From Chloroflexota bacterium (GTDB lineage: Bacteria; Chloroflexota; Limnocylindria; QHBO01): a stretch of 64,000 nt of DNA. This document shows, one piece after another, positions 1 through 64,000 of the stretch. The stretch is taken from positions 384,376 through 448,375 of the forward strand of contig JBBDXT010000004.1 in NCBI GenBank assembly GCA_040902225.1. The letters are read 5' to 3'. Position 1 is the first letter of the stretch; each line of letters opens with the position of its first letter. Made by a program: the position numbers and the translations under genes. The notes under the pieces are model-generated. The model saw nothing but the letters and a program-made list of their open reading frames with translations. It was not told the origin of the DNA and did not search any database.

Positions 1-345
1 CTTGTCGACGCCGATGGCGATGGTCGCCTTGCCATCGGTGTACTCGACCGGTGCGAACAGCTCGATGTTCACACCCGCATCGGCGAGCTTCTTGGCCGTC
101 TTGGCAGCGGTGCCTGGCTTGTCCTCAAGCCAAACGGTCAGTACCGGGACCTCGTGGTAGGTGAGGCCGGCCGTGCTGAGAGCGTTCCGCACGCCTGACT
201 CGTCATGTGCCAGGAAGGCTGCGCCACCGCGGGTGCCAATGCCCAGGGCAATGGCCGCAACGTTGATGTCGCGGGTGGCGATGGCCTGTGCCTGCCGGGC
301 GAACTCGCCCGGTCGGTTGGCGGTTTCAAGGATGAATGCCTGCAT
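1..345 (-). CDS. ACT-domain protein (C-terminal part off the left edge)
   Basis: Open to the window edge; 115 codons are visible. The N-terminus (MQAFILETANRPGEFAR) followed by a second block (VLTVWLEDKPGTAAKTAK) gives two successive 'PGxxA' ligand-binding loops, the hallmark of tandem ACT domains. These usually bind amino acids and control metabolic enzymes. The ATG at 345 is preceded by a GGAGG ribosome binding site at 356-360. The 262 bases between it and the next gene hold no convincing gene, only a near-perfect palindrome (CACC/GTCCGGAC/GGTG) around 479-496. Target and ligand cannot be told from this fragment. Confidence 0.75.
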   Translation of the reverse strand, partial: MQAFILETANRPGEFARQAQAIATRDINVAAIALGIGTRGGAAFLAHDESGVRNALSTAGLTYHEVPVLTVWLEDKPGTAAKTAKKLADAGVNIELFAPVEYTDGKATIAIGVDK

Positions 346-568
346 GGGAAACGTACCTCCTGCAGCACCCCGACAACATTGCCCTGCCTGGACACCGGGG
401 AAGCCGCGACGAACGGGCCCGCTGGGCTCTCACGGAGCCGGACTTGTCGGCGGGTGGCCCCTTTTGGACCACGCCTCAACACCCGTCCGGACGGTGAATT
501 TTCCTCCCATCGCCGCCGTCTGTCCAACCACGCTCAGCCCGTGCGGGGAGTCTTGCGCATTCCGCTCC

Positions 569-588
569 TGATAGCATATCTGCTATCA
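569..588. promoter_or_regulatory. operator palindrome for the XRE regulator
   Basis: Perfect 8-bp inverted repeat TGATAGCA-N4-TGCTATCA. It lies just upstream of the -10 (596-601) of the following XRE gene, over the expected -35 region. This is the usual position for an autorepressing antitoxin or regulator, so binding by the neighbouring XRE protein is a fair inference. Confidence 0.6.
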
Positions 589-595
589 ACGGTGG

Positions 596-601
596 TACAC
601 T
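596..601 (+). promoter_or_regulatory. -10 element of a leaderless promoter
   Basis: TACACT, six bases before the ATG at 608, leaves essentially no 5' leader. No ribosome binding site is present, which fits a leaderless transcript. Confidence 0.5.
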
Positions 602-607
602 CGACGC

Positions 608-922
608 ATGAAAGCAGGACGCATGCTCCGATACGCTCGGCGCCTCGCCGGCCTGACCCAGCGCGAACTGGCCGTACGCGCGGGCGTTCCCCAGGCCACG
701 GTCGGGCGCATCGAATCGGGCCAGATCACGCCCCGTCTCGACACCCTCGAAAAGCTGCTCCGTGCCGTTGGCCAGAGTCTCACGCTGGAAGCGGCGCGAG
801 GGATGCAAGAGGATCGGGGCATGATCCGGGACCGCCTGCGCATGTCTCCCGGCGAGCGGGCCCGACTGGCCGTGCGTGAGGCGCGTGCGTTTTCACGCCT
901 TGGCCGACCGGTGAGCGGTTGA
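608..922 (+). CDS. XRE-family helix-turn-helix regulator (antitoxin-like)
   Basis: 104 residues. Residues about 5-57 form a Cro/C1-type HTH: RRLAGLTQRELAVRAGVPQA then TVGRIESGQITPRLDTLEKL. The remaining tail is charged. The gene overlaps the following nucleotidyltransferase by one base (TGATG), so the two are translationally coupled, as in toxin-antitoxin pairs. The palindrome at 569-588 is its likely operator. It could instead be a plain regulator of the enzyme gene. Confidence 0.8.
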   Translation: MKAGRMLRYARRLAGLTQRELAVRAGVPQATVGRIESGQITPRLDTLEKLLRAVGQSLTLEAARGMQEDRGMIRDRLRMSPGERARLAVREARAFSRLGRPVSG

Positions 923-1470
923 TGGTCGAGCGCGACTTCGATCCGATCAGGGCCCTGACTACCCTGAATCAGCACGGAGTCCGATACATCCTGATCGGCG
1001 GCTTCGCCGGCAAGCTCCGTGGATCAACGATCCTCACCGTGGACGTCGACCTTTGTTACGCGCGTGATCGTGCGAATCTCGAAGCCCTGTCAGCAGCCCT
1101 GATCGAGCTGCATGCCACGTTGCGCGGGGCCCCGGAGGATCTTCCGTTCCGCCTCGACGCTCGGACCCTGGAGGCCGGGGACGCCTTTACCTTTGTCACC
1201 GATGCGGGTGACCTGGACATCCTGGGTACGCCGGCCGGTGTCGCCGGATTTGATGAGCTTGCATTGAACGCAACCGAACTCGACCTTGACGGTGTGAAGG
1301 TACGTGTTGCAGCCATCGACGACCTGATCCGAATGAAGCAGGCCGCTGCGCGCCCACGGGATCTGGCGCACCTCGAGGTGCTGGTTGCCCTGCGCGACGA
1401 GATCGATCGGAGCGACGAAATGAAAACGGAACGTCCGACGCCTCCGAAGAGGTCGCCGGACTGTCATTGA
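922..1470 (+). CDS. Nucleotidyltransferase-fold protein (AbiEii/MNT-like toxin candidate)
   Basis: 182 residues from the ATG coupled to the upstream stop. Residues about 22-45 (YILIGGFAGKLRGS, then TVDVDL) match the nucleotidyltransferase signature GG...(S/T)xDxD, which binds metal and NTP. A second acidic residue, in GDLDIL, could complete the site. Paired with an XRE gene, this arrangement resembles type IV AbiE-like or JHP933-like toxin-antitoxin loci, in which the enzyme NMPylates or otherwise modifies a target. Family-level function is reasonable; the toxin role is inferred from context only. Confidence 0.65.
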   Translation: MVERDFDPIRALTTLNQHGVRYILIGGFAGKLRGSTILTVDVDLCYARDRANLEALSAALIELHATLRGAPEDLPFRLDARTLEAGDAFTFVTDAGDLDILGTPAGVAGFDELALNATELDLDGVKVRVAAIDDLIRMKQAAARPRDLAHLEVLVALRDEIDRSDEMKTERPTPPKRSPDCH

Positions 1471-1494
1471 GCCGGGAGGCCTGCCCGGCGCTGG

Positions 1495-1926
1495 CTAGAC
1501 GCGCCTCCAGGTGACCACGCCGTCGAACAGCGTGTCGTCAGCCGCGCCTGCCCCATGTGGATCAAAGGTCCACACCATGCTCTGTCCCTTCATGAAGGTG
1601 AGGGACAGGTGTCCGCACCTCGCCGACTTGAATACGCCGGTCATGGTGTTGCCGCTGACGGTCCCCCTCAGCGTGCTCGAGAACCAGAAATCGGTTGACC
1701 CTGCATCCCAGCAGACCTGGCCGAATTCATCCTGGTAGTCGATACGGGCGCTGCTGCCACCCTTGACGACCAGGTGCTGCATGCTGCCGTCGCCCGCAGG
1801 TGGCAGCGTGTCCTGGCCGAGCCAGGTGCCGGTGAATGGCGAGGACGGGGGCGCTGCCTGGACGGCCGAAGCGGTCGCGAGCAGCGTCAGCAGCGCAAGC
1901 GTGATGACGAATGAATTGCGTTTCAT
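1495..1926 (-). CDS. Small secreted protein of unknown function
   Basis: 143 residues with a classical signal peptide: MKRNSF, a hydrophobic core, then a cleavage-like AVQA-APP. The mature part is about 118 residues, Gly/Ser/Thr-rich, probably beta-stranded (FTGTWLGQDTLPP, then repeated aromatic strands) with two cysteines that could pair. A GGAG motif precedes the ATG. I do not recognise the family; a lipocalin-like or 'TGTW' beta-barrel fold is possible. Confidence 0.6.
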   Translation of the reverse strand: MKRNSFVITLALLTLLATASAVQAAPPSSPFTGTWLGQDTLPPAGDGSMQHLVVKGGSSARIDYQDEFGQVCWDAGSTDFWFSSTLRGTVSGNTMTGVFKSARCGHLSLTFMKGQSMVWTFDPHGAGAADDTLFDGVVTWRRV

Positions 1927-2050
1927 TGCGATCGCTCCGAATGAGGCCCAATAGGGAGCCGGAGCATGGGCCGGTCTGGGGAGCGGCGACAGCAGGACAG
2001 GCTTCCCCCTCCCGCCGTTACTTTCGGCTTGAGGTCGCCTTGAGATTGGC

Positions 2051-2500
2051 TTGTCGTTCAGGACCGATGCTGGCTCCGTGATCGATCCATACGACCCAAT
2101 TCACCCTGACGGAGCGGACGATCCGGAAGACCTGCCAGGCGGCGCACCGATGGTCAGCATCTCGTGGCTGGACGACGACGACTCGTTCGAATCGGAGTGG
2201 GTCTCTGACTTCAGGCCGCATCTTGAAGACCCGGCTTGATCGTTCGGCCAGCCGCGCGGCGATGGGCGCTACGCGCTCCATGCCCACCAGGACCGGGCGG
2301 TGCCGCACGAGTTCCAGGTCCGCGGCCATGCCCACGAGGTTCACGACCGCGCACTCCGCACGGCCGCGGCCGCCGCCTGGCCGTTCGAGGCCGACGATGG
2401 GTATCGCCTGTTCGAGTTCGGCGTCGAGCACGCGGTCTTCGGGGAGCGGGGCAGCGCCGACGACTGGCCGCCGGTCTACACGTCGTGGAAGGCTGACTGA
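2051..2500 (+). pseudogene. Acidic protein gene interrupted by an in-frame TGA
   Basis: One reading frame carries protein-like sequence from about 2051 to 2500 but is split by a TGA at 2237-2239. The part before it is rich in Asp/Pro (SWLDDDDSFESEW). The part after it continues without an obvious start (GDGRYALHAHQDRAV ... YRLFEFGVEHAVF). A CGA-to-TGA change would explain the break. The only upstream start is a TTG without a ribosome binding site. No family is recognised. It could also be two small genes or non-coding sequence. Confidence 0.35.
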
Positions 2501-2504
2501 GCTC

Positions 2505-2696
2505 CTAGCGCCGGTGGCCGAGGTGCCACCAATCGCACGTGCGGCAGTGGTAGGGGTGCAGCGAGCCATCGTTGCGGCGGTTGCGCCGGGCGTAGGAGCG
2601 GGCCTCGCTTCGACTGACGAAGACCGCCTTCGAGGTGCAGCCGCGCTCGACTTGCGGGAGGTCGCGATTGATGAACTGCCGGTAGATGACGCTCAT
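2505..2696 (-). CDS. Small zinc-ribbon-like protein
   Basis: 63 residues, very basic in the middle (SRSEARSYARRNRR) and ending in HCRTCDWWHLGHRR. The C-x2-C with two nearby histidines suggests a small metal-binding knuckle. Short proteins ending in CxxCxxWHLGH are common in high-GC bacteria and have no assigned role. A GAGGA motif lies about 8 bases before the ATG. It sits just downstream of the lipid kinase gene on the same strand. Confidence 0.55.
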   Translation of the reverse strand: MSVIYRQFINRDLPQVERGCTSKAVFVSRSEARSYARRNRRNDGSLHPYHCRTCDWWHLGHRR

Positions 2697-2737
2697 GCCG
2701 GCATCCTCGGCGCTGGCCGCGACAGCTATCGGTCGCG

Positions 2738-3667
2738 CTAGCGGAAGACCCTGAGGCTCCCCGGCTGGATCTGGAAGGTGACCGGTGTGGCGCCGATGGA
2801 TCCGCCGTCCGCGTGAGCGGGCAGGACGCGCTGCGCACCACGGACGGTGATCCGCTTCCCGCGGAGCAGCTCGATGCGCGGCTCGTGGCGTTCGCGGCCG
2901 CGTGCCACGGCGAGGAAGTGGCGCACGACGTCCAGCTCGCTCATGCGACTGAAGACCGCGATGTCGAAGAGGCCATCGGCGGGATCGGCATCGGGCACTA
3001 AGGCGAAACCCATTCCATGGTATGGACCGATGCAGACCGTGACCGCCGGGGCCCGCCTCTGCAGCACCTCGCCGTCGAGCTCGATCAGCATCCTCGTCCG
3101 GCGCCGGCGGAGCGCGCGCCACATGGCGCGGGCGGCGAATCGCCAGCCTGCGCGACCGCCCAGCTCAATCGCCCCGAAGCCGGCGGCATCCAGGCCCACG
3201 CCGGCCGCCTCGAAGAACAAGCGGGCATCTCCGGGAGGATCTTCCTCGGCGCCGGTGCGCCAGGCCAAACCGGCATCCACTTTGGACACCTGGCCCCGAC
3301 CGATCACGTCGAGCGCCGCCTCGAGCTCCATCGGGATGCCGAGGGCGCGTGCGATGTTGTTCCACGAGCCCATCGCCAGGATCCCCAGCGCCCGATCGGT
3401 GCCAGTCAGGGTCTCCGCCACCGGGCCGACGGTGCCGTCGCCTCCCGCGACCACGACGTCCTCGCCCGGTTGCGTGTCGCGAGCGACCTCGGCGGGATCG
3501 TCGTTTTCGCTCAGCACGTGGCGTCGGACGCGCAGCCCGCGCGAGCGGAGCCCCTCGGCGACCGCCTCCGGCTCGAGCTTTGCTGGATCGTTGGAGAGCG
3601 GCACGGTGGAGCCGGGCTTGCCGCCGGAGACCGGGTTGACGATGAGGAGCAGGGCGCGGTCCGTCAC
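2738..3667 (-). CDS. Diacylglycerol kinase-family lipid kinase
   Basis: 309 residues, the usual length for YegS/DgkB-type soluble lipid kinases. It opens with LLIVNPVSGG (phosphate-binding start of the catalytic domain), has the invariant VVAGGDGTV near residues 72-80, and a G(S/T)xNN element (AMGSWNNIARALG) at about 98-110. These enzymes phosphorylate diacylglycerol or related lipids. GTG start; TAGCAT six bases upstream indicates leaderless transcription. The three-box palindromic element lies immediately upstream. Confidence 0.88.
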   Translation of the reverse strand: MTDRALLLIVNPVSGGKPGSTVPLSNDPAKLEPEAVAEGLRSRGLRVRRHVLSENDDPAEVARDTQPGEDVVVAGGDGTVGPVAETLTGTDRALGILAMGSWNNIARALGIPMELEAALDVIGRGQVSKVDAGLAWRTGAEEDPPGDARLFFEAAGVGLDAAGFGAIELGGRAGWRFAARAMWRALRRRRTRMLIELDGEVLQRRAPAVTVCIGPYHGMGFALVPDADPADGLFDIAVFSRMSELDVVRHFLAVARGRERHEPRIELLRGKRITVRGAQRVLPAHADGGSIGATPVTFQIQPGSLRVFR

Positions 3668-3673
3668 GAGCCC

Positions 3674-3679
3674 ATGCTA
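3674..3679 (-). promoter_or_regulatory. -10 element of a leaderless promoter (lipid kinase)
   Basis: TAGCAT on the minus strand, six bases before the GTG start at 3667. No ribosome binding site intervenes. Confidence 0.45.
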
Positions 3680-3700
3680 GGAGCAGGGCCTAACAGGACC

Positions 3701-3863
3701 ATTCCCGCTGAGCGGGACTATCCGACAATGAGACCCGCCGCGTCGCACCTGCCGGCCTCCGAATTGCCGGCGATTCCCGCTGGGTGGGAATGGGCGCGAA
3801 ACAGGCCCGTCCGCCAGCCCCTGATCGGCTCGAAGTTCGCGGTTAGTCCCACCGGGCGGGAAC
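3701..3863 (-). repeat. Three-box palindromic element (array a)
   Basis: Three 19-bp palindromic boxes, consensus RTTCCCGCYNRGYGGGAMT, at 3701-3719, 3773-3791 and 3845-3863 (the last reads as the consensus on the minus strand). Centres are at 3710, 3782 and 3854, exactly 72 bp apart twice. The 53-bp spacers are unrelated to each other. Read on the minus strand, the first box is followed by AACCGC and, about 35 bp on, by TCAGGGGC, as in the other elements of this family. It fills the gap between the lipase stop and the lipid kinase start. Confidence 0.7.
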
Positions 3864-3933
3864 GCGGACGTCCGTCAGCAGGTAGGTGGTCATCACACCC
3901 CCCCTTCACTTCCACGCCGGTGCGCTCCTCGAA

Positions 3934-5169
3934 TCATGGGGCGCAGGTGGTGACAGGCTCGACATCGGCGAACCGGTCCGAGATCCACGTCGTGATGTTC
4001 GGCCACGCGGTTGGCCCCTCGACGCTGCTGAAGTGATCGCCCTCCACCGATTGCAGCTCCACGGTGTCGCCGATCGCGCACATCGTCGTTACCCCGGCCA
4101 CCTGGGCATCGAACTGGACGGCCTCATCGGCCCTGGGTGCGACGACGCGTATGGGGACACCGGTCAGAGCCAACCCCGGTGAATTCCGTGTGAGCAGGTT
4201 GTTCCATTCGGGAATCTCGGCCGGGTCACGCAGGTACGGGGTGGTGACGACCGGCGGCGGGAAGCAAGCGTCACGCCCGGCCAGGGCCGATTGGCGCCCG
4301 GAATCGGTCAGGAAGTTGAGCGGGGCGTCGTAGATGGCGTTCCAGACCCCGAACAGCAGCAAAGGGGCGGCCACCGTGTCGAGTGCTCCCACAGCGGCCT
4401 CATGGAAGGCCCAGGTGTCCCATGCCACGAGATCCGTGGGCGGGGAGGCGGCCAATGCACCCAGGAGCGTCAGTCCGGATGCGTAGCTCGGCGCCAGCTC
4501 GGCAGCCCAAAGGGCGGCATGTCCTCCCTGAGAATGACCGATGACGACCGCCTCCGCGCCCGCGTTGGCAGCCCGCAGGGCCTGGACCGCCCGGATCGAA
4601 TCGAGGACTGAGCGTCCTTCCGAGATGCCGATGAGGTACGGGTGAATCCCACCGGTGCCGAGACCCTCGTAGTCGGTGGCCGTCACCACGTAGCCCTGGG
4701 TGACGAGATCGTGGACCTCGGCCGGGATCTCGCTGAGCCCACGTTTCGACGGGGCGCACTCATCGGCGATGCCGGTCGTCCCGTGGGCCCAGGCCACGAT
4801 GGGGTAGCCGCTCTCGCCGGGCGCTGCTTCCGGAGCAAGGACGATCCCGGTGACTGCGACCGGCTCCCCCTGCAGTCCGGTCGAGCCGTAGACCACGAAC
4901 CAGGCTCGGGTCGCAGGCGGCGACGCGAGCTCGACGACGCCAAGGACCTCGCCCGGTTTGCTCGCCGCGATGGCGTCGAAGCTCGGGTGGTAGAGGGCGT
5001 CCTCCGGGACGTCGGGCAGGCCCGCTGCGACGGAGGCGGAGGGTGAAGGCTGTGAGGCCGATGCGGCTGCCGATGGCGACGGAGCGGTGCTCGGGCTTGG
5101 CGGGTTTGAACAGGCAGCCAAGGACGCGACCGCGATCAGGGCCTGAGCGGACCGCGAGCGGATCGACAT
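3934..5169 (-). CDS. Secreted lipase-type alpha/beta-hydrolase lipoprotein
   Basis: 411 residues. The signal peptide ends in the lipobox LAAC (residues 17-20), followed by a Ser/Pro/Ala-rich linker to about residue 45, so the enzyme is probably lipid-anchored outside the membrane. The catalytic domain has a HGTTG oxyanion-type loop and the nucleophile elbow GHSQGG near residue 215. A late Asp and the His of GDHFSS fit the triad. Length and order match secretory triacylglycerol lipases (LIP family). Leaderless -10 TAGAGT lies six bases upstream. Substrate is not certain. Confidence 0.8.
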   Translation of the reverse strand: MSIRSRSAQALIAVASLAACSNPPSPSTAPSPSAAASASQPSPSASVAAGLPDVPEDALYHPSFDAIAASKPGEVLGVVELASPPATRAWFVVYGSTGLQGEPVAVTGIVLAPEAAPGESGYPIVAWAHGTTGIADECAPSKRGLSEIPAEVHDLVTQGYVVTATDYEGLGTGGIHPYLIGISEGRSVLDSIRAVQALRAANAGAEAVVIGHSQGGHAALWAAELAPSYASGLTLLGALAASPPTDLVAWDTWAFHEAAVGALDTVAAPLLLFGVWNAIYDAPLNFLTDSGRQSALAGRDACFPPPVVTTPYLRDPAEIPEWNNLLTRNSPGLALTGVPIRVVAPRADEAVQFDAQVAGVTTMCAIGDTVELQSVEGDHFSSVEGPTAWPNITTWISDRFADVEPVTTCAP

Positions 5170-5175
5170 GGGGAC

Positions 5176-5181
5176 ACTCTA
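5176..5181 (-). promoter_or_regulatory. -10 element of a leaderless promoter (lipase)
   Basis: TAGAGT on the minus strand, six bases before the ATG at 5169. Confidence 0.45.
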
Positions 5182-5222
5182 CGGGGAACGACCGGAACAG
5201 GGCTTGCGGCGCGCGGCCGCTC

Positions 5223-5266
5223 TGCTGTCGTGGCCCGTCGTGCAGCCGTGCTGCATGGCTGCACGA
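5223..5266 (-). repeat. Dispersed hairpin repeat, copy 1
   Basis: On the minus strand, arms TCGTGCAGCC and GGCTGCACGA (perfect 10-bp inverted repeat, 5238-5247 with 5257-5266) are followed by a flank (ACGACAGCAGAGC) resembling that of the copies near 8.25 and 31.78 kb. It lies between the lipase start and the cyclase stop. Confidence 0.5.
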
Positions 5267-5327
5267 AGAGGGGTGACGCGAAACGGGTCTTTGCGAGCCG
5301 GCGATCTCGATCGCAACCGCGCCCGTG

Positions 5328-6545
5328 CTAGTGGAGCAGATAGGTCGTCATCCTGCCCAGCCCCTTGATATCGATCGGCTCCCGCGTCTCGAACGCGTAG
5401 GCGGGAGACTCGCGCAGCAGTTCCCAGGTCGACGGTGCGAGCTGGATTCGCCCCGGTATCCCGGACGATTCCATGCGCGAGGCGAGGTTCACGGTGTCGC
5501 CCCACAGGTCGAACAGGATTCGCTTCTGGCCGATGACCCCGCCCACCACTGGCCCGCTGGCCAGACCGATGCGCAGGTCCAACGCCAGGTCGGTCCCGCG
5601 ACGCACATCATCCAGGACGCTCAGCATGCCGCGTGCAAGCGCCACGGCGGCTTCGGCGTGATCCGAGCGTGGCTCTGGGGCACCTGCCACGGCCATGTAC
5701 GAGTCGCCGATCGTCTTGATCTTCTCGACGCCGCAGGTCGCAGCCAGGGCGTCGAATCGGCTGAACAGATCGTCCAGGAAGCGGACGACCTCGGCGGGAT
5801 CGGTGTGCTGCGCCCAGGGCGTGAAGCCGGCCAGGTCCGCAAACAGGACCGTCGTGTTCGGGTAGGTATCCGCGATTGGCTCATCACCGTGCTTGAGCCG
5901 CGCGGCGATCGAGATCGGGATGGCATTGGTCAGCAGCTCCTCCGAGCGGGCCTCGGCCGCGCGGCGACGGAGATCCGTATAGCGCAGGAGAACGAAGGCG
6001 ATGCCAAGCGGAATCCCGAGGTTCGCAACGTAGAAGACCAGCCGCTGCGGGTACGGGTGTGGCTCGATCGTGCTGCTGAAGAGCGGGTCGATCAGGACGA
6101 CACCAACGACGACCACGAGGAAGAAGATGAACCATGCCGTTGCGCGCCGCGGGCCCAGGGCGAGGATCGCGAACACCGGCCCAAGGAAGGCGAACACGAT
6201 GCTGGCGCTGGCTCCCCCCAATCCGCCGAGCGCCACTTCGACGAACGCGGGGAGCAACGTGACGTGCAGGATCAGCACCATCGCGTAGCGTTCGAAGCGT
6301 CGCGTACGAGCCAGCACGGCAAGGTTGACCGCATTGAACGCCGGCACCGTCAGCGCCATGACCCAGGCCAATGCGAGCCCCTGGGAAAGCACGGGCAGCT
6401 GGAGCGCAGCGACGACCAGGATGTACCCTGCGACAACGCCCATTCGCTTGCGCAGGCGGAGGTCGTCGTCATCGGTCGCTTCATCCGCGATCGATATGAA
6501 CCGATGAACCAGTCTGCCCAGGCGAGCCCTCACACCACCCAGCAT
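5328..6545 (-). CDS. Membrane-anchored class III adenylate/guanylate cyclase
   Basis: 405 residues from the ATG at 6545. About six hydrophobic segments fill residues 35-195. A linker leads to a C-terminal class III cyclase domain: TVLFADLAGFT and IGDSYMAVAG carry the two metal-binding aspartates, and DLWGDTVNLASRME is the substrate/transition-state segment. It should make cAMP or cGMP at the membrane. It is the first of three class III cyclases in the window. The start is uncertain by a few codons (a GTG lies four codons inside). Confidence 0.85.
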   Translation of the reverse strand: MLGGVRARLGRLVHRFISIADEATDDDDLRLRKRMGVVAGYILVVAALQLPVLSQGLALAWVMALTVPAFNAVNLAVLARTRRFERYAMVLILHVTLLPAFVEVALGGLGGASASIVFAFLGPVFAILALGPRRATAWFIFFLVVVVGVVLIDPLFSSTIEPHPYPQRLVFYVANLGIPLGIAFVLLRYTDLRRRAAEARSEELLTNAIPISIAARLKHGDEPIADTYPNTTVLFADLAGFTPWAQHTDPAEVVRFLDDLFSRFDALAATCGVEKIKTIGDSYMAVAGAPEPRSDHAEAAVALARGMLSVLDDVRRGTDLALDLRIGLASGPVVGGVIGQKRILFDLWGDTVNLASRMESSGIPGRIQLAPSTWELLRESPAYAFETREPIDIKGLGRMTTYLLH

Positions 6546-6674
6546 GCTACCGGTCGCAACGCGGGTGCAAGGCATCGCGCCCCTGCTGTGACCCGCCGGC
6601 GGCCTCCAACTCCCCATCGTGGTCGAAGCGAGCAGCCCCGTCAGGCCCGCATGGGCCGATGAAGGAGAACCTCG

Positions 6675-7034
6675 ATGACCAGCGATACCCCCAAGACAAC
6701 CAAGGCCAAGGTGGCCAGGACGCGAAAGGCCGCGGCAACGCGGGCCGGCGGACTCGTGTCGTCCGCGCGGGACCTGGCCGGCCAGGTCGGCGCAGTGTCG
6801 GCCACCATCGCCGAGACCCTGCCCGATGCCGCAGAAGCGGTGCGGGGCAGCGCACTCGATGCATATCGGACCGTCGAGACGATGCCGAAGTCGCAGCAGA
6901 AGACGCTGATCAGGGCCTCGCTCGGAATCGGTGCCGCGCTCTTCGTCCTTGGCGCCCCGAGGCTTCTGACCCTGCTGGCGTTCCTTCCCGCCATCGCGGT
7001 GACCGGGATGAAGTTGGCGAAGCGCTCCGCCTGA
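6675..7034 (+). CDS. Small membrane-associated protein of unknown function
   Basis: 119 residues. A basic Lys/Ala/Thr-rich start (about 1-25) precedes an amphipathic middle and one hydrophobic hairpin-like segment (about 83-110: SLGIGAALFVLGAPRLLTLL and onward). AAGGAG lies 8 bases upstream of the ATG. The layout resembles small stress-induced envelope proteins. Its TGA is the first codon of a leader block that recurs at 9929. Confidence 0.6.
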   Translation: MTSDTPKTTKAKVARTRKAAATRAGGLVSSARDLAGQVGAVSATIAETLPDAAEAVRGSALDAYRTVETMPKSQQKTLIRASLGIGAALFVLGAPRLLTLLAFLPAIAVTGMKLAKRSA

Positions 7035-7130
7035 TACGCCGATGGAAGGTCCGGCGCCCGGACCATGACCCTGACGAGATTGTCGCCGCCCGAAAGTGAC
7101 GCAGGCCCACGAACCGTGATGACCCACCAG
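7031..7130 (+). promoter_or_regulatory. Conserved leader A, with an 8-codon open frame
   Basis: Aligns without gaps to 9929-10030: TGATACGC..ATGGAAGGTC, then TGACCC..ACGA, then AGTGACGCAGGCCC, at identical spacing (63 bases between first and last blocks). Both copies hold an ATG-initiated 8-residue frame (here MEGPAPGP, 7042-7068) and both precede a small, highly charged protein gene. It may be a promoter/leader controlling co-regulated genes, or a duplicated segment. Confidence 0.5.
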
Positions 7131-7153
7131 AGGGGCCACAGAAGGAGCATCAG

Positions 7154-7585
7154 ATGACTCAGTACGACGAGACCAAGACCACCCGCGTCGACGCGGATGA
7201 TGACTTGGACGAGTACGGCAACAAGAAGGCCGAGAACAACGAGGATGCCAACGAGGCCAAGGGCGCGGCCGCTGGCGCGGTTGCCGGTGGGCTCGCGGGC
7301 GCCGCGGTCGCAGGACCGCCCGGAGCCTTGGTCGGTGGCGCCATCGGGGCAGCCGGCGGCGCGGTCGCCGGTGAGGCGACCGAGGGCGACGACGAGGCCG
7401 GTGCAGGCGCCGGTGGCGCCGCGGGGGCGATCGGTGGAGCCGTCATCGGTGGCGCCATCGCCGGACCTCCCGGAGCCGTCGTCGGTGGGGCTGTTGGCGC
7501 AGGCGCGGGAGCCGGTGCTGGCGACAAGACCGAGGACGACCTCAAGGACGAGGACGATCTGCCCAAGGACACTCCTCGCTACTAG
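7154..7585 (+). CDS. Glycine-zipper protein with acidic ends
   Basis: 143 residues. Acidic N-terminus (about 1-35), then two tandem glycine-zipper blocks built on AGPPGA(L/V)VGGA(I/V)GA, separated by an acidic linker, and an acidic tail. Glycine zippers pack as membrane-inserting or oligomerising helices. The family resembles stress-induced glycine-zipper proteins. GAAGGAG precedes the ATG, and a strong hairpin follows the stop. Function unknown. Confidence 0.7.
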   Translation: MTQYDETKTTRVDADDDLDEYGNKKAENNEDANEAKGAAAGAVAGGLAGAAVAGPPGALVGGAIGAAGGAVAGEATEGDDEAGAGAGGAAGAIGGAVIGGAIAGPPGAVVGGAVGAGAGAGAGDKTEDDLKDEDDLPKDTPRY

Positions 7586-8125
7586 AGCGCGCTAACCCCC
7601 ATTTCTCCCACCCGGCGCTGGTTTCCCGCCCAGCGCCGGGTGCTTCTGCGGCGGCCAGGGTCACCTTGAACACGTTTCCGCAGTAGCCCAGCTGACCGCG
7701 GTCCTCGGCACGTTGCGCATCGGTGCATCCGCGGAGGTCGAAATCCCGATGGGTGGGGACATCGGTGCCGACCGTGGCCGGCGTCAGGCGCACTTCCGTC
7801 GATGTGACCTCGACCTCGACCTGCTGCGCACCCGCGGGAACGATGGTGCGGCCGCGCGGTAGAGCCGATACGGGACGAAGAGAAGCGCCAGCGACAGCAG
7901 CGTCGGGATCCCGACGAAGGTGTACGTCATGGCGACGCTCGACTGCCACGCCAGGGGCGTGCCCCGGATCACGGCCGCAAGGACGTGTGCGCTGTAGCCA
8001 AACAGCACGACCGGAAGGAAGAGCAGCAGCGCAGCCGATGCTGCGACGGCCAGGGCAAACAGGAGGCCCGCCTGGTTGTCGGTGGTCGCTGCCACGGGTG
8101 CGCCAAGTTCGTTCGGCTGAGCCAT
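7542..8125 (-). pseudogene. Two-TM membrane protein gene broken by a frameshift
   Basis: From the ATG at 8125 the frame encodes two clear transmembrane helices (about residues 18-45 and 68-90: TYTFVGIPTLLSLALLFVPY). At about 7850 it runs into a low-complexity Arg/Ser tail. The neighbouring minus frame continues with protein-like sequence (RTIVPAGAQQVEVEVTS ... CGNVFKVTLAAAEA), so one base appears lost or gained near 7850. The second frame runs through the terminator hairpin and into the 3' end of the plus-strand gene, so its stop also looks lost. A sequencing error is possible for the first break. Confidence 0.45.
7609..7642 (+). terminator. Hairpin terminator after the glycine-zipper gene
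   Basis: Perfect 13-bp stem, CACCCGGCGCTGG pairing with CCAGCGCCGGGTG around an 8-base loop, 24 bases after the stop. No U-tract follows, as with the other hairpin terminators in this window. Confidence 0.6.
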
Positions 8126-8231
8126 GCCGGCAGTATCGGCTGGCGCGCGGATTCGCAATGCGACCTGAGGCGTCCAGCTCACGGAAACGCTTGCGGGCGC
8201 CAGACCTTTGTCGCGCCGTGTCAGAGCATGG

Positions 8232-8275
8232 TCGTGCACTCGTGCAGCGGTGCTGCACGAGCGGACATGACAGCA
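8232..8275 (+). repeat. Dispersed hairpin repeat, copy 2
   Basis: 8-bp tandem units (TCGTGCAC, TCGTGCAG, CGGTGCTG) end in CACGAGCGGACATGACA. TCGTGCAGC and GCTGCACGA form a 9-bp inverted repeat with a 3-base loop (8240-8260). The 3' flank is nearly identical to the copy at 31.78 kb. It sits upstream of the VapBC pair. Confidence 0.55.
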
Positions 8276-8330
8276 GGGCCGGGCGCCGCGCGGTCGCGGG
8301 CGGCCGTGGTCGAGGCGGTCGAATCTCCGA

Positions 8331-8360
8331 TGTGCTATGCTATGCGCATACATTCGCACA
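8331..8360. promoter_or_regulatory. Nested palindromic operator of the VapBC pair
   Basis: Perfect palindrome TATGCGCATA (8341-8350) lies inside a second concentric repeat, TGTGC (8331-8335) and GCACA (8356-8360), all centred on 8345.5. It lies 18 bases before the antitoxin ATG, where a ribbon-helix-helix antitoxin would autorepress. Confidence 0.6.
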
Positions 8361-8378
8361 CTTTCAGGAGATGGCCCG

Positions 8379-8621
8379 ATGGCGCTGGCACGCACGAACC
8401 TGACCCTCCCCAAGAATCTGATGGCAGAGGTCGACCAGTTGGCCGGCCCACGCGGACGAAGTCGATACGTGGCAGAAGCGGTCGCCCAACGCGTCAAGCG
8501 CGACAAGCTCGGCAGGGCGATCCGCGAGACGGCGGGGATCCTCGTCGGAACGCCGTACCAGATGACGCGCGATGAGGTGACCACCTGGGTCGACGGACTT
8601 CGTTCCGAAGAGACTGACTGA
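8379..8621 (+). CDS. Ribbon-helix-helix antitoxin (VapB/CopG type)
   Basis: 80 residues. Residues about 3-45 form the RHH fold: ARTNLTLPKNLMAEVDQLA, then GRSRYVAEAVAQ. The ATG at 8379 follows AGGAG by 8 bases. It ends two bases before a PIN-domain toxin gene, the standard VapBC order. The C-terminal half probably wraps the toxin. Confidence 0.82.
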   Translation: MALARTNLTLPKNLMAEVDQLAGPRGRSRYVAEAVAQRVKRDKLGRAIRETAGILVGTPYQMTRDEVTTWVDGLRSEETD

Positions 8622-8623
8622 GG

Positions 8624-9004
8624 ATGCGGTTCCTGCTCGATTCCACCCTGCTTATGGATCACGCCAACCGGGACGAGCCTGCCAACCAGCTGCTCGAGCG
8701 CCTGCATTCCGAGCCGCATGAGCTGTACACCTGCGACGTGATCACCTGCGAGACGTTGTCACAAGGCGATGCGAGCCACCTGCGGCAACTCCGCACACTG
8801 CTCGACGCTCTCGAATATGTCGCGACATCCCCGGATGCCGCGCGTTGGGCCGCCGACTCGCGGCTGACCAGGCATCGGGCGGGGGGCAAGCTCGGCCTTG
8901 GCGACTCACTGATCGCCAGCGTGGCCGCCGAGCTGGGCGCGACCGTGGTCACCCGCAACCGCCCCGACTTCGAGCGGCAGGGGATCAAGGTCCTGAGCTA
9001 CTGA
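8624..9004 (+). CDS. vapC: VapC-type PIN-domain ribonuclease toxin
   Basis: 126 residues, normal VapC length. Conserved acidic residues are in place: Asp6 (FLLDST), Glu near 43 (VITCETL), Asp near 94 (GLGDSLIAS), and Asp in TRNRPDFER near 117. PIN toxins cleave tRNA or rRNA until neutralised by the partner antitoxin, here the RHH protein immediately upstream. Confidence 0.85.
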   Translation: MRFLLDSTLLMDHANRDEPANQLLERLHSEPHELYTCDVITCETLSQGDASHLRQLRTLLDALEYVATSPDAARWAADSRLTRHRAGGKLGLGDSLIASVAAELGATVVTRNRPDFERQGIKVLSY

Positions 9005-9121
9005 CTCTCCCGCTTGACCTCCCGGGACCGATGTCGTCGCAAGCTGGACGCCGATTCCAGGAACTGAGGGTGACCGCGGGGCGGTTCGTGCAGGTATGGA
9101 CGGGCGGCTCACAATGGAGCC

Positions 9122-9931
9122 ATGCCCGCCAAGGAACGGAACGAGCAATTCTGGAGCGAATACCTCTCTCGCCCGAACTCGGGCATGGCGGCCGGGCGGC
9201 GCTTCTTCAGCCGAATCCCCACCAACCCCCGGTGCTACCTGTGCGCGGCGCCGTTTGCGGGTGCTGGGGGAGTGGCGTTCCGGCTCTTCGGCAAGCGACA
9301 GTCGTCGGGCAACCCGAACTATTGCAACTCGTGCGAGAAGATGCTGATCAAGTATCACGGTGGTGCCGAGGTCGAAGCCTCCATGCTGTTCGCCGATATC
9401 CGGGGTTCCACAGCCCTCGCCGAAAAGATGACGCCAACCGAGTTTCGGACGGTGCTCGACCGCTTCTACTCGACCGCATCGGGTCTGGTCTTCGCCCATG
9501 ACGGCATGGTGGACAAGTTCGTCGGTGACGAGCTGGTGGCCGCGTTTCCCTCCATGCTCAGCGCAGAGCGGCACACCGAGCGCGCCGTCGAGACAGCCCA
9601 GGAGTTGCTCCGCGCGACCGGCCACGCGGACCCGGCGGGTCCCTGGGTTCCGATCGGAGCCGGCGTGCATACCGGCCGCGTCTGGTTTGGCGCTGTGGGG
9701 GAGGGTGGTCACGTGGAGCTGACCGGCGTGGGCGATCCGGTGAACGTCACCGCTCGCCTCGCCTCCCTGGCGCAGGCGGGTGAGATCCTCGTTTCGGTGG
9801 AGGCGGCCGAGAAGGCCGGTCTGGATCCCTCGCTGCCGCGACAAACGCTCGAGCTGAAGGGTCGGGAGGAGCCCATTGAGGTGGTGAGCCTCCGATTAGC
9901 CCCAATTAGCGAGACAGTCGCGTCCGGGTGA
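9122..9931 (+). CDS. Zinc-knuckle protein with class III cyclase domain
   Basis: 269 residues, no membrane segment. Residues about 38-75 hold two CxxC knuckles (CYLC and CNSC) flanking a basic loop, likely one zinc site. The cyclase domain follows: SMLFADIRGST and DKFVGDELVAAFPS supply the metal aspartates, and GVGDPVNVTARLASL is the substrate segment. It is a soluble cAMP/cGMP-making enzyme, perhaps gated by redox or zinc (inference). A weak -10-like CACAAT lies six bases before the ATG. The TGA stop is also the first codon of leader B. Confidence 0.82.
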   Translation: MPAKERNEQFWSEYLSRPNSGMAAGRRFFSRIPTNPRCYLCAAPFAGAGGVAFRLFGKRQSSGNPNYCNSCEKMLIKYHGGAEVEASMLFADIRGSTALAEKMTPTEFRTVLDRFYSTASGLVFAHDGMVDKFVGDELVAAFPSMLSAERHTERAVETAQELLRATGHADPAGPWVPIGAGVHTGRVWFGAVGEGGHVELTGVGDPVNVTARLASLAQAGEILVSVEAAEKAGLDPSLPRQTLELKGREEPIEVVSLRLAPISETVASG

Positions 9932-10030
9932 TACGCGAATGGAAGGTCGAGCTGCGCCCGCGTGACCCCAACGACACGGCCGGTCTCCCACAGTGACCCA
10001 AGCCCTACCAGCCATGGATGGGCCGAAACG
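9929..10030 (+). promoter_or_regulatory. Conserved leader B, with an 8-codon open frame
   Basis: Counterpart of 7031-7130. The blocks TGATACGC..ATGGAAGGTC, TGACCC..ACGA and AGTGACCCAAGCCC occur at identical offsets. The small frame here is MEGRAAPA (9939-9965). It precedes the acidic protein gene at 10042 by about 36 bases from the last block. Confidence 0.5.
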
Positions 10031-10041
10031 AGGTACCCGAC

Positions 10042-10239
10042 GTGACGCACATCGAAGAAGAGAAGGTCACGACGACCACCAGCTACGAGCACGAGGATCC
10101 CCCGAAGGAGCACGTCGACAACATCAACCTGAACGTCAACACGGACAACGACGGGGAGACCGTCACGGTCGACGAGACCACTGCCGAGACCACCGAGGAG
10201 ACCCAGCCGCAGCAGGTGAACGTCAACGCCCCTCGCTGA
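10042..10239 (+). CDS. Small acidic Thr/Glu-rich protein
   Basis: 65 residues from the GTG at 10042 (GAGG lies about 10 bases upstream). Nearly all residues are Thr, Glu, Asp, Asn or Val (EEEKVTTTTSYEHEDPPK, then NLNVNTDNDGETVTVDE). Probably unstructured and soluble. It shares a homologous leader with the glycine-zipper gene, hinting at common control, possibly stress. No family recognised. Confidence 0.5.
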   Translation: MTHIEEEKVTTTTSYEHEDPPKEHVDNINLNVNTDNDGETVTVDETTAETTEETQPQQVNVNAPR

Positions 10240-10274
10240 TCCTGCGCAGGGACCCACACGAGGTCATCGCGCGC

Positions 10275-10280
10275 TAGGCT
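10275..10280 (+). promoter_or_regulatory. -10 element of a leaderless promoter
   Basis: TAGGCT, six bases before the ATG at 10287. Confidence 0.45.
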
Positions 10281-10286
10281 TGCGCC

Positions 10287-11213
10287 ATGACCTCGACTAC
10301 CGCCGCTGATCCGCTCGTCCAGTACACCGCCGACATCCAGCCTCGCCCCATTCCCGAGGCCCTCCTCGCCGCGCGCAGCGACCTCATGGCCGCGGTCCGC
10401 GAGCTTGCTTCCCTCACCGATGCCGACCTGGAGACGTTCTGGGCCTGGAAGGGCGACGGCGAGAACGAGATCCGGTACGGCTTCTACCGAATCTTCGAGG
10501 ACTTCGAGCGAGCAGGCGTCGATGCCGAGGCGGCTCTCCACGAGGCAGGTGTCGAGCGGGGCAGAGCCGCCGACCTGATCGCCCCGGCCACTGCCGCGCG
10601 TTGGGACCTGCAGGGGATCCTGGTCCAGCTGCCGGATGCCGCCTGGGACGCCGACCCCGGTGACGAGCAGTGGACCGTGCGCCAGACGCTCGGCCACGTC
10701 ATCGGTGGCCAGCGAAGCTACGCTGCCGTCACCGCCTGGTGGCAGGGGCAGGCGCTCCCGGCCGACTCGAATGTGCCAACCGCACGGCCCACGGCGATCT
10801 ACGACGCGCTGCCGAGTGACGAAGAAGAGGGGGCGGGCACCCCGGCCGAGGTCCGCGCCCGGCTCGACGAGGTGCTCGACCAATCGACCGAACGGCTGGC
10901 CGGCCTGCCTCCCGAGCGACTTGCCCACGGGACGCGCTGGATGGGCTTCGCCCTGGACATCGGCTTCCGGATTGGCCGATGGTCCTCGCACTTCCGCGAG
11001 CACACCATCCAGGTCGAGAAGACGCTGGTCATGATCGGCCACACGCCCACCGAGGTGGACCGATTGATCCGCCTGATCCTCGGTGAGTGGGGTCGCGCAG
11101 AGGCAGCCGTCTACGGCTCGGCGGATGGTGGAGAGGCGCTCGGTATCCTGGCCGCGGCTGCTGCGGAGGCCCGCGCCACCGCCGCCGAGGCCGCGAGGAT
11201 CGCCCGGGACTGA
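10287..11213 (+). CDS. DinB-superfamily protein, long form
   Basis: 308 residues, roughly twice a single DinB four-helix bundle. The second half carries the metal-site histidines in LGHVIGGQRSYA (about 130) and HFREHTIQVEKT (about 233). The first half is helical without the motif. DinB-like proteins are damage- or stress-associated metalloenzymes or thiol transferases (maleylpyruvate isomerase relatives). Its stop lies two bases from the stop of a convergent second DinB gene. Substrate unknown. Confidence 0.7.
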   Translation: MTSTTAADPLVQYTADIQPRPIPEALLAARSDLMAAVRELASLTDADLETFWAWKGDGENEIRYGFYRIFEDFERAGVDAEAALHEAGVERGRAADLIAPATAARWDLQGILVQLPDAAWDADPGDEQWTVRQTLGHVIGGQRSYAAVTAWWQGQALPADSNVPTARPTAIYDALPSDEEEGAGTPAEVRARLDEVLDQSTERLAGLPPERLAHGTRWMGFALDIGFRIGRWSSHFREHTIQVEKTLVMIGHTPTEVDRLIRLILGEWGRAEAAVYGSADGGEALGILAAAAAEARATAAEAARIARD

Positions 11214-11214
11214 G

Positions 11215-11703
11215 TCAGCCCGGGCGGTTTGCCGGCCAGGCGCCCGTTACCTGGCGGAGGATCGCGAACTCGCCGACGTGGTAGGCGTTGTGGTCGGCGA
11301 CGATGAGGATCTCCCGCAGGAGAGTGTGCCCGGGCGTGTGGGGGATCGGCGCCAGGAGGTCCCAGGCGGGATCGGCGACCAGCTCGCACAGGGCGGCGCG
11401 ATCCGCGAGGAATCGCGCGACGCTGCCGGCGAACTCCTCCGGGGTCGCCGTGGCGGATGGATCCGGCCAGTAGCCGATCGGCCAGTCCGGCGAGACCCAC
11501 GCCGGGATGCGGACGTACTCGAGGATGTCCCACTGCGTCAGGCGCAGATGCTCGACTAGGTGCCACGGCGTGTAGCCGACGTTCGGCGGGCGCCGGTTGA
11601 TGGCGTCATCGGGGAAGTCGGCGACGGCCTCCTCGAAGCGCATGTGGGCGTCGTCGGCCTCCAGCAGCCGAATCAGCTGGGCGCTCAGCGGGTCGTCAGT
11701 CAT
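11215..11703 (-). CDS. DinB-superfamily metalloprotein
   Basis: 162 residues, the standard single-bundle length. Histidines of the metal triad are visible in TPWHLVEHLRL (about 45-55) and ADHNAYHVGEFA (about 137-148). Leaderless -10 TAGGCT lies six bases upstream of the ATG. It is convergent with the longer DinB gene and divergent from the DUF4258 gene. Confidence 0.78.
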   Translation of the reverse strand: MTDDPLSAQLIRLLEADDAHMRFEEAVADFPDDAINRRPPNVGYTPWHLVEHLRLTQWDILEYVRIPAWVSPDWPIGYWPDPSATATPEEFAGSVARFLADRAALCELVADPAWDLLAPIPHTPGHTLLREILIVADHNAYHVGEFAILRQVTGAWPANRPG

Positions 11704-11709
11704 GGGCCC

Positions 11710-11753
11710 AGCCTACGCCAGCTAAGGGTCCGGTAAGGAGCCTTGGCTACGCT
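11710..11753. promoter_or_regulatory. Divergent pair of leaderless promoters
   Basis: Minus strand TAGGCT (11710-11715) is six bases before the DinB ATG at 11703. Plus strand TACGCT (11748-11753) is six bases before the DUF4258 ATG at 11760. Confidence 0.45.
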
Positions 11754-11759
11754 AGCCCG

Positions 11760-11981
11760 ATGCCCTTCCGGGACCTTGTCAGCCGCCATGCGATGCGCGA
11801 GGCAAGGCGAGAGGGGATCACGTTGGACGAGATGGAGGAAACGTATCTGGATCCAGACGTCACGCGTGGCTCAGCGCACGACGAGCTCCGCGAGATACGG
11901 ACTCGATGGTTCGGTGAGACGGCGATCGAGGTGGTGGTTGATACAATCGACGTCAGAGTGGTGACGACATGGCGGAGGTAG
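11760..11981 (+). CDS. DUF4258-family protein
   Basis: 73 residues. The start (SRHAMREARREGITLDEMEE) and the strand-rich end (ETAIEVVVDTIDVRVVTTW) match DUF4258, a small RelE/BrnT-like fold often found as a putative toxin. It overlaps the following DUF2283 gene by 13 bases. That pairing is very common and is widely read as a toxin-antitoxin-like module. Confidence 0.7.
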   Translation: MPFRDLVSRHAMREARREGITLDEMEETYLDPDVTRGSAHDELREIRTRWFGETAIEVVVDTIDVRVVTTWRR

Positions 11982-12247
11982 CTCGGAAGCGGACCGATCT
12001 TCTCCTGGAGTACGACGAATCCGTGGACGCCGCCTACCTCCGGCTGACCGATTCCGCGGTGGACCATCAGGTCCGGCTCGACGACGCCCGCGGCATCAAC
12101 TACGCCGCAGACGGATCGGTGATCGGCATTGAGATCCTGTCGCCGCGTCGCAAGGGTGTGCTGTTGGACGGGCTGCCATACCCCGATGATGTGGCCCGGG
12201 TGATGCGCTCCTGCGGCTTTCGCATCCTCCAGGCGACGCCGGGCTAG
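11969..12247 (+). CDS. DUF2283-family protein
   Basis: 92 residues. The core LLEYDESVDAAYLRLTD near residues 11-27, then DGSVIGIEILSPR, is the DUF2283 signature, a short beta-rich fold. The gene overlaps DUF4258 and is presumably its partner (antitoxin-like). The C-terminal 30 residues extend beyond the usual domain. Confidence 0.78.
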   Translation: MAEVARKRTDLLLEYDESVDAAYLRLTDSAVDHQVRLDDARGINYAADGSVIGIEILSPRRKGVLLDGLPYPDDVARVMRSCGFRILQATPG

Positions 12248-12273
12248 CCCGCTCCGGTTGCGACGGAAGACCG

Positions 12274-12480
12274 ATGAAGTACGCGATTGTCATCGAGCGC
12301 TCGCCCACCGGGTACGCGGCGTACGTCCCCGATCTTCCCGGTTGCGTCGCAGCCGGTGGCACGCGCGTCGAAGTCGAACGCCTGATCCGCGAGGCCATTC
12401 AGCTCCACCTCGAAGGCATGCGTGAGGATGGCGAACCGATCCCCGAACCGACGACTGGGGTGGATCTGGTCGAGGTCTAG
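12274..12480 (+). CDS. HicB-like protein without a HicA partner
   Basis: 68 residues with the HicB partial RNase-H fold: ERSPTGYAAYVPDLPGCVA followed by LIREAIQLHLEGM. HicB normally neutralises HicA, but no HicA-like frame is found next to it, so it is an orphan. It lacks the DNA-binding tail of full HicB. A weak purine-rich stretch (GGAAGA) precedes the ATG. Confidence 0.75.
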   Translation: MKYAIVIERSPTGYAAYVPDLPGCVAAGGTRVEVERLIREAIQLHLEGMREDGEPIPEPTTGVDLVEV

Positions 12481-12537
12481 TCGGAGCGCACCGATGGCAG
12501 GGGAGGCAGTGTCACCAGTCGCCTGCGACGAATCGCT

Positions 12538-12972
12538 TTGACCTCGGACGATCTCGATCGCTTCGTGACGGCGCAGGAGCCGGTGTACGCCCGGGTGCTC
12601 GCCGAGTTGCGGCAAGGGCGCAAGACTAGCCACTGGATGTGGTTCATCTTTCCCCAGATCGCCGGGCTGGGGCAGAGCCCGATGTCGGAGCGCTTCGCGA
12701 TCCACTCTATCGAGGAGGCTCGTGCCTACCTCGTTCACCGGGTGCTCGGGCCGCGGCTACGCGAATGCGCCGCCGCCGTCCTTGCGCTGAAAGACCGGGC
12801 CGCAGAAGACACCTTCGGCCCCATCGACGCGAAGAAGCTACGCTCTAGCATGACCCTCTTCCACCGCGCAGCGCCCACCGAGCCGCTGTTTCGCCAGGTG
12901 CTCGATGGGTGGTTCGCCGGGATGCCGGATGACAAGACCGATATGCTTCTTGGGAGGTCAACCGATGGATGA
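12538..12972 (+). CDS. DUF1810-family protein
   Basis: 144 residues: DDLDRFVTAQEPVYARVLAE, then SHWMWFIFPQIAGLGQSP, then a helical end with KLRSSMTLF, the characteristic DUF1810 order. The family is of unknown function, with an NADAR-like neighbourhood in some genomes. The TTG start at 12538 is the first usable codon. It overlaps the next gene by 8 bases. Confidence 0.82.
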   Translation: MTSDDLDRFVTAQEPVYARVLAELRQGRKTSHWMWFIFPQIAGLGQSPMSERFAIHSIEEARAYLVHRVLGPRLRECAAAVLALKDRAAEDTFGPIDAKKLRSSMTLFHRAAPTEPLFRQVLDGWFAGMPDDKTDMLLGRSTDG

Positions 12973-13306
12973 GCAGGCGGTTCGCGAGCATGCCCAGGCA
13001 ACCTGCGCTGCGCTGCTGGCCGGCGACATCGGCAAGGCGGCCGAGGAGATGAGCAAGGAGCTGCGCTCGAGCCTGGGCCCGATCGTGGCCATGCTGCCAA
13101 TGCCGATGACCGAGGCCAGCATCGAGTCGATCGAGTCGACCCCGACCGGCTACAAGGCCGTCCTCCACCTGGTGAGCGAGGGGAACACCCTCCGCCTCGA
13201 GACGCGCTGGAAGGACCGCGACGGCCAGCCGACCATCGTCGAGGCCAGCCGCGTCCACGAGGAACCGGTCCAGCCTGTCGCCGAAGGCGAGCCGACGGAA
13301 GGCTGA
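12965..13306 (+). CDS. Conserved hypothetical protein
   Basis: 113 residues. GGGAGG lies 5 bases before the ATG, so the start is firm. A helical N-terminal half (about 1-45) is followed by a beta-rich half (GYKAVLHLVSEGNTLRLETR). No membrane segment. Possibly an NTF2-like or steroid-carrier fold judged by size only. It is coupled by overlap to the DUF1810 gene. Confidence 0.6.
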   Translation: MDEQAVREHAQATCAALLAGDIGKAAEEMSKELRSSLGPIVAMLPMPMTEASIESIESTPTGYKAVLHLVSEGNTLRLETRWKDRDGQPTIVEASRVHEEPVQPVAEGEPTEG

Positions 13307-13340
13307 CATGGGCGAATCCTCAAGCCGACCGCAGCCGTGG

Positions 13341-14204
13341 TCATAGGGTAAGGGACAATTGATCTTCGGGAGCCTCAGGTGGGGAGGCGGTCGAGAGAGT
13401 CTCCACGAAGTTAGTAACGGCTCGCGGGGTCCGAACTGGCAACGCGCCCTTCTTGATCAACATCGCATTGCCAAGCGGAGTGCCGGCGTCAAATTCGAGC
13501 GCCAGGACAGGCCGGCCCATGGCAAGGGCAGTTTCCCCGGCCGCTAGAGTTCCGCCACGCTCGGACGCCTCGATCACCACGAGCGCCTGGGTCAGAGCCG
13601 CGATCAAGCCGTTCCGGGCCATCGCGCCCCCAACGCTCCATGGCTGACCCGGGGGGAACTGGGAAAGAACGAGCAACTGGCCCGACTCAGAGATTCCGTC
13701 CTCATCGCCGTGACGCAATCGGGCGTGGGTGATTCCTTCTGGCAGGACAGTTATGACGCCGCCGCCGGCCTCGAGAGCACCCTGTTGCGCTTCGGCGTCC
13801 ACACCGATGGCGTTGCCCGCGACCGTGACGTAACCCTTGCCAGCAAGCGCCTGGGCCAGCGACCGCGCGGCGGAAAGGCCCTCGGCCGACGCTGATCGTG
13901 ATCCACAGATGCCGACTGCCGGCCGATGGAGGAGGGCGGTGTTTCCCGCGCTCATGAGGATCGCTGGCGGCGATCGAAGAGCGTTCAGTAGTTCAGGGTA
14001 GTCGTCGCCTCCGAAGATGAGCGCGCCAATCCCTGCTTCCTCGAGGTGGGTCGCCGATTGAAGGAGGTCTCGCTGAACCGCGTCATCGAGTCCCGCGCAC
14101 GCCTCGTCCACAACGCCCGGCCCATCATCCCGCAAGGCGCGCAGCAGGGGGGCGGGGGTCCGCCAGATGTGCCAGGCCGCGACGGCGCGCTGTACTGAAT
14201 CCAT
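13341..14204 (-). CDS. dprA: DprA/Smf-family DNA-processing protein
   Basis: 287 residues from the ATG at 14204. An N-terminal helical part (about 1-75) is followed by the DprA Rossmann core: VGICGSRSASAEG at about 95, VAGNAIGVDAEAQQGALEAG and VITVLPEGI, then GGTLAAGETALAMGRPVLA. DprA binds ssDNA and loads RecA. Canonical GSR and G(M/A)xGID motifs are present with GNAIGVD in place of GxAxGID. It lies 7 bases downstream of a phosphoribosyltransferase gene, unlike housekeeping dprA, so a specialised role is possible. Confidence 0.82.
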   Translation of the reverse strand: MDSVQRAVAAWHIWRTPAPLLRALRDDGPGVVDEACAGLDDAVQRDLLQSATHLEEAGIGALIFGGDDYPELLNALRSPPAILMSAGNTALLHRPAVGICGSRSASAEGLSAARSLAQALAGKGYVTVAGNAIGVDAEAQQGALEAGGGVITVLPEGITHARLRHGDEDGISESGQLLVLSQFPPGQPWSVGGAMARNGLIAALTQALVVIEASERGGTLAAGETALAMGRPVLALEFDAGTPLGNAMLIKKGALPVRTPRAVTNFVETLSTASPPEAPEDQLSLTL

Positions 14205-14211
14205 CGCTCGC

Positions 14212-14985
14212 CTAGTTTCGCATCGTTCTGACGGCGACAAGCGCGGAAACGCTCGACGCGCCGACAGAGTCCAGGAATGCGGCGGCGGTCCGGAGGCTCT
14301 CGCCGCTCCGGCAAACGTCGTCGATGAGGATGACGCTTCGCCTCTTGATCGTTGCCGCCTCGATCGCGAACTCGCGAGCCGGCCGCTCATCTGCAGGGGT
14401 GTCCTTGACTGGGGCAGCAGCGTTGTCTGTCAGCTCCGCCAGCGGCAGCTTGCGCACGTTTGCCACCGCTTTGGCGAGCCGTTCGCTGAAATGCCCGGGG
14501 GAATGGCTCGGAACACTGACCACCACCTCAGCCTGGGACAGGTCTGGGTGCTGTGCCATTACCTGGGCGAGCTCGGCCACCAATTTTTTCGCATGCGGGG
14601 CAGATCCAGCGTACTTAGCTTCGTGTATCAGTTCCCCAACGTGGGTATCTGCCCAAAGATCCGGATCCTCGTGGCTCTGCGGATCTTTGTACCAATCGAG
14701 GGCGATCGCGACAACGACCGGTGGTCCGATACGCAGCGTGAGCACATGGCCGAGCAGCTCGAGAAATCCGACCTCTTCCTCCGTAAGTGGTCTGGCCAGT
14801 GGATATCGGTGCGTCCATTCTCCCTCGTCGGCCGCCCGGATGGGTAAGCGATCGCCGAGCGCGGCGCCGATCGCGCGCTCTACCTGGACCGCGACTTCGT
14901 TCCTGCAGAGAAGGTGCAGTCGGCGGCGACCGTCCGAGGACACGCTTTCCGTCCATTCGCTGAGGACCGAAGCATTCCGGGCCAA
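14212..14985 (-). CDS. ComF-like phosphoribosyltransferase-fold protein
   Basis: 257 residues. The C-terminal PRPP-binding loop VILIDDVCRSGESLRTAAAF (about 215-234) is the PRTase signature. The middle carries VVVSVPSHSPGHFSERLA, like the ComF region that precedes it. The N-terminal 110 residues lack the ComF zinc cysteines. TTG start with GGAGGAG 9 bases upstream. It is cotranscribed with dprA. Together they form a competence-like pair, or a defence-type module in which a PRTase-fold protein works with a DprA-like ssDNA/nucleotide sensor. Confidence 0.75.
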   Translation of the reverse strand: MARNASVLSEWTESVSSDGRRRLHLLCRNEVAVQVERAIGAALGDRLPIRAADEGEWTHRYPLARPLTEEEVGFLELLGHVLTLRIGPPVVVAIALDWYKDPQSHEDPDLWADTHVGELIHEAKYAGSAPHAKKLVAELAQVMAQHPDLSQAEVVVSVPSHSPGHFSERLAKAVANVRKLPLAELTDNAAAPVKDTPADERPAREFAIEAATIKRRSVILIDDVCRSGESLRTAAAFLDSVGASSVSALVAVRTMRN

Positions 14986-15193
14986 GGGCGTTACTCCTCC
15001 CTTGTGGCCGGTCGAGAGTTGGCGAGCGAAAACCTGACGGTTCCTACGAAGGCGACCGGTGCTCGATAGTCAACCACGACTGTGACAGCCGTCTGTCTCA
15101 ATGGTCGATGGAAGTTGCTCATTCCAACCGCGACGGGGTTGTATACCTGATGCAGGGCTCTGACCTGTACCCTGACGCAAGGCTGCCTCGGGT

Positions 15194-15766
15194 GTGGACG
15201 CTCTCGATCAGGAGGCAGGGAGGGCACGATTGCGAATCCCCGCGTGGGTCGCTGGAGTACTCAACCGAGTACCGATGGGGCTTACCCCAGGGTCGGTCTA
15301 CGTCGTGACGGGCGGAGGAGGAGGCTTCGCGCTCGCATCGTTCAGGCCGACGCCGGATTCAGCCCTTTGGATCTGGGTGCTCTGGATCATCGTCTGGGCG
15401 GCTGCGATCTATCTCTTTGTGCGCGGAGTGCTGGGATTCCTCGCGTTGATGGTCCAGAGGGGATGGATAGCCCGAGAGATGTTTCGGCAGCGGGGTCTGC
15501 CGCGCATCCGGATCAAAGTTGAGTGGCCTGCCGCGAAGAGCGGCAACCGGGCCCAAGTCCCTCCACTCCCTAAGAGCGCTGACCCCGTGGGCGACGCACG
15601 GAAGGCTCTAGCGACTGCCGAGCGCGAGGACACGGAGCGACCACCGGCTGATCCCCCCGAACCAACCGGGGCGCCTCCCAAGCCACGGTTCAGGGTGCAG
15701 CCGGGTGGAGATGCCAACGGCGGTCGCGCGGCGCGCGGCCGGCCGGGCCGGGGGTGGGCTGACTGA
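15194..15766 (+). CDS. Small membrane protein of unknown function
   Basis: 190 residues from the GTG at 15194. One or two hydrophobic segments (about 38-52, and 58-90 around WIWVLWIIVWAAAIYLFVRG) are followed by a long Pro/Ala/Arg-rich cytoplasmic-type tail. Upstream, TATACC at about 15140 could be a -10. The start is uncertain and no family is recognised. Its 3' end overlaps the convergent zinc-finger gene. Confidence 0.5.
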   Translation: MDALDQEAGRARLRIPAWVAGVLNRVPMGLTPGSVYVVTGGGGGFALASFRPTPDSALWIWVLWIIVWAAAIYLFVRGVLGFLALMVQRGWIAREMFRQRGLPRIRIKVEWPAAKSGNRAQVPPLPKSADPVGDARKALATAEREDTERPPADPPEPTGAPPKPRFRVQPGGDANGGRAARGRPGRGWAD

Positions 15767-16052
15767 GCGGGTGGTGGTCCGGCGGCGCCAACTCAGGGCC
15801 TTCCGCGTACTCATCCTCCACATAGTCGTAGAACCAGTCCTCGCCGGGCTCGAAGCTGCGGATGATCGGGTGGTTCTCCGCCGCGGCATGCTTGCTGCCG
15901 TGCTGCGAGGGGGACTGGTCGCAGCAGCCGATGTGGCCGCAGTGCACGCATCGGCGCAGGTGGAACCACCAGCCGCCTTCAGTGGCGAGGCACTCGACGC
16001 AGCCGGTGCCGCTGGGCGGGATGGAGGTGTCGATCGGGGGGTAGTCGGCCAT
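15690..16052 (-). CDS. UBP-type zinc finger protein
   Basis: 120 residues. Cys/His ligands follow the ZnF-UBP pattern: CVECLATEGGWWFHLRRC, HCGHIGCCDQSP, HGSKHAAAENHPIIRSFE, then EDWFYDYV. Bacterial stand-alone copies are common in actinobacteria and Chloroflexota; they bind zinc and probably free C-termini, with no ubiquitin implied. An alternative GTG start lies seven codons upstream. The Pro/Arg tail overlaps the convergent gene by 77 bases. Confidence 0.8.
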   Translation of the reverse strand: MADYPPIDTSIPPSGTGCVECLATEGGWWFHLRRCVHCGHIGCCDQSPSQHGSKHAAAENHPIIRSFEPGEDWFYDYVEDEYAEGPELAPPDHHPLSQPTPGPAGRAPRDRRWHLHPAAP

Positions 16053-16098
16053 GTTCAGCGCATGATGCTCCACGGCCGCTTCGGTGGTCGGCTCCCTC

Positions 16099-17933
16099 CT
16101 AGTTCGCCCGCGCCCGCTGGACCCGAGGGCGGGGGGACGTGGCCGTTGCGACCTGGTCTTCGAGGAAGGAGGCGTGCTCCGGGCGGCCGAGCAGGTAGCC
16201 CTGCCCGAGCGCAACGCCGAGCTCCCTGAGGGTGTCAAGGTCATCCTCGCTCTCGATTCCCTCCGCCACGAGGGTGAAGTCCGCGTCGCGGGCGAAGTGG
16301 ACGAACCCCGCGACGAGTGCGCGCCGTGTGAGATCGGTAGCAGCGCTCTGGACCAGGCCGATGTCCATCTTCACGAAGGCCGGGCGTACTTCCAGGATGT
16401 GGCGCAGGCTCGCGAAGCCGGAGCCAGCGTCATCCACCGCGAGCAAGCGGCCAGGACCCAGGCGTTCCATCGCCGCCGCGATCGGCGCGTAATCGGTGAT
16501 GACATCGTGTTCGGAGAGCTCGATGACCGTGGGCCGATCGAGCGGCCCGAGGATGTCGGCAAGCGTATCGGTCTCCGACAGAAGGGCCGCCGACGCGTTG
16601 ACGCTGACCCAGCAGTTGGGAGGAAGCTCCCTGGTGGCCCTGACGGCGGCCTGCATGGTGGCGAACTCCAGGTCCCGGCCCCGTCCGACGAGCGCGGCAT
16701 GTCGAACAGGCGCATTGTCGTCTGTGGCGCGTCGAAGCGGGTGAGTGCCTCGTACCCGACGACCTGGTTCGAGACGATGTCGCGGATCGGCTGGAATACG
16801 GGCCAGTAGCGGCGCTGCAGCAGGATTTCGTCGATCAGGTGCGTGGCGCTCGAGCGCTCCTCGAGCTTCGCGATCGCCGGGCCCAGGGTGGTGGCGACGA
16901 CATCGGCCATCTCGGCCAAAACGGGGATGTGCTCGGCAACGGTCGCCTGGCCGCCTGCCGGATTGCTCACGGCCGCACCAAGCAGCCCGATCATTCGCCC
17001 TTCGTATGACAGCGGCATGAAGACGACCGCATCCACGCCCATCGCCGCGACGCTGCGCGAATAGCCACCGTCCTCCTCTTGCACGGTCCAGCCGGTGATC
17101 CATGGGCCGCTCGCCGCGTGGGTGCGGAAGTACTCGTTGCGATGCTCCGGCAGCACCGCCCCGGCGCGGAGATAGGGCGACAGGTTCGTGCCGACGATCC
17201 CCAGGAGCACGGACCGACCGTCGGCGGTGAACCAGGTGATGGAGGCGGTCTTCAGCGGCGTGTGGCGCGTCAGCGGCTCGAGCAGGCCGGCCGCCATCAC
17301 GTACGGGTCAGGAGAGCTGGGCACGCGGGTGACCTCGTGCAGGAGCCGCTTGCGCCTGCCGAGGAAATCCTCGATCACCTGGCGCATCCGGTTGCCGAAG
17401 GCGGCTCCCGCGAGGACGCCGGCTACCGCGAGCACATGCTGCTGCCCGAGCGGCCCGCCCAGGGCTGCCCCGATCGAGATTCCGCCCGTGCCGGCCAGCG
17501 TCCATAGTACGGTCGTCGGAAGCGTATGGACGAGGGCAACCATCCCCGCCACCAGCAGGCCGATCAACGCGACGACCTCTCCGTGGTATGCGGCGCCCGA
17601 CCAGCCTGCGGCGCCCAGCACGACGAAGGCAGCGGGCCAGGTGGCGGTGGCCAGCCGGAAGCCAAGCAGCGGCGAGACCCGGATGTCGGAGCGAGTGACG
17701 AGGAGGTCCGTCAGGATCCAGGCGCCCGTATAGCCCCCCAGGATGAGGAAGAGCGGCGTATTGCCGAGGCCCATCAGCGCGGCGGTGACGAGCGTGGCCA
17801 GCACGATCCCCTCGGTAGCGTGCGTCAGGTGGTGGCGCAGCAGACCACGCATGCTCTGCGTGTCCACCGTGGTGTCATCGCTGATCAGGGCACCGATGAA
17901 GGTGTGCCAGCTCGCGCGGAAAAAGAAGTTCAC
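16099..17933 (-). pseudogene. TM-GAF-EAL cyclic-di-GMP phosphodiesterase with one frameshift
   Basis: Two minus frames join into one protein of about 611 residues. Frame 1 (GTG at 17933) has about six transmembrane helices, a GAF-like sensor (about 220-370) and the start of the EAL domain (VVGYEALTRF). At about 16698 it goes out of frame after RLFDM. The other frame continues perfectly: VSVNAS, IELSEHDVI, VDDAGSGFASL, VKMDIGLVQ, VAEGIES, GQGYLLGRP. Adding one C on the plus strand near 16698 repairs it. All EAL catalytic motifs survive, so this is a recent mutation, a phase-variable state or a sequencing error. Confidence 0.8.
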
Positions 17934-18042
17934 CAGGAAACCCCGTGCTCGGAACGCGGAGCATGAACCTCAGGTGGTGGCGGCCAAAAGCCTGACGAAA
18001 GTACCCAGCGCGCGGTGCGGTCGACATCGGCTCAGTCTGCCC

Positions 18043-18297
18043 TTAGTACACCTCGTCGTGGGAGCCGAGGTTCACGAGGAAGGCCTCATCGCCCTCCCAG
18101 CGAAAGAGGACGCGCAGATCGTCGTCCACGGCGAAAGCCCAATAACCTTCCAGCTCGCCTTTCAACTTGTGCGTGCGGAGCAGCTGGTCCTGCGGGTCGG
18201 TGGCGAAACGGCGTAATGCCGCCCGGAGCATGGACGCCTGGGGTTCCTTCAACTTCTTCGCCTTGCGAAAGAATCGGCTCGATGCGGAAAACCGCAC
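18043..18297 (-). CDS. RelE/YafQ-type mRNA interferase toxin
   Basis: 84 residues: SRFFRKAKKLKEPQASML, then LRRFATDPQDQLLRTHKLKG, WAFAVDDDLRVLFRWEGDE and LVNLGSHDEVY. This is the RelE fold with the basic surface and a terminal Tyr. GTG start two bases after the antitoxin stop. It is expected to cleave mRNA at the ribosome when freed from its antitoxin. Confidence 0.85.
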   Translation of the reverse strand: MRFSASSRFFRKAKKLKEPQASMLRAALRRFATDPQDQLLRTHKLKGELEGYWAFAVDDDLRVLFRWEGDEAFLVNLGSHDEVY

Positions 18298-18299
18298 CG

Positions 18300-18575
18300 T
18301 TACGAACGGAGCTGGTCGAGGAGCCGGTCCACGTCGTCGAAGCGGGGAGCGCCGCCCGCTCGGTACTCAGCCTCTGCCTCGCGGACCTCCGCTACGAACA
18401 GCTGCCGGCGGAGGAGGCTGAGCTCCTTCTGGTCGCGCTCGTAGCGCTCGGGGTTCACGATGTACGCCGCCCGCCGCGACCGCTGGAGGACCACGGTCGG
18501 CTCGTCACTCGTGCGAACCTCATCGATGACGTCAGCCACTCGCTGGCGGAGCTCGGAGATCGGTACCGTCTTCAT
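18300..18575 (-). CDS. Phd/YefM-type antitoxin
   Basis: 91 residues from the ATG at 18575: MKTVPISELRQRVADVIDEV, then VLQRSRRAAYIVNPERYERD, the Phd/YefM DNA-binding fold. The C-terminal 40 residues are charged and would wrap the toxin. It has its own strong leaderless promoter with direct repeats in the spacer. Confidence 0.88.
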   Translation of the reverse strand: MKTVPISELRQRVADVIDEVRTSDEPTVVLQRSRRAAYIVNPERYERDQKELSLLRRQLFVAEVREAEAEYRAGGAPRFDDVDRLLDQLRS

Positions 18576-18583
18576 GATGGGTA

Positions 18584-18611
18584 ACAGTACATCAGAACGT
18601 ACATATGTCAA
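18584..18611 (-). promoter_or_regulatory. Promoter and operator of the Phd/RelE pair
   Basis: Minus strand TTGACA (18611-18606), 16-bp spacer, TACTGT (18589-18584), then 8 bases to the ATG. Two direct GTACAT repeats (18587-18592 and 18599-18604 on the plus strand, 12 bp apart) overlap the promoter, so the antitoxin could autorepress from the same face of the helix. Confidence 0.65.
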
Positions 18612-18933
18612 TTGCCGGCAATCACGGCGGCGTCATCGGCGTGCTGTGGGGAGCCCCCGCCGGGCCAGTTCTCTCGACCGCTGCGCAGCGTTCCGCGGCG
18701 GTCATAGGTCACGACCGTGAAGCCGGTCAGCCGCTCAGCGACCGGACGCCACTGCTCGGCATCTTCGCCACCGGCGTGCACCAGGATCACCGCGGGACCA
18801 GACCCACGGACCTCTGCGTACAGGGTGGTTCCGTTAACGGGATAGGACCGATGCGGGGTGGCTCGGCGCCGGGCAGCGCGTTCGGGTTGGTCCGCAGCTC
18901 CGGCAGGGTCACCTCGGAAGTGTATTCCCGCAT
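18608..18933 (-). pseudogene. Remnant of an alpha/beta-hydrolase gene
   Basis: From the ATG at 18933 the first frame gives MREYTSEVTLPEL ... RIGPIP. The frame then shifts near 18840 to NGTTLYAEVRGSGP, ILVHAGGEDAEQWRPVAERL, VVTYDRRGTLRSGREN and stops at AVIAGN. This is only the first 105 or so residues of a family normally 260-300 long. The oxyanion HAGG and DRRG motifs are there, but the nucleophile and His are gone. The break lies at the -35 of the RelE/Phd promoter, as if that module replaced the rest. Confidence 0.65.
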
Positions 18934-18999
18934 GCAGAGGAGGACGCGTCAGGCGCTTAAGCCTGCCAGCAGCGATGCGATCTCGCGGGCTTTGGTGCG

Positions 19000-21711
19000 T
19001 CAGCCCGGCGGCTTCTGTCCGGAACGGACGGGTCGGTCAGGCTGAAACCGCGACGCAAGGTAGGCGGCGCCCAGCAGGAGGAGGCCCAGCGCCAGGAACG
19101 AGAGTACCCGGTACGCGACGTCGAGCGCGGCCAGATCGACGATGAAGACCTTGCCGGTGACGAGCGCAAGCAGCCCAAGGCCGAATAGCCGGGCGTTTGT
19201 CGACTGACGGAATAGGCCGATGACGAAGCCGGCCACGCCGAGCACGGCCCACAGCACGCTGAGCGCAACCTGCGCCTGCTTCCGCAGCTCATCGAGTCCG
19301 ATCGCGCCCCCCAGGTTGGCCTGGAACAGGTCGACGGTGCCGATCGAGAGCAGGTAGACCCCCGCCGCGCCGGCCAGGATCTGGGCGATCCGGGCGTCGA
19401 GGTTGCGCGGAGGCAGGAAGGCGCGGGCGAGGAATGCGGCAGTCAAGGCGGCCACCGCCAGTATGCCGCCGTTGAGGATGGCAGGCTCTGTCGCCTTCAC
19501 CGCCTGGACGACGAGCCGATACGGCGGCGCCACCACGGCCAGTGTCTCGATCGCCGCGGCCAGCGCGAAGGCGTAGGAAGCGAAGGGGCGCACCACCCAG
19601 TCCGGCTGCCATCGGTTGCCGAGGACGTGGAGCACCAGGGCCAGCGCGAGCCAGGCGACCACGCTCCACGCGGCCGTCACCTCGAACGGCATAAGGTAGG
19701 CGATCGCCACCGCGGCGGCGACGCAGCCCACCCATCGGTACACCCGGTCCCCGGCGCTAAATCCGATCACCAGGGCAGTCGCCGCCACGATGGCCACCAC
19801 CACCGTCCGCTCGTCCCAGAAGGGCTGCTCCTCGAGGGTCCAGGCGAATGCCCCGAGCTCGCGACTGAAGATCCAGGTAGGCAGGTACTCCACGATGGCG
19901 AAGCGCAGGCCCAGGAACGCCGCCAGGGCGCCAGAGGCATAGAGGGCCCGCTCGCCGATCGCCATCGTGGTGGCCCAGGGGCCCGCGAGCGACCGCAGAT
20001 CGACCCGCATGGGGACCTGGGCCCAGCGTCGCTCGGCGAGGACCGCGGCCGCCGTCAGCGGCCCATAGCCGGCCACCAGCGGGATGCCGGACAGCTCATG
20101 GGGCAGGACCAGCGCGTAGACGAAGACCATCGCGGCCGCCACCCCGACCTGCTCGCCACGACGGTGGAGGAACGCGATCGCCGCCGCCGCCGCCAGGGTC
20201 ACGAAGGCGAGGGCGAGCCCATCGGGATTGGCGAACGGGATGCCGGAGGGTGACGGGTTGGCGAACGCGGTGACCGCGTATTCGACGAACAGCAGATGAC
20301 CGAGCGCCAGTGCGCCGAGCACGACGGCCACCGCCCCCGCGTATCCATGCTCGCGCCGGGCGTAGACCCAGGCCAGGGCCACCGCTTCGGCCGCCCAGGC
20401 CATCGGTACCCAGTTCGCCCCCAGCTGGACCGGCACGGCCAGGGTTAGCGCCGCGACTCCCGAACCGAAGACGAGCATCCCGAACGGATGCCGCTCGCCG
20501 TTGCGTGCGAGGAAGAAGGAGCCGAGCGTCAGGTGGGCTGCCGCCTCGCCCAGCAGGAAGAGGCCGCGCCACGGCTCCGCGGCTCCGCTCAGCAGCTGGA
20601 AGCCGGCCCAGGTGGTGAATGCGGCCGTCGCAACGAGCAGCGTCGCTGATGTCGGGCTCAGCTGTTGGCTGGGCCGGCGGACCTCTTCGCCGGCCGCGGA
20701 GAGGATGTTCAGCCCCCAGTACACGACCACCGCCGCCAGCCCCACGGCGAGGTTCGGGTAGTCGCTGACGTACAGGCCGAGCTGCGGGAAGGAGAGCAGG
20801 AAGGCCACGGTCGGCAGCCATCGCCATGGCATGTACATGCAGATCGCAGTGGTCCCGATCATGGCCGCCCCCAGGAAGACGATCGTGAGCAGCGTGGCGC
20901 CGGCACCCATGATCGGGGGCGCGGCCAGGACTGCGACCAGGCCGAATCCGGCAACCAGCTGGGATCGGGCCCGGATGGCGACGGCCGCCGCCAGGGAGGC
21001 AGCCAGCAGGGCGCCCCCCACCGCCACCTCGGGCGCCACCAGTGCGTACAGACGCGAGGCGGCGAATAGGCCCAGCGAGACGACCGCCAGCCCCACCGCC
21101 ACCAGCACCAGCGCCAGGATCTCCCGGGTGCGGTTCGTCGGCTTGAGCAGGAACCAGGCGCCGACGGCGAACATGGCGGTCCCGACCACCAGGCCCAGCG
21201 CCACCCGTAGCTCGGGGCCGATCCAGCCGCGGCTGAAGGCCAGGCCCAGGAAGAAGACGACGCCGATGAGCAGCGCCAGCCCTCCCACCACGGCCAGCAG
21301 CCGGCCGGCAAACAGCGTCTCGAGGTCGGCGAGGGAGGTGCGGGGTGCCGCCGGTGTCGCAGCTTTCACCGTGGCCGGACTCGAAACCGACGCGGCGCGT
21401 GCGCCCGGTTTGGCTGCGTTCCAGGCCGTGGCGGGCATCGCGGCCCCGGGGAGGTAGGGGACGTGCGGTGGCGGCGGGGGCGGTAGCGCGATCGGCACCG
21501 CGTCCGCGGGGAGCGCGGCTTGAGCCGCCTCAGCCTTGGGCGCGGCTGGGGCAGGCCCGGCCTCGAGCTGCCTGATGCGGCGCTCCTGATCGTCGGCACG
21601 CGAGGTGAGGTACCAGGCCAGCGCGCCAACCACCAGGCCCGCCCCCCATCCGTACGGGACGGAGGCTGCGACGAAGAGCCCCGAGACGATGCCGACGACG
21701 ACAGCCTTCAT
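19000..21711 (-). CDS. Large DUF2339 polytopic membrane protein
   Basis: 903 residues. One N-terminal TM, a coiled, Ala/Pro-rich cytoplasmic stretch (about 35-125), then the DUF2339 entry motif (LADLETLFAGRLLAVVGG, GVVFFLGLAFSRGWIGPE) and some 25 further hydrophobic helices to the end. It is the typical size and layout of DUF2339, a predicted integral membrane protein in many bacteria with no proven role. No ribosome binding site or clear -10 is seen near the ATG. Confidence 0.85.
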   Translation of the reverse strand: MKAVVVGIVSGLFVAASVPYGWGAGLVVGALAWYLTSRADDQERRIRQLEAGPAPAAPKAEAAQAALPADAVPIALPPPPPPHVPYLPGAAMPATAWNAAKPGARAASVSSPATVKAATPAAPRTSLADLETLFAGRLLAVVGGLALLIGVVFFLGLAFSRGWIGPELRVALGLVVGTAMFAVGAWFLLKPTNRTREILALVLVAVGLAVVSLGLFAASRLYALVAPEVAVGGALLAASLAAAVAIRARSQLVAGFGLVAVLAAPPIMGAGATLLTIVFLGAAMIGTTAICMYMPWRWLPTVAFLLSFPQLGLYVSDYPNLAVGLAAVVVYWGLNILSAAGEEVRRPSQQLSPTSATLLVATAAFTTWAGFQLLSGAAEPWRGLFLLGEAAAHLTLGSFFLARNGERHPFGMLVFGSGVAALTLAVPVQLGANWVPMAWAAEAVALAWVYARREHGYAGAVAVVLGALALGHLLFVEYAVTAFANPSPSGIPFANPDGLALAFVTLAAAAAIAFLHRRGEQVGVAAAMVFVYALVLPHELSGIPLVAGYGPLTAAAVLAERRWAQVPMRVDLRSLAGPWATTMAIGERALYASGALAAFLGLRFAIVEYLPTWIFSRELGAFAWTLEEQPFWDERTVVVAIVAATALVIGFSAGDRVYRWVGCVAAAVAIAYLMPFEVTAAWSVVAWLALALVLHVLGNRWQPDWVVRPFASYAFALAAAIETLAVVAPPYRLVVQAVKATEPAILNGGILAVAALTAAFLARAFLPPRNLDARIAQILAGAAGVYLLSIGTVDLFQANLGGAIGLDELRKQAQVALSVLWAVLGVAGFVIGLFRQSTNARLFGLGLLALVTGKVFIVDLAALDVAYRVLSFLALGLLLLGAAYLASRFQPDRPVRSGQKPPG

Positions 21712-21742
21712 GCGTTTCGCACCCGTATGCGGATGAGCTGAG

Positions 21743-21778
21743 CGCAGTCTGGCACAGGCACCCTGCGGTCAGACTGCG
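21743..21778. promoter_or_regulatory. Inverted repeat between divergent genes
   Basis: CGCAGTCTG (21743-21751) and CAGACTGCG (21770-21778) form a perfect 9-bp inverted repeat with an 18-base spacer between the DUF2339 gene and the VapBC pair. It could be an operator or a hairpin. Confidence 0.45.
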
Positions 21779-21861
21779 GGCAGGGTCGTCGGTGAGGGCC
21801 GCCGCAATGGGCATCGCGGCGATCTCGGGGAGCCAAAGCTCATGTGCTACAGTTGTGCGTC

Positions 21862-22164
21862 ATGAGTCCTCAGAAGCGCCGACCGGAGCGGGTGGGGGTC
21901 CGCGAGCTGCGCCAGAACCTATCGGTCTACCTCAAGCACGTGCGTGAAGAGGGGCGGGCCTACGAGGTGACCGAGCGCGGGGAGCCGGTGGCCCACCTGA
22001 CGCCTATGCCGGATCGGCCGACCTCGACGTACGAGCGCATGCTGGCCGAGGGCCGCATCACGCCGGCCAAGCGGGATCTGCTCACCATCAAGCCGCTTCC
22101 GCCGCTCCCCGGCAAGCAGCTGTCAGACGTCCTGCGTGAGATGCGGGACGAGGAGACCTGGTGA
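21862..22164 (+). CDS. Phd/YefM-type antitoxin of a VapBC-like pair
   Basis: 100 residues from the ATG at 21862: RRPERVGVRELRQNLSVYLK, then YEVTERGEPVAHLTPMPD, the Phd/YefM N-domain; the C-terminal part is toxin-binding. TACAGT (21848-21853) eight bases upstream suggests leaderless expression. It overlaps the next gene by four bases. Confidence 0.85.
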   Translation: MSPQKRRPERVGVRELRQNLSVYLKHVREEGRAYEVTERGEPVAHLTPMPDRPTSTYERMLAEGRITPAKRDLLTIKPLPPLPGKQLSDVLREMRDEETW

Positions 22165-22553
22165 GCGGTGCGTACCTCGACGCCTCCGCCCTGGTCAAAC
22201 TGGCGGTGACCGAGCTGGAGACCGCCGCATTGCGGAAGTTCCTCCGGCGCCACCCGCAGCGGTTCACGAATCGGGTGGCGGTGGTCGAGGTGAGGCGAGC
22301 GGTCAGGCGTCTCCCGATGTCGCGCGAGGCACCCGTCCAGGCGGCGTTCGACGGCGTCACGGTGATCGACCTGGACCCGTCGATCGCGAATCGCGCGGGC
22401 GTGATCGAGCCGGTTGCCCTGCGGTCGCTGGATGCCATCCACCTGGCCTCGGCCCTGGAGCTGGGCGACGAGCTCGACGCGTTCGTCACCTACGACGCGC
22501 GCCAGGCGACCGCGGCCGGCGAGCTCGGCCTCCCCGTCGCGTCGCCGGCGTAG
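22161..22553 (+). CDS. vapC: VapC-type PIN-domain ribonuclease toxin
   Basis: 130 residues. GAYLDASALVKLAVTE supplies the first Asp, VVEVRRAV the Glu, and LDAIHLASAL and FVTYDARQATAA the remaining acids. GTG start inside the antitoxin stop (GTGA). This is the second VapC in the window; sequence similarity to the one at 8.6 kb is low, so it is not a recent duplicate. Confidence 0.86.
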   Translation: MSGAYLDASALVKLAVTELETAALRKFLRRHPQRFTNRVAVVEVRRAVRRLPMSREAPVQAAFDGVTVIDLDPSIANRAGVIEPVALRSLDAIHLASALELGDELDAFVTYDARQATAAGELGLPVASPA

Positions 22554-22559
22554 CCGTCG

Positions 22560-23567
22560 TCACTCCTCCGCCAGCATCGCCGCGATCTCGCGGGCGTTGG
22601 TTGTGCCGTAGTTGGCGTAGCAGTTGTTCATCAGCAGGTGCAGGTTCTTGACGGAGCCGGCCGCCTGCCGGATGCGGGGGACCCATTCGCCCAGTTCATC
22701 GGCGTCGTAGAGGTAGCGGAAGCGCTCGACCACCGGAATCCCCTTGGCCTCCCACGTCTCGGTGCGGCGGCCGTGGAAGCGGACCACCGCCAGCTGCGGC
22801 GAGGTGACTGCCACCATGGGAGGCAGGGCGGTTTTCGTCTGAGGTTCGTCGACCATCACGAACGGGATCTGGTACTTCTCCAGGAAGTTGATCGTCCGCT
22901 CGTGGTTCTTCTCGTTGAACCAGGTGTTGTTGCGGAATTCCACCGCCAGACCGATGTCTCCGAGCCGCTCCTTGGCCTCCACGATCGCGTCGCGGCTCTC
23001 GTTGGACGGGAAGAACCAGCGCGGGTACTGGAGGAAGACCGCCCCCAGCTTGCCCGATGAATGGAGCGGCGCGATCCCATCCTTGAAACGCTCCCAGATT
23101 GCGTCGCGCAGCTCCGTGGGGAGGTCCTTGCCATAGATTCGCTTCTTTTCGAGCAGCTCGGGTGGCAGCTCGTCGCGGATCTCCTTCGGCAGCCGCTTCA
23201 CCTCGGATGGCTGCGCGGTCATCAGGGCGTGGGCCTTGATGTCGAACGTGAAGTCGGGCGGCGTGCGCTCGAGCCACAGCTCGCCGAGGCGTCGGGTGGG
23301 GAGCGCGTAATAGGTTGCGTCAACCTCGACGATGGGGAACTGGTCGGCGTAGTAACGGAGTCTTTCCTCCGCGTTTGTGGCGTCCGGCGGGTAGAAGACG
23401 CCCGGCTCGACCATGGTCGGATCTGTCCAGCTGGCTGTCCCGATGCGGACCGTGGCCTTCTCCACCTTGATGGGGTGGCGGGCGGCCTCTGCTTCGGCCT
23501 CGCCTCGCTCGCCGGCGGCCTGTGGCCCGGGATCGTGGTCCTTCGTCGCCGCCTTGGCTCTGGGCAT
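22560..23567 (-). CDS. DUF72 (YecE-like) protein
   Basis: 335 residues. A basic, probably disordered start (1-38) is followed by the DUF72 TIM-barrel: RIGTASWTDPTMVEPGVFYP, FPIVEVDATYYALP, FDIKAHALMT, GLAVEFRNNTWF, and the terminal LLMNNCYANYGTTNA. The family has no settled biochemical role. Leaderless -10 TAGACT lies seven bases upstream. Stop is close to the convergent vapC stop. Confidence 0.85.
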   Translation of the reverse strand: MPRAKAATKDHDPGPQAAGERGEAEAEAARHPIKVEKATVRIGTASWTDPTMVEPGVFYPPDATNAEERLRYYADQFPIVEVDATYYALPTRRLGELWLERTPPDFTFDIKAHALMTAQPSEVKRLPKEIRDELPPELLEKKRIYGKDLPTELRDAIWERFKDGIAPLHSSGKLGAVFLQYPRWFFPSNESRDAIVEAKERLGDIGLAVEFRNNTWFNEKNHERTINFLEKYQIPFVMVDEPQTKTALPPMVAVTSPQLAVVRFHGRRTETWEAKGIPVVERFRYLYDADELGEWVPRIRQAAGSVKNLHLLMNNCYANYGTTNAREIAAMLAEE

Positions 23568-23574
23568 GTGGTGG

Positions 23575-23580
23575 AGTCTA
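23575..23580 (-). promoter_or_regulatory. -10 element of a leaderless promoter (DUF72)
   Basis: TAGACT on the minus strand, seven bases before the ATG at 23567. Confidence 0.45.
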
Positions 23581-23612
23581 TCGGCCTGGGGTGGGCTGCC
23601 AGTCTTCAGGAC

Positions 23613-23760
23613 TTACGCGCAGTGTGCATAACAGCCAAGAAGCCGCTGCTGCGGGGCTGTTCAGGTGCGCTCATTGGCGCTGATGCACGCCCGGCGTGCG
23701 CGACAGGCAAGTTGGGCCCGATTGGGAGCGCAGGTTGTCCGTTGTGCACGCCCTGCGTAC
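23613..23760 (+). repeat. Three-box palindromic element (array b)
   Basis: Boxes at about 23613-23631 (inverted), 23684-23699 and 23745-23760 follow TGCAC-N5-GCGTRM. The middle one contains a perfect GCACGC-CCG-GCGTGC palindrome. Centres are about 70 and 61 bp apart. Box 1 is followed by AACAGCC, and TCAGGTGCG lies 44 bp after its centre, matching the layout of arrays a, c and d with one extra helical turn. A weaker fourth box may lie at about 23799-23813. Confidence 0.6.
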
Positions 23761-23812
23761 ATGCGGGTGCGGGGCGGAGGCTATCGGCCTCGCGGAAGTG
23801 CGCTGCGCGCTC

Positions 23813-23968
23813 CTAACGGCCAAGAACGCCCGAGCGCCCCTCGAAGATCGGCTCGAGGTTGTGGCGTGGGAGCCGATGGTCGGCAGGTCGACCGTGGAGC
23901 ATCAGGATCGGCCGGCCCTCACCTTCGTCCAGGTAGTGGATCGGGACGTCTCTGACGGTAACCTTCAC
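23813..23968 (-). pseudogene. N-terminal remnant of an alpha/beta-hydrolase
   Basis: 51 codons from the GTG at 23968: VTVRDVPIHYLDEGEG, RPILMLHGRPADHR, HNLEPIFEGRSG, then three unrelated residues and a stop. This is the start of an alpha/beta-hydrolase (the LHG oxyanion motif is present) that normally runs to 270 or so residues. The similarity ends exactly where the palindromic element begins, so the element, or the event that brought it, seems to have removed the rest. Confidence 0.6.
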
Positions 23969-24025
23969 GGCGTGATTCTAGGGCGGCGTCTGCGGGGCCT
24001 CGGTGGTCAGAGCGAGATTGACGGC

Positions 24026-24196
24026 CTAGCTGAGCTCGGCACCTGGAAGGCTGGCCAGCAGCTCCTCCACGATCCCCTCAAATGGCTCCAGGGCATGCTC
24101 GACTGCCTCGATCGCTCCCTTGCCCAGTCCGAGGGTCGGCCCCCCGGGCGTATCGGCCGATGCGATCCACCGCCCGTTGATCTCGCGCAGCCGCAC
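24026..24196 (-). CDS. Small conserved hypothetical protein
   Basis: 56 residues from a GTG at 24196: RLREINGRWIASADTPGGPT, then LGKGAIEAVEHALEPFEGIV and EELLASLP. The pattern, a short beta hairpin then one helix, resembles small (about 65-80 residue) HicB-like proteins found next to toxin genes. The start is uncertain; codons upstream are in frame but unlike protein. Nothing else is seen between 23969 and 24347 apart from the MazEF promoter. Confidence 0.45.
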   Translation of the reverse strand: MRLREINGRWIASADTPGGPTLGLGKGAIEAVEHALEPFEGIVEELLASLPGAELS

Positions 24197-24312
24197 GTCA
24201 ACCCAGAATGTCGAGCAGTTGAGCCGGAGCAGGATCACGGCGCAGGTATAGCCGATCCACCTTGCGGGAGACCTTGCGAAAACGGCTTCCGAGAATGCAG
24301 CGTACACCCAGA

Positions 24313-24341
24313 TTGACACGTCGATCCGGACGTGCCACGAT
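24313..24341 (+). promoter_or_regulatory. Leaderless promoter of the MazEF-type pair
   Basis: TTGACA (24313-24318), a 17-bp spacer, CACGAT (24336-24341), then six bases to the ATG at 24348. The consensus -35 at ideal spacing supports the reading of other -10/ATG pairs in the window as leaderless. Confidence 0.65.
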
Positions 24342-24347
24342 CGGGCC

Positions 24348-24608
24348 ATGCCAGCCAAGCAGAAGCGCACCTACAACCTGGCGCCCGGGACGGTTCGCGC
24401 CGTTCGCGAGCTGGCCGACGACTATCACGCGGCACCCACGCAGGACGGGGTGATCGAGCTGGCCGTGGATGAGCTTCGGCGACGGATCCGCGACGCCGAT
24501 GAGGCCGCCGCCTGGGAACGTGCTGCGGCTGATCCCGCCTTCCAGGCGGAGGCCGAAGCCATCGATGCCGACATCCCGGTGACTGATCCGGAGACATGGC
24601 CGGGATGA
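24348..24608 (+). CDS. Antitoxin of a MazEF/PemIK-type pair
   Basis: 86 residues. A basic start (KQKRTYNLAPGTVRAVRELA) resembles a ribbon-helix-helix DNA-binding part. The acidic C-terminus (AAADPAFQAEAEAIDADIP, ending DPETWPG) is typical of the toxin-binding tail of MazE-like antitoxins. It overlaps the toxin gene by four bases (ATGA). Confidence 0.75.
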   Translation: MPAKQKRTYNLAPGTVRAVRELADDYHAAPTQDGVIELAVDELRRRIRDADEAAAWERAAADPAFQAEAEAIDADIPVTDPETWPG

Positions 24609-24979
24609 CGACAGGGCCGCTGCGCTGGGCGGTCGTCGTCGTTGGTCTCGACCCGGCAGAGGGTCACGAGCAGGCAGGGAAACGACGCGTCCTGGTGGTC
24701 TCGTACGAGCCGTTTCATCGGTCTGGGCTAATGACCGTCTGTCCGATCACCGCTGCCCGCGCCGAGCCACGATACCACGGGGAGGTGGCGATCCCGGCTG
24801 GCGAGGCTGGCCAGACGAAGCCAGGCGTGATCATGTGCGGCCAGGTCCGCACCGTGACACAGCAACGGGTCCGAGGCCAGCCGCTGGGCATCGTCTCCAC
24901 TCGGGAAACACGGCGGCAGGTGCGCCGAGCGCTGGCCCACCATCTGGGGCTGGATATCCCCGCCGTTGTCGATACCTAG
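24605..24979 (+). CDS. MazF/PemK-type mRNA interferase toxin
   Basis: 124 residues from the coupled ATG: RRVLVVSYEPFHRSGLMTVC, PITAARAEPRYHGEVAI, KPGVIMCGQVRTVTQQRV, and a helical end. These are the PemK-fold strands with the catalytic Arg and the xxxDQ-like QVRTV loop. An alternative ATG lies three codons upstream. It is followed within 51 bases by a three-box palindromic element. Confidence 0.82.
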   Translation: MTTGPLRWAVVVVGLDPAEGHEQAGKRRVLVVSYEPFHRSGLMTVCPITAARAEPRYHGEVAIPAGEAGQTKPGVIMCGQVRTVTQQRVRGQPLGIVSTRETRRQVRRALAHHLGLDIPAVVDT

Positions 24980-25029
24980 TCGCGGACTTCGGACCAGCAC
25001 CTCACCCCGTGCATGCGCGCCGCGCGTTT

Positions 25030-25158
25030 TACCAACCCCATTGGTACAACAGCGCGTATGGGTCTCTCAGCGTGCGATGGCACCAACTCCATTGGTACCG
25101 GGACGCGTCCAGGCCCTTGCTGGGCCATTGAAGCGCCGATGTACCAACCACATTGGTA
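25030..25158 (+). repeat. Three-box palindromic element (array c)
   Basis: Three 17-bp boxes of consensus YACCAACYMCATTGGTA at 25030-25046, 25081-25097 and 25142-25158; centres 25038, 25089 and 25150 (51 and 61 bp apart). The spacer holds CTCAGCGTGCG 35 bp after box 1, and GCCGATG abuts box 3. Spacers, boxes and flanks align with array d on the opposite strand, so the two are copies of one element. It lies between two convergent gene ends. Confidence 0.75.
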
Positions 25159-25169
25159 AGAGCGACGGC

Positions 25170-25601
25170 TCAGTTGCTCCCGCCGCCGAAGGTTGCGGTC
25201 AGCCCCTTGATGAATGCGGCCTTATCGGCCTCGGACAGATTCGCCTCCGGGTGGGCCAGCACGTATTGGAAGGGAGGCATCTTGTCGGACGAGACCATGC
25301 CCGCCGCCGCGCCGCCCTGGCCGGCGGTCCAGGTGGAGAAGTTGAGGCGCTTGCGGCCCTCGTCCACGTCGCGCTGGACGAGCCACGACATCGGCGCGAT
25401 GTTGCTGTACCAGGGCCAGACGGTCTGGTTGCTGTGGCAGTCGAAGCAGGCGATCACTGCGGTGGCTCGGGTGGCGGGCGAGTCCCAGGGGGGCTCGCTG
25501 ACGACGGCGGGATTGGTGTGGTCGCGACCGTACGGCACGAGCTGGATGAGCAGCAGCCCGACGACGCCGACCAGGAACAGGGTGACCGCGGCTCGCTTCA
25601 T
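25170..25601 (-). CDS. Haem-binding (single CxxCH) membrane-anchored protein
   Basis: 143 residues. An N-terminal signal anchor (about 1-24) is followed by the haem motif ACFDCHSNQTVWPWYSNIAP, then SWLVQRDVDEGRKRLNFSTW and a Lys/Met-containing end (SSDKMPPFQYVLAHPEANLS). This order is the haem-binding domain (Haem_bd) family, periplasmic-side cytochrome-like proteins. A second ATG four codons upstream is equally possible. It is divergent from the TPR-cyclase gene. Confidence 0.82.
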   Translation of the reverse strand: MKRAAVTLFLVGVVGLLLIQLVPYGRDHTNPAVVSEPPWDSPATRATAVIACFDCHSNQTVWPWYSNIAPMSWLVQRDVDEGRKRLNFSTWTAGQGGAAAGMVSSDKMPPFQYVLAHPEANLSEADKAAFIKGLTATFGGGSN

Positions 25602-25683
25602 CAGGTGGCACATTACTTGGTTCGATGCCCGGCCGATAGGGTCCAGCGACCGGGTGGCAGAATGATCCGGACTGGAGGAGCAC

Positions 25684-27690
25684 TTGACCAAGGCGCCTGA
25701 CGCGCAGCAGGCATCGCCGGTGGAAGCGGCTCGATCCGCGCTGGGTCGCCACGAGTGGAGATCGGCCTTCGATCTCCTGTCCAGCGCAGACGCGAAGGAG
25801 GCCCTGAGCCCCCCGGACCTCGAGCTGCTGGCCGAGGCCGCGTGGTGGACGGGCCAGCTGACGCTCGCCATCGAGGCGCGCGAACGGGCGTTCGCTGGTG
25901 CGACCAAGTCCGGTGACATGCAGACCGCGGTGATGGTTGCCCTGAACCTCGCGCGGGACAACATCTTCCGGCTATCGGTCCCGGTGGCCAAGGCGTGGAT
26001 CAAGCGGGTCGAGCAGATGCTGGAGGGGCATGAGGAGAACATCGGCCACGGCTGGCTGGCCGGCACGAAGGCGGGCGTCGAATCCGTGGCCGGGAACAAC
26101 GAGGAGGCGCTGGCCCAGGCCACGCGCGCGCAGGAGATTGCGGAGCGACTGGGTCTGTCGGATCTGCGCGCCTTCGCCATGGCCGGCCGGGCAGCGAGCC
26201 TGCTGGCAAGAGGCGACGTCGAGGAGGGGTTCGCGCTCGCCGACGAAGCGGCGGTGGCTGCCATCAGCGGTGAGCTGGAGCCCGCCGTGGCCGGCGGCGT
26301 CTTCTGTGCCACGATCGAGGCCTGCGCGGCGGTGGGAGACGTCCGACGCGCGCTCGAATGGACGGAGGCCCAGGACCGATGGTGCAAGCGTGAGGGCATC
26401 AACGGCTACCCGGGCATGTGCCGCCTGTTCCGGTCCGACGTCAAACGGCTGCACGGCGCATGGCCGGAGGCGGAGGCGGAGGCCCAGCTGGCGTCGGTCG
26501 AGCTGCGCGGATACATCCCCGGCGCCGCTGGATTGGCGCTCTACCAGGTTGGGGAGATTCGCCTTCGGCGTGGCGACCTGCCGGCAGCCGAGGAGGCCCT
26601 GCTCGGCGCCCATGCGCTTGGGCAGGACACGGAGCCGATGCTCTCCCTGCTGCGGCTGGCTCAGGGCAAGGCGGCGGCCGCCGTCGACTCCATCCATGGC
26701 GCGCTGACCGAGCCGGGGCGCCCTTCATGGCGGGCGCCCACCGACAGTGCGGTCTACCGGCTGGCCCTCCTGCCGGCGCAGGCCGAGATCCTGGTAGCAG
26801 CCGGCGATCTGGCGGGGGCGAGGGCTGCCGCCGACGAGCTGACGGAACTGGCCGACAAGTTCGACACCCCGGCGGTTCGCGCCGCCGCCGCATCGGCCGC
26901 TGGTCTCGTGGCCCTCGCCGAGGGGAATATTGCGGAGGCCGGCACGCGTCTGCGCGAGGCGATCGGGCTCTGGACGCGACTCGACGCGCCATATGAGGTG
27001 GCGCGCACGCGCGTGGTGCTGGCCGCCGCATACCGCGCCGAAAATGAGGCCGATCGGGCCGCGATCGAGGCCCGCACGGCGCGGGACGCCTTCGAACGGC
27101 TCGGCGCCAAGCTGGATCTGAGGCGGGCGGACGCCGTGATGAGCGAGCTCGCAGGAGCTGCCGGCGCGACTCCGCTGGGCATGGCGACCACCCGCTCCGA
27201 ACGCGTCTTCATGTTCACCGACATCGTCGACTCGACGCAGCTCGCCGAGACGCTGGGTGATGAGGCATGGGACGGCGTCATCCGCATCCACGACAGGACG
27301 CTGCGCGCGGCCGTTGCTGAACAGGGCGGGGAAGAGGTCAAGGCCACCGGTGATGGCTTCTTCCTGGCCTTCGCCGATGCCGACCAGGCCATCGAGGCCG
27401 CGGTCACCATCCAGCGCCGCCTTGCCGAGCAGCGCCGCGCCCAGGGGTTCGCGCTGGCCGTTCGCATCGGCATCCATGGCGCTGCCGCCAATCGAGTGGG
27501 CCTTGACTATGTCGGAACCGGCGTCAACCAGGCGTCGCGGATCGGCGCTGCAGCCGCTGGAGGGGAGATCCTGGTGAGCTCGTCCACCCTGGCTGTCGCC
27601 AGGCATTCGTTCAGCGAGGGAGGTCGTCGCACGGTGAAGCTGAAGGGACTATCGGCCCCGGTCGAGGTGGTTTCGATCGACTGGAGTTGA
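25684..27690 (+). CDS. TPR-repeat protein with C-terminal class III cyclase
   Basis: 668 residues, soluble. Residues about 10-490 are a helical TPR array (for example NEEALAQATRAQEIAERLGL, RGDLPAAEEALLGAHALG). The cyclase domain fills about 500-668: VFMFTDIVDSTQLAETLGD and KATGDGFFLAFADAD carry the metal aspartates, and YVGTGVNQASRIGAAAAG the substrate loop. The TTG start is supported by GGAGGA 5 bases upstream. Such TPR-cyclases probably couple protein binding to cAMP output. Order is reversed relative to the commoner cyclase-ATPase-TPR type. Confidence 0.87.
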   Translation: MTKAPDAQQASPVEAARSALGRHEWRSAFDLLSSADAKEALSPPDLELLAEAAWWTGQLTLAIEARERAFAGATKSGDMQTAVMVALNLARDNIFRLSVPVAKAWIKRVEQMLEGHEENIGHGWLAGTKAGVESVAGNNEEALAQATRAQEIAERLGLSDLRAFAMAGRAASLLARGDVEEGFALADEAAVAAISGELEPAVAGGVFCATIEACAAVGDVRRALEWTEAQDRWCKREGINGYPGMCRLFRSDVKRLHGAWPEAEAEAQLASVELRGYIPGAAGLALYQVGEIRLRRGDLPAAEEALLGAHALGQDTEPMLSLLRLAQGKAAAAVDSIHGALTEPGRPSWRAPTDSAVYRLALLPAQAEILVAAGDLAGARAAADELTELADKFDTPAVRAAAASAAGLVALAEGNIAEAGTRLREAIGLWTRLDAPYEVARTRVVLAAAYRAENEADRAAIEARTARDAFERLGAKLDLRRADAVMSELAGAAGATPLGMATTRSERVFMFTDIVDSTQLAETLGDEAWDGVIRIHDRTLRAAVAEQGGEEVKATGDGFFLAFADADQAIEAAVTIQRRLAEQRRAQGFALAVRIGIHGAAANRVGLDYVGTGVNQASRIGAAAAGGEILVSSSTLAVARHSFSEGGRRTVKLKGLSAPVEVVSIDWS

Positions 27691-27724
27691 GCTCGTTGCC
27701 CGGCCGACGAGCACCTGGGGCAAC
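27691..27724 (+). terminator. Hairpin after the TPR-cyclase
   Basis: Directly after the stop, GCTCGT/ACGAGC (27691-27712) and the alternative GTTGCCC/GGGCAAC (27695-27724) form two competing stems. No U-tract. Confidence 0.4.
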
Positions 27725-27741
27725 GCCAGCTGTGTCGGCGT

Positions 27742-27881
27742 TACCAAACATGCTGGTACATCGGCACCCCTGCTCGGTTCCGAGCTGCGTATTGGCCCGA
27801 TCACGCGCGGTGGCACCAATGTGGCTGGTGGAAACGCACCTGAGCAACCGGGAACGTCACGTTGTACCAATATGGCTGGTG
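27742..27881 (-). repeat. Three-box palindromic element (array d)
   Basis: 17-bp boxes at 27865-27881, 27814-27830 and 27742-27758; read on the minus strand they are YACCAGCCAYATTGGTR twice and TACCAGCATGTTTGGTA. Centres are 51 and 72 bp apart. CTCAGGTGCG lies 35 bp after box 1, and GCCGATG abuts box 3, as in array c. It sits between two convergent stops, 17 bases after the MBL gene. Confidence 0.75.
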
Positions 27882-27897
27882 GGCGAACACGCGCGGC

Positions 27898-28581
27898 CTA
27901 GCGGAGTCGCCCTGCCTCTGCGATCCGTCGCAGCCAGGGCAGCTCGCGCTCGAGCGTCGTCTCCGGGCCGTGGCCGGGCAAGACCCGCACGGATGGGGGC
28001 AGGTCGCGGCCCAGCCGGACGAGGCTAGCGAGCATGGCGGCATCGTCGCCGCCGGGCAGGTCGGTGCGGCCGTAGGTGCCGGCGAACAGCACATCCCCGG
28101 AGAGCAGCAGTGCCGCCCGTTCCTCGTACAGGCAGACCGACCCCTCCGTATGACCCGCCGTGTGCAGCACGTCGAACACGAGGTCACCGATCCTGAGCTG
28201 CTCGCCCTCATGCAGGTGACGGGTCGCGACACTCGGCTCCATCTCGAGCCCGTAGTTGTTGGTCGCGGAGAGGCGCGGTTCGTCCAGGGGATGGATGGCG
28301 AGCGGCGCACCGGAACCACGCACCAGCGGGGCGTTGTCGAAGATGTGATCGATGTGCCCGTGTGAGTTGGCCACCAGGTGCAGGGTCAGCCCGTTCGCCT
28401 CCACGCGCGCGAGGAGTGGAGCGGCCGCACCAAGGCCGGGGTCGAGGACCAGGGCATCGGGCGATCGGCCATCCCAGACGAGGTACGCGTTGGCCCGCCA
28501 CGGCCCGAAGGCGCCAACCTCGATGCGCGGATGCTGATCCGGCGCATTGGCGCGCTCGACGGTGGGATCGGCCTCGCTCAT
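27898..28581 (-). CDS. Metallo-beta-lactamase-fold hydrolase (glyoxalase II-like)
   Basis: 227 residues from the ATG at 28581. Zinc motifs are complete: NSHGHIDHIF (HxHxDH), LHTAGHTEGSVCL, LSGDVLFAG and VLPGHG, in the normal order and spacing for glyoxalase II/RNase-like MBL hydrolases of this size. It probably hydrolyses a thioester or related metabolite. A second ATG seven codons upstream has a GGAG close to it and is possible. Divergent from the methyltransferase gene. Confidence 0.85.
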   Translation of the reverse strand: MSEADPTVERANAPDQHPRIEVGAFGPWRANAYLVWDGRSPDALVLDPGLGAAAPLLARVEANGLTLHLVANSHGHIDHIFDNAPLVRGSGAPLAIHPLDEPRLSATNNYGLEMEPSVATRHLHEGEQLRIGDLVFDVLHTAGHTEGSVCLYEERAALLLSGDVLFAGTYGRTDLPGGDDAAMLASLVRLGRDLPPSVRVLPGHGPETTLERELPWLRRIAEAGRLR

Positions 28582-28608
28582 GGACGGAGGATAGGGCACC
28601 ATCTCCGC

Positions 28609-29283
28609 GTGACATCTGACCCGCCGCGCCGGTTCTACGGCAGCGAGGAGCTCGCGCGGATCGGCTTTGACGGTCGCCGGGCAGCCGAGGACCTGGAGCG
28701 CTGGTGCTGCGACGGCCCGCGAGCGGAGACCCAGGAACTGATCGACGTTCTCCTTGGCCAGGGCGTGGCGGGTACCTCCCTGTTGGATATCGGGGCGGGC
28801 GTGGGCGTCGTGCACATGACCCTGCTCGAGGCCGGCGCGGCCGATGCTGTCGACGTGGACGCCTCGCCCGACTACATCGACGCCGCGAGGGAGGAAGCCG
28901 ACCGACGGGGGCTGTCAGGTCGCGTCGACTACCGGCTGGGGGACGTGGTCGAGCTCGCCGCCGACCTGCCGCCGACCGACATCGTGACGGCCGATTCGGT
29001 GATCTGCTGCTACCCCTACCTGCCCGAACTGCTCGGCGCCGCGGTGCGGTCCGGGCCTCGGCTGGTTGGCCTGACCTACATCCACGACAAGTGGTGGCTG
29101 CGGGTCATGATGCGGATGTCGAACGCCATGTGGTGGTCGCGAGGGCTCCCGGATCGCTGGAGCATCCACCGCCACGCGGAGGTGGATCGGCTGATGGGCG
29201 GCGCTGGCTATGCGGTCATCCACGATGGCGGGACCCGGTGGTGGCGGGTGGTCGTCTACCGGCGGGAGACCGCCTCGGCTTAG
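28609..29283 (+). CDS. SAM-dependent methyltransferase
   Basis: 224 residues from a GTG at 28609. Class I motif I is LLDIGAGVGVVHMTLLE (about 60-76), motif II-like VDVDASPDYIDAA follows, and DIVTADSVICCYPY is the motif IV position. The C-terminal part is Trp-rich (KWWLRVMMRMSNAMWW). It resembles the Mg-protoporphyrin O-methyltransferase/UbiG group but the substrate is unknown. The 3' end lies three bases from the convergent lipB stop. Confidence 0.78.
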   Translation: MTSDPPRRFYGSEELARIGFDGRRAAEDLERWCCDGPRAETQELIDVLLGQGVAGTSLLDIGAGVGVVHMTLLEAGAADAVDVDASPDYIDAAREEADRRGLSGRVDYRLGDVVELAADLPPTDIVTADSVICCYPYLPELLGAAVRSGPRLVGLTYIHDKWWLRVMMRMSNAMWWSRGLPDRWSIHRHAEVDRLMGGAGYAVIHDGGTRWWRVVVYRRETASA

Positions 29284-29286
29284 GGG

Positions 29287-30102
29287 CTACTGCTCGGTAG
29301 CGCCGGCCGGGCCGATTGGGCCTGACCGACCATCCGCCACGGTGAGGCCGAAGGCGGTGGCCAGTGCATCGGCCAGTCGGTCCTCGACCGCCACCACGTC
29401 GACCGGGTGACCGAGCTCAGCCGACAGCGAGGTGACCTCTCGGTCGGCGATCCCACACGGGATCATCTCGCCGAACCAGCGCAGGTCGGTGTTCACGTTC
29501 AGCGCCAGGCCGTGGGTCGTGACGCCGCGCTTGACGCGCACCCCGATGGCGGCCAGCTTGCGCCGGCCCTCGACCCAGACGCCGATGAGCCCATCCTCCG
29601 CGTGCGCCTCGACCCCGAATGCAGCTGCGGTCTCGATGATGGCGGCCTGCAGGGAGCGGACGTATCGGCGCAGGTCGAGCGGGTCGCGCAGCTCCACGAT
29701 GGGATAGGCAACCAGCTGACCCGGCCCGTGGAAGGTGATGTCGCCGCCGCGGTCGACGCGCAGGAACTGGGCACCGATTTCCCGCAGCCGCCTCGGGGTG
29801 GCCAGCAGGTTGCCCTCGTCTCCTCCGCGACCGATGGTGTAGACCGGGAAATGCTCGAGCAGCAGCAGCCGGTCGCCGATCCGGCGCTGCCGTCGCTGCT
29901 CGGCCAGCTCGTCCTGGAGCTCCCAGGTTGGCTCGTACGGAACGGTGCCCAGCCGTTCGACGGTCAGCCGCCCGCCGTGCCCGAGGAGGAGCGGGCGCTC
30001 GTCGCTGGCCGGGGTGAAGGGTGCGTCGCGCCGGGGCCGGCGTGGCGCCTCCGGCTCCTCAGGGCCCGCCGGCGGACGGCTGATGTCGCGCATCTGGACC
30101 AT
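29287..30102 (-). CDS. lipB: Octanoyltransferase LipB
   Basis: 271 residues with an extended Pro/Arg-rich start (1-40). The family signature RGGDITFHGPGQLVAYPI (about 140) and KLAAIGVRVKRGVTTHGLAL (with the catalytic Lys) are intact, and the acyl-thioester Cys is in IPCGI. It transfers octanoyl from acyl carrier protein to lipoyl domains, the first step of lipoate assembly; the clients here are likely the E2 at 39.7 kb. Last gene of lipA-DinB-lipB. Confidence 0.92.
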   Translation of the reverse strand: MVQMRDISRPPAGPEEPEAPRRPRRDAPFTPASDERPLLLGHGGRLTVERLGTVPYEPTWELQDELAEQRRQRRIGDRLLLLEHFPVYTIGRGGDEGNLLATPRRLREIGAQFLRVDRGGDITFHGPGQLVAYPIVELRDPLDLRRYVRSLQAAIIETAAAFGVEAHAEDGLIGVWVEGRRKLAAIGVRVKRGVTTHGLALNVNTDLRWFGEMIPCGIADREVTSLSAELGHPVDVVAVEDRLADALATAFGLTVADGRSGPIGPAGATEQ

Positions 30103-30106
30103 CGCG

Positions 30107-30646
30107 TCAGACGGTGGCCGTGCCGTGGACGCCGCGCAGCCCGCGGAGCGCCTCGATCATGCCCAGGTGCCGGCTGGCGTGCGACAGGTGGCGGAGCAGG
30201 GAGTCATCGAGCGGGGCCGTGGCGCCAAGCAGGTCGTCGGTGTCACGCAGGATCGTCTCGTCGTCCAGCTCGCCGACGGCCTGTTCGAGGTCGGAGAACG
30301 CGCCTCGCATGTAGGTCGCGAGCTGATCGCGTCCGGGGAATGGGAGCGCCGCGGCCTGCTCGTCGGGCAGCTCCATGCCGGTGTCTCCCGCGCCCTGCTC
30401 GACAGGGAATTCCCACTTGGTGGTCAGCCCCTCGCGGTGCCAGCGCTGCGGCTTGCCCGAGACCACGGCTGCCCATCGGTCCGCCCAGCGGCCGGCGTGC
30501 CACAGGTGAAAGGCAATCGGCGGCGAGGTGGGACCGGGGTGCCAGGCCAGGTCGTCATCGGTGCATTTCTCGGCCGCCTCGACAAGCTGGCGGTGCGTGA
30601 TGGCCAGTCGCCCGGCGAGGAGTGCGACATGGTCGCGGGCTGCCAT
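30107..30646 (-). CDS. DinB-superfamily protein within the lipoate operon
   Basis: 179 residues. FHLWHAGRWADRW (about 53) and RHLSHASRHLGMIEAL (about 155) place the metal histidines of the DinB bundle. Its ATG overlaps the lipA stop by one base (TGATG), and lipB starts four bases after its own stop, so the three are co-translated. Whether it acts in lipoate metabolism or is merely co-expressed is unknown. Confidence 0.8.
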   Translation of the reverse strand: MAARDHVALLAGRLAITHRQLVEAAEKCTDDDLAWHPGPTSPPIAFHLWHAGRWADRWAAVVSGKPQRWHREGLTTKWEFPVEQGAGDTGMELPDEQAAALPFPGRDQLATYMRGAFSDLEQAVGELDDETILRDTDDLLGATAPLDDSLLRHLSHASRHLGMIEALRGLRGVHGTATV

Positions 30647-31704
30647 CAGACGGCGACCGCCTCGTTGCCGGGCGCACCCGGGACCTGCTCCGCGGCATGG
30701 TACGAGGAGCGCACCAGCGGCCCGGACTGCACGTGACGGAAGCCCATCTCCAGGCCGTGCCGCCGGAGCGCCACGAACTCGGCGGGGGTGTAGTACTTGT
30801 GCAGCGGCAGGTGCTGGCGGCTGGGGCGCAGGTATTGGCCGATGGTCAGGACGTCGATATCGGCCTCGCGCAGGAGCCGCATGGCCTCGAGCAGCTCGTC
30901 GGTCGTCTCGCCCAGGCCCACCATCATCCCGGTCTTGGTGACCATCTGGTCGTGGCCGATCTCTTGTGCTACGCCGCGGCCGATGGTCAGCACTGAGACG
31001 GACCGATCCCACCGCGCCCGGCGTCGGACCGGGCGCTGGAGACGGGGAACCGTCTCGACGTTGTGGTTGAGGATATCTGGCTGGGCCTCGACCACGGTGC
31101 GGATGTCCTGTTCTCGTCCGTTCAAGTCGGATATGAGCACCTCGATGCTGGTGTCGGGGGAGGGGCCGCGGATGGCGCGGATCGTGTCGGCGACGATGCC
31201 TGCGCCGCCATCGGGCAGGTCATCGCGAGCGACCATGGTGATGACGGCGTGCTTCAGGCGCATGGCCGAAGCCGCCTCGGCCACACGACGCGGCTCGTCG
31301 AGGTCGGTGGTCGGCGGGCGCCCGGTGTCGATCGCGCAGAAGCCGCAGTTTCGTGTACACACGCTGCCCAGGACCATGAAGGTCGCGGTGCCGAGCGCCC
31401 AGCACTCACCCTGGTTCGGGCAGCGGGCCTCCTCGCAGACGGTGTGCAGGTCCTGGCTGCGCATGATGCTGCTGACCTGGGCGTAGGTCTCGCCCACGCC
31501 GATACGGACCTTCAGCCATTCGGGCCGACGTCCGCCGGGGCCGGCGTTCTCGGGGACCGGGTCGCCGGGGGAGAGGATCCCGCCGTCGCCGCCGGGGCCG
31601 CCGGGGTACATGATTTCGGAGGGGGAGGCGTGGTGGCCGGCCGGTTCGTTGAGCACGGAAAGCTCCCCCAGGGTCGAGAAGTCGCGCTGCGGGTCGAGTG
31701 CCAC
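30646..31704 (-). CDS. lipA: Lipoyl synthase LipA
   Basis: 352 residues, about 40 longer than usual at the N-terminus (Gly/Pro-rich). The auxiliary cluster motif CEEARCPNQGEC and the radical-SAM motif CTRNCGFC are both present, as are VARDDLPDGGA and the C-terminal HVQSGPLVRSSYHA with the essential Ser. It inserts two sulfurs into octanoyl-lipoyl domains. GTG start; leaderless -10 TAGACT six bases upstream drives the operon. Confidence 0.94.
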   Translation of the reverse strand: MALDPQRDFSTLGELSVLNEPAGHHASPSEIMYPGGPGGDGGILSPGDPVPENAGPGGRRPEWLKVRIGVGETYAQVSSIMRSQDLHTVCEEARCPNQGECWALGTATFMVLGSVCTRNCGFCAIDTGRPPTTDLDEPRRVAEAASAMRLKHAVITMVARDDLPDGGAGIVADTIRAIRGPSPDTSIEVLISDLNGREQDIRTVVEAQPDILNHNVETVPRLQRPVRRRARWDRSVSVLTIGRGVAQEIGHDQMVTKTGMMVGLGETTDELLEAMRLLREADIDVLTIGQYLRPSRQHLPLHKYYTPAEFVALRRHGLEMGFRHVQSGPLVRSSYHAAEQVPGAPGNEAVAV

Positions 31705-31710
31705 GCACGG

Positions 31711-31716
31711 AGTCTA
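31711..31716 (-). promoter_or_regulatory. -10 element of the lipA operon promoter
   Basis: TAGACT on the minus strand, six bases before the GTG at 31704. Confidence 0.5.
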
Positions 31717-31751
31717 CCGAAGGAGTGCGGTGGTCGCGCTGTCAGCGTCGG

Positions 31752-31803
31752 TCGTGCGGTCGTGCTGTCGTGCGTTTGTGCTGCACGAGCGGGCATGACA
31801 CCC
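31752..31803 (+). repeat. Dispersed hairpin repeat, copy 3
   Basis: Three direct 8-bp units (TCGTGCGG, TCGTGCTG, TCGTGCGT) and TTGTGCTG run into CACGAGCGGGCATGACA. The last 22 bases differ from the copy at 8.25 kb at one position. TCGTGC and GCACGA flank a 9-base loop. It lies between divergent lipA and DUF1232 genes. Confidence 0.55.
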
Positions 31804-31837
31804 GAAGCAAGGCCCAGCGACGCCTACCTGTCAAGGT

Positions 31838-32242
31838 ATGTGCGTGGATTGGCGGACCGTGGCGATCGTCCTCGCGGGCATCCTCGCCGTGTGGGCGATC
31901 CTGATCGGCCTGCTCTGGATGTTCCGTCCGCGCGACGTGCGGCTGGGCGAGCTGCTCCGGATCGTTCCCGACGTGGTTCGGCTGGTTCGCCGGCTCCTCG
32001 GCGACCGCGCAGTGCCATTGAGTGCCAAGGTCGCACTGGTCGTGCTGCTCGCCTGGCTGATCAGCCCGATTGACCTCATCCCGGAGTTCATCCCCATCCT
32101 CGGTCCGCTCGACGACGTGGTCGTGGCGGTGCTCGTCCTGCGCTACGTCCGGCGCACGGTCGGGCTCGAGGGGCTTCGGAGCCGATGGCCGGGCAGTCCC
32201 GACGGGTTCGCCCTGCTGGGCCGGATCATCGGCTCAGGCTAG
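31838..32242 (+). CDS. DUF1232 membrane protein
   Basis: 134 residues. One N-terminal TM (about 8-30), then a soluble segment and the DUF1232 core AWLISPIDLIPEFIPILGPL followed by DDVVVAVLVLRYV, a hydrophobic hairpin typical of this family of unknown function. No clear ribosome binding site. Nothing else is recognisable between 32243 and 32390. Confidence 0.85.
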   Translation: MCVDWRTVAIVLAGILAVWAILIGLLWMFRPRDVRLGELLRIVPDVVRLVRRLLGDRAVPLSAKVALVVLLAWLISPIDLIPEFIPILGPLDDVVVAVLVLRYVRRTVGLEGLRSRWPGSPDGFALLGRIIGSG

Positions 32243-32390
32243 GTCAAGCGGGCATCAGTCGCTGTACCGGTCGTGACGCGGAGCGCCTGGGGCAATCCTT
32301 CGGTCAGTGAGCGCCATGCTCCTCGTGCCCCACGGCATCTCGGGAGCTCGACTTGGCGCCGGCCACGATCGCAATCAGACTGGATCTGCT

Positions 32391-32416
32391 GACCACCCTG
32401 TACCGACCACCCTGTA
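32391..32416. promoter_or_regulatory. Tandem repeat upstream of the copper genes
   Basis: GACCACCCTGTA occurs twice, 14 bases apart (32391-32402 and 32405-32416), ending 15 bases before the cupredoxin ATG. The position suits an operator for a copper-responsive regulator. No such regulator is encoded next to it, so this is a guess. Confidence 0.35.
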
Positions 32417-32431
32417 GAAAGAGGAGTCCTC

Positions 32432-32890
32432 ATGCGTCCAGTCGTGATCGTGCTACTCGCTGTCGTCGTCGTCGGCCTGGCCGCCTGTTCGTCGCCGGCA
32501 GCGTCGAGCACAGCGTCCATCGACGCCGCCTTACCATCCCTGAACGGATCGCCACGGGTGGTAACGGTGACCATGACTGATGAACTGCGATTCGAGCCGG
32601 ATGCGTTCACCTTCTCGGTCGGTGAAACCGTGCGGTTCGAGGTGGCCAATGCGGGGGCAATTCAGCATGAGTTCTTCATCGGTGACGCCGATGCCCAGGC
32701 CGATCACGAGGAAGAGATGGTCGAGATGGGCGGCATGGCCCATGACGAGCCGAACGGCATCAGCGTGGATCCGGGCGAGTCTCAGGTATTGGAGCACACC
32801 TTCGCCACCGCAGGGACCATCCTCATCGGCTGCCACGAGCCCGGCCACTACGCCGGCGGCATGGTGGCGACCGCCACCGTGAATGGTTGA
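32432..32890 (+). CDS. Cupredoxin-domain lipoprotein
   Basis: 152 residues. The signal peptide ends in the lipobox LAAC (about 16-19). The cupredoxin fold follows, with the type I copper ligands His in AIQHEFFIGD and Cys, His, Met in IGCHEPGHYAGGM. A His/Met-rich loop (EEEMVEMGGMAHDE) could bind more copper. GAGGAG precedes the ATG. It overlaps the CopB gene by one base, so both act in copper handling at the envelope. Confidence 0.88.
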   Translation: MRPVVIVLLAVVVVGLAACSSPAASSTASIDAALPSLNGSPRVVTVTMTDELRFEPDAFTFSVGETVRFEVANAGAIQHEFFIGDADAQADHEEEMVEMGGMAHDEPNGISVDPGESQVLEHTFATAGTILIGCHEPGHYAGGMVATATVNG

Positions 32891-34998
32891 TGGACGACTC
32901 TCGGCACCACCGAGCTGGCTCGCAAGCGCGCGCGCCGGAAGGCAGAAAGCCGGATCGGCATTCCAGCCATAGCCAGTCGTCGAACCGGGCCGCCACGCAA
33001 CCAGCCGGCGGCCATGCGTCGCACGACAAGCATGCCGGGCATGACCCGGACGTGTTTCGTCGCCAGTTCTGGGTGGTTCTGCTGCTGACCGTCCCGGTCG
33101 TGATCTGGAGTCGGGAGGTGCAGGACTGGCTTGGGTATTCAGCACCTGCGTTCCCGGGCTCGGACTGGATCCCATCGGTGCTGGGCACGGTCGTATTCGC
33201 GTACGGGGGCCTGGTATTCCTTCGCGGAGCGCGATCGGAGCTCAGCGACCGGCAGCCGGGAATGATGACCCTGATCAGCCTCGCGATCGCGGTCGCGTTC
33301 ATCGCCAGCTGGGCGGCCACGCTTGGCGTCTTCGAGGTGGACGTGTGGTGGGAGCTGGCAACTCTGATCACCGTCATGAGCCTCGGGCATTGGCTGGAGA
33401 TGCGGGCGATCGGTCAGGCACGCGGCGCGCTTTCCGCGCTGGCAGAGCTGCTGCCTGACACGGCCGAGCGCGTCACCGGCAGCGGCCTCGAATCGGTCAA
33501 GACGCACGAACTGCGGCTCGACGACATGGTCCTGGTCCGGCCGGGAGGCCGCGTACCGGCCGATGGCGAGGTCGTCGAGGGTTCGGCCGACGTCGACGAG
33601 AGCATGATCACCGGCGAATCTCGTGCCGTCAGCAAGGAGCCGGGCGATCGGGTGGTGGCCGGCACCGTCGTGGCCGGCTCGAGCCTGCGGGTCAAGGTGA
33701 CGGCAATCGGGGACCAGACCGCCCTCTCCGGAATCATGCGGCTGGTGGCCGAGGCCCAGGCGTCCAACTCGCGCGCCCAGGTGCTGGCCGATCGGGCGGC
33801 GGCGATCCTCTTCTACATCGCTCTCGTGTCGGGCATCATCACTCTCGGAGCCTGGACCCTGCTCGGCGACCCCGAGGAAGCGCTGATCCGTACGGCGACA
33901 GTGCTCGTCATCGCCTGTCCCCATGCGCTGGGCCTCGCCATCCCGCTGGTCATCGCCATCAGCACCACGCTGGGCGTGCGGAACGGGCTGCTGGTCAAGG
34001 ACCGATTGGCGCTCGAGCGGGCAAAGGATCTCGAGATCGTCATTTTCGACAAGACCGGCACCCTGACCCGCGGCCAGCCCGTGCTGGGCGCTGTAGTCGC
34101 TGTACCGCAGCATGAGGAGACTGCTGTTCTGGGACTGGCCGCCGCGGTCGAGGCGGACAGCGAGCACCCACTCGCGAAGGCGGTGGTGGATGCCGCACGG
34201 AGCCGTGGGGTGACCGTACCGGAGGCATCGGGGTTCAAGGCGATGGCAGGCCGCGGTGCCCGCGCCAGCGTGGATGGATTGATTACCCAGGTAGGCGGCC
34301 CGCGCCTGCTGGCAGACCTCCAGTTGACCGTCCCCGCCGAGCTCCGGAGCCATATCGCTGAGTGGGAAGCGGCCGGACAGACGGTCCTGTACGTGGTGCG
34401 AGAGGGCGGCGTGATCGGCGCATTGGGGGTTGAGGACGAGATCCGCGCGGAGTCGGTGGTGGCCGTCAAGAGCCTCCATGCGCTCGGCCTGCGGGTGGCC
34501 ATGATCACCGGCGACGCGCAAGCAGTGGCCGATTCGGTGGCCGCGCACATCGGCATTGACGAGGTGCGAGCCCAGGTCCTGCCCGCCGACAAAGCAGCGG
34601 CCGTGCGCAGCTTCCAGGCCGGCGGGGCAACCGTCGCGATGGTGGGTGACGGCGTGAATGACGCCCCTGCGCTGGCCCAGGCGGACGTCGGCATCGCGAT
34701 CGGCGCCGGAACCGATGTCGCGGTCGAATCGGCCGGCATCGTGCTCGTGCGCGATGACCCGCGCGACGTGGTTGGCGCGATCGAATTGTCCCGGGCGAGC
34801 TACCGCAAGATGGTGCAGAACCTGGTCTGGGCGACCGGCTACAACGCGCTTGCGATCCCGGTGGCCGCTGGGCTATTGGCACCCATCGGCTTCGTGCTGC
34901 CGATGAGCCTTGGCGCGGTAGCCATGAGCGCCTCGACGATCATCGTCGCGGCGAACGCCCAGCTTCTGCGCGGCCTCCGCCTGCGGCCCGCGGCATGA
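32890..34998 (+). CDS. copB: CopB-type copper-transporting P1B ATPase
   Basis: 702 residues. The N-terminus is His-rich (for example HASHDKHAGHD) instead of a CxxC metal-binding domain. The intramembrane metal motif is CPH (ACPHALGLA), which marks the CopB (P1B-3) group. ITGES, DKTGTLTRGQ, SEHPLAKAV and GDGVNDAPALAQADVGIAIG complete the ATPase cycle. About eight TM helices. The ATG overlaps the cupredoxin stop (TGATG). It should export copper or silver. Confidence 0.9.
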   Translation: MDDSRHHRAGSQARAPEGRKPDRHSSHSQSSNRAATQPAGGHASHDKHAGHDPDVFRRQFWVVLLLTVPVVIWSREVQDWLGYSAPAFPGSDWIPSVLGTVVFAYGGLVFLRGARSELSDRQPGMMTLISLAIAVAFIASWAATLGVFEVDVWWELATLITVMSLGHWLEMRAIGQARGALSALAELLPDTAERVTGSGLESVKTHELRLDDMVLVRPGGRVPADGEVVEGSADVDESMITGESRAVSKEPGDRVVAGTVVAGSSLRVKVTAIGDQTALSGIMRLVAEAQASNSRAQVLADRAAAILFYIALVSGIITLGAWTLLGDPEEALIRTATVLVIACPHALGLAIPLVIAISTTLGVRNGLLVKDRLALERAKDLEIVIFDKTGTLTRGQPVLGAVVAVPQHEETAVLGLAAAVEADSEHPLAKAVVDAARSRGVTVPEASGFKAMAGRGARASVDGLITQVGGPRLLADLQLTVPAELRSHIAEWEAAGQTVLYVVREGGVIGALGVEDEIRAESVVAVKSLHALGLRVAMITGDAQAVADSVAAHIGIDEVRAQVLPADKAAAVRSFQAGGATVAMVGDGVNDAPALAQADVGIAIGAGTDVAVESAGIVLVRDDPRDVVGAIELSRASYRKMVQNLVWATGYNALAIPVAAGLLAPIGFVLPMSLGAVAMSASTIIVAANAQLLRGLRLRPAA

Positions 34999-35521
34999 CC
35001 GACCGAGATTTGGCAGCTAGACGCTCCTCCTCTTGCTTGCGCCATCCGTAGGGCGTTAAGGCCTGTGGCTTGTAAACGTTCATGACCTGGATGACGAGCA
35101 GCACTGTCAGTCCACCACCCGAATGGGGCAGGGTTGACGGGAGGTTGCGGAGCTCTGCGTCGGATGTCGTCGGCTCGGCTGCCATAGCCGCCGCGTGCGC
35201 TATCACCCCAGCCTCCTGAAGGAGGACGAGGGTGGCAGCCAGGGTAAGCAGCAGCGAGATCGCCACCCACCAATGCCGAAATAAGCCCCATTTCGTGCCC
35301 AGGGCCATCACAAAGCCGGTGACCAGCGATGCGATCGCCAACGGGACTATGGCCCAGGTGACGACCAGACCCATCGCGACCCAGGCGGCCCGCAGTATTT
35401 GAACGTCATCCACGGTCGCCACGGTCACGTCCAGCGTCAGATAAGCCGCCACCGCGCCGATCCAGCCAACCGAAAAGCTCAGGTGAGTAGCGAGGGCCAG
35501 CTTGCGCAGGCCGGGTCCCAT
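34940..35521 (-). CDS. Four-TM membrane protein
   Basis: 193 residues from the ATG at 35521, with four hydrophobic helices (about 5-28, 42-68, 80-105, 125-150) and a conserved-looking start (KLALATHLSFSVGWIGAVAA). The basic C-terminal tail runs 59 bases into the 3' end of convergent copB. It follows a one-TM protein by two bases and probably forms an operon with it. Family not identified; CopD- or DUF2269-like proteins have a similar layout. Confidence 0.65.
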   Translation of the reverse strand: MGPGLRKLALATHLSFSVGWIGAVAAYLTLDVTVATVDDVQILRAAWVAMGLVVTWAIVPLAIASLVTGFVMALGTKWGLFRHWWVAISLLLTLAATLVLLQEAGVIAHAAAMAAEPTTSDAELRNLPSTLPHSGGGLTVLLVIQVMNVYKPQALTPYGWRKQEEERLAAKSRSVMPRAAGGGRAEAGRSPRR

Positions 35522-35523
35522 CG

Positions 35524-35757
35524 TCACCAGAGGGGCACGATCAGTCCGGCGACCGAGGCATAGGACGAGTGAAGACCGGGCCCATGCCTGATGCCGAAGA
35601 GCAGCTGCACGACCACGGCGAGGATCAAGACCAGTGCCAAGATGCCGAACACCTTGACCCATCCCGGTGTCCTCGGAGGCCCTTCGCGGGCAGTTTCCAG
35701 CCTACCGCTGTCGACGGGGTCGTCGGTCGAAACGGGGTGACCGGGCGTGTCAGCCAT
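35524..35757 (-). CDS. Small single-TM protein
   Basis: 77 residues: a soluble Asp/Pro-rich start, then one TM (WVKVFGILALVLILAVVVQL) and a hydrophobic end (YASVAGLIVPLW). AGGAGC lies 5 bases before the ATG. Transcribed with the four-TM gene and divergent from the TetR gene, which may control it. Confidence 0.6.
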   Translation of the reverse strand: MADTPGHPVSTDDPVDSGRLETAREGPPRTPGWVKVFGILALVLILAVVVQLLFGIRHGPGLHSSYASVAGLIVPLW

Positions 35758-35802
35758 GTGCGTGCTCCTGTGGCGGGTGGGCGGTGCAAGAGAGGGATAG
35801 AT

Positions 35803-35828
35803 ACAGTATGTCTGAATCCATGCACTGT
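35803..35828. promoter_or_regulatory. Candidate TetR operator
   Basis: ACAGT (35803-35807) and ACTGT (35824-35828) flank a further imperfect pair (ATG/CAT) between the divergent TetR and membrane-protein genes. The repeat is imperfect, so confidence is modest. Confidence 0.35.
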
Positions 35829-35848
35829 GTCACGCCCGCGTCGGGACG

Positions 35849-35854
35849 TATACT
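35849..35854 (+). promoter_or_regulatory. -10 element of a leaderless promoter (TetR)
   Basis: TATACT, six bases before the ATG at 35861. Confidence 0.5.
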
Positions 35855-35860
35855 GGCGCC

Positions 35861-36436
35861 ATGCCGAAGATTTGGACGGAGACGATCGAAACCCACCGGC
35901 GCGAGGTGCGGGAGGCAATCCTAGATACGACCGCCGCTCTCGCCGAGGACGGAGTGCTGTCGGTCACGATGTCGCAGATCGCCGAGGCGACCGGTATCGG
36001 ACGCGCGACCCTGTACAAGTATTTCCCGGACGTTGAGGCGATCCTCCGCGCCTGGCATGAACGCCAGATCGGCGCCCACCTGGGATACCTGGTTGAAGTC
36101 AAAGAGGGCGCGGGGAACGCGGGCCAGCGGCTCGAGGCGGTGCTTGGTGCGTACGCCTCAATTTCCCAGCAGTCAAGCGCGCACCACGACACGGAGCTGG
36201 CAGCATTTCTGCATCGAGATCACCAGATCGCTGAAGCTCAGGGCAAATTGCGCAGCCTGATTCGAGGGCTGCTGGTTGAAGCCGCGCGAAGTGGAGACGT
36301 CCGGACCGATATCGCACCCGACGAGCTCGCGAACTACTGCCTTCACGCCCTTGCGGCGGCGAGGAGCCTGCCATCCAGGGCAGCCGTCGGCCGCCTCGTC
36401 GCGATCACCCTGGCTGGGGTACGACCCCAGCCCTGA
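35861..36436 (+). CDS. TetR/AcrR-family transcriptional regulator
   Basis: 191 residues. The HTH occupies about 15-60 (AILDTTAALAEDGVLSVTMS, then AEATGIGRATLYKYFPDVEA). The C-terminal two-thirds is the helical ligand-binding part. The likely targets are the divergent membrane-protein operon and a former MMPL transporter whose 3' remnant follows it. Confidence 0.85.
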   Translation: MPKIWTETIETHRREVREAILDTTAALAEDGVLSVTMSQIAEATGIGRATLYKYFPDVEAILRAWHERQIGAHLGYLVEVKEGAGNAGQRLEAVLGAYASISQQSSAHHDTELAAFLHRDHQIAEAQGKLRSLIRGLLVEAARSGDVRTDIAPDELANYCLHALAAARSLPSRAAVGRLVAITLAGVRPQP

Positions 36437-36467
36437 GCCGCCCGGTAGACTCGGGCAGACGGCCTCG

Positions 36468-36578
36468 ATGCAGCTGCTCGCCGACTGGAACTGGTGGCTG
36501 CCGCCGTTCCTTCGCTGGCTGCCGCACATCACGATCGAGGGTGAAGGGCTCGAGCTGGCGGAATCGGCGGCCGGGTAG
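36468..36578 (+). pseudogene. C-terminal remnant of an MMPL/RND transporter
   Basis: 37 codons ending in a stop: LLADWNWWLPPFLRWLPH then ITIEGEGLEL. 'G(R/D)WNWWLPxxLxxLLP' is the very conserved C-terminus of MMPL transporters, which are often regulated by an adjacent TetR gene. The other 700 or so residues are missing, so the transporter was deleted between the TetR gene and this scrap. Confidence 0.55.
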
Positions 36579-36645
36579 AGGTCGGCCGCGTCGCCCCGAC
36601 GCTGAGGCGACGGGAGGAGCGGCGAGCGGCGCGTAGACTCGGCGT

Positions 36646-36741
36646 GTGGACGCGAGGGCGCTCGCCGACCTGATCACCGACGAGCTGCGCGCGGTGGCAC
36701 GGCCGGAGCGCGCCGAACTCCGCCCGACGCGGCGCGGCTGA
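36646..36741 (+). pseudogene. Possible N-terminal remnant of a DNA alkylation repair protein
   Basis: 32 codons from a GTG: ALADLITDELRAVARPERAE, then basic residues and a stop. The opening resembles AlkD-type HEAT-repeat repair proteins, but the match is short. The rest of 36579-36919 shows no gene; it contains a GGTACC-flanked stretch near 36780 with no clear function. Confidence 0.25.
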
Positions 36742-36919
36742 AGACGGCCTATCGGGAGCATCGACCGGCCTGACGGCGACCGGTACCGGGGTACCAGGGG
36801 TCCTGCCTTGCGCTTGGTCTCCGCGCAACAACATGGGCGTCGCCCGAAACCGCACCCGGACCGACCCGAATTTCGTCCTATCGACCTCCGGGACCGACAT
36901 CCTCAACGTTTGCCGAGAT

Positions 36920-38710
36920 ATGTCGCACGCGCGCACGCGAAGGCCGATGCTGCTGGCGCTGGTCTACGGCGTCTTCCTGGTGCTGGTCGGAATCACGGCG
37001 AGTGCCCTGGTGGCGGTCTCGTCGATGCACGTCTCGAGCTCGATGCTGGCCGCCGCCGTGTCGCGTGACGGGGCGATCGCCGAGCTCTTCTTCAACGGCC
37101 GGCTGCAGCAGGGCGATCTCCAGCCGGGTGGGATGTCGGACGCTGAGGTGGTGGCCTTCGAGACCAACCTCGTCGACCTGACCCGCAAGGCCAAGATGCT
37201 GCGGATCGACGTTCGCGCCCTCGATGGCTCGATCCTGTTCAGCTCGCAACCCGGTCTTCGGGGCGAAACGCCGGCAACATCCGAGGGGATGCAGAAGGCA
37301 CTCTCCGGAGAGCCTGACGCAGGGTTCGCCGGCGATGGCGATGCGAGCGTGATTCGCGAGTTCCTGCCGCTGAGGACCGCGACGGGCGACCCCGTCGCCG
37401 TGATTGCGATCGAGCGGGAGGCGACGTCGATCCTGGCTCACATCGATGCCGCAGTTCGGGACATCGTGATCGTCACGGTCAGCGCGGCGCTCCTGCTGGC
37501 CGTGATCCTGCTGGGCGTATTCCGAGCCGCCCATCGGCGCATCCTGCGCCAGCAGGCGCTGCTGCTCGAGGCCGAGCGTCGAGATCCCCTCACCGATCTG
37601 CTCAATCACGGCGCGGTGGTCGCCCTCCTGACCGATGCCGTCGAGCGGGCGTCAGCCGACGCTCGCACCCTGGGCGTCGCGCTCGTCGACGTGGACAACT
37701 TCCGCCTCCTGAACGACACCCACGGGCACGACGCCGCGGACGACGTGCTGCGCCGCGTCGCCGAGTTGCTGACGGCAGAGGCCACCGCAGGATCGTCCGT
37801 TGCGCGCTACGGCCCCGATGAGTTCCTGCTCGTCGTGCCGGAAGCGGGACAGGCGGAGATGGAGGCAGCGGTCGAGGTGCTGCGGACGCGGCTGCACGAG
37901 CTCAGCGTCCAGTTCGGTGAGTCGGAGCCGCTGCCCGTCTCGGTGAGCGCCGGGATCGCGCTCTTCCCCGACCACGCGGACTCGGTCACCGAGCTCCTCT
38001 CCGCGGTGGCGGTTGCGGTCGGGGAGGCCAGGGCCAGCGGCGGGGACGGCGTGTCCGTCGCTCGCATCGGCCCCGAGGAGCGCTCGGCCACCGGCAGCTT
38101 CGACATCCTCCGCGGGCTGGTCATCGCGGTCGACACCAAGGACCGATACACCAAGCGCCATTCGGAGGACGTTGCCCGCTACGCCGTCTTCCTGGCCGAG
38201 CGGCTGGGCCTCGACGAGGATCTGCTCCAAACCATCCACCTGTCCGGGCTCCTGCACGACGTCGGCAAGATCGGGATCCCCGACACCCTCCTGCGCCGGC
38301 CCAGCAAGCTGACCGCCGAGGAATTCGAGATCTTCAAGCAGCACGTGGCGCTGGGCGACGCGATCGTGCGGGACGTCCCCAACGTCGATGAGGTCCGCGC
38401 CGGGATTCGCTTCCACCACGAGCGCTGGGATGGTCGCGGCTACCTCGACGGCCTCGAGGGAGAGGAGATCCCGCTGATCGGCCGGCTGCTGGCCGTGGCC
38501 GACGCCTTTTCCGCCATGACCACGACCCGCCCCTACCGCAAGGCGCTCTCCGTCGAGGAGGCTCTCAAGCGTCTGGGCGACGCGGCGGGGTCGCAGCTCC
38601 AGGAGGACCTGGTGGTCGCCTTCATTGCGGGCATCGAGACCGCGCCCGACGCACCGCTCCCCGGCGAGTTGTCCACCCGCATCTGGCGTCCTGAACGCCT
38701 CGTGGCATGA
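36920..38710 (+). CDS. Sensor with degenerate GGDEF and HD-GYP domains
   Basis: 596 residues from the ATG at 36920. TM helices at about 10-33 and 185-205 flank a periplasmic sensor. A GGDEF-fold domain follows, but its active site reads ARYGPDEFLLVV (GPDEF for GGDEF), so cyclase activity is doubtful. The C-terminal HD-GYP domain has LHDVGKIGIPD and HHERWDGRGYLDG, i.e. GYL in place of GYP. It probably degrades c-di-GMP, with the first domain regulatory. An in-frame ATG at 36833 lacks signals. Overlaps the next gene (ATGA). Confidence 0.85.
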   Translation: MSHARTRRPMLLALVYGVFLVLVGITASALVAVSSMHVSSSMLAAAVSRDGAIAELFFNGRLQQGDLQPGGMSDAEVVAFETNLVDLTRKAKMLRIDVRALDGSILFSSQPGLRGETPATSEGMQKALSGEPDAGFAGDGDASVIREFLPLRTATGDPVAVIAIEREATSILAHIDAAVRDIVIVTVSAALLLAVILLGVFRAAHRRILRQQALLLEAERRDPLTDLLNHGAVVALLTDAVERASADARTLGVALVDVDNFRLLNDTHGHDAADDVLRRVAELLTAEATAGSSVARYGPDEFLLVVPEAGQAEMEAAVEVLRTRLHELSVQFGESEPLPVSVSAGIALFPDHADSVTELLSAVAVAVGEARASGGDGVSVARIGPEERSATGSFDILRGLVIAVDTKDRYTKRHSEDVARYAVFLAERLGLDEDLLQTIHLSGLLHDVGKIGIPDTLLRRPSKLTAEEFEIFKQHVALGDAIVRDVPNVDEVRAGIRFHHERWDGRGYLDGLEGEEIPLIGRLLAVADAFSAMTTTRPYRKALSVEEALKRLGDAAGSQLQEDLVVAFIAGIETAPDAPLPGELSTRIWRPERLVA

Positions 38711-39696
38711 AGCGCCGGCGACTGGCAGCGCTTGCCGCGGCGGTCACCGCCGCCCTGGTGCCGGCTGTCGCGTCCGCAGCGCTACTCTGGACGCTGGTGG
38801 CGTCCCCGTTGACGACCACCGCCAACGTCTCGACCACCTTCACCCTGACCGCCACGAACCTGGATGCGCTCACCGAGCTCGGCTGTCTCGAGGTCGATCT
38901 GCCGGCGAGCTTCGTGATCGAGTCGCTTGGCACGCCGACCGCATCGAACGGCGACGAGTGGGAGTCCAGCACGTCGGGCAACGCGGTCATCGTCCAGAGT
39001 CTGAGTGGCGGCGGCCGTCTCGAGCTGACCGAATGGGTCCGGTTCACGATCCGGGCACACGCCACGGTCGCGGGCGACTTCCTGTGGCCGAACCATGCGC
39101 ATCAGCACCAGGACTGTCGCAACCCCGAGGAGATTGGCGTGCCGCTGACGGTCACCGTGCTGCCCGCGCTGAGCCCTACAGCAACGCCGGCTCCGACGGC
39201 GACGCCGAGCCTGTCGAATACCGCCAGCCCAACGCCCATCCTCCCGCTGCCCAGTATCAGCCTCCCGGGCCTGCCGAGCCTTTTGCCGTCAGCGAGTCCG
39301 ACCGCCTCGCCGATCCCCGGCGAGGCCTCGCCATCCACGCCGACACCGCAACCGAGCGCCTCAGCCACCGAGATCGCCGGTGGCGGCCCCGGCAGCACCA
39401 CGGATTCGGGTGATGGCGGGAGCGGAGCCGGATCACCCGGCGGGCAGACGCTGACCCTCGGGCGGTTGCCCGACAGCCTCGGAGCGGACGCCGATGTCGG
39501 GCTGGAGCTGCTGGGCCTGCTCGACGCCGACTACGTGTGGTTTGTGCCGGCGGCTTCCGTCGCACTGCCGGGGCTGCTGGTCATCCTGTGGGTGGTTCTG
39601 CAGGCGATCGGCGCCCTGGCCTGGATCCCCGCGGTGCGCCGTATGGCGGACGAGAAGGGCACGCCTGCTCGCCGTCCTGGGGCCGCCAGAGCGTAA
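38707..39696 (+). CDS. Secreted surface protein with Pro/Thr-rich stalk and C-terminal TM
   Basis: 329 residues: signal peptide (1-24), a beta-rich extracellular domain (about 25-155, CLEVDLPASFVIESLG and HAHQHQDC), a 120-residue Ser/Thr/Pro repeat linker, then a TM (about 285-310) and a short basic tail. The ectodomain resembles a DUF11/conserved-repeat-like fold. It overlaps the HD-GYP gene by four bases, so expression is coupled to that signalling protein. Confidence 0.65.
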   Translation: MKRRRLAALAAAVTAALVPAVASAALLWTLVASPLTTTANVSTTFTLTATNLDALTELGCLEVDLPASFVIESLGTPTASNGDEWESSTSGNAVIVQSLSGGGRLELTEWVRFTIRAHATVAGDFLWPNHAHQHQDCRNPEEIGVPLTVTVLPALSPTATPAPTATPSLSNTASPTPILPLPSISLPGLPSLLPSASPTASPIPGEASPSTPTPQPSASATEIAGGGPGSTTDSGDGGSGAGSPGGQTLTLGRLPDSLGADADVGLELLGLLDADYVWFVPAASVALPGLLVILWVVLQAIGALAWIPAVRRMADEKGTPARRPGAARA

Positions 39697-39728
39697 GCGA
39701 CCGCAGCCGGCCGCGGCCTGAACCGGAC

Positions 39729-41246
39729 TCAGCCGATCGGGGTAGCCGGGTCCCAGCCCTCGAGCCGCTTGCGGACATCGGCCAGGAAGTTGCCGACCTG
39801 GGCTCCGTCCAGGACGCGGTGATCGAAGGAGCAGGTCATGTTCATCATCGGTCGAACGGTGATGACGTCCTCGCCCTCGACGCTGATCACCACTGGGCGC
39901 TTGACGATCGCCTCCATCGACAGGATGGCGACCTCCGGGCTGTTGATGATCGGCATGGATGAGACCGATCCGAACCAGCCGGTGTTGTTGACCGTGAAGG
40001 TCCCGCCCTGGATCTCGTCCAGCTTCAGCTTGTTGGTCCGGGCGCGGGCCGCCAGGTCCTGGATCCGATGGTTCACGCCGCTGATGCTGAGCTGGTCGGC
40101 GTTGGCAATGACCGGCACCAGCAGGCCGTTGTCGACGGCCACCGCGATGCCGATGTTCATGGCCTGCTTCAGGACGATCCGATCCTCAGCGAACTGGCTG
40201 TTGAGGGTCGGATGCTGGCGCAGCGTCTCGGTCACCGCCTTGATCACCGCGGCCACATAGCTGATCCCGATCCCCTCGCGCGCCTTGTAGGAATCCTGGT
40301 TCGTCTTGCGCCAGCGCACCACGTTGTGCATGTCCACCTCCACCACCGTGTAGGCGTGGGGGACGGTCTGCTTGACGCGCGTCATCTTGGCCGCGATCCC
40401 CTTGCGCATCTGGGTCAGGGGAACCTCCACGTCGCCGCCGGTCGGGGCGGGGAGCGGCGTCGGGGCGGCATAGGCGGGCGCGGGAGTTGCGGCTGCCGCA
40501 ACGGGGGCGGGGGCGGCCGCCTGGGCTGGCGCGGCCGCGGCGGGCTCGGCCATCGGTGCCGGGACCGGCGTGGGCGGGGGAGCCGCGGGTTCGGTCACGG
40601 CGGCGGGGGTCGGGTTTTCGGCGGTTGCGGGGACGGCTCCGGCGGCGACGAAGGCGAGCACGTCGTCGCGGGTGACGCGCCCGCCGGCGCCGCTTCCGCG
40701 GAGCTGCGCGATGTCGATGCCGTGCTCGCGCACCAGGCGCCGGACCGCGGGCGTCATGCGCGTGGTCCCGTTCGTATCGGGCTCCGATGCCGTGGCGGCC
40801 GCAGTGTCCGCCGGCTGTGGCGCGGGTGCAGGGGTCGGGGCCGGCGCCTCAGCGGCGGCCTCAGCTGCCGGGGCGGGAGCGGCCGCGGCCGCCGGCTCAG
40901 GAGCCGCCGGTGTTGGAGCAGGCTCGGGAGGAGCCGCAGCCGGTGCCGGCTCTGGCGCAGCTGTTTCCGCGGGGGCAGGAGTCGGGGCCGCGGCCTCGGC
41001 GGTGCCGCCCTCCGTCTCGATCTCCGCCAGTGGCGTCCCGACTTTCACCGTCTGGCCATCGCCGACGATGATCTTGGTGACCGTGCCGGCGACCTCGGCG
41101 GGGACCTCCGCGTTGACCTTGTCGGTGACCACCTCGAAGAGCGGGTCGTACTGCTCGACCTTGTCGCCCTCCTTGACCAGCCAGCGCTCGATCGTCCCCT
41201 CCGTGACCGACTCGCCGAGCTGCGGCATCTTGATGGTGGTTGCCAT
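39729..41246 (-). CDS. 2-oxoacid dehydrogenase E2 (dihydrolipoyl acyltransferase)
   Basis: 505 residues. An N-terminal lipoyl domain with the lipoylated Lys in VVTDKVNAEV, an Ala/Pro-rich linker of about 75 residues, the peripheral-subunit-binding domain (RMTPAVRRLVREHGIDIAQL), a second Ala/Pro linker, then the catalytic domain with HPTLNSQF and CSFDHRVLDG (catalytic His and Asp). It carries acyl groups between E1 and E3. Last gene of the thioesterase-E3-E1a-E1b-E2 operon; lipA and lipB nearby supply lipoate. Confidence 0.92.
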   Translation of the reverse strand: MATTIKMPQLGESVTEGTIERWLVKEGDKVEQYDPLFEVVTDKVNAEVPAEVAGTVTKIIVGDGQTVKVGTPLAEIETEGGTAEAAAPTPAPAETAAPEPAPAAAPPEPAPTPAAPEPAAAAAPAPAAEAAAEAPAPTPAPAPQPADTAAATASEPDTNGTTRMTPAVRRLVREHGIDIAQLRGSGAGGRVTRDDVLAFVAAGAVPATAENPTPAAVTEPAAPPPTPVPAPMAEPAAAAPAQAAAPAPVAAAATPAPAYAAPTPLPAPTGGDVEVPLTQMRKGIAAKMTRVKQTVPHAYTVVEVDMHNVVRWRKTNQDSYKAREGIGISYVAAVIKAVTETLRQHPTLNSQFAEDRIVLKQAMNIGIAVAVDNGLLVPVIANADQLSISGVNHRIQDLAARARTNKLKLDEIQGGTFTVNNTGWFGSVSSMPIINSPEVAILSMEAIVKRPVVISVEGEDVITVRPMMNMTCSFDHRVLDGAQVGNFLADVRKRLEGWDPATPIG

Positions 41247-41264
41247 GCGCGTCAGGTTAGCCGA

Positions 41265-42251
41265 TCAGTACGCGGCCAGCCCACGGGCGGCTTCGACGAT
41301 CTTGGCTGGATTGAGCATGAACCAGTCCTCGAGGCTGTGGTGGAACGGAACGCCAGGCACCTCCGGCCCCGCCAGGCGGGTGATCGGCCCGTCCAGGTGC
41401 TCGAAGGCCTGCTCGGCGATGATGGCCGCGACCTCCGCCCCAAAGCCGCCGAAGCGGTTCGCCTCGTGGACGACCAGCGCCTTTCCCGTCTTGGCCACCG
41501 ATGCGAGCACCGCGGCGGTGTCGAGCGGACGGAGGGTGCGCAGGTCGACCACCTCGGCCTCGACGCCGTCCTCGCGGGCGAGCGTCTCCGCCGCCTCGAG
41601 CGCGCAGAAGCGCATGTAGCCGTAGCAGAAGATCGAGAGGTGCTTGCCGGCTCGCGCCACGTCGGCCACGCCGATCGGGACCACGTTGTCGCCATCGGGG
41701 ACCTCCGCCTTGAAGAGGCGGTACGTCTTCTTGTGCTCGAAGAACATCACCGGGTCGGGGTCGCGGACCGAGGCCTTCAGCAGGCCCTTGGCATCGGCCG
41801 GGGTGCCGGGAGCCACCACCTTGAGGCCGACGGTGGAGGTGAAGTAGGCCTCGTTGCTCTGCGAGTGGTACAGCGCGCCGTGCACGCCGCCGCCGTACGG
41901 CATGCGGATCACCATCGGCAGACCAAAGGCGTTGTTGGACCGATAGCGCATGCGGCTGATCTCGGACACGATCTGGTTGAAGGCGGGGTACGAGAAATCG
42001 GCGAACTGCATCTCGGCGATCGGGCGCAGGCCGTAGATGGCGGCCCCTGCCGCGGCTCCGGCGATCATCGCCTCGGTGAGCGGCGTGTCGAGCACCCGCT
42101 TCCCGCCGTACTTGGCCCACAGCCCCTCGGTGGCGCCGAAGACGCCGCCCTTCTTGCCGACGTCCTCGCCCAGGACCATCACGTTCGGGTCGCGCTCCAG
42201 CTCCTCGTCCATGGCGGTCCGGATCGCCTCGAGGATGTTCAACTCGGCCAT
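41265..42251 (-). CDS. 2-oxoacid dehydrogenase E1 component, beta subunit
   Basis: 328 residues, the standard E1-beta length. VMVLGEDVGKKGGVFGAT, VLDTPLTEAMIAGAAAGAA, EMQFADFSYPAFNQI and the C-terminal VVHEANRFGGFGAEVAA are all family motifs. It forms the heterotetrameric thiamine diphosphate enzyme with the alpha subunit, whose stop overlaps its ATG by one base. Substrate is most likely branched-chain 2-oxoacids, judging from the partner. Confidence 0.92.
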   Translation of the reverse strand: MAELNILEAIRTAMDEELERDPNVMVLGEDVGKKGGVFGATEGLWAKYGGKRVLDTPLTEAMIAGAAAGAAIYGLRPIAEMQFADFSYPAFNQIVSEISRMRYRSNNAFGLPMVIRMPYGGGVHGALYHSQSNEAYFTSTVGLKVVAPGTPADAKGLLKASVRDPDPVMFFEHKKTYRLFKAEVPDGDNVVPIGVADVARAGKHLSIFCYGYMRFCALEAAETLAREDGVEAEVVDLRTLRPLDTAAVLASVAKTGKALVVHEANRFGGFGAEVAAIIAEQAFEHLDGPITRLAGPEVPGVPFHHSLEDWFMLNPAKIVEAARGLAAY

Positions 42252-43267
42252 CAGCCGCCCTCCTCGGCGTAGACGTGCAGCTCGGCCGTGGCCACGTCCG
42301 GCTCGGGACGCGCCTCGGCGCGCTTCGAGGCCTCGTTGATCTCCGCCTTCACCTCGGCTCGGTACTGCTCGTCGAGCTCGGCGATGAGCAGGCCGACGGC
42401 CGCCAGGCGGCTCGCAAACAGGGGGATCGGGTCGTGCTGCTTGAGGTCCTCGACCTCGGCGGGGTCGCGGTAGCGGCGCTGATCGTCGTCCGACGAGTGG
42501 CTGGTGAGGCGGTGCACAACCGCCTCGATCAGTGTCGGGCCCTCGCCGCGAATGGCGCGCTCGTGCGCCTCCTTGCCGGCGGCGTAGCAGGCCAGCGGAT
42601 CGGCGCCGTCAACCGTGACGCCGGGGAAGCCGTATCCCTCCGCGCGGGCCGCGACCGAGAGCCCGCCCACCTGCTGGGCGAGCGGCACGCTGATGGCGTA
42701 TCCGTTGTTCTCGCACACGAAGATGACCGGCAGCTTGTGCACGCCAGCAAAGTTCATCGCCTCGTGGACCTCGCCCTGGTTGCTGGTTCCCTCGCCGAAC
42801 GAGGTGATCGCCACCACGTCCTCGCCCTTCACCCAGGCGCCCATCGCGATCCCGACGGCGTGCAGCACCTGGGTGCCGACGGGGGAGCTGAGCGAGACGA
42901 TGTTGTAGCGCGCTGCACCGTAATGGCCGGGCATCTGGCGCCCGCCGGATGACACGTCGTCGCCCTTGGCCAGGTGCGCGGTGATGATGTCCTCGGGCGT
43001 CATCCCGAACGTGATCGCGGATGCGATCGAGCGGTAGTAGGGGGCCATCCAGTCCTGGTTCGGGCGCATCGGCCAGGTCATTCCGATCTGTGCCGCCTCG
43101 TGACCCTGCCCCGAGATGATGAAGGCGATCTTGCCGGCGCGCTGCATCAGCCACATTCGCTCGTCGACCGCGCGGGCCAGCAGCATCTGGCGGTACATGG
43201 CAAGCACATCGGCGTCCGTCAGGCCGAGCGCCTTGTGCCCCAGCTCCGCGACCTTGGTGTTGGCCAT
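42251..43267 (-). CDS. 2-oxoacid dehydrogenase E1 component, alpha subunit
   Basis: 338 residues from the ATG at 43267 (another ATG lies three codons upstream). Thiamine-diphosphate motif GEGTSNQGEVHEAMNFAGVH ends near FVCENNGYAIS. SGGRQMPGHYG and the phospho-loop-like HSSDDDQRRYR favour the branched-chain type over pyruvate dehydrogenase. It decarboxylates the 2-oxoacid and reductively acylates E2. Confidence 0.9.
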   Translation of the reverse strand: MANTKVAELGHKALGLTDADVLAMYRQMLLARAVDERMWLMQRAGKIAFIISGQGHEAAQIGMTWPMRPNQDWMAPYYRSIASAITFGMTPEDIITAHLAKGDDVSSGGRQMPGHYGAARYNIVSLSSPVGTQVLHAVGIAMGAWVKGEDVVAITSFGEGTSNQGEVHEAMNFAGVHKLPVIFVCENNGYAISVPLAQQVGGLSVAARAEGYGFPGVTVDGADPLACYAAGKEAHERAIRGEGPTLIEAVVHRLTSHSSDDDQRRYRDPAEVEDLKQHDPIPLFASRLAAVGLLIAELDEQYRAEVKAEINEASKRAEARPEPDVATAELHVYAEEGG

Positions 43268-43280
43268 CAATCCCATTGTC

Positions 43281-44699
43281 TCAGACGTGGATCGCGGCGC
43301 CATCCACGGCGAGCGCCGCCTCGACCAGCACCTCGGTCAGGGTCGGGTGCGCGTGGACCGACATCGCGATCTCCGCGGCCGTCCCCTCCAGCAGCAAGGC
43401 CAGGGTCGGCTCGGCCAAGAGGTCGCCCGCGTGCGCACCGATCAGGTGCGCGCCGAGCAGGAGGCCGCTCTCCGAATCGGCGACGAGCTTGGCGAAGCCG
43501 TCGACCTCGCCCACGATGGTGGCCTTGCCCAGCGCGCGGAAGGGGAAGGAGCCGACCTTCACGCTGTGGCCGGCATCGGTTGCCTGGGCTTCGGTCATCC
43601 CGACCGAGGCGATCTCCGGCCGGCAGAAGGTGACGCGCGGCATGAGCTCCATGCGCACCGGGTCCGGGTCGTGGCCGGCGATCTTCTCGACCGCGACCAC
43701 CGCCTCGTGGCTGGCCACGTGGGCCAGGGCGTAGCCCGGCACGATGTCGCCGATGGCATACAGATGCGGCACTCCCGTCTGCATGAAGCCGTCGACCTTC
43801 ACGAAGCCGCGCTCCATCTCGACCCCGGGAATCTCCTCGAGGCCGATCCCCTCAGTCACCGGGCGCCTGCCGACCGCCACCAGGATCACGTCTGTCTCCA
43901 TCTCGACCCGCGTCTTGCCGTCGCGAGCCTCGACCGCGAAGTGGACTCCGGACTTCGTACGCTCGATGCTCTTGGGGTCGATGTTCGACGAGGCGTAGAT
44001 CTTCACGTTTCGCTTCTTGAAGATCCGCGTCAACTCCTTGCTGACGTCCGCGTCCTCGAGTGGCACGATGCGGTCGAGGTACTCGATCAGGTGCACCTGC
44101 GCGCCAAGGTCCGCGTACAGGCTGGCCCACTCCACGCCGATGGCGCCGGCGCCCACGATGGCGACCCGGGCCGGCACCGTCTCGCGCTGCAGCGCCTCGT
44201 CCGAGGTGATGATCCGCTCGCCGTCGACGTCCAGCCCGGGCAGGCTGCGCGGCGCCGAGCCGGTGGCCAGGATGAGGTTCGTGGCGGTCGCATCCACCTC
44301 GCCGGATTCGCCGCCGCTGACATGCACGCTGGTCGGGCTGGTCAGCGTCCCGTTGCCGCGCAGGATGGTCACCTTGTTCTTCTTCATCAGGAACTCGACG
44401 CCATTGACGTGCTTGTCCACAACGGCGTCGCGCCGCTTGCCGAGGGCGGGGTAGTCGAGGGTGATGCCGTCGCCGCCGGCCAGGCCGAACTCCGCGCCCT
44501 GCTCCGTCACCCGATGCAGCAGGTCGGCGGTCTCGAGCATCGCCTTGGTCGGGATGCAGCCACGGTTCAGGCAGGTGCCGCCCATCTTGTCGCGCTCCAC
44601 CAGGCCGACCGTGAGGCCCAGCTGCGCGGCGCGGATGGCGCCCACGTAGCTCATCCCCCCGCCCAGGATCAGGAGGTCGAACTGCTGCGCGTCACTCAT
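43281..44699 (-). CDS. lpdA: Dihydrolipoamide dehydrogenase (E3)
   Basis: 472 residues. FAD-binding LLILGGGMSYVGAIRAAQLG, the redox disulfide GGTCLNRGCIPTK, NAD-binding VAIVGAGAIGVEWASLYADL, and the C-terminal dimer His-Glu motif HAHPTLTEVLVEAAL. It reoxidises the E2 lipoyl group with NAD+. The gene overlaps the upstream thioesterase by four bases (ATGA). Confidence 0.94.
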   Translation of the reverse strand: MSDAQQFDLLILGGGMSYVGAIRAAQLGLTVGLVERDKMGGTCLNRGCIPTKAMLETADLLHRVTEQGAEFGLAGGDGITLDYPALGKRRDAVVDKHVNGVEFLMKKNKVTILRGNGTLTSPTSVHVSGGESGEVDATATNLILATGSAPRSLPGLDVDGERIITSDEALQRETVPARVAIVGAGAIGVEWASLYADLGAQVHLIEYLDRIVPLEDADVSKELTRIFKKRNVKIYASSNIDPKSIERTKSGVHFAVEARDGKTRVEMETDVILVAVGRRPVTEGIGLEEIPGVEMERGFVKVDGFMQTGVPHLYAIGDIVPGYALAHVASHEAVVAVEKIAGHDPDPVRMELMPRVTFCRPEIASVGMTEAQATDAGHSVKVGSFPFRALGKATIVGEVDGFAKLVADSESGLLLGAHLIGAHAGDLLAEPTLALLLEGTAAEIAMSVHAHPTLTEVLVEAALAVDGAAIHV

Positions 44700-45136
44700 G
44701 CGGCGGTCACCGGTCGATCCAGGGGCCGTCCCTCGTGGGCCACCATGGTCGTGCGCCAGCTGTCCGAGACAGGCATCGGCTTCTCGATGTCATAGTCGAA
44801 CGCGACCAGCACCGCTTCGGATCGGGCCAGTTCGCGGGCCTCCTGGTTGATCAGCAGGTGCGACATGCCGATGCTGGTGCGTCCGATCCAGTCGACCCGC
44901 GACCCGACCTCGACTGCGTCGCTGAACAGCACCTGCGACAGGTAGTCGATCTTCAGCATGGCCAGGATGAAGGGCATGCTGACCGGATCGACGCCGGTCC
45001 CCAGCACATCGCGCAGGTAGAGGACGCGCCCCTGCTCCACGTACGTGGCGACGACGGCATTGTTGACGTGGCCAAAGGGGTCGAGATCGCCGAGGCGCAC
45101 CTCGAGGCGCGTGCGGTGACGGAACTCATCGATCAC
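44696..45136 (-). CDS. 4HBT-family acyl-CoA thioesterase
   Basis: 146 residues with the hot-dog signature VRLGDLDPFGHVNNAVVATY (catalytic Asp in the FGHVNN region), a single-domain YbgC-like form. First gene of the dehydrogenase operon. GTG start; TAGAAT nine bases upstream. It may release acids from the acyl-CoA made by the complex or guard against CoA trapping. Confidence 0.83.
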   Translation of the reverse strand: MIDEFRHRTRLEVRLGDLDPFGHVNNAVVATYVEQGRVLYLRDVLGTGVDPVSMPFILAMLKIDYLSQVLFSDAVEVGSRVDWIGRTSIGMSHLLINQEARELARSEAVLVAFDYDIEKPMPVSDSWRTTMVAHEGRPLDRPVTAA

Positions 45137-45160
45137 GGGAACCCGATTCTACACGGGCCG

Positions 45161-46327
45161 TCAGATCGCTTCGGCGACCCGGTCGATCAGGGCGGCGAGG
45201 AGGGTGGTGCGCGGGACGACGCTCGACAGGTCGAGCCATTCGTCGGGCGAATGGTCGTCGCCGCCGACCGGGCCGAGCCCGTCAAGCGTGGGCAGTCCCG
45301 CGGCGCTGGTCGTGTTCGCGTCGCTCGCCCCACCGGTCAGCGCGTCGTGCAGCTCGAAGCCAAGCTCCGCGGCGATGGCGATGGTCAGTTCTGCCAAACG
45401 CGCATTGCCCGGAGTTCGTTCCATGGGCGGATGGAAGGCCGCCTGGCGGAACGTGACCGAGATGCCCTCGATGGTGGGGCGCGTGACCATGCTCTCCATC
45501 TCGGCCGCGGCCATCTCGAACTCCGAGGCGCTCGCCGCCCGAAGGTCGACCTCCATGCGGCAGTTCGCCGCGACCACGTTGGGACGGGTGCCGCCCTCGA
45601 TCACCCCGGCGTTGATCGTCGCGCTGGGCCAGCGCCCGTTCAGGGCGTGGAGGGCGAGCACCTTGTGCGCCGCCTCGAGGATGGCGCTGCGACCCTTCTC
45701 CGGCTCGACTCCGGCGTGCGCCGCGCGTCCCTTGATGGTGACCTCGTAATCGGCGATCCCCTTGCGCGCGCTGACGATGTCCCCGTTGGCACGCGCGCAT
45801 TCCAGCACCAGGGCCGCGTCGTGTTCCGCGATGAGCCCCTGGATGTGCGCGGTGCTGAAGGGCGAGCCGATCTCCTCGTCGGGGTTGGCGACGAAGGTCA
45901 CGGATGGACGACGGTCCAGACTGCGCAGCGCGGCCAGCGCGTGCAGGCCCGCCAGCAGCCCGCCCTTCATGTCGCTGACACCCGGACCCGTGGCCCGATC
46001 GCCATCGACCTTGAACGGTCGCTCCGCCGCGGTGCCGGGCTCGAAGACGGTGTCCATGTGACCGATGAGCAGCAGGCGTGGGCCCGATCCATCGAGGCGC
46101 CCGATGACGAGGTCGCCTAGCTGCCGCTCTCCGCCGGTTGGGAGGTGCCGGATCCGCTCGACCGCCGCGCCAATCTCCTGCAAGGACCCGCTGACGGCGG
46201 TCGCGACGCGGTTGACCCCGGCCGGCGTGTACGACCCGCAGTCGATGCCGACCAGGCTGGCAAGGTCGCCCACGTAGCGCGCGTAGCGCGCGGCGACGGC
46301 AGCCTGGAGGCCATCGGGGAGGGTCAC
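45161..46327 (-). CDS. M20-family metallopeptidase (carboxypeptidase G2-like)
   Basis: 388 residues. Zinc ligands are in LLIGHMDTVF, GPGVSDMKGGLLAG (bridging Asp) and ANPDEEIGS (catalytic Glu pair), with the late His in GGDDHSPDEW; the lid/dimer domain is in the middle. Relatives remove C-terminal Glu or cleave dipeptides. It is expressed from the same symmetrical promoter as the Mur-ligase paralogue and close to cphAB. A role on cyanophycin-derived beta-Asp-Arg dipeptides is possible but unproven. GTG start. Confidence 0.85.
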   Translation of the reverse strand: MTLPDGLQAAVAARYARYVGDLASLVGIDCGSYTPAGVNRVATAVSGSLQEIGAAVERIRHLPTGGERQLGDLVIGRLDGSGPRLLLIGHMDTVFEPGTAAERPFKVDGDRATGPGVSDMKGGLLAGLHALAALRSLDRRPSVTFVANPDEEIGSPFSTAHIQGLIAEHDAALVLECARANGDIVSARKGIADYEVTIKGRAAHAGVEPEKGRSAILEAAHKVLALHALNGRWPSATINAGVIEGGTRPNVVAANCRMEVDLRAASASEFEMAAAEMESMVTRPTIEGISVTFRQAAFHPPMERTPGNARLAELTIAIAAELGFELHDALTGGASDANTTSAAGLPTLDGLGPVGGDDHSPDEWLDLSSVVPRTTLLAALIDRVAEAI

Positions 46328-46335
46328 GGCGCGTG

Positions 46336-46343
46336 AGTATACT
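46336..46343. promoter_or_regulatory. Symmetrical bidirectional -10 element
   Basis: The perfect 8-bp palindrome AGTATACT contains TATACT on both strands: plus 46338-46343, seven bases before the ATG at 46351, and minus 46341-46336, eight bases before the GTG at 46327. One AT-rich core can thus start two leaderless transcripts in opposite directions. Confidence 0.6.
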
Positions 46344-46350
46344 GCCGGCC

Positions 46351-47979
46351 ATGCCGAACGACGCGCGGCAGCAGGCCGAGGTCGAGCTGCTCGAGCTGCG
46401 CGTGCTGGACGGCCCCAATCGGTTCTTCAACCGCCCCGCCATCAAGCTCGAATTCGGGTCCGAGACGCCATTTGCGGCCTCAGAGGTGGCTGCCGCCGCC
46501 GCGCTGGCACTGCGCCGTCTCCACGTCGCGCTGGACCTGCCCGTGCCTCGCGTCACCGTTCGCCATTCGCACGACCATCGCCGCGCGGCCATCGCCTTCC
46601 CGTGGCGACGGCGCGCGCGGTCGCAGGCGATCGCGGCAGCTGCCGGACGAATCGCCGCGGGCGTCAGCACGGCACGCCAGGAGCTGCGCGCCCTGCGGGC
46701 GGTGGCGCCCGGGCCCATGCCCAACCTGCCGCGGCCCCGTATCCCGGTGGTGGCGATCACCGGCACCAACGGCAAGAGCACCACCACCCGCCTGATCGCG
46801 CACATCGCAGCGCACGCGGGCCTGAAGGTGGGGATGACCAACTCCGACGGGATCTACATCGGCTCCGAGTTGGTCGAGGCGGGGGATTGGACCGGCTTCG
46901 GCGGTGCCGGCCGCGTCCTCGCCGAGCCGAAGCTGGAGCTGGCCGTGCTGGAGACGGCGCGGGGCGGAATCCTGCTGCGGGGGATCGGCTATGCCGCCAA
47001 CGACGTGGCGGTGGTGACCAACGTTTCGGCCGATCACCTGGGCCTGCAGGGGATCGACACGCTCGACGAGCTCGCCGAGGTGAAGGGCGCCGTGACCCGC
47101 ATCACCAAGCGCTCGGGCTGGGTGGTGCTGAATGCCGATGATCCGCGAGCCTGGCGCATGCGCCGCGAGACGAAGGGCAGCTGGTACCCGTTCACGCTCG
47201 ACCCGGACAACCCCCGGATCGAGCTGGCCCTCGACCGTGGCGGCCGAGCCGCCGTCGTGCAGCGCGGCTGGCTGATCCTGCTGGGAGCGGGCCGCCGTCC
47301 GCAGCGCGTGGCCCGCGTGGCCGACCTGCCCGTCACGTTCGCCGGCCTGGCCGAGTACAACGTGGCCAACGCCCTGGCCGCCGCGGCCGCCGCCGACTCG
47401 CTGGGAATCCCGGCCAGCACGATCGCCGAGGGCCTGCGCAGCTTCGCTCTCGATAGCGAGCTGAATCCGGGCCGGCTCAACCTGTATGAGCGCCGTGGTC
47501 TGCTGGTGGTGGTCGACTTCGCCCATAACGAGGCCGGCCTTGCCGGGCTGCTGGAGGTGTGCCGCAAGCTGACCCAGGCCTCGGCCCGCGCCTCGCGCCA
47601 CGGGCGGGGGAAGGTGCGACTGGGGATCGGCACGGCGGGCGACCGTACCGAGGAGATCCTCCATGGCCTGGGCCGACTCGCGGGCGCGCAGGCCGACGAC
47701 GTGGTGATCGCCGAGAAGCGGCATTACCTGCGCGGGCGCGATCCCGACGAGATGAACGAGATCATGCGATCGGGGGTGTACGAGGCAGGGTACATGGGGC
47801 CGGTCGAGGCCTATGCGACCGAGCTGGAGGCGCTCCAGGCGCTCCTCGCGCGCGCACATCGCGGCGACGTGGTGGCCGTCATGACCCACGTGGAGCGCGC
47901 GGAGTTCTTCACCTGGCTGGAGACGGAGGGGTTTCGGCCGGTCGCTTTCGACCGGCTGCGGAAGCTGGTCGGCGCCTAG
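46351..47979 (+). CDS. Mur-ligase-domain protein, cyanophycin synthetase paralogue without ATP-grasp
   Basis: 542 residues. The N-terminal 125 residues are not recognised. The Mur-ligase part follows: IPVVAITGTNGKSTTTRLIA (P-loop, about 138), LETARGGILLRGIGY, NVSADHLGLQGIDTLDELAE, VLNADD, GLAEYNVANALAAAAAADS, LNLYERRGLLVVVDFAHNEA. These match the C-terminal half of cyanophycin synthetase, but the ATP-grasp half is absent. It is convergent with cphA, and the two stops overlap on CTAG. It may make or ligate a dipeptide or modify cyanophycin. Confidence 0.85.
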   Translation: MPNDARQQAEVELLELRVLDGPNRFFNRPAIKLEFGSETPFAASEVAAAAALALRRLHVALDLPVPRVTVRHSHDHRRAAIAFPWRRRARSQAIAAAAGRIAAGVSTARQELRALRAVAPGPMPNLPRPRIPVVAITGTNGKSTTTRLIAHIAAHAGLKVGMTNSDGIYIGSELVEAGDWTGFGGAGRVLAEPKLELAVLETARGGILLRGIGYAANDVAVVTNVSADHLGLQGIDTLDELAEVKGAVTRITKRSGWVVLNADDPRAWRMRRETKGSWYPFTLDPDNPRIELALDRGGRAAVVQRGWLILLGAGRRPQRVARVADLPVTFAGLAEYNVANALAAAAAADSLGIPASTIAEGLRSFALDSELNPGRLNLYERRGLLVVVDFAHNEAGLAGLLEVCRKLTQASARASRHGRGKVRLGIGTAGDRTEEILHGLGRLAGAQADDVVIAEKRHYLRGRDPDEMNEIMRSGVYEAGYMGPVEAYATELEALQALLARAHRGDVVAVMTHVERAEFFTWLETEGFRPVAFDRLRKLVGA

Positions 47980-50852
47980 CCGTCGACCTCGATGGCGACC
48001 ATCTCGTCGTCCAGCACGTCGATCGGCTCGTCGATTGCCACGGACATTTCCGACGATGCCCCGCCGTGCTGCCGGCGCTGGAGCTCCTTCCACACGGCAT
48101 TGGCGTGGTCGACGCAGACCACGACCACGTCGCCCTCGTGCCCCATGTCCAGCGCGTGGCGGGTCGCGTCCATCTCGTCGAGCACCGTCTCGACGTTGGC
48201 GCAGCGTGCGCCCCCCGCCATCGCTTCGCGCACGCCCCGTTCGATGAGGGCCGCGGTGTCGCCGACCTTGCGCCCGCGGTTGTTCGCGTCCTCGCGCACG
48301 ATGATCGTGTCGAAGTACGCGGCGGCGATCCGGCCCAGCTCGGCGATGTCGTCGTCGCGTCGGTCGCCGGCGGTGGCCAGCACCCCGATCCGCTGGCCGG
48401 TGACCAGCGCCCGCCGGCCGCTGGCTGACGGCTCGGCCAGCCGGTCCACGAACTCGCCCAGCGCCGACACCGCCGGCGCGTTGTGCGCGTAGTCGACGAT
48501 CACCCGGTATCCGTCGAGCTCGAACATGTTCAGGCGCCCCGGGGCCATGAAGTAGCTGGTTGTGAAGGTACGCAGGCCCTGGCGAACGTCATGCAGATGC
48601 GCGCCGGCCGCCCACGTCGCAGCCGCAGCCGCCAGGGCGTTCTGCACGTTCATGCGTGCCCGCCCCTCGAAGGTCGCCGGCAGCAGGTGGGTCCAGACCA
48701 GCGGCAGGTTCTTGCGCCCCTGGCGCAGGACGATCATGTCGCCGTTGCGTCCCGGCTCGAGCGTCACCGCCCGGCGGCCACGGCTTGCCTGGCGGCGGAT
48801 CGATTCGTTGTTCGGATCCATGCTGAAGTAGATGACCGATCCGGAGCAGTGGCGACCCATCGCCGCCACGAGCGGATCATCGGCGTTGAGGACGGCGGTC
48901 CCGTCGCGTGGTACCGCCTCTACCAGCACCTGCTTGACGGCAGCCAGCTGGCGCATCGAGGTGATCCCGCCCAGCCCCAGGTGGTCGCCGGTTACGTTGA
49001 GGACCACCGCCACGTCGTTGCGGTCGTAGCCAAGGCCCTCGCGCAGGATGCCGCCACGGGCGACCTCGAAGACAGCCATCTCCACGTTGGGGTTCTGAAG
49101 GACGGTGGACGCGGACTTGGGGCCGCTCATGTCGCCGCGGCGGATGAGGCGCCCATCGACCACGATGCCGTCGGTGCTGGTCATGCCGACCTTGCGCCCC
49201 ATCCCCTTGAGGATGTGCGAGATCATGCGGGCGGTGGTCGTCTTGCCGTTGCTGCCGGTGACCGCCACGATCGGGATGCGGGCGGCCGATCCGGGCGGGA
49301 AGAGCATGTCGATGACCGGCTTGGCGACGTACTGCGCCTCGCCCTCGGTCGGGTGGGTGTGCATCCGGAAGCCTGGCGCGGCGTTGACCTCCACGATGCC
49401 CCCGCCGGTCTCGCGCACCGGGACGCTGATATCGGGGCAGATGAAGTCGATGCCGGCGATGTCGAGCCCCACCACCCGGGCGGCAAGCTCGGCGATCTCC
49501 GCGTTCTCGGGGTGGATCTCATCGGTGCGGTCGATGCTGATGCCGCCGGTGCTCATGTTGCCGGTCCGCTTCAGGAAGACGCGCGTCTCCGCCGGCGGCG
49601 CGTCGGTCAGCGCGAATCCCTGCTCCTTGGCATACCCGATCGACTCCTCGTCCACGTTGATGCGGGTCAGCACCTTCTCGTGGCCGATGCCGCGTCGCGG
49701 ATCGGCATTGGTGGCCTCGATCAGCTCGGCGAGGGTATGCGTCCCGTCGCCATCGACATGGGCCGGAATCCGCTCCGCCACCGCGCGCAGCGTGCCGCCG
49801 ATCACCAGGCAGCGGTAGTCGTTGCCGGTCAGGAAGCTCTCCACCACGACGCCGCCGTTGCGGGACTCCCTGCGGGCGATCGCGTAGCCGTCGCGGACGG
49901 CTGGCGCATCGGCGAGGTTGAGGATCACGCCACGGCCGTGATTGCCATCGAGCGGCTTGACCGCCACGGGGTAGCCGACACGCGCCGCGGCGGCCACCGC
50001 CTCGTCCGCGTTGCGGACCACATCGGCGCGGGGGACCGGCACGCCGGTGCCGGCCAGGAGCTTGTTGGTGAGCTTCTTGTCCGAGGCGATGTCCACGCCC
50101 AGCGAGCTGGTGCTCGAGGTCATGGTGGCCCGGATCCGCTTCTGGTAGACCCCGTGCCCGAGCTGTACCAGGGACTGGTCGTTGAGCCGGATCCACGGGA
50201 TGTCGCGCAGGCTGGCCTCGTCGAGCAGCGCCTGGGTGGAGGGGCCGAAGGCCGCCCGCTCGGCGAGCAGGACCAGCTGCTCGAACTCGGTTGCCAGGTT
50301 GAAGTCGGGCGACGGCTCGACCAGGTGGTTGACCAGGCGCACCGCCAGCCGTCCGGCAGCCAGGCCGACGCTCTCTTCGGCATAGGAGTAGACCACGTGA
50401 TAGCGCCCCGGCTCGCCGGTGCCGCGCGTCTTGCCACGCCCGACCTCGGTGCCGGCGTCGCGCTGCAGCTGGAGGGCGATGTGCTCGGCGACGTGCCCGA
50501 CCCAGGTGCCGTCGCGCAGGCGCTTGGTGAAGCCACCGGCCCGGCCGGTTGAGCAGGAGTGCAGGCCGACCCCCGGGAGCATCGAGAGCAGCGCGTCGGT
50601 GAAGCCGGGGATCTTGTTGGTGGGGAAGGCCTCCAGCACCCCCAGGTCGACGACCAGCTTGATGGTGGGGTCGTAGCTCCAGTAGTTCGGTCCGCGGTAG
50701 ACGCGCGTCTCGATGATGCGCAGCGTCGCGCGCGGCTTGTCGGCCGCGGCCTTCTTCGGAGCGGCCCCGCGACGCGGCGTTGGGGAAGGGCGAGCCTTGA
50801 CTCGGTCCTTGGAGCGCTGCTTCGCGCGAGCCTTGGCGCGCTCTGTTGTCAC
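47976..50852 (-). CDS. cphA: Cyanophycin synthetase
   Basis: 958 residues, somewhat longer than the usual 870-900 because of a Lys/Arg-rich extension (1-40). Order: N-domain (RVYRGPNYWSYDPTIKL, HVAEHIALQLQRDAG), ATP-grasp (YPVAVKPLDGNHGRGVILN, GIVEVNAAPGFRMH), Mur-ligase P-loop VAVTGSNGKTTTARMIS at about 533, then LNVTGDHLGLGGI and VDYAHN. It adds Asp and Arg to the storage polymer cyanophycin using ATP. GTG start within the cphB stop (GTGA), so translation is coupled. Confidence 0.94.
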   Translation of the reverse strand: MTTERAKARAKQRSKDRVKARPSPTPRRGAAPKKAAADKPRATLRIIETRVYRGPNYWSYDPTIKLVVDLGVLEAFPTNKIPGFTDALLSMLPGVGLHSCSTGRAGGFTKRLRDGTWVGHVAEHIALQLQRDAGTEVGRGKTRGTGEPGRYHVVYSYAEESVGLAAGRLAVRLVNHLVEPSPDFNLATEFEQLVLLAERAAFGPSTQALLDEASLRDIPWIRLNDQSLVQLGHGVYQKRIRATMTSSTSSLGVDIASDKKLTNKLLAGTGVPVPRADVVRNADEAVAAAARVGYPVAVKPLDGNHGRGVILNLADAPAVRDGYAIARRESRNGGVVVESFLTGNDYRCLVIGGTLRAVAERIPAHVDGDGTHTLAELIEATNADPRRGIGHEKVLTRINVDEESIGYAKEQGFALTDAPPAETRVFLKRTGNMSTGGISIDRTDEIHPENAEIAELAARVVGLDIAGIDFICPDISVPVRETGGGIVEVNAAPGFRMHTHPTEGEAQYVAKPVIDMLFPPGSAARIPIVAVTGSNGKTTTARMISHILKGMGRKVGMTSTDGIVVDGRLIRRGDMSGPKSASTVLQNPNVEMAVFEVARGGILREGLGYDRNDVAVVLNVTGDHLGLGGITSMRQLAAVKQVLVEAVPRDGTAVLNADDPLVAAMGRHCSGSVIYFSMDPNNESIRRQASRGRRAVTLEPGRNGDMIVLRQGRKNLPLVWTHLLPATFEGRARMNVQNALAAAAATWAAGAHLHDVRQGLRTFTTSYFMAPGRLNMFELDGYRVIVDYAHNAPAVSALGEFVDRLAEPSASGRRALVTGQRIGVLATAGDRRDDDIAELGRIAAAYFDTIIVREDANNRGRKVGDTAALIERGVREAMAGGARCANVETVLDEMDATRHALDMGHEGDVVVVCVDHANAVWKELQRRQHGGASSEMSVAIDEPIDVLDDEMVAIEVDG

Positions 50853-51838
50853 TCGCTCGCCTCTTCGTCGCGGTGGGCTCGCATCGCGCGTCGCCGAGCA
50901 CGCTCCGGGGCGGTGTCGTCGGCCCCCTCGGCCGCCACGCGCCGAATCAGGCGGCGCGCCTTGTCGCCGGCTGCGAGCAGCTGCGTCTGCTGTCGCTCGC
51001 TCAGTTCGACCGAACGGAGCGGGGTGAGGAGGCGCCGGCGGCGCAGGTCGAAGCGGTAGCCGCTCGGCAGGGAGTGCAGGATGACGCCGCTGACCATGAT
51101 CGGCCGGTGGCGTTTGACCTCGTAGGCATCGGTCTCGATCCTGGCGGGGTCGAGGATGGTGACCGACCCCTTGCCGAGCACCTCCATCACGCCCGACGGG
51201 CTGACCAGCGCGGCGGTGTCCTCGTCGACTCCCATCCCGATCAGGGCCGGCGACTGCGCGATCAGGGCCAGCAGGCGCCCGATCCGATTCCGCTGCTCGA
51301 AATGCTGGTCGATGATCACGCCGGGCAGGAGCCCCAGGCCAGCGCTCATCTGGGTCATGCGCTGCTTGGGCGAGGTCCCACTGGTGCCGAAGGCGACCAT
51401 GTGACTGCTGATGGCCGAGGCGCCGGCGCTGGTGCCGGCGATGATCGCGCCCTGACGGTGGCGCTCGATGATGGCCCTCCCCAGCGCGGTGCCGCCGATC
51501 ACGCTGGAGAGCCGGAGCTGGTTGCCGCCGGTCATGAAGATGCCGGTCGCGTCGGCCAGCTGTCCGGCGAGCGCCTGGTCATTTGCCTCTTCCCGGGTGA
51601 TGGGTCGCAGGCCGATGACGTCCGGGACCCCGAGCTGCGCGAAGAGGGCCCGGTACAGGTCGGTCGCCTCGTCGCCCAGGGACGAGGCGGTCGAGACGAT
51701 CGCCACCCGCCCCTCCGCCCCGCCGGCCAGCGAGGCGAAGCGCGACAGGATCTGTCGCTGTCGAAGCTTCTCCTCAGCGCCGCCGATGATCAGCAGGTGA
51801 CCTGGGCGGGCGGCGCCCGGGCGTGAGGGATGGGCCAT
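50849..51838 (-). CDS. cphB: Cyanophycinase
   Basis: 329 residues from the ATG at 51838 (another ATG lies five codons upstream). S51 peptidase family: HLLIIGGAEEKLR, IFMTGGNQLRLSSVIGGT, the nucleophile elbow IIAGTSAGASAISSHM, and GVIIDQHFEQRNRIGRL. It cuts cyanophycin to beta-Asp-Arg dipeptides. The basic C-terminal tail overlaps cphA by four bases. Having breakdown and synthesis in one operon suggests turnover control at enzyme level. Confidence 0.92.
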   Translation of the reverse strand: MAHPSRPGAARPGHLLIIGGAEEKLRQRQILSRFASLAGGAEGRVAIVSTASSLGDEATDLYRALFAQLGVPDVIGLRPITREEANDQALAGQLADATGIFMTGGNQLRLSSVIGGTALGRAIIERHRQGAIIAGTSAGASAISSHMVAFGTSGTSPKQRMTQMSAGLGLLPGVIIDQHFEQRNRIGRLLALIAQSPALIGMGVDEDTAALVSPSGVMEVLGKGSVTILDPARIETDAYEVKRHRPIMVSGVILHSLPSGYRFDLRRRRLLTPLRSVELSERQQTQLLAAGDKARRLIRRVAAEGADDTAPERARRRAMRAHRDEEASE

Positions 51839-51861
51839 GTTGCCGGGCAGCATAGCAACGC

Positions 51862-51867
51862 TAGACT
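51862..51867 (+). promoter_or_regulatory. -10 element of a leaderless promoter (DnaJ-domain gene)
   Basis: TAGACT, seven bases before the ATG at 51875. Confidence 0.45.
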
Positions 51868-51874
51868 CGATCGG

Positions 51875-53011
51875 ATGTCCAGCACTGATCGGGCCGATGA
51901 CGGTCGCGTCGATCTCCGCGATTACTACGAGGTGCTCGGCGCCGAGCCATCGGCCACGGTGGCGGAGCTGCGCGCGGCCTTTCGCGAGGCGGTGCTGCGC
52001 CATCATCCGGATCGCAGTGCCCAGGATTCGCTGGCCACGCGGCGCACCTCGGTCCTGAACCGCGCCTGGAGCGAACTGCGCGACCCCGTCCGCCGCCTGC
52101 ACTACGACCATGCCCTGGAGCGGGGTGGCGCGGCGACGCTCGCCTGGCCGCTCGGCTCGGGCGAGGCGCCGTCGCCGGTTCGGCGTCAGCGCCGCGCGGC
52201 GCGCCCGGTCCGCACGCCGTGGCACATGCCCGAGTTCCGCAGCGTGCATGGCTTCCGCGTCCCGACCCAGGTCTTCATGGCCGGCCCCGCGGCGCAGCGA
52301 GCATGGATCGTGGCCAACCACATCGACGGCCAGGACTGGCGCGAGCACAGGGAGCGCTATTGGCTCCGCTTCGCTGCCAACTACTACCGGGACCGCGGGC
52401 GAACGGACGACTGGCTCGGCGCCATGGAGCGGCTGGTCGAGCTGGACGGCACCTTCGAGACGCTGGTGCACGCCGACCTGCGGCCGGCCTACGTCGCTGC
52501 GCAGGAATTCCTTCGCGGAACCGGCTTCCTCCGGACGGTGGCGCTGCAATACGCCACCGGCAGCGCGCAGCGGAAATGGGTCGATCGCGAGCTGCGCGCA
52601 CTGCTGGCCGAGTACCGCGACGCTCGCGTGCGCAAGGGACGGCCCGAGGACCGCGCGGAGGCGGCCGAGCTGCTCCTCAATTACCTCGAGGCGCTCGAGA
52701 TGCCGCCCGCCTTCGCGGACGTGCGGGCCGCGATCATGGCCCACCTGCGCGCCGGCCACGCGGGCCGCGCCGCCGAACTCCTGGAACGAGCAGTGGCTGC
52801 GCCGATCACGGAGCCCGCGCGCCGGTTCAGCATGGTCCAGCTCCTGACGGAGGGCGGTCAGCTGGATCGCGCCTCAGCCATGCTGGCCGAGATCGCCCGC
52901 GGGGATCACCCTGAGGCCCTCGACCGGCGCCGCCTGCGCGGAGATCCGGCCCGTCGTATCTCGGCTGCTCGCGTCCGCCTCGAACGCGCTCGGCAGCGCG
53001 CCGCGGGCTGA
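51875..53011 (+). CDS. J-domain protein
   Basis: 378 residues. A J-domain spans about 13-80: DYYEVLGAEPSATVAELRAA, with the essential HPD in LRHHPDRSA, and LNRAWSELRDPVRRLHYDHA. The remainder is Arg-rich and alpha-helical, with no G/F or zinc region, so this is a type III (DnaJ-like) partner of Hsp70 with an unknown client. Divergent from cphB. Confidence 0.82.
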   Translation: MSSTDRADDGRVDLRDYYEVLGAEPSATVAELRAAFREAVLRHHPDRSAQDSLATRRTSVLNRAWSELRDPVRRLHYDHALERGGAATLAWPLGSGEAPSPVRRQRRAARPVRTPWHMPEFRSVHGFRVPTQVFMAGPAAQRAWIVANHIDGQDWREHRERYWLRFAANYYRDRGRTDDWLGAMERLVELDGTFETLVHADLRPAYVAAQEFLRGTGFLRTVALQYATGSAQRKWVDRELRALLAEYRDARVRKGRPEDRAEAAELLLNYLEALEMPPAFADVRAAIMAHLRAGHAGRAAELLERAVAAPITEPARRFSMVQLLTEGGQLDRASAMLAEIARGDHPEALDRRRLRGDPARRISAARVRLERARQRAAG

Positions 53012-53020
53012 GCTCGGGTC

Positions 53021-54379
53021 CTAGGGGGCCGGGACGACCTCGACCGGGGCGATCCCGAGCGCCTCGACGTCGTTGCGAATCACGTCCGCGTCGCCCACCG
53101 CCAGGATGAGCAGCTCGGCCGGGCGGATCAGCTCGGTCGCCGCGGAGTGGGCCTCGGTCGCACCGACCGCCTCCATCCGGTCGCGATACGTCTGCCAGAA
53201 GTCCTCGGCCAGGCCGTAGACGGCGATCGGTTCGATCGCGGCGGCGATGCCCCCTGTCGATTCGAAGCGCAACGGGAAGATGCCGATCTGGAAGTCACGC
53301 GCCTCGGTGATCTCCGCCTCTCCGAACGGCGCGGTGCGCGTCGCCTCGAGCAGGGCAACCAGCTCGCTGATGGCGGGTGCGGTCACGTCCGTCTGCACCG
53401 CCGCGGCGGCCGTGAAGACGCCGGCGGACCGCCGCGCATCGAACCCGCTTCGTGCCCCGTAGGTATAACCCAGCTCCTCGCGAAGCCGTCGGTTGAGGCG
53501 CGATCCGAACATGCCGCCCAGCGCCGTCGACATGACGATGGCGGGGAAGTAGCGCGGGTCGTAGCGGTCGATCCCGATGTGTCCGACCCGCAACTCGCTC
53601 TGCACCGATCCGGGTCGATTCACGATCACGATCCTTCGGACGCCGCCGGCGTGCGAGGCGATGGTGCGGTGGCCCGGACCGATACCTTCCCAGCTCGCCA
53701 GGTGACGCTCGACCGACGCCGCCACGGCCTCCTCGTCGAAGGAGCCGGCGATGACGAGGTGCGCCAACCCCGGCCGGTAATGCGTCCCGTGGAAGTCGAT
53801 CACGTCGTCGCGGGAGAGCGTCTCGACGGTCTCCGGGCTGCCGGCCGAGAGGCGGCGATACGGGGTGTCGGCCGCATAGACGTGCAGGAGGAAGGTTTCG
53901 TCGGCGAGCCGACCGGGATCCGAGCGAGACTGGAGGATATCGGCCAGCCGCTCCGCCTTGAGGCGCTCGAACTCGCCGGCCTCGAAGCGCGGCTCGCGCA
54001 CCATCTCCGCCAGCAGGCCGAGCCCCTCGTCGAGATGTCGTGGCAGCGACTGGAATGCGGCACGGGCGCTGTCCCAGCTCGACTCGCTGCTGACCTCGAT
54101 CCCCAGTCGCTCCGTTGCCTCGGCGAAGGCCGATGCGTCCAGCCGCCGCGTGCCGGTCACCAGCAGCTGGGCGGTCAGTGCAGCGATGCCGCCGTGCGGC
54201 TCATCCTCGGCCGCGGCACCGGCGTCGACCAGCAGGTGCACGTTGACGAGGGTCGAGCCGGCGACCGGGATGGTCCACACGTTGAGGCCGTTCTTCAGCT
54301 GCCGGCGCGAGAACGACGGGAAGTGGTAGGGGCGCGGTACGCCCGCGGCGGGCCGCATCGGGTTGACGGTGGTGGTCAT
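53021..54379 (-). CDS. M16-family protein, non-catalytic subunit
   Basis: 452 residues, two M16 half-domains. The zinc motif HxxEH is missing (HGGIAALTAQ at that place), while the second-half motif RLREELGYTYGARSG is kept. Such subunits pair with a catalytic M16 protein and supply the R/Y substrate pocket. It overlaps the catalytic gene upstream by four bases. The pair should form a clamshell zinc peptidase. Confidence 0.88.
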   Translation of the reverse strand: MTTTVNPMRPAAGVPRPYHFPSFSRRQLKNGLNVWTIPVAGSTLVNVHLLVDAGAAAEDEPHGGIAALTAQLLVTGTRRLDASAFAEATERLGIEVSSESSWDSARAAFQSLPRHLDEGLGLLAEMVREPRFEAGEFERLKAERLADILQSRSDPGRLADETFLLHVYAADTPYRRLSAGSPETVETLSRDDVIDFHGTHYRPGLAHLVIAGSFDEEAVAASVERHLASWEGIGPGHRTIASHAGGVRRIVIVNRPGSVQSELRVGHIGIDRYDPRYFPAIVMSTALGGMFGSRLNRRLREELGYTYGARSGFDARRSAGVFTAAAAVQTDVTAPAISELVALLEATRTAPFGEAEITEARDFQIGIFPLRFESTGGIAAAIEPIAVYGLAEDFWQTYRDRMEAVGATEAHSAATELIRPAELLILAVGDADVIRNDVEALGIAPVEVVPAP

Positions 54380-55662
54380 GCCGTCCCCTCGGCCGATTCG
54401 GCCGGGAGATAGGTCAGGACCACCCGGTTGTCCGGGCCCAGGCTGGCGTTCATCGCCTCGCGCACCCGGCCGGCATCGACCGCCTCGTAGCGGCTCAGCT
54501 CGGTGTTGATCTGCTCGGGCTGGTCGAAGAGGCAGGCGTACATCGAGAGCCGATCCGCCCGTTCACTGATGCGCTCCAGGCTCGATTCGACGCCAGAGGC
54601 GTGCAGGTTGCGGACCCGCTCCAGCTCGTCGTCGCTCGGGCCCTCACCGGCGAGCGCGTCGACCTCCGCCCACAGGGCGGCCTCGAGCGAGTCGTGGCCG
54701 ACGCCGGGTCGCGCCGTGACCCAGATGGTGAAGATGGCGGCGCCACCGATCACCGGAAAGGCGAATGTGGTCACGTCCTGGGCGACCTGCTGCTCCCGCA
54801 CGAGTGACCGATACAGACGCGAGGCTCGGCCCGAGCCGAGCAGGTCAACCGCCACCTCGAGCGCATTGAACCCCTCGGAGCCGAAGATCGGCATGCGGTA
54901 GGCGGCATAGATCCGCGGCAGCGGCACGCGATCGGGAACCTCCTGGCGCACCTCGGCGCCGATGATCGGGTCGACTTCGGTAGGTGGAGCCTCGGGGATG
55001 GCAGGGTTGGCCGGGATCGGTCCGAAGTGCTTCTCGATCATCTCCAGAGCCGGTCCCGGCTCGAAGTCGCCGGCGATCGTCAGCACCGCGTTGTTGGGTG
55101 CGTAGTGGGCGGTGAAGAACTCGCGCACATCGTCCAGTGAGGCCGCGTCGAGATCCTCCATCGAGCCGATGGTGGGGTGGTGATAGGGATGCGTTTCGGG
55201 GAAGAGCAGTCCCTGCAGCTTCTCGTCCCAGGTGCCGTAGGGCTGGTTGTCGACCGAGAAGCGACGCTCGTTCTTGACCACGTCCCGCTGGTTGTCGAGC
55301 TTCTCCTGGGTCATCGCCGGGAGCAGGCCGCCGAGCCGATCCGACTCCAGCCAGAGCGCGAGCTCCAGCTCGTGGCTGGGCATGGTCTCGAAGTAGTTGG
55401 TGCGGTCGAGCCAGGTCGTGGCGTTCAGGCTGCCGCCGGCAGCCTGCACCAGGTCGAAATGCTCGCCCTTGGCCACGTTGGCGGAGCCCTGGAACATCAT
55501 GTGCTCGAAGAGATGCGCGAATCCGGTTTTGCCCGGCTTCTCGTGTCGGCTGCCGACGTCGTACCACAGGTTCACCGCCACGATCGGTGCGCGGTCATCG
55601 TGCGACAGGATCACGCGCAGGCCGTTCGGCAACTGGTGGCGGTCAATCGGGATATGGGGCAA
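54376..55662 (-). CDS. M16-family zinc peptidase, catalytic subunit
   Basis: 428 residues from the TTG at 55662. RHQLPNGLRVILSHDDRAPI, then the zinc motif HLFEHMMFQGS (HxxEH) at about 55-65 with the distal Glu in the ALWLESDRLGG region. It is the processing-peptidase-like partner of the inactive subunit encoded next. Longer in-frame starts up to 55761 would overlap the upstream gene. GAGACT six bases before the TTG may be a weak -10. Confidence 0.87.
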   Translation of the reverse strand: MPHIPIDRHQLPNGLRVILSHDDRAPIVAVNLWYDVGSRHEKPGKTGFAHLFEHMMFQGSANVAKGEHFDLVQAAGGSLNATTWLDRTNYFETMPSHELELALWLESDRLGGLLPAMTQEKLDNQRDVVKNERRFSVDNQPYGTWDEKLQGLLFPETHPYHHPTIGSMEDLDAASLDDVREFFTAHYAPNNAVLTIAGDFEPGPALEMIEKHFGPIPANPAIPEAPPTEVDPIIGAEVRQEVPDRVPLPRIYAAYRMPIFGSEGFNALEVAVDLLGSGRASRLYRSLVREQQVAQDVTTFAFPVIGGAAIFTIWVTARPGVGHDSLEAALWAEVDALAGEGPSDDELERVRNLHASGVESSLERISERADRLSMYACLFDQPEQINTELSRYEAVDAGRVREAMNASLGPDNRVVLTYLPAESAEGTA

Positions 55663-55721
55663 GGCGTGAGTCTCCGGGGTGTCGAGCGGAAGCGGCGGAA
55701 GGCTACCACGCGCCGTTCGGG

Positions 55722-56816
55722 CTAGAGCTTTGCCGGAATCGTGGCGGTCAGTTTCAACCACGACGCCAGGTCATGGAGCTCGTTGTCGATCGCTTCGGAA
55801 ATCGCCGCCGTGAATGGCACCTTCCGATGGACGGCGTGGACGACCAGCGTGCCGCTCTTGTGGTCCGCCGCGGCGTCCACCTTCCCGATGAGCCGGTCGT
55901 GGTACAGGATCGGCAACGCGAAGTACCCCCACCGTCGCTTGTCCTTCGGCTTGTACATCTCCAGCACATACTCGAAGTCGAACAGGGCGAGGCTGCGGAC
56001 GCGGTCGTAGATCAGGCGGTCGAACGGCGACAGCAATGCGGTTCGCCCTTCGAAGGGCGTGTTGAGCGCGTCGGGATCCACGCGCCACGTGCCGGTGACG
56101 CCCTCGACAGTCGCGGGCTCGCCCGCGTCGCCGACAACCACCGAATCGATGGGGATGGCAGTCCCCTTCTGGCGTGCGATGCCGAGCGACCGCAGCCGTC
56201 GCCGGTTCTTCTCACGGACCGCCTCATCGGCCGGAACGACCGGCGTGTCCGCTGGATAGACCCGCTCGGCAAGATCCCAGACGCGCTGCCGGCCCTGGCG
56301 AGCGGCGATGGCGATCTCGCCGCGCATCATGAGGAACTCCAGCATCTGGGTGACGTTCCGGTCGTTGGTCCACCCCGTCGACGGCCACGGCACGACGCTG
56401 GTGTCCGCGATGTCGCGAGAGAGCAGAGGACCCGAGGCCGCCAACCGGTCCAGCACGTCGCGCCGGAAGCGGTCGTTGGCTCGCAGCCAGTCCCGCTGCT
56501 TGTCGTAGTGCGGAAAGGTCTCCATCTCGGCAAGGTAGAGGCCAAGGTCGCTCATCGGCCGGACCATCGCGTCGCGCTCGAAGAGCGTTCGGTCCTGCTC
56601 CAGCGTCTTCTGCAGCTGGGCCGGCTGGTACGACGATCCGAGGCGACTCCAAAGGACCAGGTCTGCGCTCGGCGCAATTGCGGCGGTCGGGTCGATCTGC
56701 AGCAGCGTCAGCTGTTGCACCACCGCCAGCAGCTCCGTTGGCCGCGCGGCGTCGAGGAGCTGCGCTCGAACGGCGATGCGGCGCGCCTGCGCGCGATCGA
56801 GTCGGTGGACACCCAC
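55722..56816 (-). CDS. YcaQ-like winged-helix DNA glycosylase family protein
   Basis: 364 residues from the GTG at 56816. The HTH_42 layout is clear: RAQARRIAVRAQLL, then LLQIDPTAAIAPSADLVLWSR with the Q-I-D motif that marks the YcaQ-like branch (interstrand crosslink/alkyl base glycosylases; the AlkZ branch has QxQ). MRGEIAIAARQGRQRVWDLA is the winged helix, and ALLSPFDRLIYDR the C-terminal signature. Leaderless -10 TAGTCT lies seven bases upstream. Confidence 0.83.
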   Translation of the reverse strand: MGVHRLDRAQARRIAVRAQLLDAARPTELLAVVQQLTLLQIDPTAAIAPSADLVLWSRLGSSYQPAQLQKTLEQDRTLFERDAMVRPMSDLGLYLAEMETFPHYDKQRDWLRANDRFRRDVLDRLAASGPLLSRDIADTSVVPWPSTGWTNDRNVTQMLEFLMMRGEIAIAARQGRQRVWDLAERVYPADTPVVPADEAVREKNRRRLRSLGIARQKGTAIPIDSVVVGDAGEPATVEGVTGTWRVDPDALNTPFEGRTALLSPFDRLIYDRVRSLALFDFEYVLEMYKPKDKRRWGYFALPILYHDRLIGKVDAAADHKSGTLVVHAVHRKVPFTAAISEAIDNELHDLASWLKLTATIPAKL

Positions 56817-56823
56817 AGCCGGA

Positions 56824-56829
56824 AGACTA
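56824..56829 (-). promoter_or_regulatory. -10 element of a leaderless promoter (YcaQ-like)
   Basis: TAGTCT on the minus strand, seven bases before the GTG at 56816. It supports this internal start over any longer frame. Confidence 0.45.
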
Positions 56830-56838
56830 GCCAAGGCC

Positions 56839-57435
56839 TTACGGGCCACCCGGGGCAGACACGTTCCACGCCTCGACGATCGGGCGCTCGTGCTCCCAAC
56901 CCAGGACCGACACGCTGGCCGTCGATAGGCCGAAGAGGGACCCGGATCGGCCGGGCAGGCCAAGCCAGCGGGCGGCCAGGACCCGGAGCATGTGGCCGTG
57001 CCCGAAGAGCAGTGCGTCGCCGATGACACCGGGCGCCAGGCATCGGGCCAGGACACGATCGGCGCGGGCGCTGACCTGCTCGATGGTCTCGCCGCCAGCC
57101 CACGGTCCCGCCCAGATCGACCAGCCCGGCTGCTCGGCGACGATCTCGGCGGTGCGCCGACCCTCGAGTGTCCCGTAATCCCACTCGGCGAGATCGGGGT
57201 CCACGACCGCAACGTCCCCGAACCCCGCCAGCGTTGCCGTCTCGGTGGCACGCGATCGGGGACTGGTCAGGACCAGCGCGAACCGATGGCCGGCAAGCCG
57301 GGTGCCGAGCACTTCAGCCTGGCTGCGCCCCAGGTCGGTCAGCGGGATCTCGGTCAGACCGGTGTGACGTCCGTCGCGCGACCATTCCGTCTCACCGTGG
57401 CGCGCCAACCAGACCTGTCGCTCGGCCTCGCTCAC
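56839..57435 (-). CDS. Histidine phosphatase family protein
   Basis: 198 residues. LARHGETEWSRDGRHTGLTE is the RHG motif with the phospho-His. TSPRSRATETA and LFGHGHMLRVLAARW (second His) complete the active site, with the acid donor in AEWDYGTLEG. This is the phosphoglycerate-mutase-like branch of broad specificity. GTG start overlapping the upstream stop (GTGA). Confidence 0.88.
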   Translation of the reverse strand: MSEAERQVWLARHGETEWSRDGRHTGLTEIPLTDLGRSQAEVLGTRLAGHRFALVLTSPRSRATETATLAGFGDVAVVDPDLAEWDYGTLEGRRTAEIVAEQPGWSIWAGPWAGGETIEQVSARADRVLARCLAPGVIGDALLFGHGHMLRVLAARWLGLPGRSGSLFGLSTASVSVLGWEHERPIVEAWNVSAPGGP

Positions 57436-58025
57436 GGGGAGTTGGGGCGGTCAGATCGGATCACGCGCTCCATGCGCCGATCCGGCACGAGCCACATCAC
57501 CACCACGCCAACAGTGATCAGCATCGCGACGATCGGCGCCAGCAGGGCGATGGGAATGGCGATCGCGAACAGGGCGCTGGAGGCCTTGCCTTTCACGTCC
57601 CGGCCGACCGCCTCAGCGAATGCTGCTGGCTGACCATGTGCCCTGATCAGCATGCGGACCAGGACGTAATAGGCAACGCCCGCGAGCAGCAGCAGCCCGG
57701 TGTACGTCGCCACGGGGATCGGCGCGAAGGTGGTCTGCCCAATCCAGGCGGTCGCGAACGGGAAGAGCGAGAGCCAGAAGAGCAGGCGCAGGTTGGCCCA
57801 CAGGACGCGCCCGTCGATCACTTTGGCAGCCTGGAGCAGATGGTGATGGTTGTTCCACCACGTCCCAAGAAGCGCGAAGCTGAGCAGGTAGCTGAAGAAG
57901 ACGGGAACCAGCGGCTCCAGGTTCTCGAGCTCGACGCCTTTCGGCGCATGCAGCTCCAGGACCATGATCGTGATGATGATGGCGATGACGCCGTCGCTGA
58001 ACGCCTCGAGCCGGCCCTTGGTCAT
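57432..58025 (-). CDS. TMEM175-family (DUF1211) potassium channel-like protein
   Basis: 197 residues. The TM1 signature RLEAFSDGVIAIIITIMVLE (FSD motif, lining the pore in TMEM175) opens the protein. Six TM helices in all, with WWNNHHHLLQ between TM2 and TM3. Bacterial versions form tetrameric K+ channels. Leaderless -10 TAGCAT six bases upstream. Confidence 0.87.
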   Translation of the reverse strand: MTKGRLEAFSDGVIAIIITIMVLELHAPKGVELENLEPLVPVFFSYLLSFALLGTWWNNHHHLLQAAKVIDGRVLWANLRLLFWLSLFPFATAWIGQTTFAPIPVATYTGLLLLAGVAYYVLVRMLIRAHGQPAAFAEAVGRDVKGKASSALFAIAIPIALLAPIVAMLITVGVVVMWLVPDRRMERVIRSDRPNSP

Positions 58026-58031
58026 CCCCGC

Positions 58032-58037
58032 ATGCTA
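58032..58037 (-). promoter_or_regulatory. -10 element of a leaderless promoter (TMEM175)
   Basis: TAGCAT on the minus strand, six bases before the ATG at 58025. Confidence 0.5.
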
Positions 58038-58386
58038 GCCGCGGCAGCCAAAGGAAAAGCCCGAAGGGGCCCGATCACTAGCTGCTCCAGCCCATGCAAA
58101 ACACAAACCGGATCACTAGATGGTCGAGGCTCCTTCGAGCCACCGACACCATATCACCGCCGGAGTGGACCGCAACCTATCGATCCTGTGGCGCGGCATA
58201 TCAACACCCTTGCAGGCAGGCTGCTGCCGGCGGTTATCGCGGCCGAGATGCTTCGCGGCGAAACAGGACGACCACGCCGGCCAAGACGGCCGTGACGATG
58301 TTCGCGACGATGATCGCGAAAATGGTGGTGTCCGGCTTACGCCTGGTGTGGCTTGACGGGAAACGTCGGCGTTCATGACCGGTGGG
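58038..58386. other. Gene-poor stretch with a possible TM micro-frame
   Basis: No convincing gene. On the minus strand around 58241-58385 one frame encodes DTTIFAIIVANIVTAVLAGV followed by VVLFRREASRPR and a stop, a plausible transmembrane segment. It has no start codon, so it may be a remnant. ACTAG-containing short repeats occur near 58075 and 58117. Confidence 0.3.
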
Positions 58387-58608
58387 TCAGCCAGCATTCT
58401 TGCCGATCCCCGCTAGGGTGGCGTCGGCTTTCTTCTGCACTTGGTCGGCGAGCGTCTCGGCCTTGTTGTATCGGGCGACAAGCTGCTCGATCTGCTGGAC
58501 GAGCCTGGCCTGGTTCGTCTTGATGATGTTTAGCCGGCGCAGATCGGCCTGAAGACTGACCAGAGCGCGCTTCTGAGCGGCCGCAGCGACGCGTGGTGAA
58601 GGCGGCAT
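58387..58608 (-). CDS. Small coiled-coil protein
   Basis: 73 residues, helical with heptad-like spacing (LVSLQADLRRLNIIKTNQAR, LVQQIEQLVARYNKAETLAD). No family recognised. GGGAGA lies about 9 bases before the ATG. Confidence 0.5.
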   Translation of the reverse strand: MPPSPRVAAAAQKRALVSLQADLRRLNIIKTNQARLVQQIEQLVARYNKAETLADQVQKKADATLAGIGKNAG

Positions 58609-58769
58609 CGAACAGGTCTCCCTTAGCGAATCGGACTGAGACGAGTCTACGGCGGTGAACCAGCGCTGCTAGCCTGCGCCCGGGCCGGGTTGACGTTGAC
58701 GGCGCGAGAAGCTCGAGCGGTGACGACCGGCAGTTGCTACGCGTGCTACCAGGACTCGTCAGGCAACTG

Positions 58770-58798
58770 CGAAACCGGACCCTGTAGGCCCGGTTTCG
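58770..58798 (-). terminator. Hairpin terminator of the tRNA-Lys gene
   Basis: CGAAACCGG (58770-58778) pairs with CCGGTTTCG (58790-58798). It starts 14 bases beyond the encoded CCA. Confidence 0.55.
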
Positions 58799-58811
58799 TG
58801 CTCAGATTGAG

Positions 58812-58886
58812 TGGTGAGCGGCCAGGGATTCGAACCCTGAACCTAGTGATTAAGAGTCACTTGCTCTGCCGTTGAGCTAGCCGCCC
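58812..58886 (-). tRNA. tRNA-Lys (CUU)
   Basis: 75 bases with CCA encoded. Acceptor GGGCGGC pairs with GCCGCTC (one G-U), D stem GCTC/GAGC, anticodon stem AGTGA/TCACT around CTCTTAA (anticodon CTT), T stem CAGGG/CCCTG with TTCGAAT, discriminator A. All stems close. Confidence 0.93.
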
Positions 58887-58929
58887 GCACGGAATCATGG
58901 CTGAGGCGCGAGAGGGGGTCAACCTGGCG

Positions 58930-59583
58930 TTAGGTCCCGGGCTTGCCGGGGCCACCCAATGGCTCGGGCGCGTCGCCGTAATGAGCATCGCTGAAGGCCC
59001 GGACCTTGTCGAGGTCGGCGGTGTCGAGGTAGAGGAGCCAATCCCAGGCGGTCACCGCAATGGGGTGGTTGAAGTTGGCGCCCGACCAGGGGACCAGGAT
59101 CATCTTGAAGCGCTCGGTGGTGATCTGCTGCTGCACGAACTGCGTCAGCGTCGCCAGGTCTTCCACCCCGAGCAGTGCCGGCTGGTACCAGATCACGATC
59201 CCGCCGTGCTCCAGGTTGTGGAGCATCCGCTCCTCGTCCTGGGCGGTCGGATAGACGCCCCAGGGGCCGGGCGAATTGGCGGTCGACCAATGCTGACCCG
59301 ATGTGGCCGGAACCGATGTGTACCCGGTTCCCTGGGTGCCTTCTTCGATGTGGGTGTTGCCGGCATTAACCTGCCGCAGGCCGGTCGCTCCCGGATCGGT
59401 GTTCCCGCCACCGCCGAACAGGAAGACCAGGAGAAGGATCACCACGCCGAGCACGAGGATCCCGCCAATCGCGAGCAACCGCCAGTCCAGGGTGCGAGAG
59501 GTCCCCGCGCCGAGGCGGCGCCCCATCGCCTCTTCAGAGGCGCGGGAGCGGCGCTGGATGCCGGAGGTGCGTCGTTTGGCCAT
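58930..59583 (-). CDS. DUF3105 membrane-anchored protein
   Basis: 217 residues. A basic start, one TM (about 36-56) and an extracytoplasmic domain with the DUF3105 marks: TSVPATSGQHWSTANSPGPW, ERMLHNLEHGGIVIWYQPAL, FKMILVPWSGANFNHPIAVT. The family is of unknown function and common in actinobacteria and Chloroflexota. TATCCT nine bases upstream. Confidence 0.85.
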   Translation of the reverse strand: MAKRRTSGIQRRSRASEEAMGRRLGAGTSRTLDWRLLAIGGILVLGVVILLLVFLFGGGGNTDPGATGLRQVNAGNTHIEEGTQGTGYTSVPATSGQHWSTANSPGPWGVYPTAQDEERMLHNLEHGGIVIWYQPALLGVEDLATLTQFVQQQITTERFKMILVPWSGANFNHPIAVTAWDWLLYLDTADLDKVRAFSDAHYGDAPEPLGGPGKPGT

Positions 59584-59646
59584 CGGCGGCGAAGGATAGC
59601 CGAGCCGGGAGGGGCACGCCGCGGTGGAGTCGAGATCGGGCCACGC

Positions 59647-59652
59647 TAGAAT
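59647..59652 (+). promoter_or_regulatory. -10 element of a leaderless promoter (holin-like gene)
   Basis: TAGAAT, eight bases before the ATG at 59661. Confidence 0.45.
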
Positions 59653-59660
59653 CGGTCGCG

Positions 59661-60068
59661 ATGACCAATCAAGACCCAGCGCCGCCCAGGCGAAGCGCCT
59701 TCGCCCTAGTGCGTCAGCTGGTCTCCAGCGGCGTGGCGCTTGTAAAGCTCGAAATGCAGCACGGCAAGCAGGAGATGGGGGCCATGCTGGCGTCGGTGCG
59801 CGGCGGGGTGGTGCTGATCGGGATCGCCGTGGCCCTGTGCTTCGCGGCGGTCATCTCGCTGACGGTGACGCTGATCCTGGGGCTCGCGGCACTCGTGGGG
59901 TGGCCCGGCTGGGTGATGGCGCTGCTTGTCACGTTCCTGCTACTTCTCATTGCCGGTCTGTTGGCCTGGCGTGGGATTCGCAAGATCAAGATCGGACCGC
60001 CGGAGGAGACGATCGCATCGGTCCGAGAGGAGGTCGCATGGGCGAAACGATTGCTGAGACGCGGGTAG
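59661..60068 (+). CDS. Holin-X-like two-TM membrane protein
   Basis: 135 residues. An amphipathic start (LVRQLVSSGVALVKLEMQHG, then KQEMGAMLASVRGG) leads to two TM helices (about 48-75 and 80-105) and a charged tail. This is the Phage_holin_3_6/Actinobacterial Holin-X layout, a chromosomal envelope protein rather than a phage gene. It overlaps the DUF3618 gene by 31 bases, the usual partner. Confidence 0.8.
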   Translation: MTNQDPAPPRRSAFALVRQLVSSGVALVKLEMQHGKQEMGAMLASVRGGVVLIGIAVALCFAAVISLTVTLILGLAALVGWPGWVMALLVTFLLLLIAGLLAWRGIRKIKIGPPEETIASVREEVAWAKRLLRRG

Positions 60069-60679
60069 AGATCGCCGCCCAGCGCGCCGAGATGGAGGCG
60101 ACCGCCGATCACCTGCGTGACGCCCTCGACCTGGGCCGCCGGATTCGCGAGAACCCCGGGGTGGTGATCGGGATCGGAGCGGCGGCCGCGTTCCTGGTGG
60201 CGGGAGGCCCCCGACGCCTGGCTCGCCTTCTGCGCCGACGCCTGGCCCCGAACGCCGCCGAGCAGGCGTATGACGCGCTCCCCGCGACGATGCAGACCTG
60301 GGTCAGCACGCTGGCGGACGAGGCCGGGCCCAAGGCGGCCGTGGTGCGCGACCAGCTGGTCGAGGAGCTCAAGCGCTGGCGACGCGATCCGATCAAGGAC
60401 AAGAAGGCGCGCAAGGAGCTGGCCAGGCGGATGGTCGAGGGACCTCCAGGCCCCGGGCGGACAGCCTGGACCGCGGCCGAGACGGCGTTGGGACTCGTCG
60501 CCGCGGCAGTCACGCGCAAGGCCATCCAGCGCTTCCTGACGGATGAGCCGCCACCCAAGGATCGCGCCGCCGCTGCTGCCGCCGCCGCTGCCGCCACGGC
60601 GAAGCGCGGCGGCACGGCGCACAACACCGCCGCAGGCCCTGGCCCCGACGACTACGCCGGCTGGTCGAAGCGCAGCTGA
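60038..60679 (+). CDS. DUF3618-family protein
   Basis: 213 residues. The start (TRVEIAAQRAEMEATADHLR) is the DUF3618 helix, followed by one TM (about 40-58) and a long charged, Ala-rich tail. AGGAGG lies 5 bases before the ATG. It probably works with the holin-X-like protein in envelope maintenance. Confidence 0.78.
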   Translation: MGETIAETRVEIAAQRAEMEATADHLRDALDLGRRIRENPGVVIGIGAAAAFLVAGGPRRLARLLRRRLAPNAAEQAYDALPATMQTWVSTLADEAGPKAAVVRDQLVEELKRWRRDPIKDKKARKELARRMVEGPPGPGRTAWTAAETALGLVAAAVTRKAIQRFLTDEPPPKDRAAAAAAAAAATAKRGGTAHNTAAGPGPDDYAGWSKRS

Positions 60680-60704
60680 CGTGGCCCACTGCTGCGGGTC
60701 TAAT

Positions 60705-60800
60705 TCATGCCCACCGCGTCGCCGTGGACGCTTCACGCCGCAGCGCCTGCAGGCGGCGTCGCATGCGGAAGAAGTGGCGGATCAACCGGTAGATGGCCAT
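60705..60800 (-). CDS. Possible 31-residue Arg-rich peptide
   Basis: ATG at 60800 with GGGAG about 9 bases upstream: MAIYRLIRHFFRMRRRLQAL then REASTATRWA. Basic amphipathic helix. Support is weak and it may be chance. Confidence 0.25.
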   Translation of the reverse strand: MAIYRLIRHFFRMRRRLQALRREASTATRWA

Positions 60801-61136
60801 CGCTCTGACTCCCACGATATGCTGGCTCCACCGGGCTACGACTCTACTCTCCATGACAGGGTGCGTATCGCAGGTTCCGACAATGGTCGTATGACAAGGG
60901 GATTCGCCTAGAGCGCAGAAACGGGGGCCCCAGCGGCGCACGAGTGTAGGACGGGATGGCGGGTCGCGCGCGCCCAAAGGCTGAACATTGAAGCCGGGTA
61001 GCGATGCCGCCGTCTTCGGCCGACTGGAAATAGCCCACCGGGCGTACTTTCGCGGGTAGGCTGGGCCGAGCGCTAGACTGGCAGCCTCGGTGGCGGTCCT
61101 TGGCATCGCTCAGGGCCTCACAAAGACAGAAAACAA
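60801..61136. other. Stretch without a recognisable gene
   Basis: No protein-like frame in either direction. TAGACT near 61074 could be a -10 for the plus strand, 63 bases before the tRNA-Leu fragment. AT-poor throughout except around 61120-61136 (AAAGACAGAAAACAAG). Confidence 0.35.
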
Positions 61137-61213
61137 GCGGGCGAGTGGCGGAACGGCAGACGCGCCGGCTTTAGGAGCCGTCCGGACCCTGCGTTGTGCT
61201 CCACGCGTGGGAG
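61137..61213 (+). pseudogene. Truncated tRNA-Leu (UAG)
   Basis: The 5' acceptor strand GCGGGCG, D arm (GTGGCGGAACGGCAGACGC), anticodon arm CCGGC-TTTAGGA-GCCGT (anticodon TAG) and a possible variable arm are present. The 5' half of a T stem, GTGGGAG (61207-61213), is followed by unrelated sequence, with no TTCGA loop, 3' acceptor or CCA. The break falls at the T loop, where tRNA-targeting integrases act. Confidence 0.5.
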
Positions 61214-61244
61214 CCGATGCGCGAGGCGCCTGGTTATGCGCGTC

Positions 61245-61472
61245 TCAGCCGCTCGGTCCGACCTGCCGCCGCCTTCGCAGCGCATCCGTCATGCGGCGCA
61301 GCGCCTGCTCCGCGTACTGGCCCGTCCCGGCCGTGTAGTCGTCGAAGGCCGGGCCCTCGGACTGCGCCACCCATAGGTCGCCGTCGAACCGGAAGACGCC
61401 GGACAGGTTCCACTCCAGCGGTAACGCGGCCTCAGCCGAGATCCAGGCCATCGTGAGGGCGCCGAGCGTCAT
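61245..61472 (-). CDS. Small conserved hypothetical protein
   Basis: 75 residues: MAWISAEAALPLEWNLSGVF, FDGDLWVAQSEGPAFDDYTA, then a basic helix. Compact and mixed alpha/beta. It starts 14 bases after the stop of the PD40 lipoprotein gene, so they may be cotranscribed. No family assigned. Confidence 0.55.
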   Translation of the reverse strand: MTLGALTMAWISAEAALPLEWNLSGVFRFDGDLWVAQSEGPAFDDYTAGTGQYAEQALRRMTDALRRRRQVGPSG

Positions 61473-61486
61473 GCGGCTTCGTTCCC

Positions 61487-62956
61487 TTACTGCCCGGTTG
61501 GGGGCAGCTGATCCAGCAACAAGGCCTGCCAGGTAAAGCTGTTGTTAGGCGTGATGGTGTACGTTCGTGCGTCGCCGCCGGTCAGCGGCTGAACGCGAAG
61601 AAGCGACGTCCCGCTAATGCCCCACGCCGTCGCGGATCCGTCCGGAGCCACGACCAGCCCGTTTGGCACACCATCTGTCAGCTCCGCACGGAAGATCGCC
61701 TCGCCCACAGGCGACAGCACCACAATCGCCACCGTCCCAATCCGCTGCTCGATAAACGCGAGCCCGGCACCATCGGGCAGCCAAGTCAGGTCCAGGACCG
61801 ACCTGTCGGTCAAGCGCGCCACCGCCTGGACTTGCCCAGCCGTGGCAATGAGATCAATCTCGGTGCTGTTCAGGTCATCTCCGACGGCGCGCGAGAACGC
61901 GATGACACTCCCATCCGGCGCCCAGGCGATATCCCCAGAGACGCGCTCTCTAGTGCCGTCGTCAATCCTGCCACCGATTCGGCGCTCGCCGGTTCCGTCG
62001 GCCGCAATCATCCAGATCTCTGGCCCGCGCAGATCGCCGGGGATGGCCGTCGGCGTAGCATCGAAGCGCGTGAACGCGAACGCATCCCCAGCTGGAGACC
62101 ACACCGCGCCCCTCGCGTTCGAGACCACCAGCCGCTCTTGCCCGCCCCTGACAGGCATGACGTAAAGGTCGGGAAATCCCTGCACGTTCTGAGTTGCGCA
62201 GGTCTGCTTCTCACGCGTGAATGCGATTTCGGAAGAGTCGGGCGACCAGATCGGATTGGTGTCCCAGGTTCCGGCCGGAGGCGATGTCCTGGCCATCATC
62301 TGGCCCTTGTCATCGAACGTCGCAACTCGACCCTCCAGGACACAGCCACCGAGGCTCACATCCTGGCGGGTCTGGCTCATGGCCAGGGCTATGCCGTTCG
62401 GCGCCCAGGAAAGGTGGTGACCGTACCAACCCTCGTCCAGCCGGATGACCGATGTAGGCGTCCCATCCGCATCCATCGTCAACACCTCGCGCCCACCCAT
62501 CGCGGTGATCTTGCCGTTAGCCACCACGGCAATCCATGGCGTCGAGGCGTCACCTGCCGCCACCCAGCCAGATGTGCCGCTCGGCGAGAACGAGAGCTGG
62601 TACCAACGGTGGCCGTCAATCTCCTGCGGCCCACCCTTCACGCGAGCACGCTGACCCGCGGCGAGCGTCGTGAGCGGCACGCCAACCAAGCCAGGCTGGT
62701 CGCGCACGCGGAGGCCATCAACGAGAACCTGAACGATTGTGCCCGTGGGCGCGTCGCCGCTGCCAGATGTGGACGGCGTGGGTGGACCCACGGATGCCGA
62801 CTCGCTCGGATTCGATACCCCAGAGCCTGACGGCTGCGGAGATGGGCTGATCGGAGCGGCGCAAGCTGCTAGTACCGCCACCAGGATGACGACTAGGAAT
62901 CGAATCACCATCGGCGTGGCAACTGCGCCAATAGCGAACGTGACTCGTGGGAACAT
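61487..62956 (-). CDS. Lipoprotein with SH3-like domain and PD40 beta-propeller
   Basis: 489 residues. The signal peptide ends in lipobox LAAC (about 28-31) and is followed by a Ser/Pro-rich linker, then an SH3b-like domain (about 75-140, DGLRVRDQPGLVGVPLTTLA). TolB/PD40-type blades follow: HHLSWAPNGIALAMS, NPIWSPDSSEIAFTR, GAVWSPAGDAFAFTR, DIAWAPDGSVIAFSR, DLTWLPDGAGLAFIE. It probably binds a partner or glycan at the cell surface. TAAGAT eight bases upstream supports the ATG at 62956. An internal ATG at 62911 would give a tighter signal peptide. Confidence 0.75.
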   Translation of the reverse strand: MFPRVTFAIGAVATPMVIRFLVVILVAVLAACAAPISPSPQPSGSGVSNPSESASVGPPTPSTSGSGDAPTGTIVQVLVDGLRVRDQPGLVGVPLTTLAAGQRARVKGGPQEIDGHRWYQLSFSPSGTSGWVAAGDASTPWIAVVANGKITAMGGREVLTMDADGTPTSVIRLDEGWYGHHLSWAPNGIALAMSQTRQDVSLGGCVLEGRVATFDDKGQMMARTSPPAGTWDTNPIWSPDSSEIAFTREKQTCATQNVQGFPDLYVMPVRGGQERLVVSNARGAVWSPAGDAFAFTRFDATPTAIPGDLRGPEIWMIAADGTGERRIGGRIDDGTRERVSGDIAWAPDGSVIAFSRAVGDDLNSTEIDLIATAGQVQAVARLTDRSVLDLTWLPDGAGLAFIEQRIGTVAIVVLSPVGEAIFRAELTDGVPNGLVVAPDGSATAWGISGTSLLRVQPLTGGDARTYTITPNNSFTWQALLLDQLPPTGQ

Positions 62957-62964
62957 TCGCGATC

Positions 62965-62970
62965 ATCTTA
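62965..62970 (-). promoter_or_regulatory. -10 element of a leaderless promoter (PD40 lipoprotein)
   Basis: TAAGAT on the minus strand, eight bases before the ATG at 62956. Confidence 0.4.
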
Positions 62971-63218
62971 GGGCCGCGGATAATGCGGCAGGACTGCGGG
63001 ACCGGGGTCGCCTGCACGCTACCGATCGCCGCGGTCGTCGCCGTTCCAGCTCCGAAACCATCAACGTCGCCGCGAGCCGACGGCGGCGCAGCACGGAGCC
63101 CCGTGTATCAGCGGCTTACAAGGTCAGGGCTAGGTCCTTGAGCCCTACCTCCACGCGCTTACCGGTGTCGCGGCGGGAGTCGTCGGATGCCACGTGCCAA
63201 GGATCGCCGGGGGCGGCG
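62971..63218. other. Stretch without a recognisable gene
   Basis: No frame on either strand looks protein-like, and no repeat or clear promoter is seen besides the lipoprotein -10 at its left end. Confidence 0.4.
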
Positions 63219-63246
63219 GTCGGGGGCGATCCCTGCCGCCCCCGAC
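63219..63246 (-). terminator. Hairpin terminator after the small secreted protein gene
   Basis: Perfect 10-bp stem GTCGGGGGCG / CGCCCCCGAC with an 8-base loop, 8 bases after the stop at 63255. No U-tract. Confidence 0.6.
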
Positions 63247-63254
63247 CAGTGGGC

Positions 63255-63503
63255 TCACTCGTCGCCCGGGCCGGGCGCAGGGTACGTGACATTGAAGTGA
63301 TAGCAGGCCGAGGTTCCGTCGCTGTCAAAATCGTGCAGATGCGGGGTCTCATCGCCGCTCTGAGCCTCAACGCCGCTGTTATGCAGGCGCAGGTACTGGT
63401 TGCACGCGGCCCACGGCAGCGGCTGGGGTCCCGCCAGGGTGGTCGCGACGGAAAGCATTAGCATTGTTAGGGCAAGGCCAACGACCAGTAGAACTCGCTT
63501 CAT
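63255..63503 (-). CDS. Small secreted protein
   Basis: 82 residues. Signal peptide MKRVLLVVGLALTMLMLSVA, cleavage near TLAG-PQ, then a short mature part with two Cys (ACNQYLRLHNSG and GTSACYHF) that could form a disulfide, and several His/Asp. GGAGGAG lies 6 bases before the ATG. Function unknown. Confidence 0.6.
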   Translation of the reverse strand: MKRVLLVVGLALTMLMLSVATTLAGPQPLPWAACNQYLRLHNSGVEAQSGDETPHLHDFDSDGTSACYHFNVTYPAPGPGDE

Positions 63504-63785
63504 GGGGTTCTCCTCCGACGCCTGAGCCCTTCGAGCGCGACCATCCGACGATACGCGCACTTCCCCGATCGGAGGCTCTCTCGGCGTACCACAGGGGCCG
63601 GACGCGCGGATTGTACGCCCGCCTTGGGTGGCACCGGGACCGCAGTTTGAGAATAAGCGGTGTAGGTAGGCAACGCCTGATGTGCAGGTTGGCCGAAGGC
63701 GGTGTCCGTAGCGTACTGGTCGCTTGCCCAGGAACCGGCCGCGGTCTCCGCCTACGGGTCCCGGGTCCTGCCGGGGGCAAGCGAG
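63504..63785. other. Stretch without a recognisable gene
   Basis: No frame looks co-linear with a protein. The promoter for the secreted-protein gene should lie near its left end. CTTGCCCC-type runs near 63780 belong to the ssb terminator. Confidence 0.35.
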
Positions 63786-63811
63786 GGGCAAGTTCTCCCC
63801 GCCCCTTGCCC
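63786..63811 (-). terminator. Hairpin terminator after the ssb-like gene
   Basis: GGGCAAG (63786-63792) pairs with CTTGCCC (63805-63811), 7 bases after the stop. Confidence 0.5.
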
Positions 63812-63817
63812 ACCCGC

Positions 63818-64000
63818 TCACATCGCGACCAGCGTCTCGGTGGCGGCCCCGTCTGTGGGGGCCATGGATGCGCGCGGCAGCCCATCCTCGCCGGTGGCGG
63901 CGACGGTCTGCGCCTCCTTGGCGTACTCCTTCTTGCCGCGCCCCGAGAGCATCTCGAGCTGGTTGATGACGATCTCCGTCTTCCAGTGTCGGACTCCACC
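63818..64000 (-). CDS. ssb: Single-stranded DNA-binding protein, C-terminal part
   Basis: 60 residues visible, continuing past the right edge. GVRHWKTEIVINQLEMLSGR is the last OB-fold strand of SSB (compare the family's 'TEIVxxxxxML'). The tail is short (KKEYAKEAQTVAATGEDGLP ... ATETLVAM) and lacks the acidic DDDIPF tip that recruits partner proteins, so this may be a secondary SSB. The rest of the gene is needed to be sure. Confidence 0.65.
   Translation of the reverse strand, partial: GGVRHWKTEIVINQLEMLSGRGKKEYAKEAQTVAATGEDGLPRASMAPTDGAATETLVAM

Follow-up and report, generated by a model that had tools for sequence, protein, structure and literature searches.

A cyanophycin locus with a conserved synthetase paralogue lacking ATP-grasp and a candidate M20 dipeptidase

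The genes of the locus

Four genes lie side by side between positions 45161 and 51838 of the window, the whole stretch of 64,000 nucleotides of Chloroflexota DNA that was analyzed. The first, on the minus strand (45161..46327), encodes an M20 metallopeptidase of 388 amino acids resembling carboxypeptidase G2 (CPG2), in which Pfam finds both the catalytic domain (Peptidase_M20, 104 bits) and the dimerization domain (M20_dimer, 80 bits). Divergent from this on the plus strand (46351..47979) is a gene for a protein of 542 amino acids without an ATP-grasp domain according to Pfam, that we term the half-synthetase. Its length is counted from the ATG at 46351, and an alternative GTG at 46333 would give 548 amino acids. 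The half-synthetase gene converges on cphA (47976..50852, minus strand), the 3' ends of the two sharing 4 nt (47976-47979), and the start of cphA is in turn overlapped by 4 nt by the end of cphB (50849..51838, minus strand), which begins with the ATG at 51838. All four genes are present where the preliminary description placed them and in the orientations it gave, as judged by coordinates, Pfam and NCBIfam.

The products of cphA and cphB are readily assigned. CphB passes the cyanophycinase (S51) model TIGR02069, scoring 247.6 bits against a cut-off of 126.6. CphA has 958 amino acids and passes TIGR02068 with 1153 bits against a cut-off of 850, as expected for cyanophycin synthetase 1, and Pfam together with alignment to SuCphA1 (7lg5) places N, G and M domains within it. 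Its N domain carries the sequence Cx19HVAEH of the primer-independent type, read by eye in the translation and in the alignment with SuCphA1. All three active-site motifs of this CphA are intact, which rules out a half-synthetase that rescues a broken CphA.

In the host's family (f1) the M20 gene is also the first gene of a run on the same strand that includes thioesterase and dehydrogenase-like genes.

A putative shared promoter

Between the divergent starts of the M20 and half-synthetase genes lies the palindrome AGTATACT (46336..46343), which presents TATACT on both strands and is a putative shared, bidirectional -10 element. There are three matches to TATACT in the window, two of them within AGTATACT, where 0.97 would be expected; three or more were found in 10 of 100 shuffled sequences. 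The hexamer is found between the divergent starts in 17 of 18 f1 loci, with CATACT in the other (L021). It is separated from the ATG of the half-synthetase by 7 nt in 16 of the f1 loci and by 5 nt in one (L018). In a second family of the class (f2) 14 loci were examined, and TATCCT precedes the half-synthetase in nine while TAGACT is present on the M20 strand in nine. We infer that AGTATACT could act as a bidirectional -10 element from which leaderless messages would run to both sides. Similar hexamers precede cphB, at a distance of 10 nt, and the likely start of DnaJ, at 7 nt, and thus leaderless starts may be common in this organism.

The structure of the half-synthetase

Pfam matches the 542-amino acid protein to Mur_ligase_M and Mur_ligase_C alone. 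It finds no ATP-grasp family in it, compared with three such matches in the neighboring CphA. The best NCBIfam match is to cyanophycin synthetase, with 390 bits against the cut-off of 850, and covers positions 476-848 of the 862 of the model. The M domain, comprising a Mur-type ligase core and lid, is assigned by Pfam and by alignment to 46726..47979 on the plus strand. MurC is the closest structure outside CphA (Z 33.7), and a MurE cell-wall ligase is ruled out by a score of 100 bits against the cut-off of 257.3 for TIGR01085. Besides CphA and the half-synthetase there are five places in the genome that match PF02875.

The remaining part of the protein, from residue 1 to about 125 (46351..46725, plus strand), had been described as a domain of unknown kind. 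That view does not hold. Residues 1-127 give a short BLASTP match to the N end of the CphA of the same locus, with an E value of 0.001, and no match to the Pfam N-domain model PF18921 was reported at E 0.001. An AlphaFold model of the protein was made from an alignment of 18 rows, with a mean pLDDT of 88.5 and a pTM of 0.87. It superimposes on TeCphA1 with 494 of the 542 residues aligned, an rmsd of 2.4 Å and Z of 54.1; residues 11-527 of the model align to residues 1-877 of the TeCphA1 chain, and the overlay takes in both the N and the M domain. Of the 494 aligned positions no more than 402 can come from beyond residue 125, which leaves some 90 or more in the N domain. The model and the BLASTP match therefore indicate that this part of the protein is the N domain of CphA in diverged form. 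As the overlay reaches into this domain, the half-synthetase can be regarded as a CphA without the ATP-grasp domain, and the earlier suggestion of a synthetase paralogue lacking ATP-grasp is borne out by both Pfam and the overlay. The Cx19HxxEH site is absent from the N domain of the half-synthetase, and present in the CphA beside it. In CphA1 this site is reported to make primers (PMC9262961).

The active site and the putative amino acid pocket

The M domain of the half-synthetase has an intact P-loop (GTNGKSTT), together with T163, E201 and the pair D228-H229. In the M domain of CphA1 the corresponding P-loop residues, one threonine and one glutamate are described as ligands of ATP and Mg, and substitution in the D-H pair is reported to inactivate the domain (PMC9427784; PMC9262961). 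The pair in the half-synthetase aligns with D585-H586 of SuCphA1. K142, T163, E201, D228 and H229 are invariant in all 18 rows of an alignment spanning two families, and S143 of the P-loop is either S or T across these rows. On the strength of these residues we take the half-synthetase to be an active ligase.

The sequences differ from those of CphA in one stretch of the M domain. We compared 53 rows of half-synthetases with 61 of CphA; close relatives and fragments from contig ends are present among these rows, and the percentages therefore describe rows rather than independent events. An aspartate conserved in 87% of the CphA rows is mostly K, T or L in the half-synthetases. An extra tyrosine precedes the L-R-G-R stretch in 96% of the half-synthetase rows, in a position where there is a gap in 60 of the 61 CphA rows. 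The residue following A-H-N is glutamate in 96% of the half-synthetase rows, and proline in 45 of the 61 CphA rows. The pattern in CphA is KEDxxxRGR or RQDxxxRGR and that in half-synthetases KExxxYLRGR, in counts that leave out the rows marked 'noAHN' or None and the loci L017, L062 and L022. Seven rows of the comparison are marked 'short', and include a full CphA (L138 at 5527) and the protein of L134.

The altered stretch presumably matches the DNPR motif of MurE, which holds the incoming amino acid. By analogy, we infer that it forms the amino acid pocket of the half-synthetases, which would lie around residues 394 and 456-463. The pocket so placed differs from that of CphA and is much alike in nearly all half-synthetases, and for this reason the amine that is added is probably not arginine. 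The preliminary description had also raised the addition of other residues; this stands as a possibility, consistent with the altered pocket, and goes no further.

Conservation in the host order and class

The sample of the host order comprises 22 genomes in nine genera, all of one family (f1). The half-synthetase is present in 19 of these and the M20 peptidase in 20. A twentieth match to the half-synthetase, in G003, covers 172 residues at the end of a contig and is CphA-like. There is no half-synthetase match in G013 or G016. G013, which is 84% complete and is counted among those with M20, contains a fragment of this gene. The two genes are divergent neighbors in 18 of the 19 genomes having a half-synthetase, and in the other (G011) the contig ends at this point.

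Across the host class 177 genomes were searched with a threshold of E ≤ 1e-60. Matches were found in 72, all within f1 or f2, two families of a class to which f3, f4 and f5 also belong. Both the half-synthetase and CphA are present in 66 genomes and neither in 105. There is a half-synthetase alone in two (G096 and G106, which are 62% and 65% complete), and CphA-like matches alone in four (G047, G099, G103 and G115). Of the 70 class genomes with a CphA-like match, 66 thus have the half-synthetase as well, and the co-occurrence over 177 genomes gives a Fisher p of 5e-41 when kinship is ignored. These counts, like those in the Terrabacter family below, were made with half-synthetase models, which a weakly matching CphA could escape.

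Gene order is retained. A half-synthetase is present in 49 genomes of f2, of which 22 were examined for M20. The peptidase gene is the divergent neighbor in 21, and in the remaining one (G123) it is about 1.5 kb away and still divergent. The half-synthetases that neighbor M20 in f1 and f2 are 42-91% identical to that of the window. Six long loci of the class extend beyond cphA, and cphB is called beside it in five of them (L194, L195, L196, L197 and L199; not L200). One f2 genome (G121) contains an additional copy of the f1 type on another contig, which is probably contamination. The conservation of the gene set, which the preliminary description had proposed as a check, was therefore examined and found to hold, the set recurring with cphA in f1 and f2. 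The four-gene locus is conserved in two families of the class, and this rules out chance neighbors.

Wider distribution and ancestry

A scan of the phylum found matches in 48 of 400 genomes, with half-synthetases also in three further families (f19, f46 and f76). In f46 the half-synthetase, cphB and cphA follow in that order on one strand. Genomes of another family of the phylum (f16) have a CphA match alone, from which it follows that cyanophycin itself does not depend on the half-synthetase.

Among the matches listed for named genomes (the best 80 loci), Nocardioides, a Micrococcales MAG and Terrabacter aerolatus have full-length half-synthetases, all convergent with cphA-cphB. In the same set a short cphA copy immediately follows cphA in four cases, namely a Lysobacterales MAG, Lysobacter, Plesiocystis and an Acidobacteria MAG, with cphB in front in the first three of these. 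Pfam finds no ATP-grasp in the four short copies. Of the 149 genomes of the Terrabacter family, 92 gave two or more matches apiece and the others none, and in 91 of the 92 the best E value is 1.9e-142 or better, the strength of a half-synthetase. CphA is convergent within the 1.5-kb flank in 18 of the best 20 loci of this family, and there is none within the flank in the other two. The half-synthetase of Terrabacter has a TPR domain fused at its C end.

We constructed a tree of M domains from 77 sequences (76 different) with a midpoint root. One branch, with support of 100/99, divides 22 half-synthetase rows and five short copies from 49 CphA rows and the CphA' of Duganella, so that half-synthetases of at least five phyla fall on one side. 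L134 and L131 are on long branches and their own placements are unsure; L134 is a beta-proteobacterial CphA' of 701 amino acids. Two f25 proteins in the half-synthetase group have an N-like start and lie at loci away from CphA. The CphA of one genome of the same phylum (G399) groups with that of Thermomicrobiales with support of 100/100, an observation on one gene. With the root at the midpoint, the grouping of at least five phyla at 100/99 rules out a recent local duplication of cphA. The tree indicates that the half-synthetase is an old and widespread family related to CphA.

The M20 peptidase

Residues H90, D92, D119, E151, E152, E176 and H359 of the M20 peptidase are invariant in all 18 orthologues, and we take these to be the metal-site residues, as in CPG2. 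CPG2 is the nearest solved structure (E 1e-42, model Z 45, 30% identity), followed in fold by PahZ2 (Z 37.8, rmsd 2.6, 365 residues aligned, 21% identity). Lower scores were obtained with others, among them DapE and carnosinase, both with Z near 34, and beta-alanyl-lysine dipeptidase, with Z near 31. The substrates of carnosinase and beta-alanyl-lysine dipeptidase are beta-amino-acyl dipeptides. In beta-Asp-Arg the arginine is N-acylated and the carboxylate of the leaving group is free, an arrangement used by M20 exopeptidases.

It had been suggested that the M20 enzyme splits the product of cyanophycinase, and that the usual isoaspartyl dipeptidase is not seen at the locus. The latter observation is confirmed and extends to the whole genome (99.37% complete), where nothing scores over cut-off. 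A search for IaaA (PF01112) gave no matches, IadA (TIGR01975) gave two weak matches of which the better has 21.1 bits against a cut-off of 331.25, and there was no AstE/AspA-type match (PF04952, PF24827) at E ≤ 1. The search for CphZ used PF04952 and PF24827 alone, on the assumption that these would detect it. CphZ, IaaA and IadA catalyze the same reaction as we propose for the M20 enzyme, but are of other families. CphZ is of the M14, AstE/AspA type (PMC10206079), and so the M20 enzyme of the locus is not the known CphZ. The absence of IaaA, IadA and AstE/AspA-type matches over cut-off makes the M20 peptidase a credible replacement as the beta-Asp-Arg dipeptidase, a role that is plausible from sequence comparison.

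A second association points in the same direction. In Actinomadura montaniterrae an orthologue with 48% identity lies divergent beside cphB-cphA, and there is no half-synthetase in this 15-kb locus. The association is narrow, since among the loci examined it is seen only in f1, f2 and this one Actinomadura. Among called genes, M20 is near the half-synthetase in none of seven loci of f19, f46 and f76 (L187-L193), and in none of three loci of Actinomycetota (L107-L109). Three of the eight genomes behind the named loci match M20 at E ≤ 1e-40, Actinomadura alone strongly; in the other two the matches are weaker (E about 1e-42) and elsewhere in the genome. Within the Actinomadura family M20 is found at E ≤ 1e-100 in one of 150 genomes, that of the Actinomadura locus itself (G522). 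An M20 peptidase as part of every half-synthetase locus is accordingly ruled out for the loci examined.

The M20 protein could instead be a general carboxypeptidase of the CPG2 kind or a poly-aspartate hydrolase, tied to the dehydrogenase run rather than to cyanophycin. Its best match is CPG2 and the next by fold PahZ2, neither of which is a dipeptidase, and in f1 it is followed on its strand by the thioesterase and dehydrogenase-like genes. Yet it is linked with the half-synthetase in both f1 and f2 while, among the loci examined, the thioesterase was matched in those of the f1 type only, and the same subfamily adjoins cphB-cphA in Actinomadura. In addition, it fails the NCBI glutamate carboxypeptidase model NF004788, with 294.6 bits against a cut-off of 349. 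We consider a general peptidase unlikely, while giving it real weight.

A proposed role for the half-synthetase

The proposal that we put first, and hold tentatively, is that the half-synthetase is an ATP-dependent side-chain ligase, perhaps for an amino acid other than arginine, working beside CphA, CphB and an M20 dipeptidase. CphA would make cyanophycin and CphB would cut it to beta-Asp-Arg, which the M20 enzyme would probably split, standing in for IaaA, IadA or CphZ. The half-synthetase would bind the C-terminal aspartate of a cyanophycin chain or short oligomer in the groove between its N and M domains, phosphorylate the beta-carboxylate of this residue using ATP, and join an amino acid there. 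This amino acid would probably not be arginine, in which case the enzyme might tailor or cap the polymer, a step about which we are less certain.

It is rather less probable that the half-synthetase uses arginine, either finishing aspartate residues left bare by CphA, or making beta-Asp-Arg or a primer from free aspartate and arginine. Its N and M arrangement and catalytic residues are those of the arginine-adding half of CphA1, for which a very slow ligation of free aspartate and arginine has been proposed (PMC9262961). However, the CphA of the locus has Cx19HVAEH and so should have no need of outside primers, and the putative pocket for the amine is unlike the one in CphA.

Alternatively, the half-synthetase could have no catalytic role and instead attach to CphA or to the granule, controlling assembly or the length of the chains. 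Its presence alongside CphA almost throughout two groups, the retention of the N domain and the C-terminal TPR fusion in Terrabacter would each suit such a partner. Yet the ATP, Mg and catalytic residues, which a scaffold could do without, are invariant over two families, and we regard this explanation as improbable. Finally, recycling of beta-Asp-Arg into polymer in the manner of CphA2, which had also been put forward, is very improbable, since despite the shared locus with enzymes that release this dipeptide, the G domain with which CphA2 does so is missing here by Pfam, and CphA2 is without parts that the half-synthetase has retained.

If the half-synthetase is an active side-chain ligase, large groups of bacteria would differ in the polymer or in the way it is handled, and if the amino acid added is not arginine, the cyanophycin of these lineages would be decorated or capped in another way. 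An enzyme with one ligase site is also a possible tool with which to change the side chains of cyanophycin. The M20 candidate, if correct, would provide a new answer to a known gap. The dipeptidase of the last step is reported to be unrecognized in some lineages bearing CphA, among Firmicutes and Bacteroidota (PMC10206079).

Comparison with known systems

Our search of the open-licence literature found no account of the N and M make-up, the family or the role of a cyanophycin ligase lacking ATP-grasp, and no description of an M20 cyanophycin dipeptidase. Short or second copies of cphA beside cphA are not new, and a survey made by Fuser and Steinbuchel in 2007 is reportedly the one cited for them. 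Neighboring copies outside cyanobacteria have been published, and for Tetrasphaera MAGs transcription of the shorter copy is described, at a level below that of the longer (PMC10687191). Adjacent 'CphA1' and 'CphA2' are recorded in Sideroxydans (PMC5178258). Judging from the matches in the Terrabacter family, the short copy of Tetrasphaera would be a member of the half-synthetase family. The published short copies resemble the half-synthetase as second cphA-like genes adjoining cphA, and the portions of these reports available to us do not describe their domain make-up, family limits or role. It is possible, if somewhat doubtful as a whole, that the half-synthetases are one ancient family in at least five phyla that adds an amino acid other than arginine to cyanophycin, with the M20 enzyme as a new dipeptidase in one class.

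CPG2 and PahZ2 resemble the M20 peptidase of the locus in fold and in the putative metal-site residues, but have other known substrates. MurE and the pseudomurein ligases have the Mur ligase core and lid in common with the half-synthetase, the N domain of which is of the CphA and not the MurE type. CphA1, as seen in TeCphA1 (7wae) and SuCphA1 (7lg5), has the same arrangement of N and Mur-type M domains with 31-36% identity, and the same ATP-binding and catalytic residues. Unlike CphA1, the half-synthetase has neither the G domain nor Cx19HxxEH, and its putative amino acid pocket is altered with an extra tyrosine.

In the literature surveyed, cyanophycin chemistry rests on CphA1 and CphA2, and the half-synthetase is a conserved third form. 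The cyanobacterial CphA2 is reported to polymerize recovered dipeptides (PMC9262961), and to be without the P-loop and lid of the M domain (PMC9427784). Both CphA2 and the half-synthetase are thus paralogues of CphA minus one of its two ligase halves, and in this respect they are mirror images: in the half-synthetase the G domain has gone and the M domain is intact, while in CphA2 it is the P-loop and lid of the M domain that have been lost.

Genes beside the M20 peptidase

The M20 peptidase heads a run of genes on the same strand (41265-46327), comprising a 4HBT thioesterase identified with Pfam (44696-45136) and three genes named by eye, one dihydrolipoamide-dehydrogenase-like (43281-44699) and two dehydrogenase E1-like (42251-43303 and 41265-42251). 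Among the loci compared, matches to the thioesterase are confined to those of the type found in f1, the family of the window's order. One f1-type half-synthetase locus (L065; G121:C21:45143-46780) lies within a genome of f2, a second family of the same class. Contamination of this genome is 7%, and the contig is probably foreign.

There are hexamers resembling a -10 element 7-10 nt 5' of the start codons of the M20, half-synthetase, cphB and DnaJ-domain genes (46327-46351 and 51838-51877). The last is divergent from cphB, with its likely start at the ATG at 51875. Judged from sequence, all four starts appear leaderless.

Related proteins at other loci

In Terrabacter the half-synthetase (L109:2372-4630) carries a TPR domain at its C-terminal end (TPR_5, 82 bits, Pfam), and among the matches listed for the Terrabacter family most half-synthetase frames are at least 730 aa. 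In Duganella (L134) a 701-aa CphA' adjoins cphA, with the match on the minus strand (8325-9458). Only a remnant of its ATP-grasp region is discernible by eye, and it lies on a long branch in the M-domain tree, making its placement unsure.

Remote from CphA, family f25 of the same phylum encodes a 538-aa protein of N+M type (L201:9081-10694; L202:9448-11061). The next gene, immediately after it, has a product of 417 or 423 aa, and the one of 417 aa gave no Pfam matches. This pair might constitute a separate system.

Beyond cphB in two actinomycetotal loci we find, by eye, a SerB-like gene with an ACT domain (L109:8879-10123; L107:14357-15571). A published account includes serB in the Tetrasphaera cphA cluster (PMC10687191).
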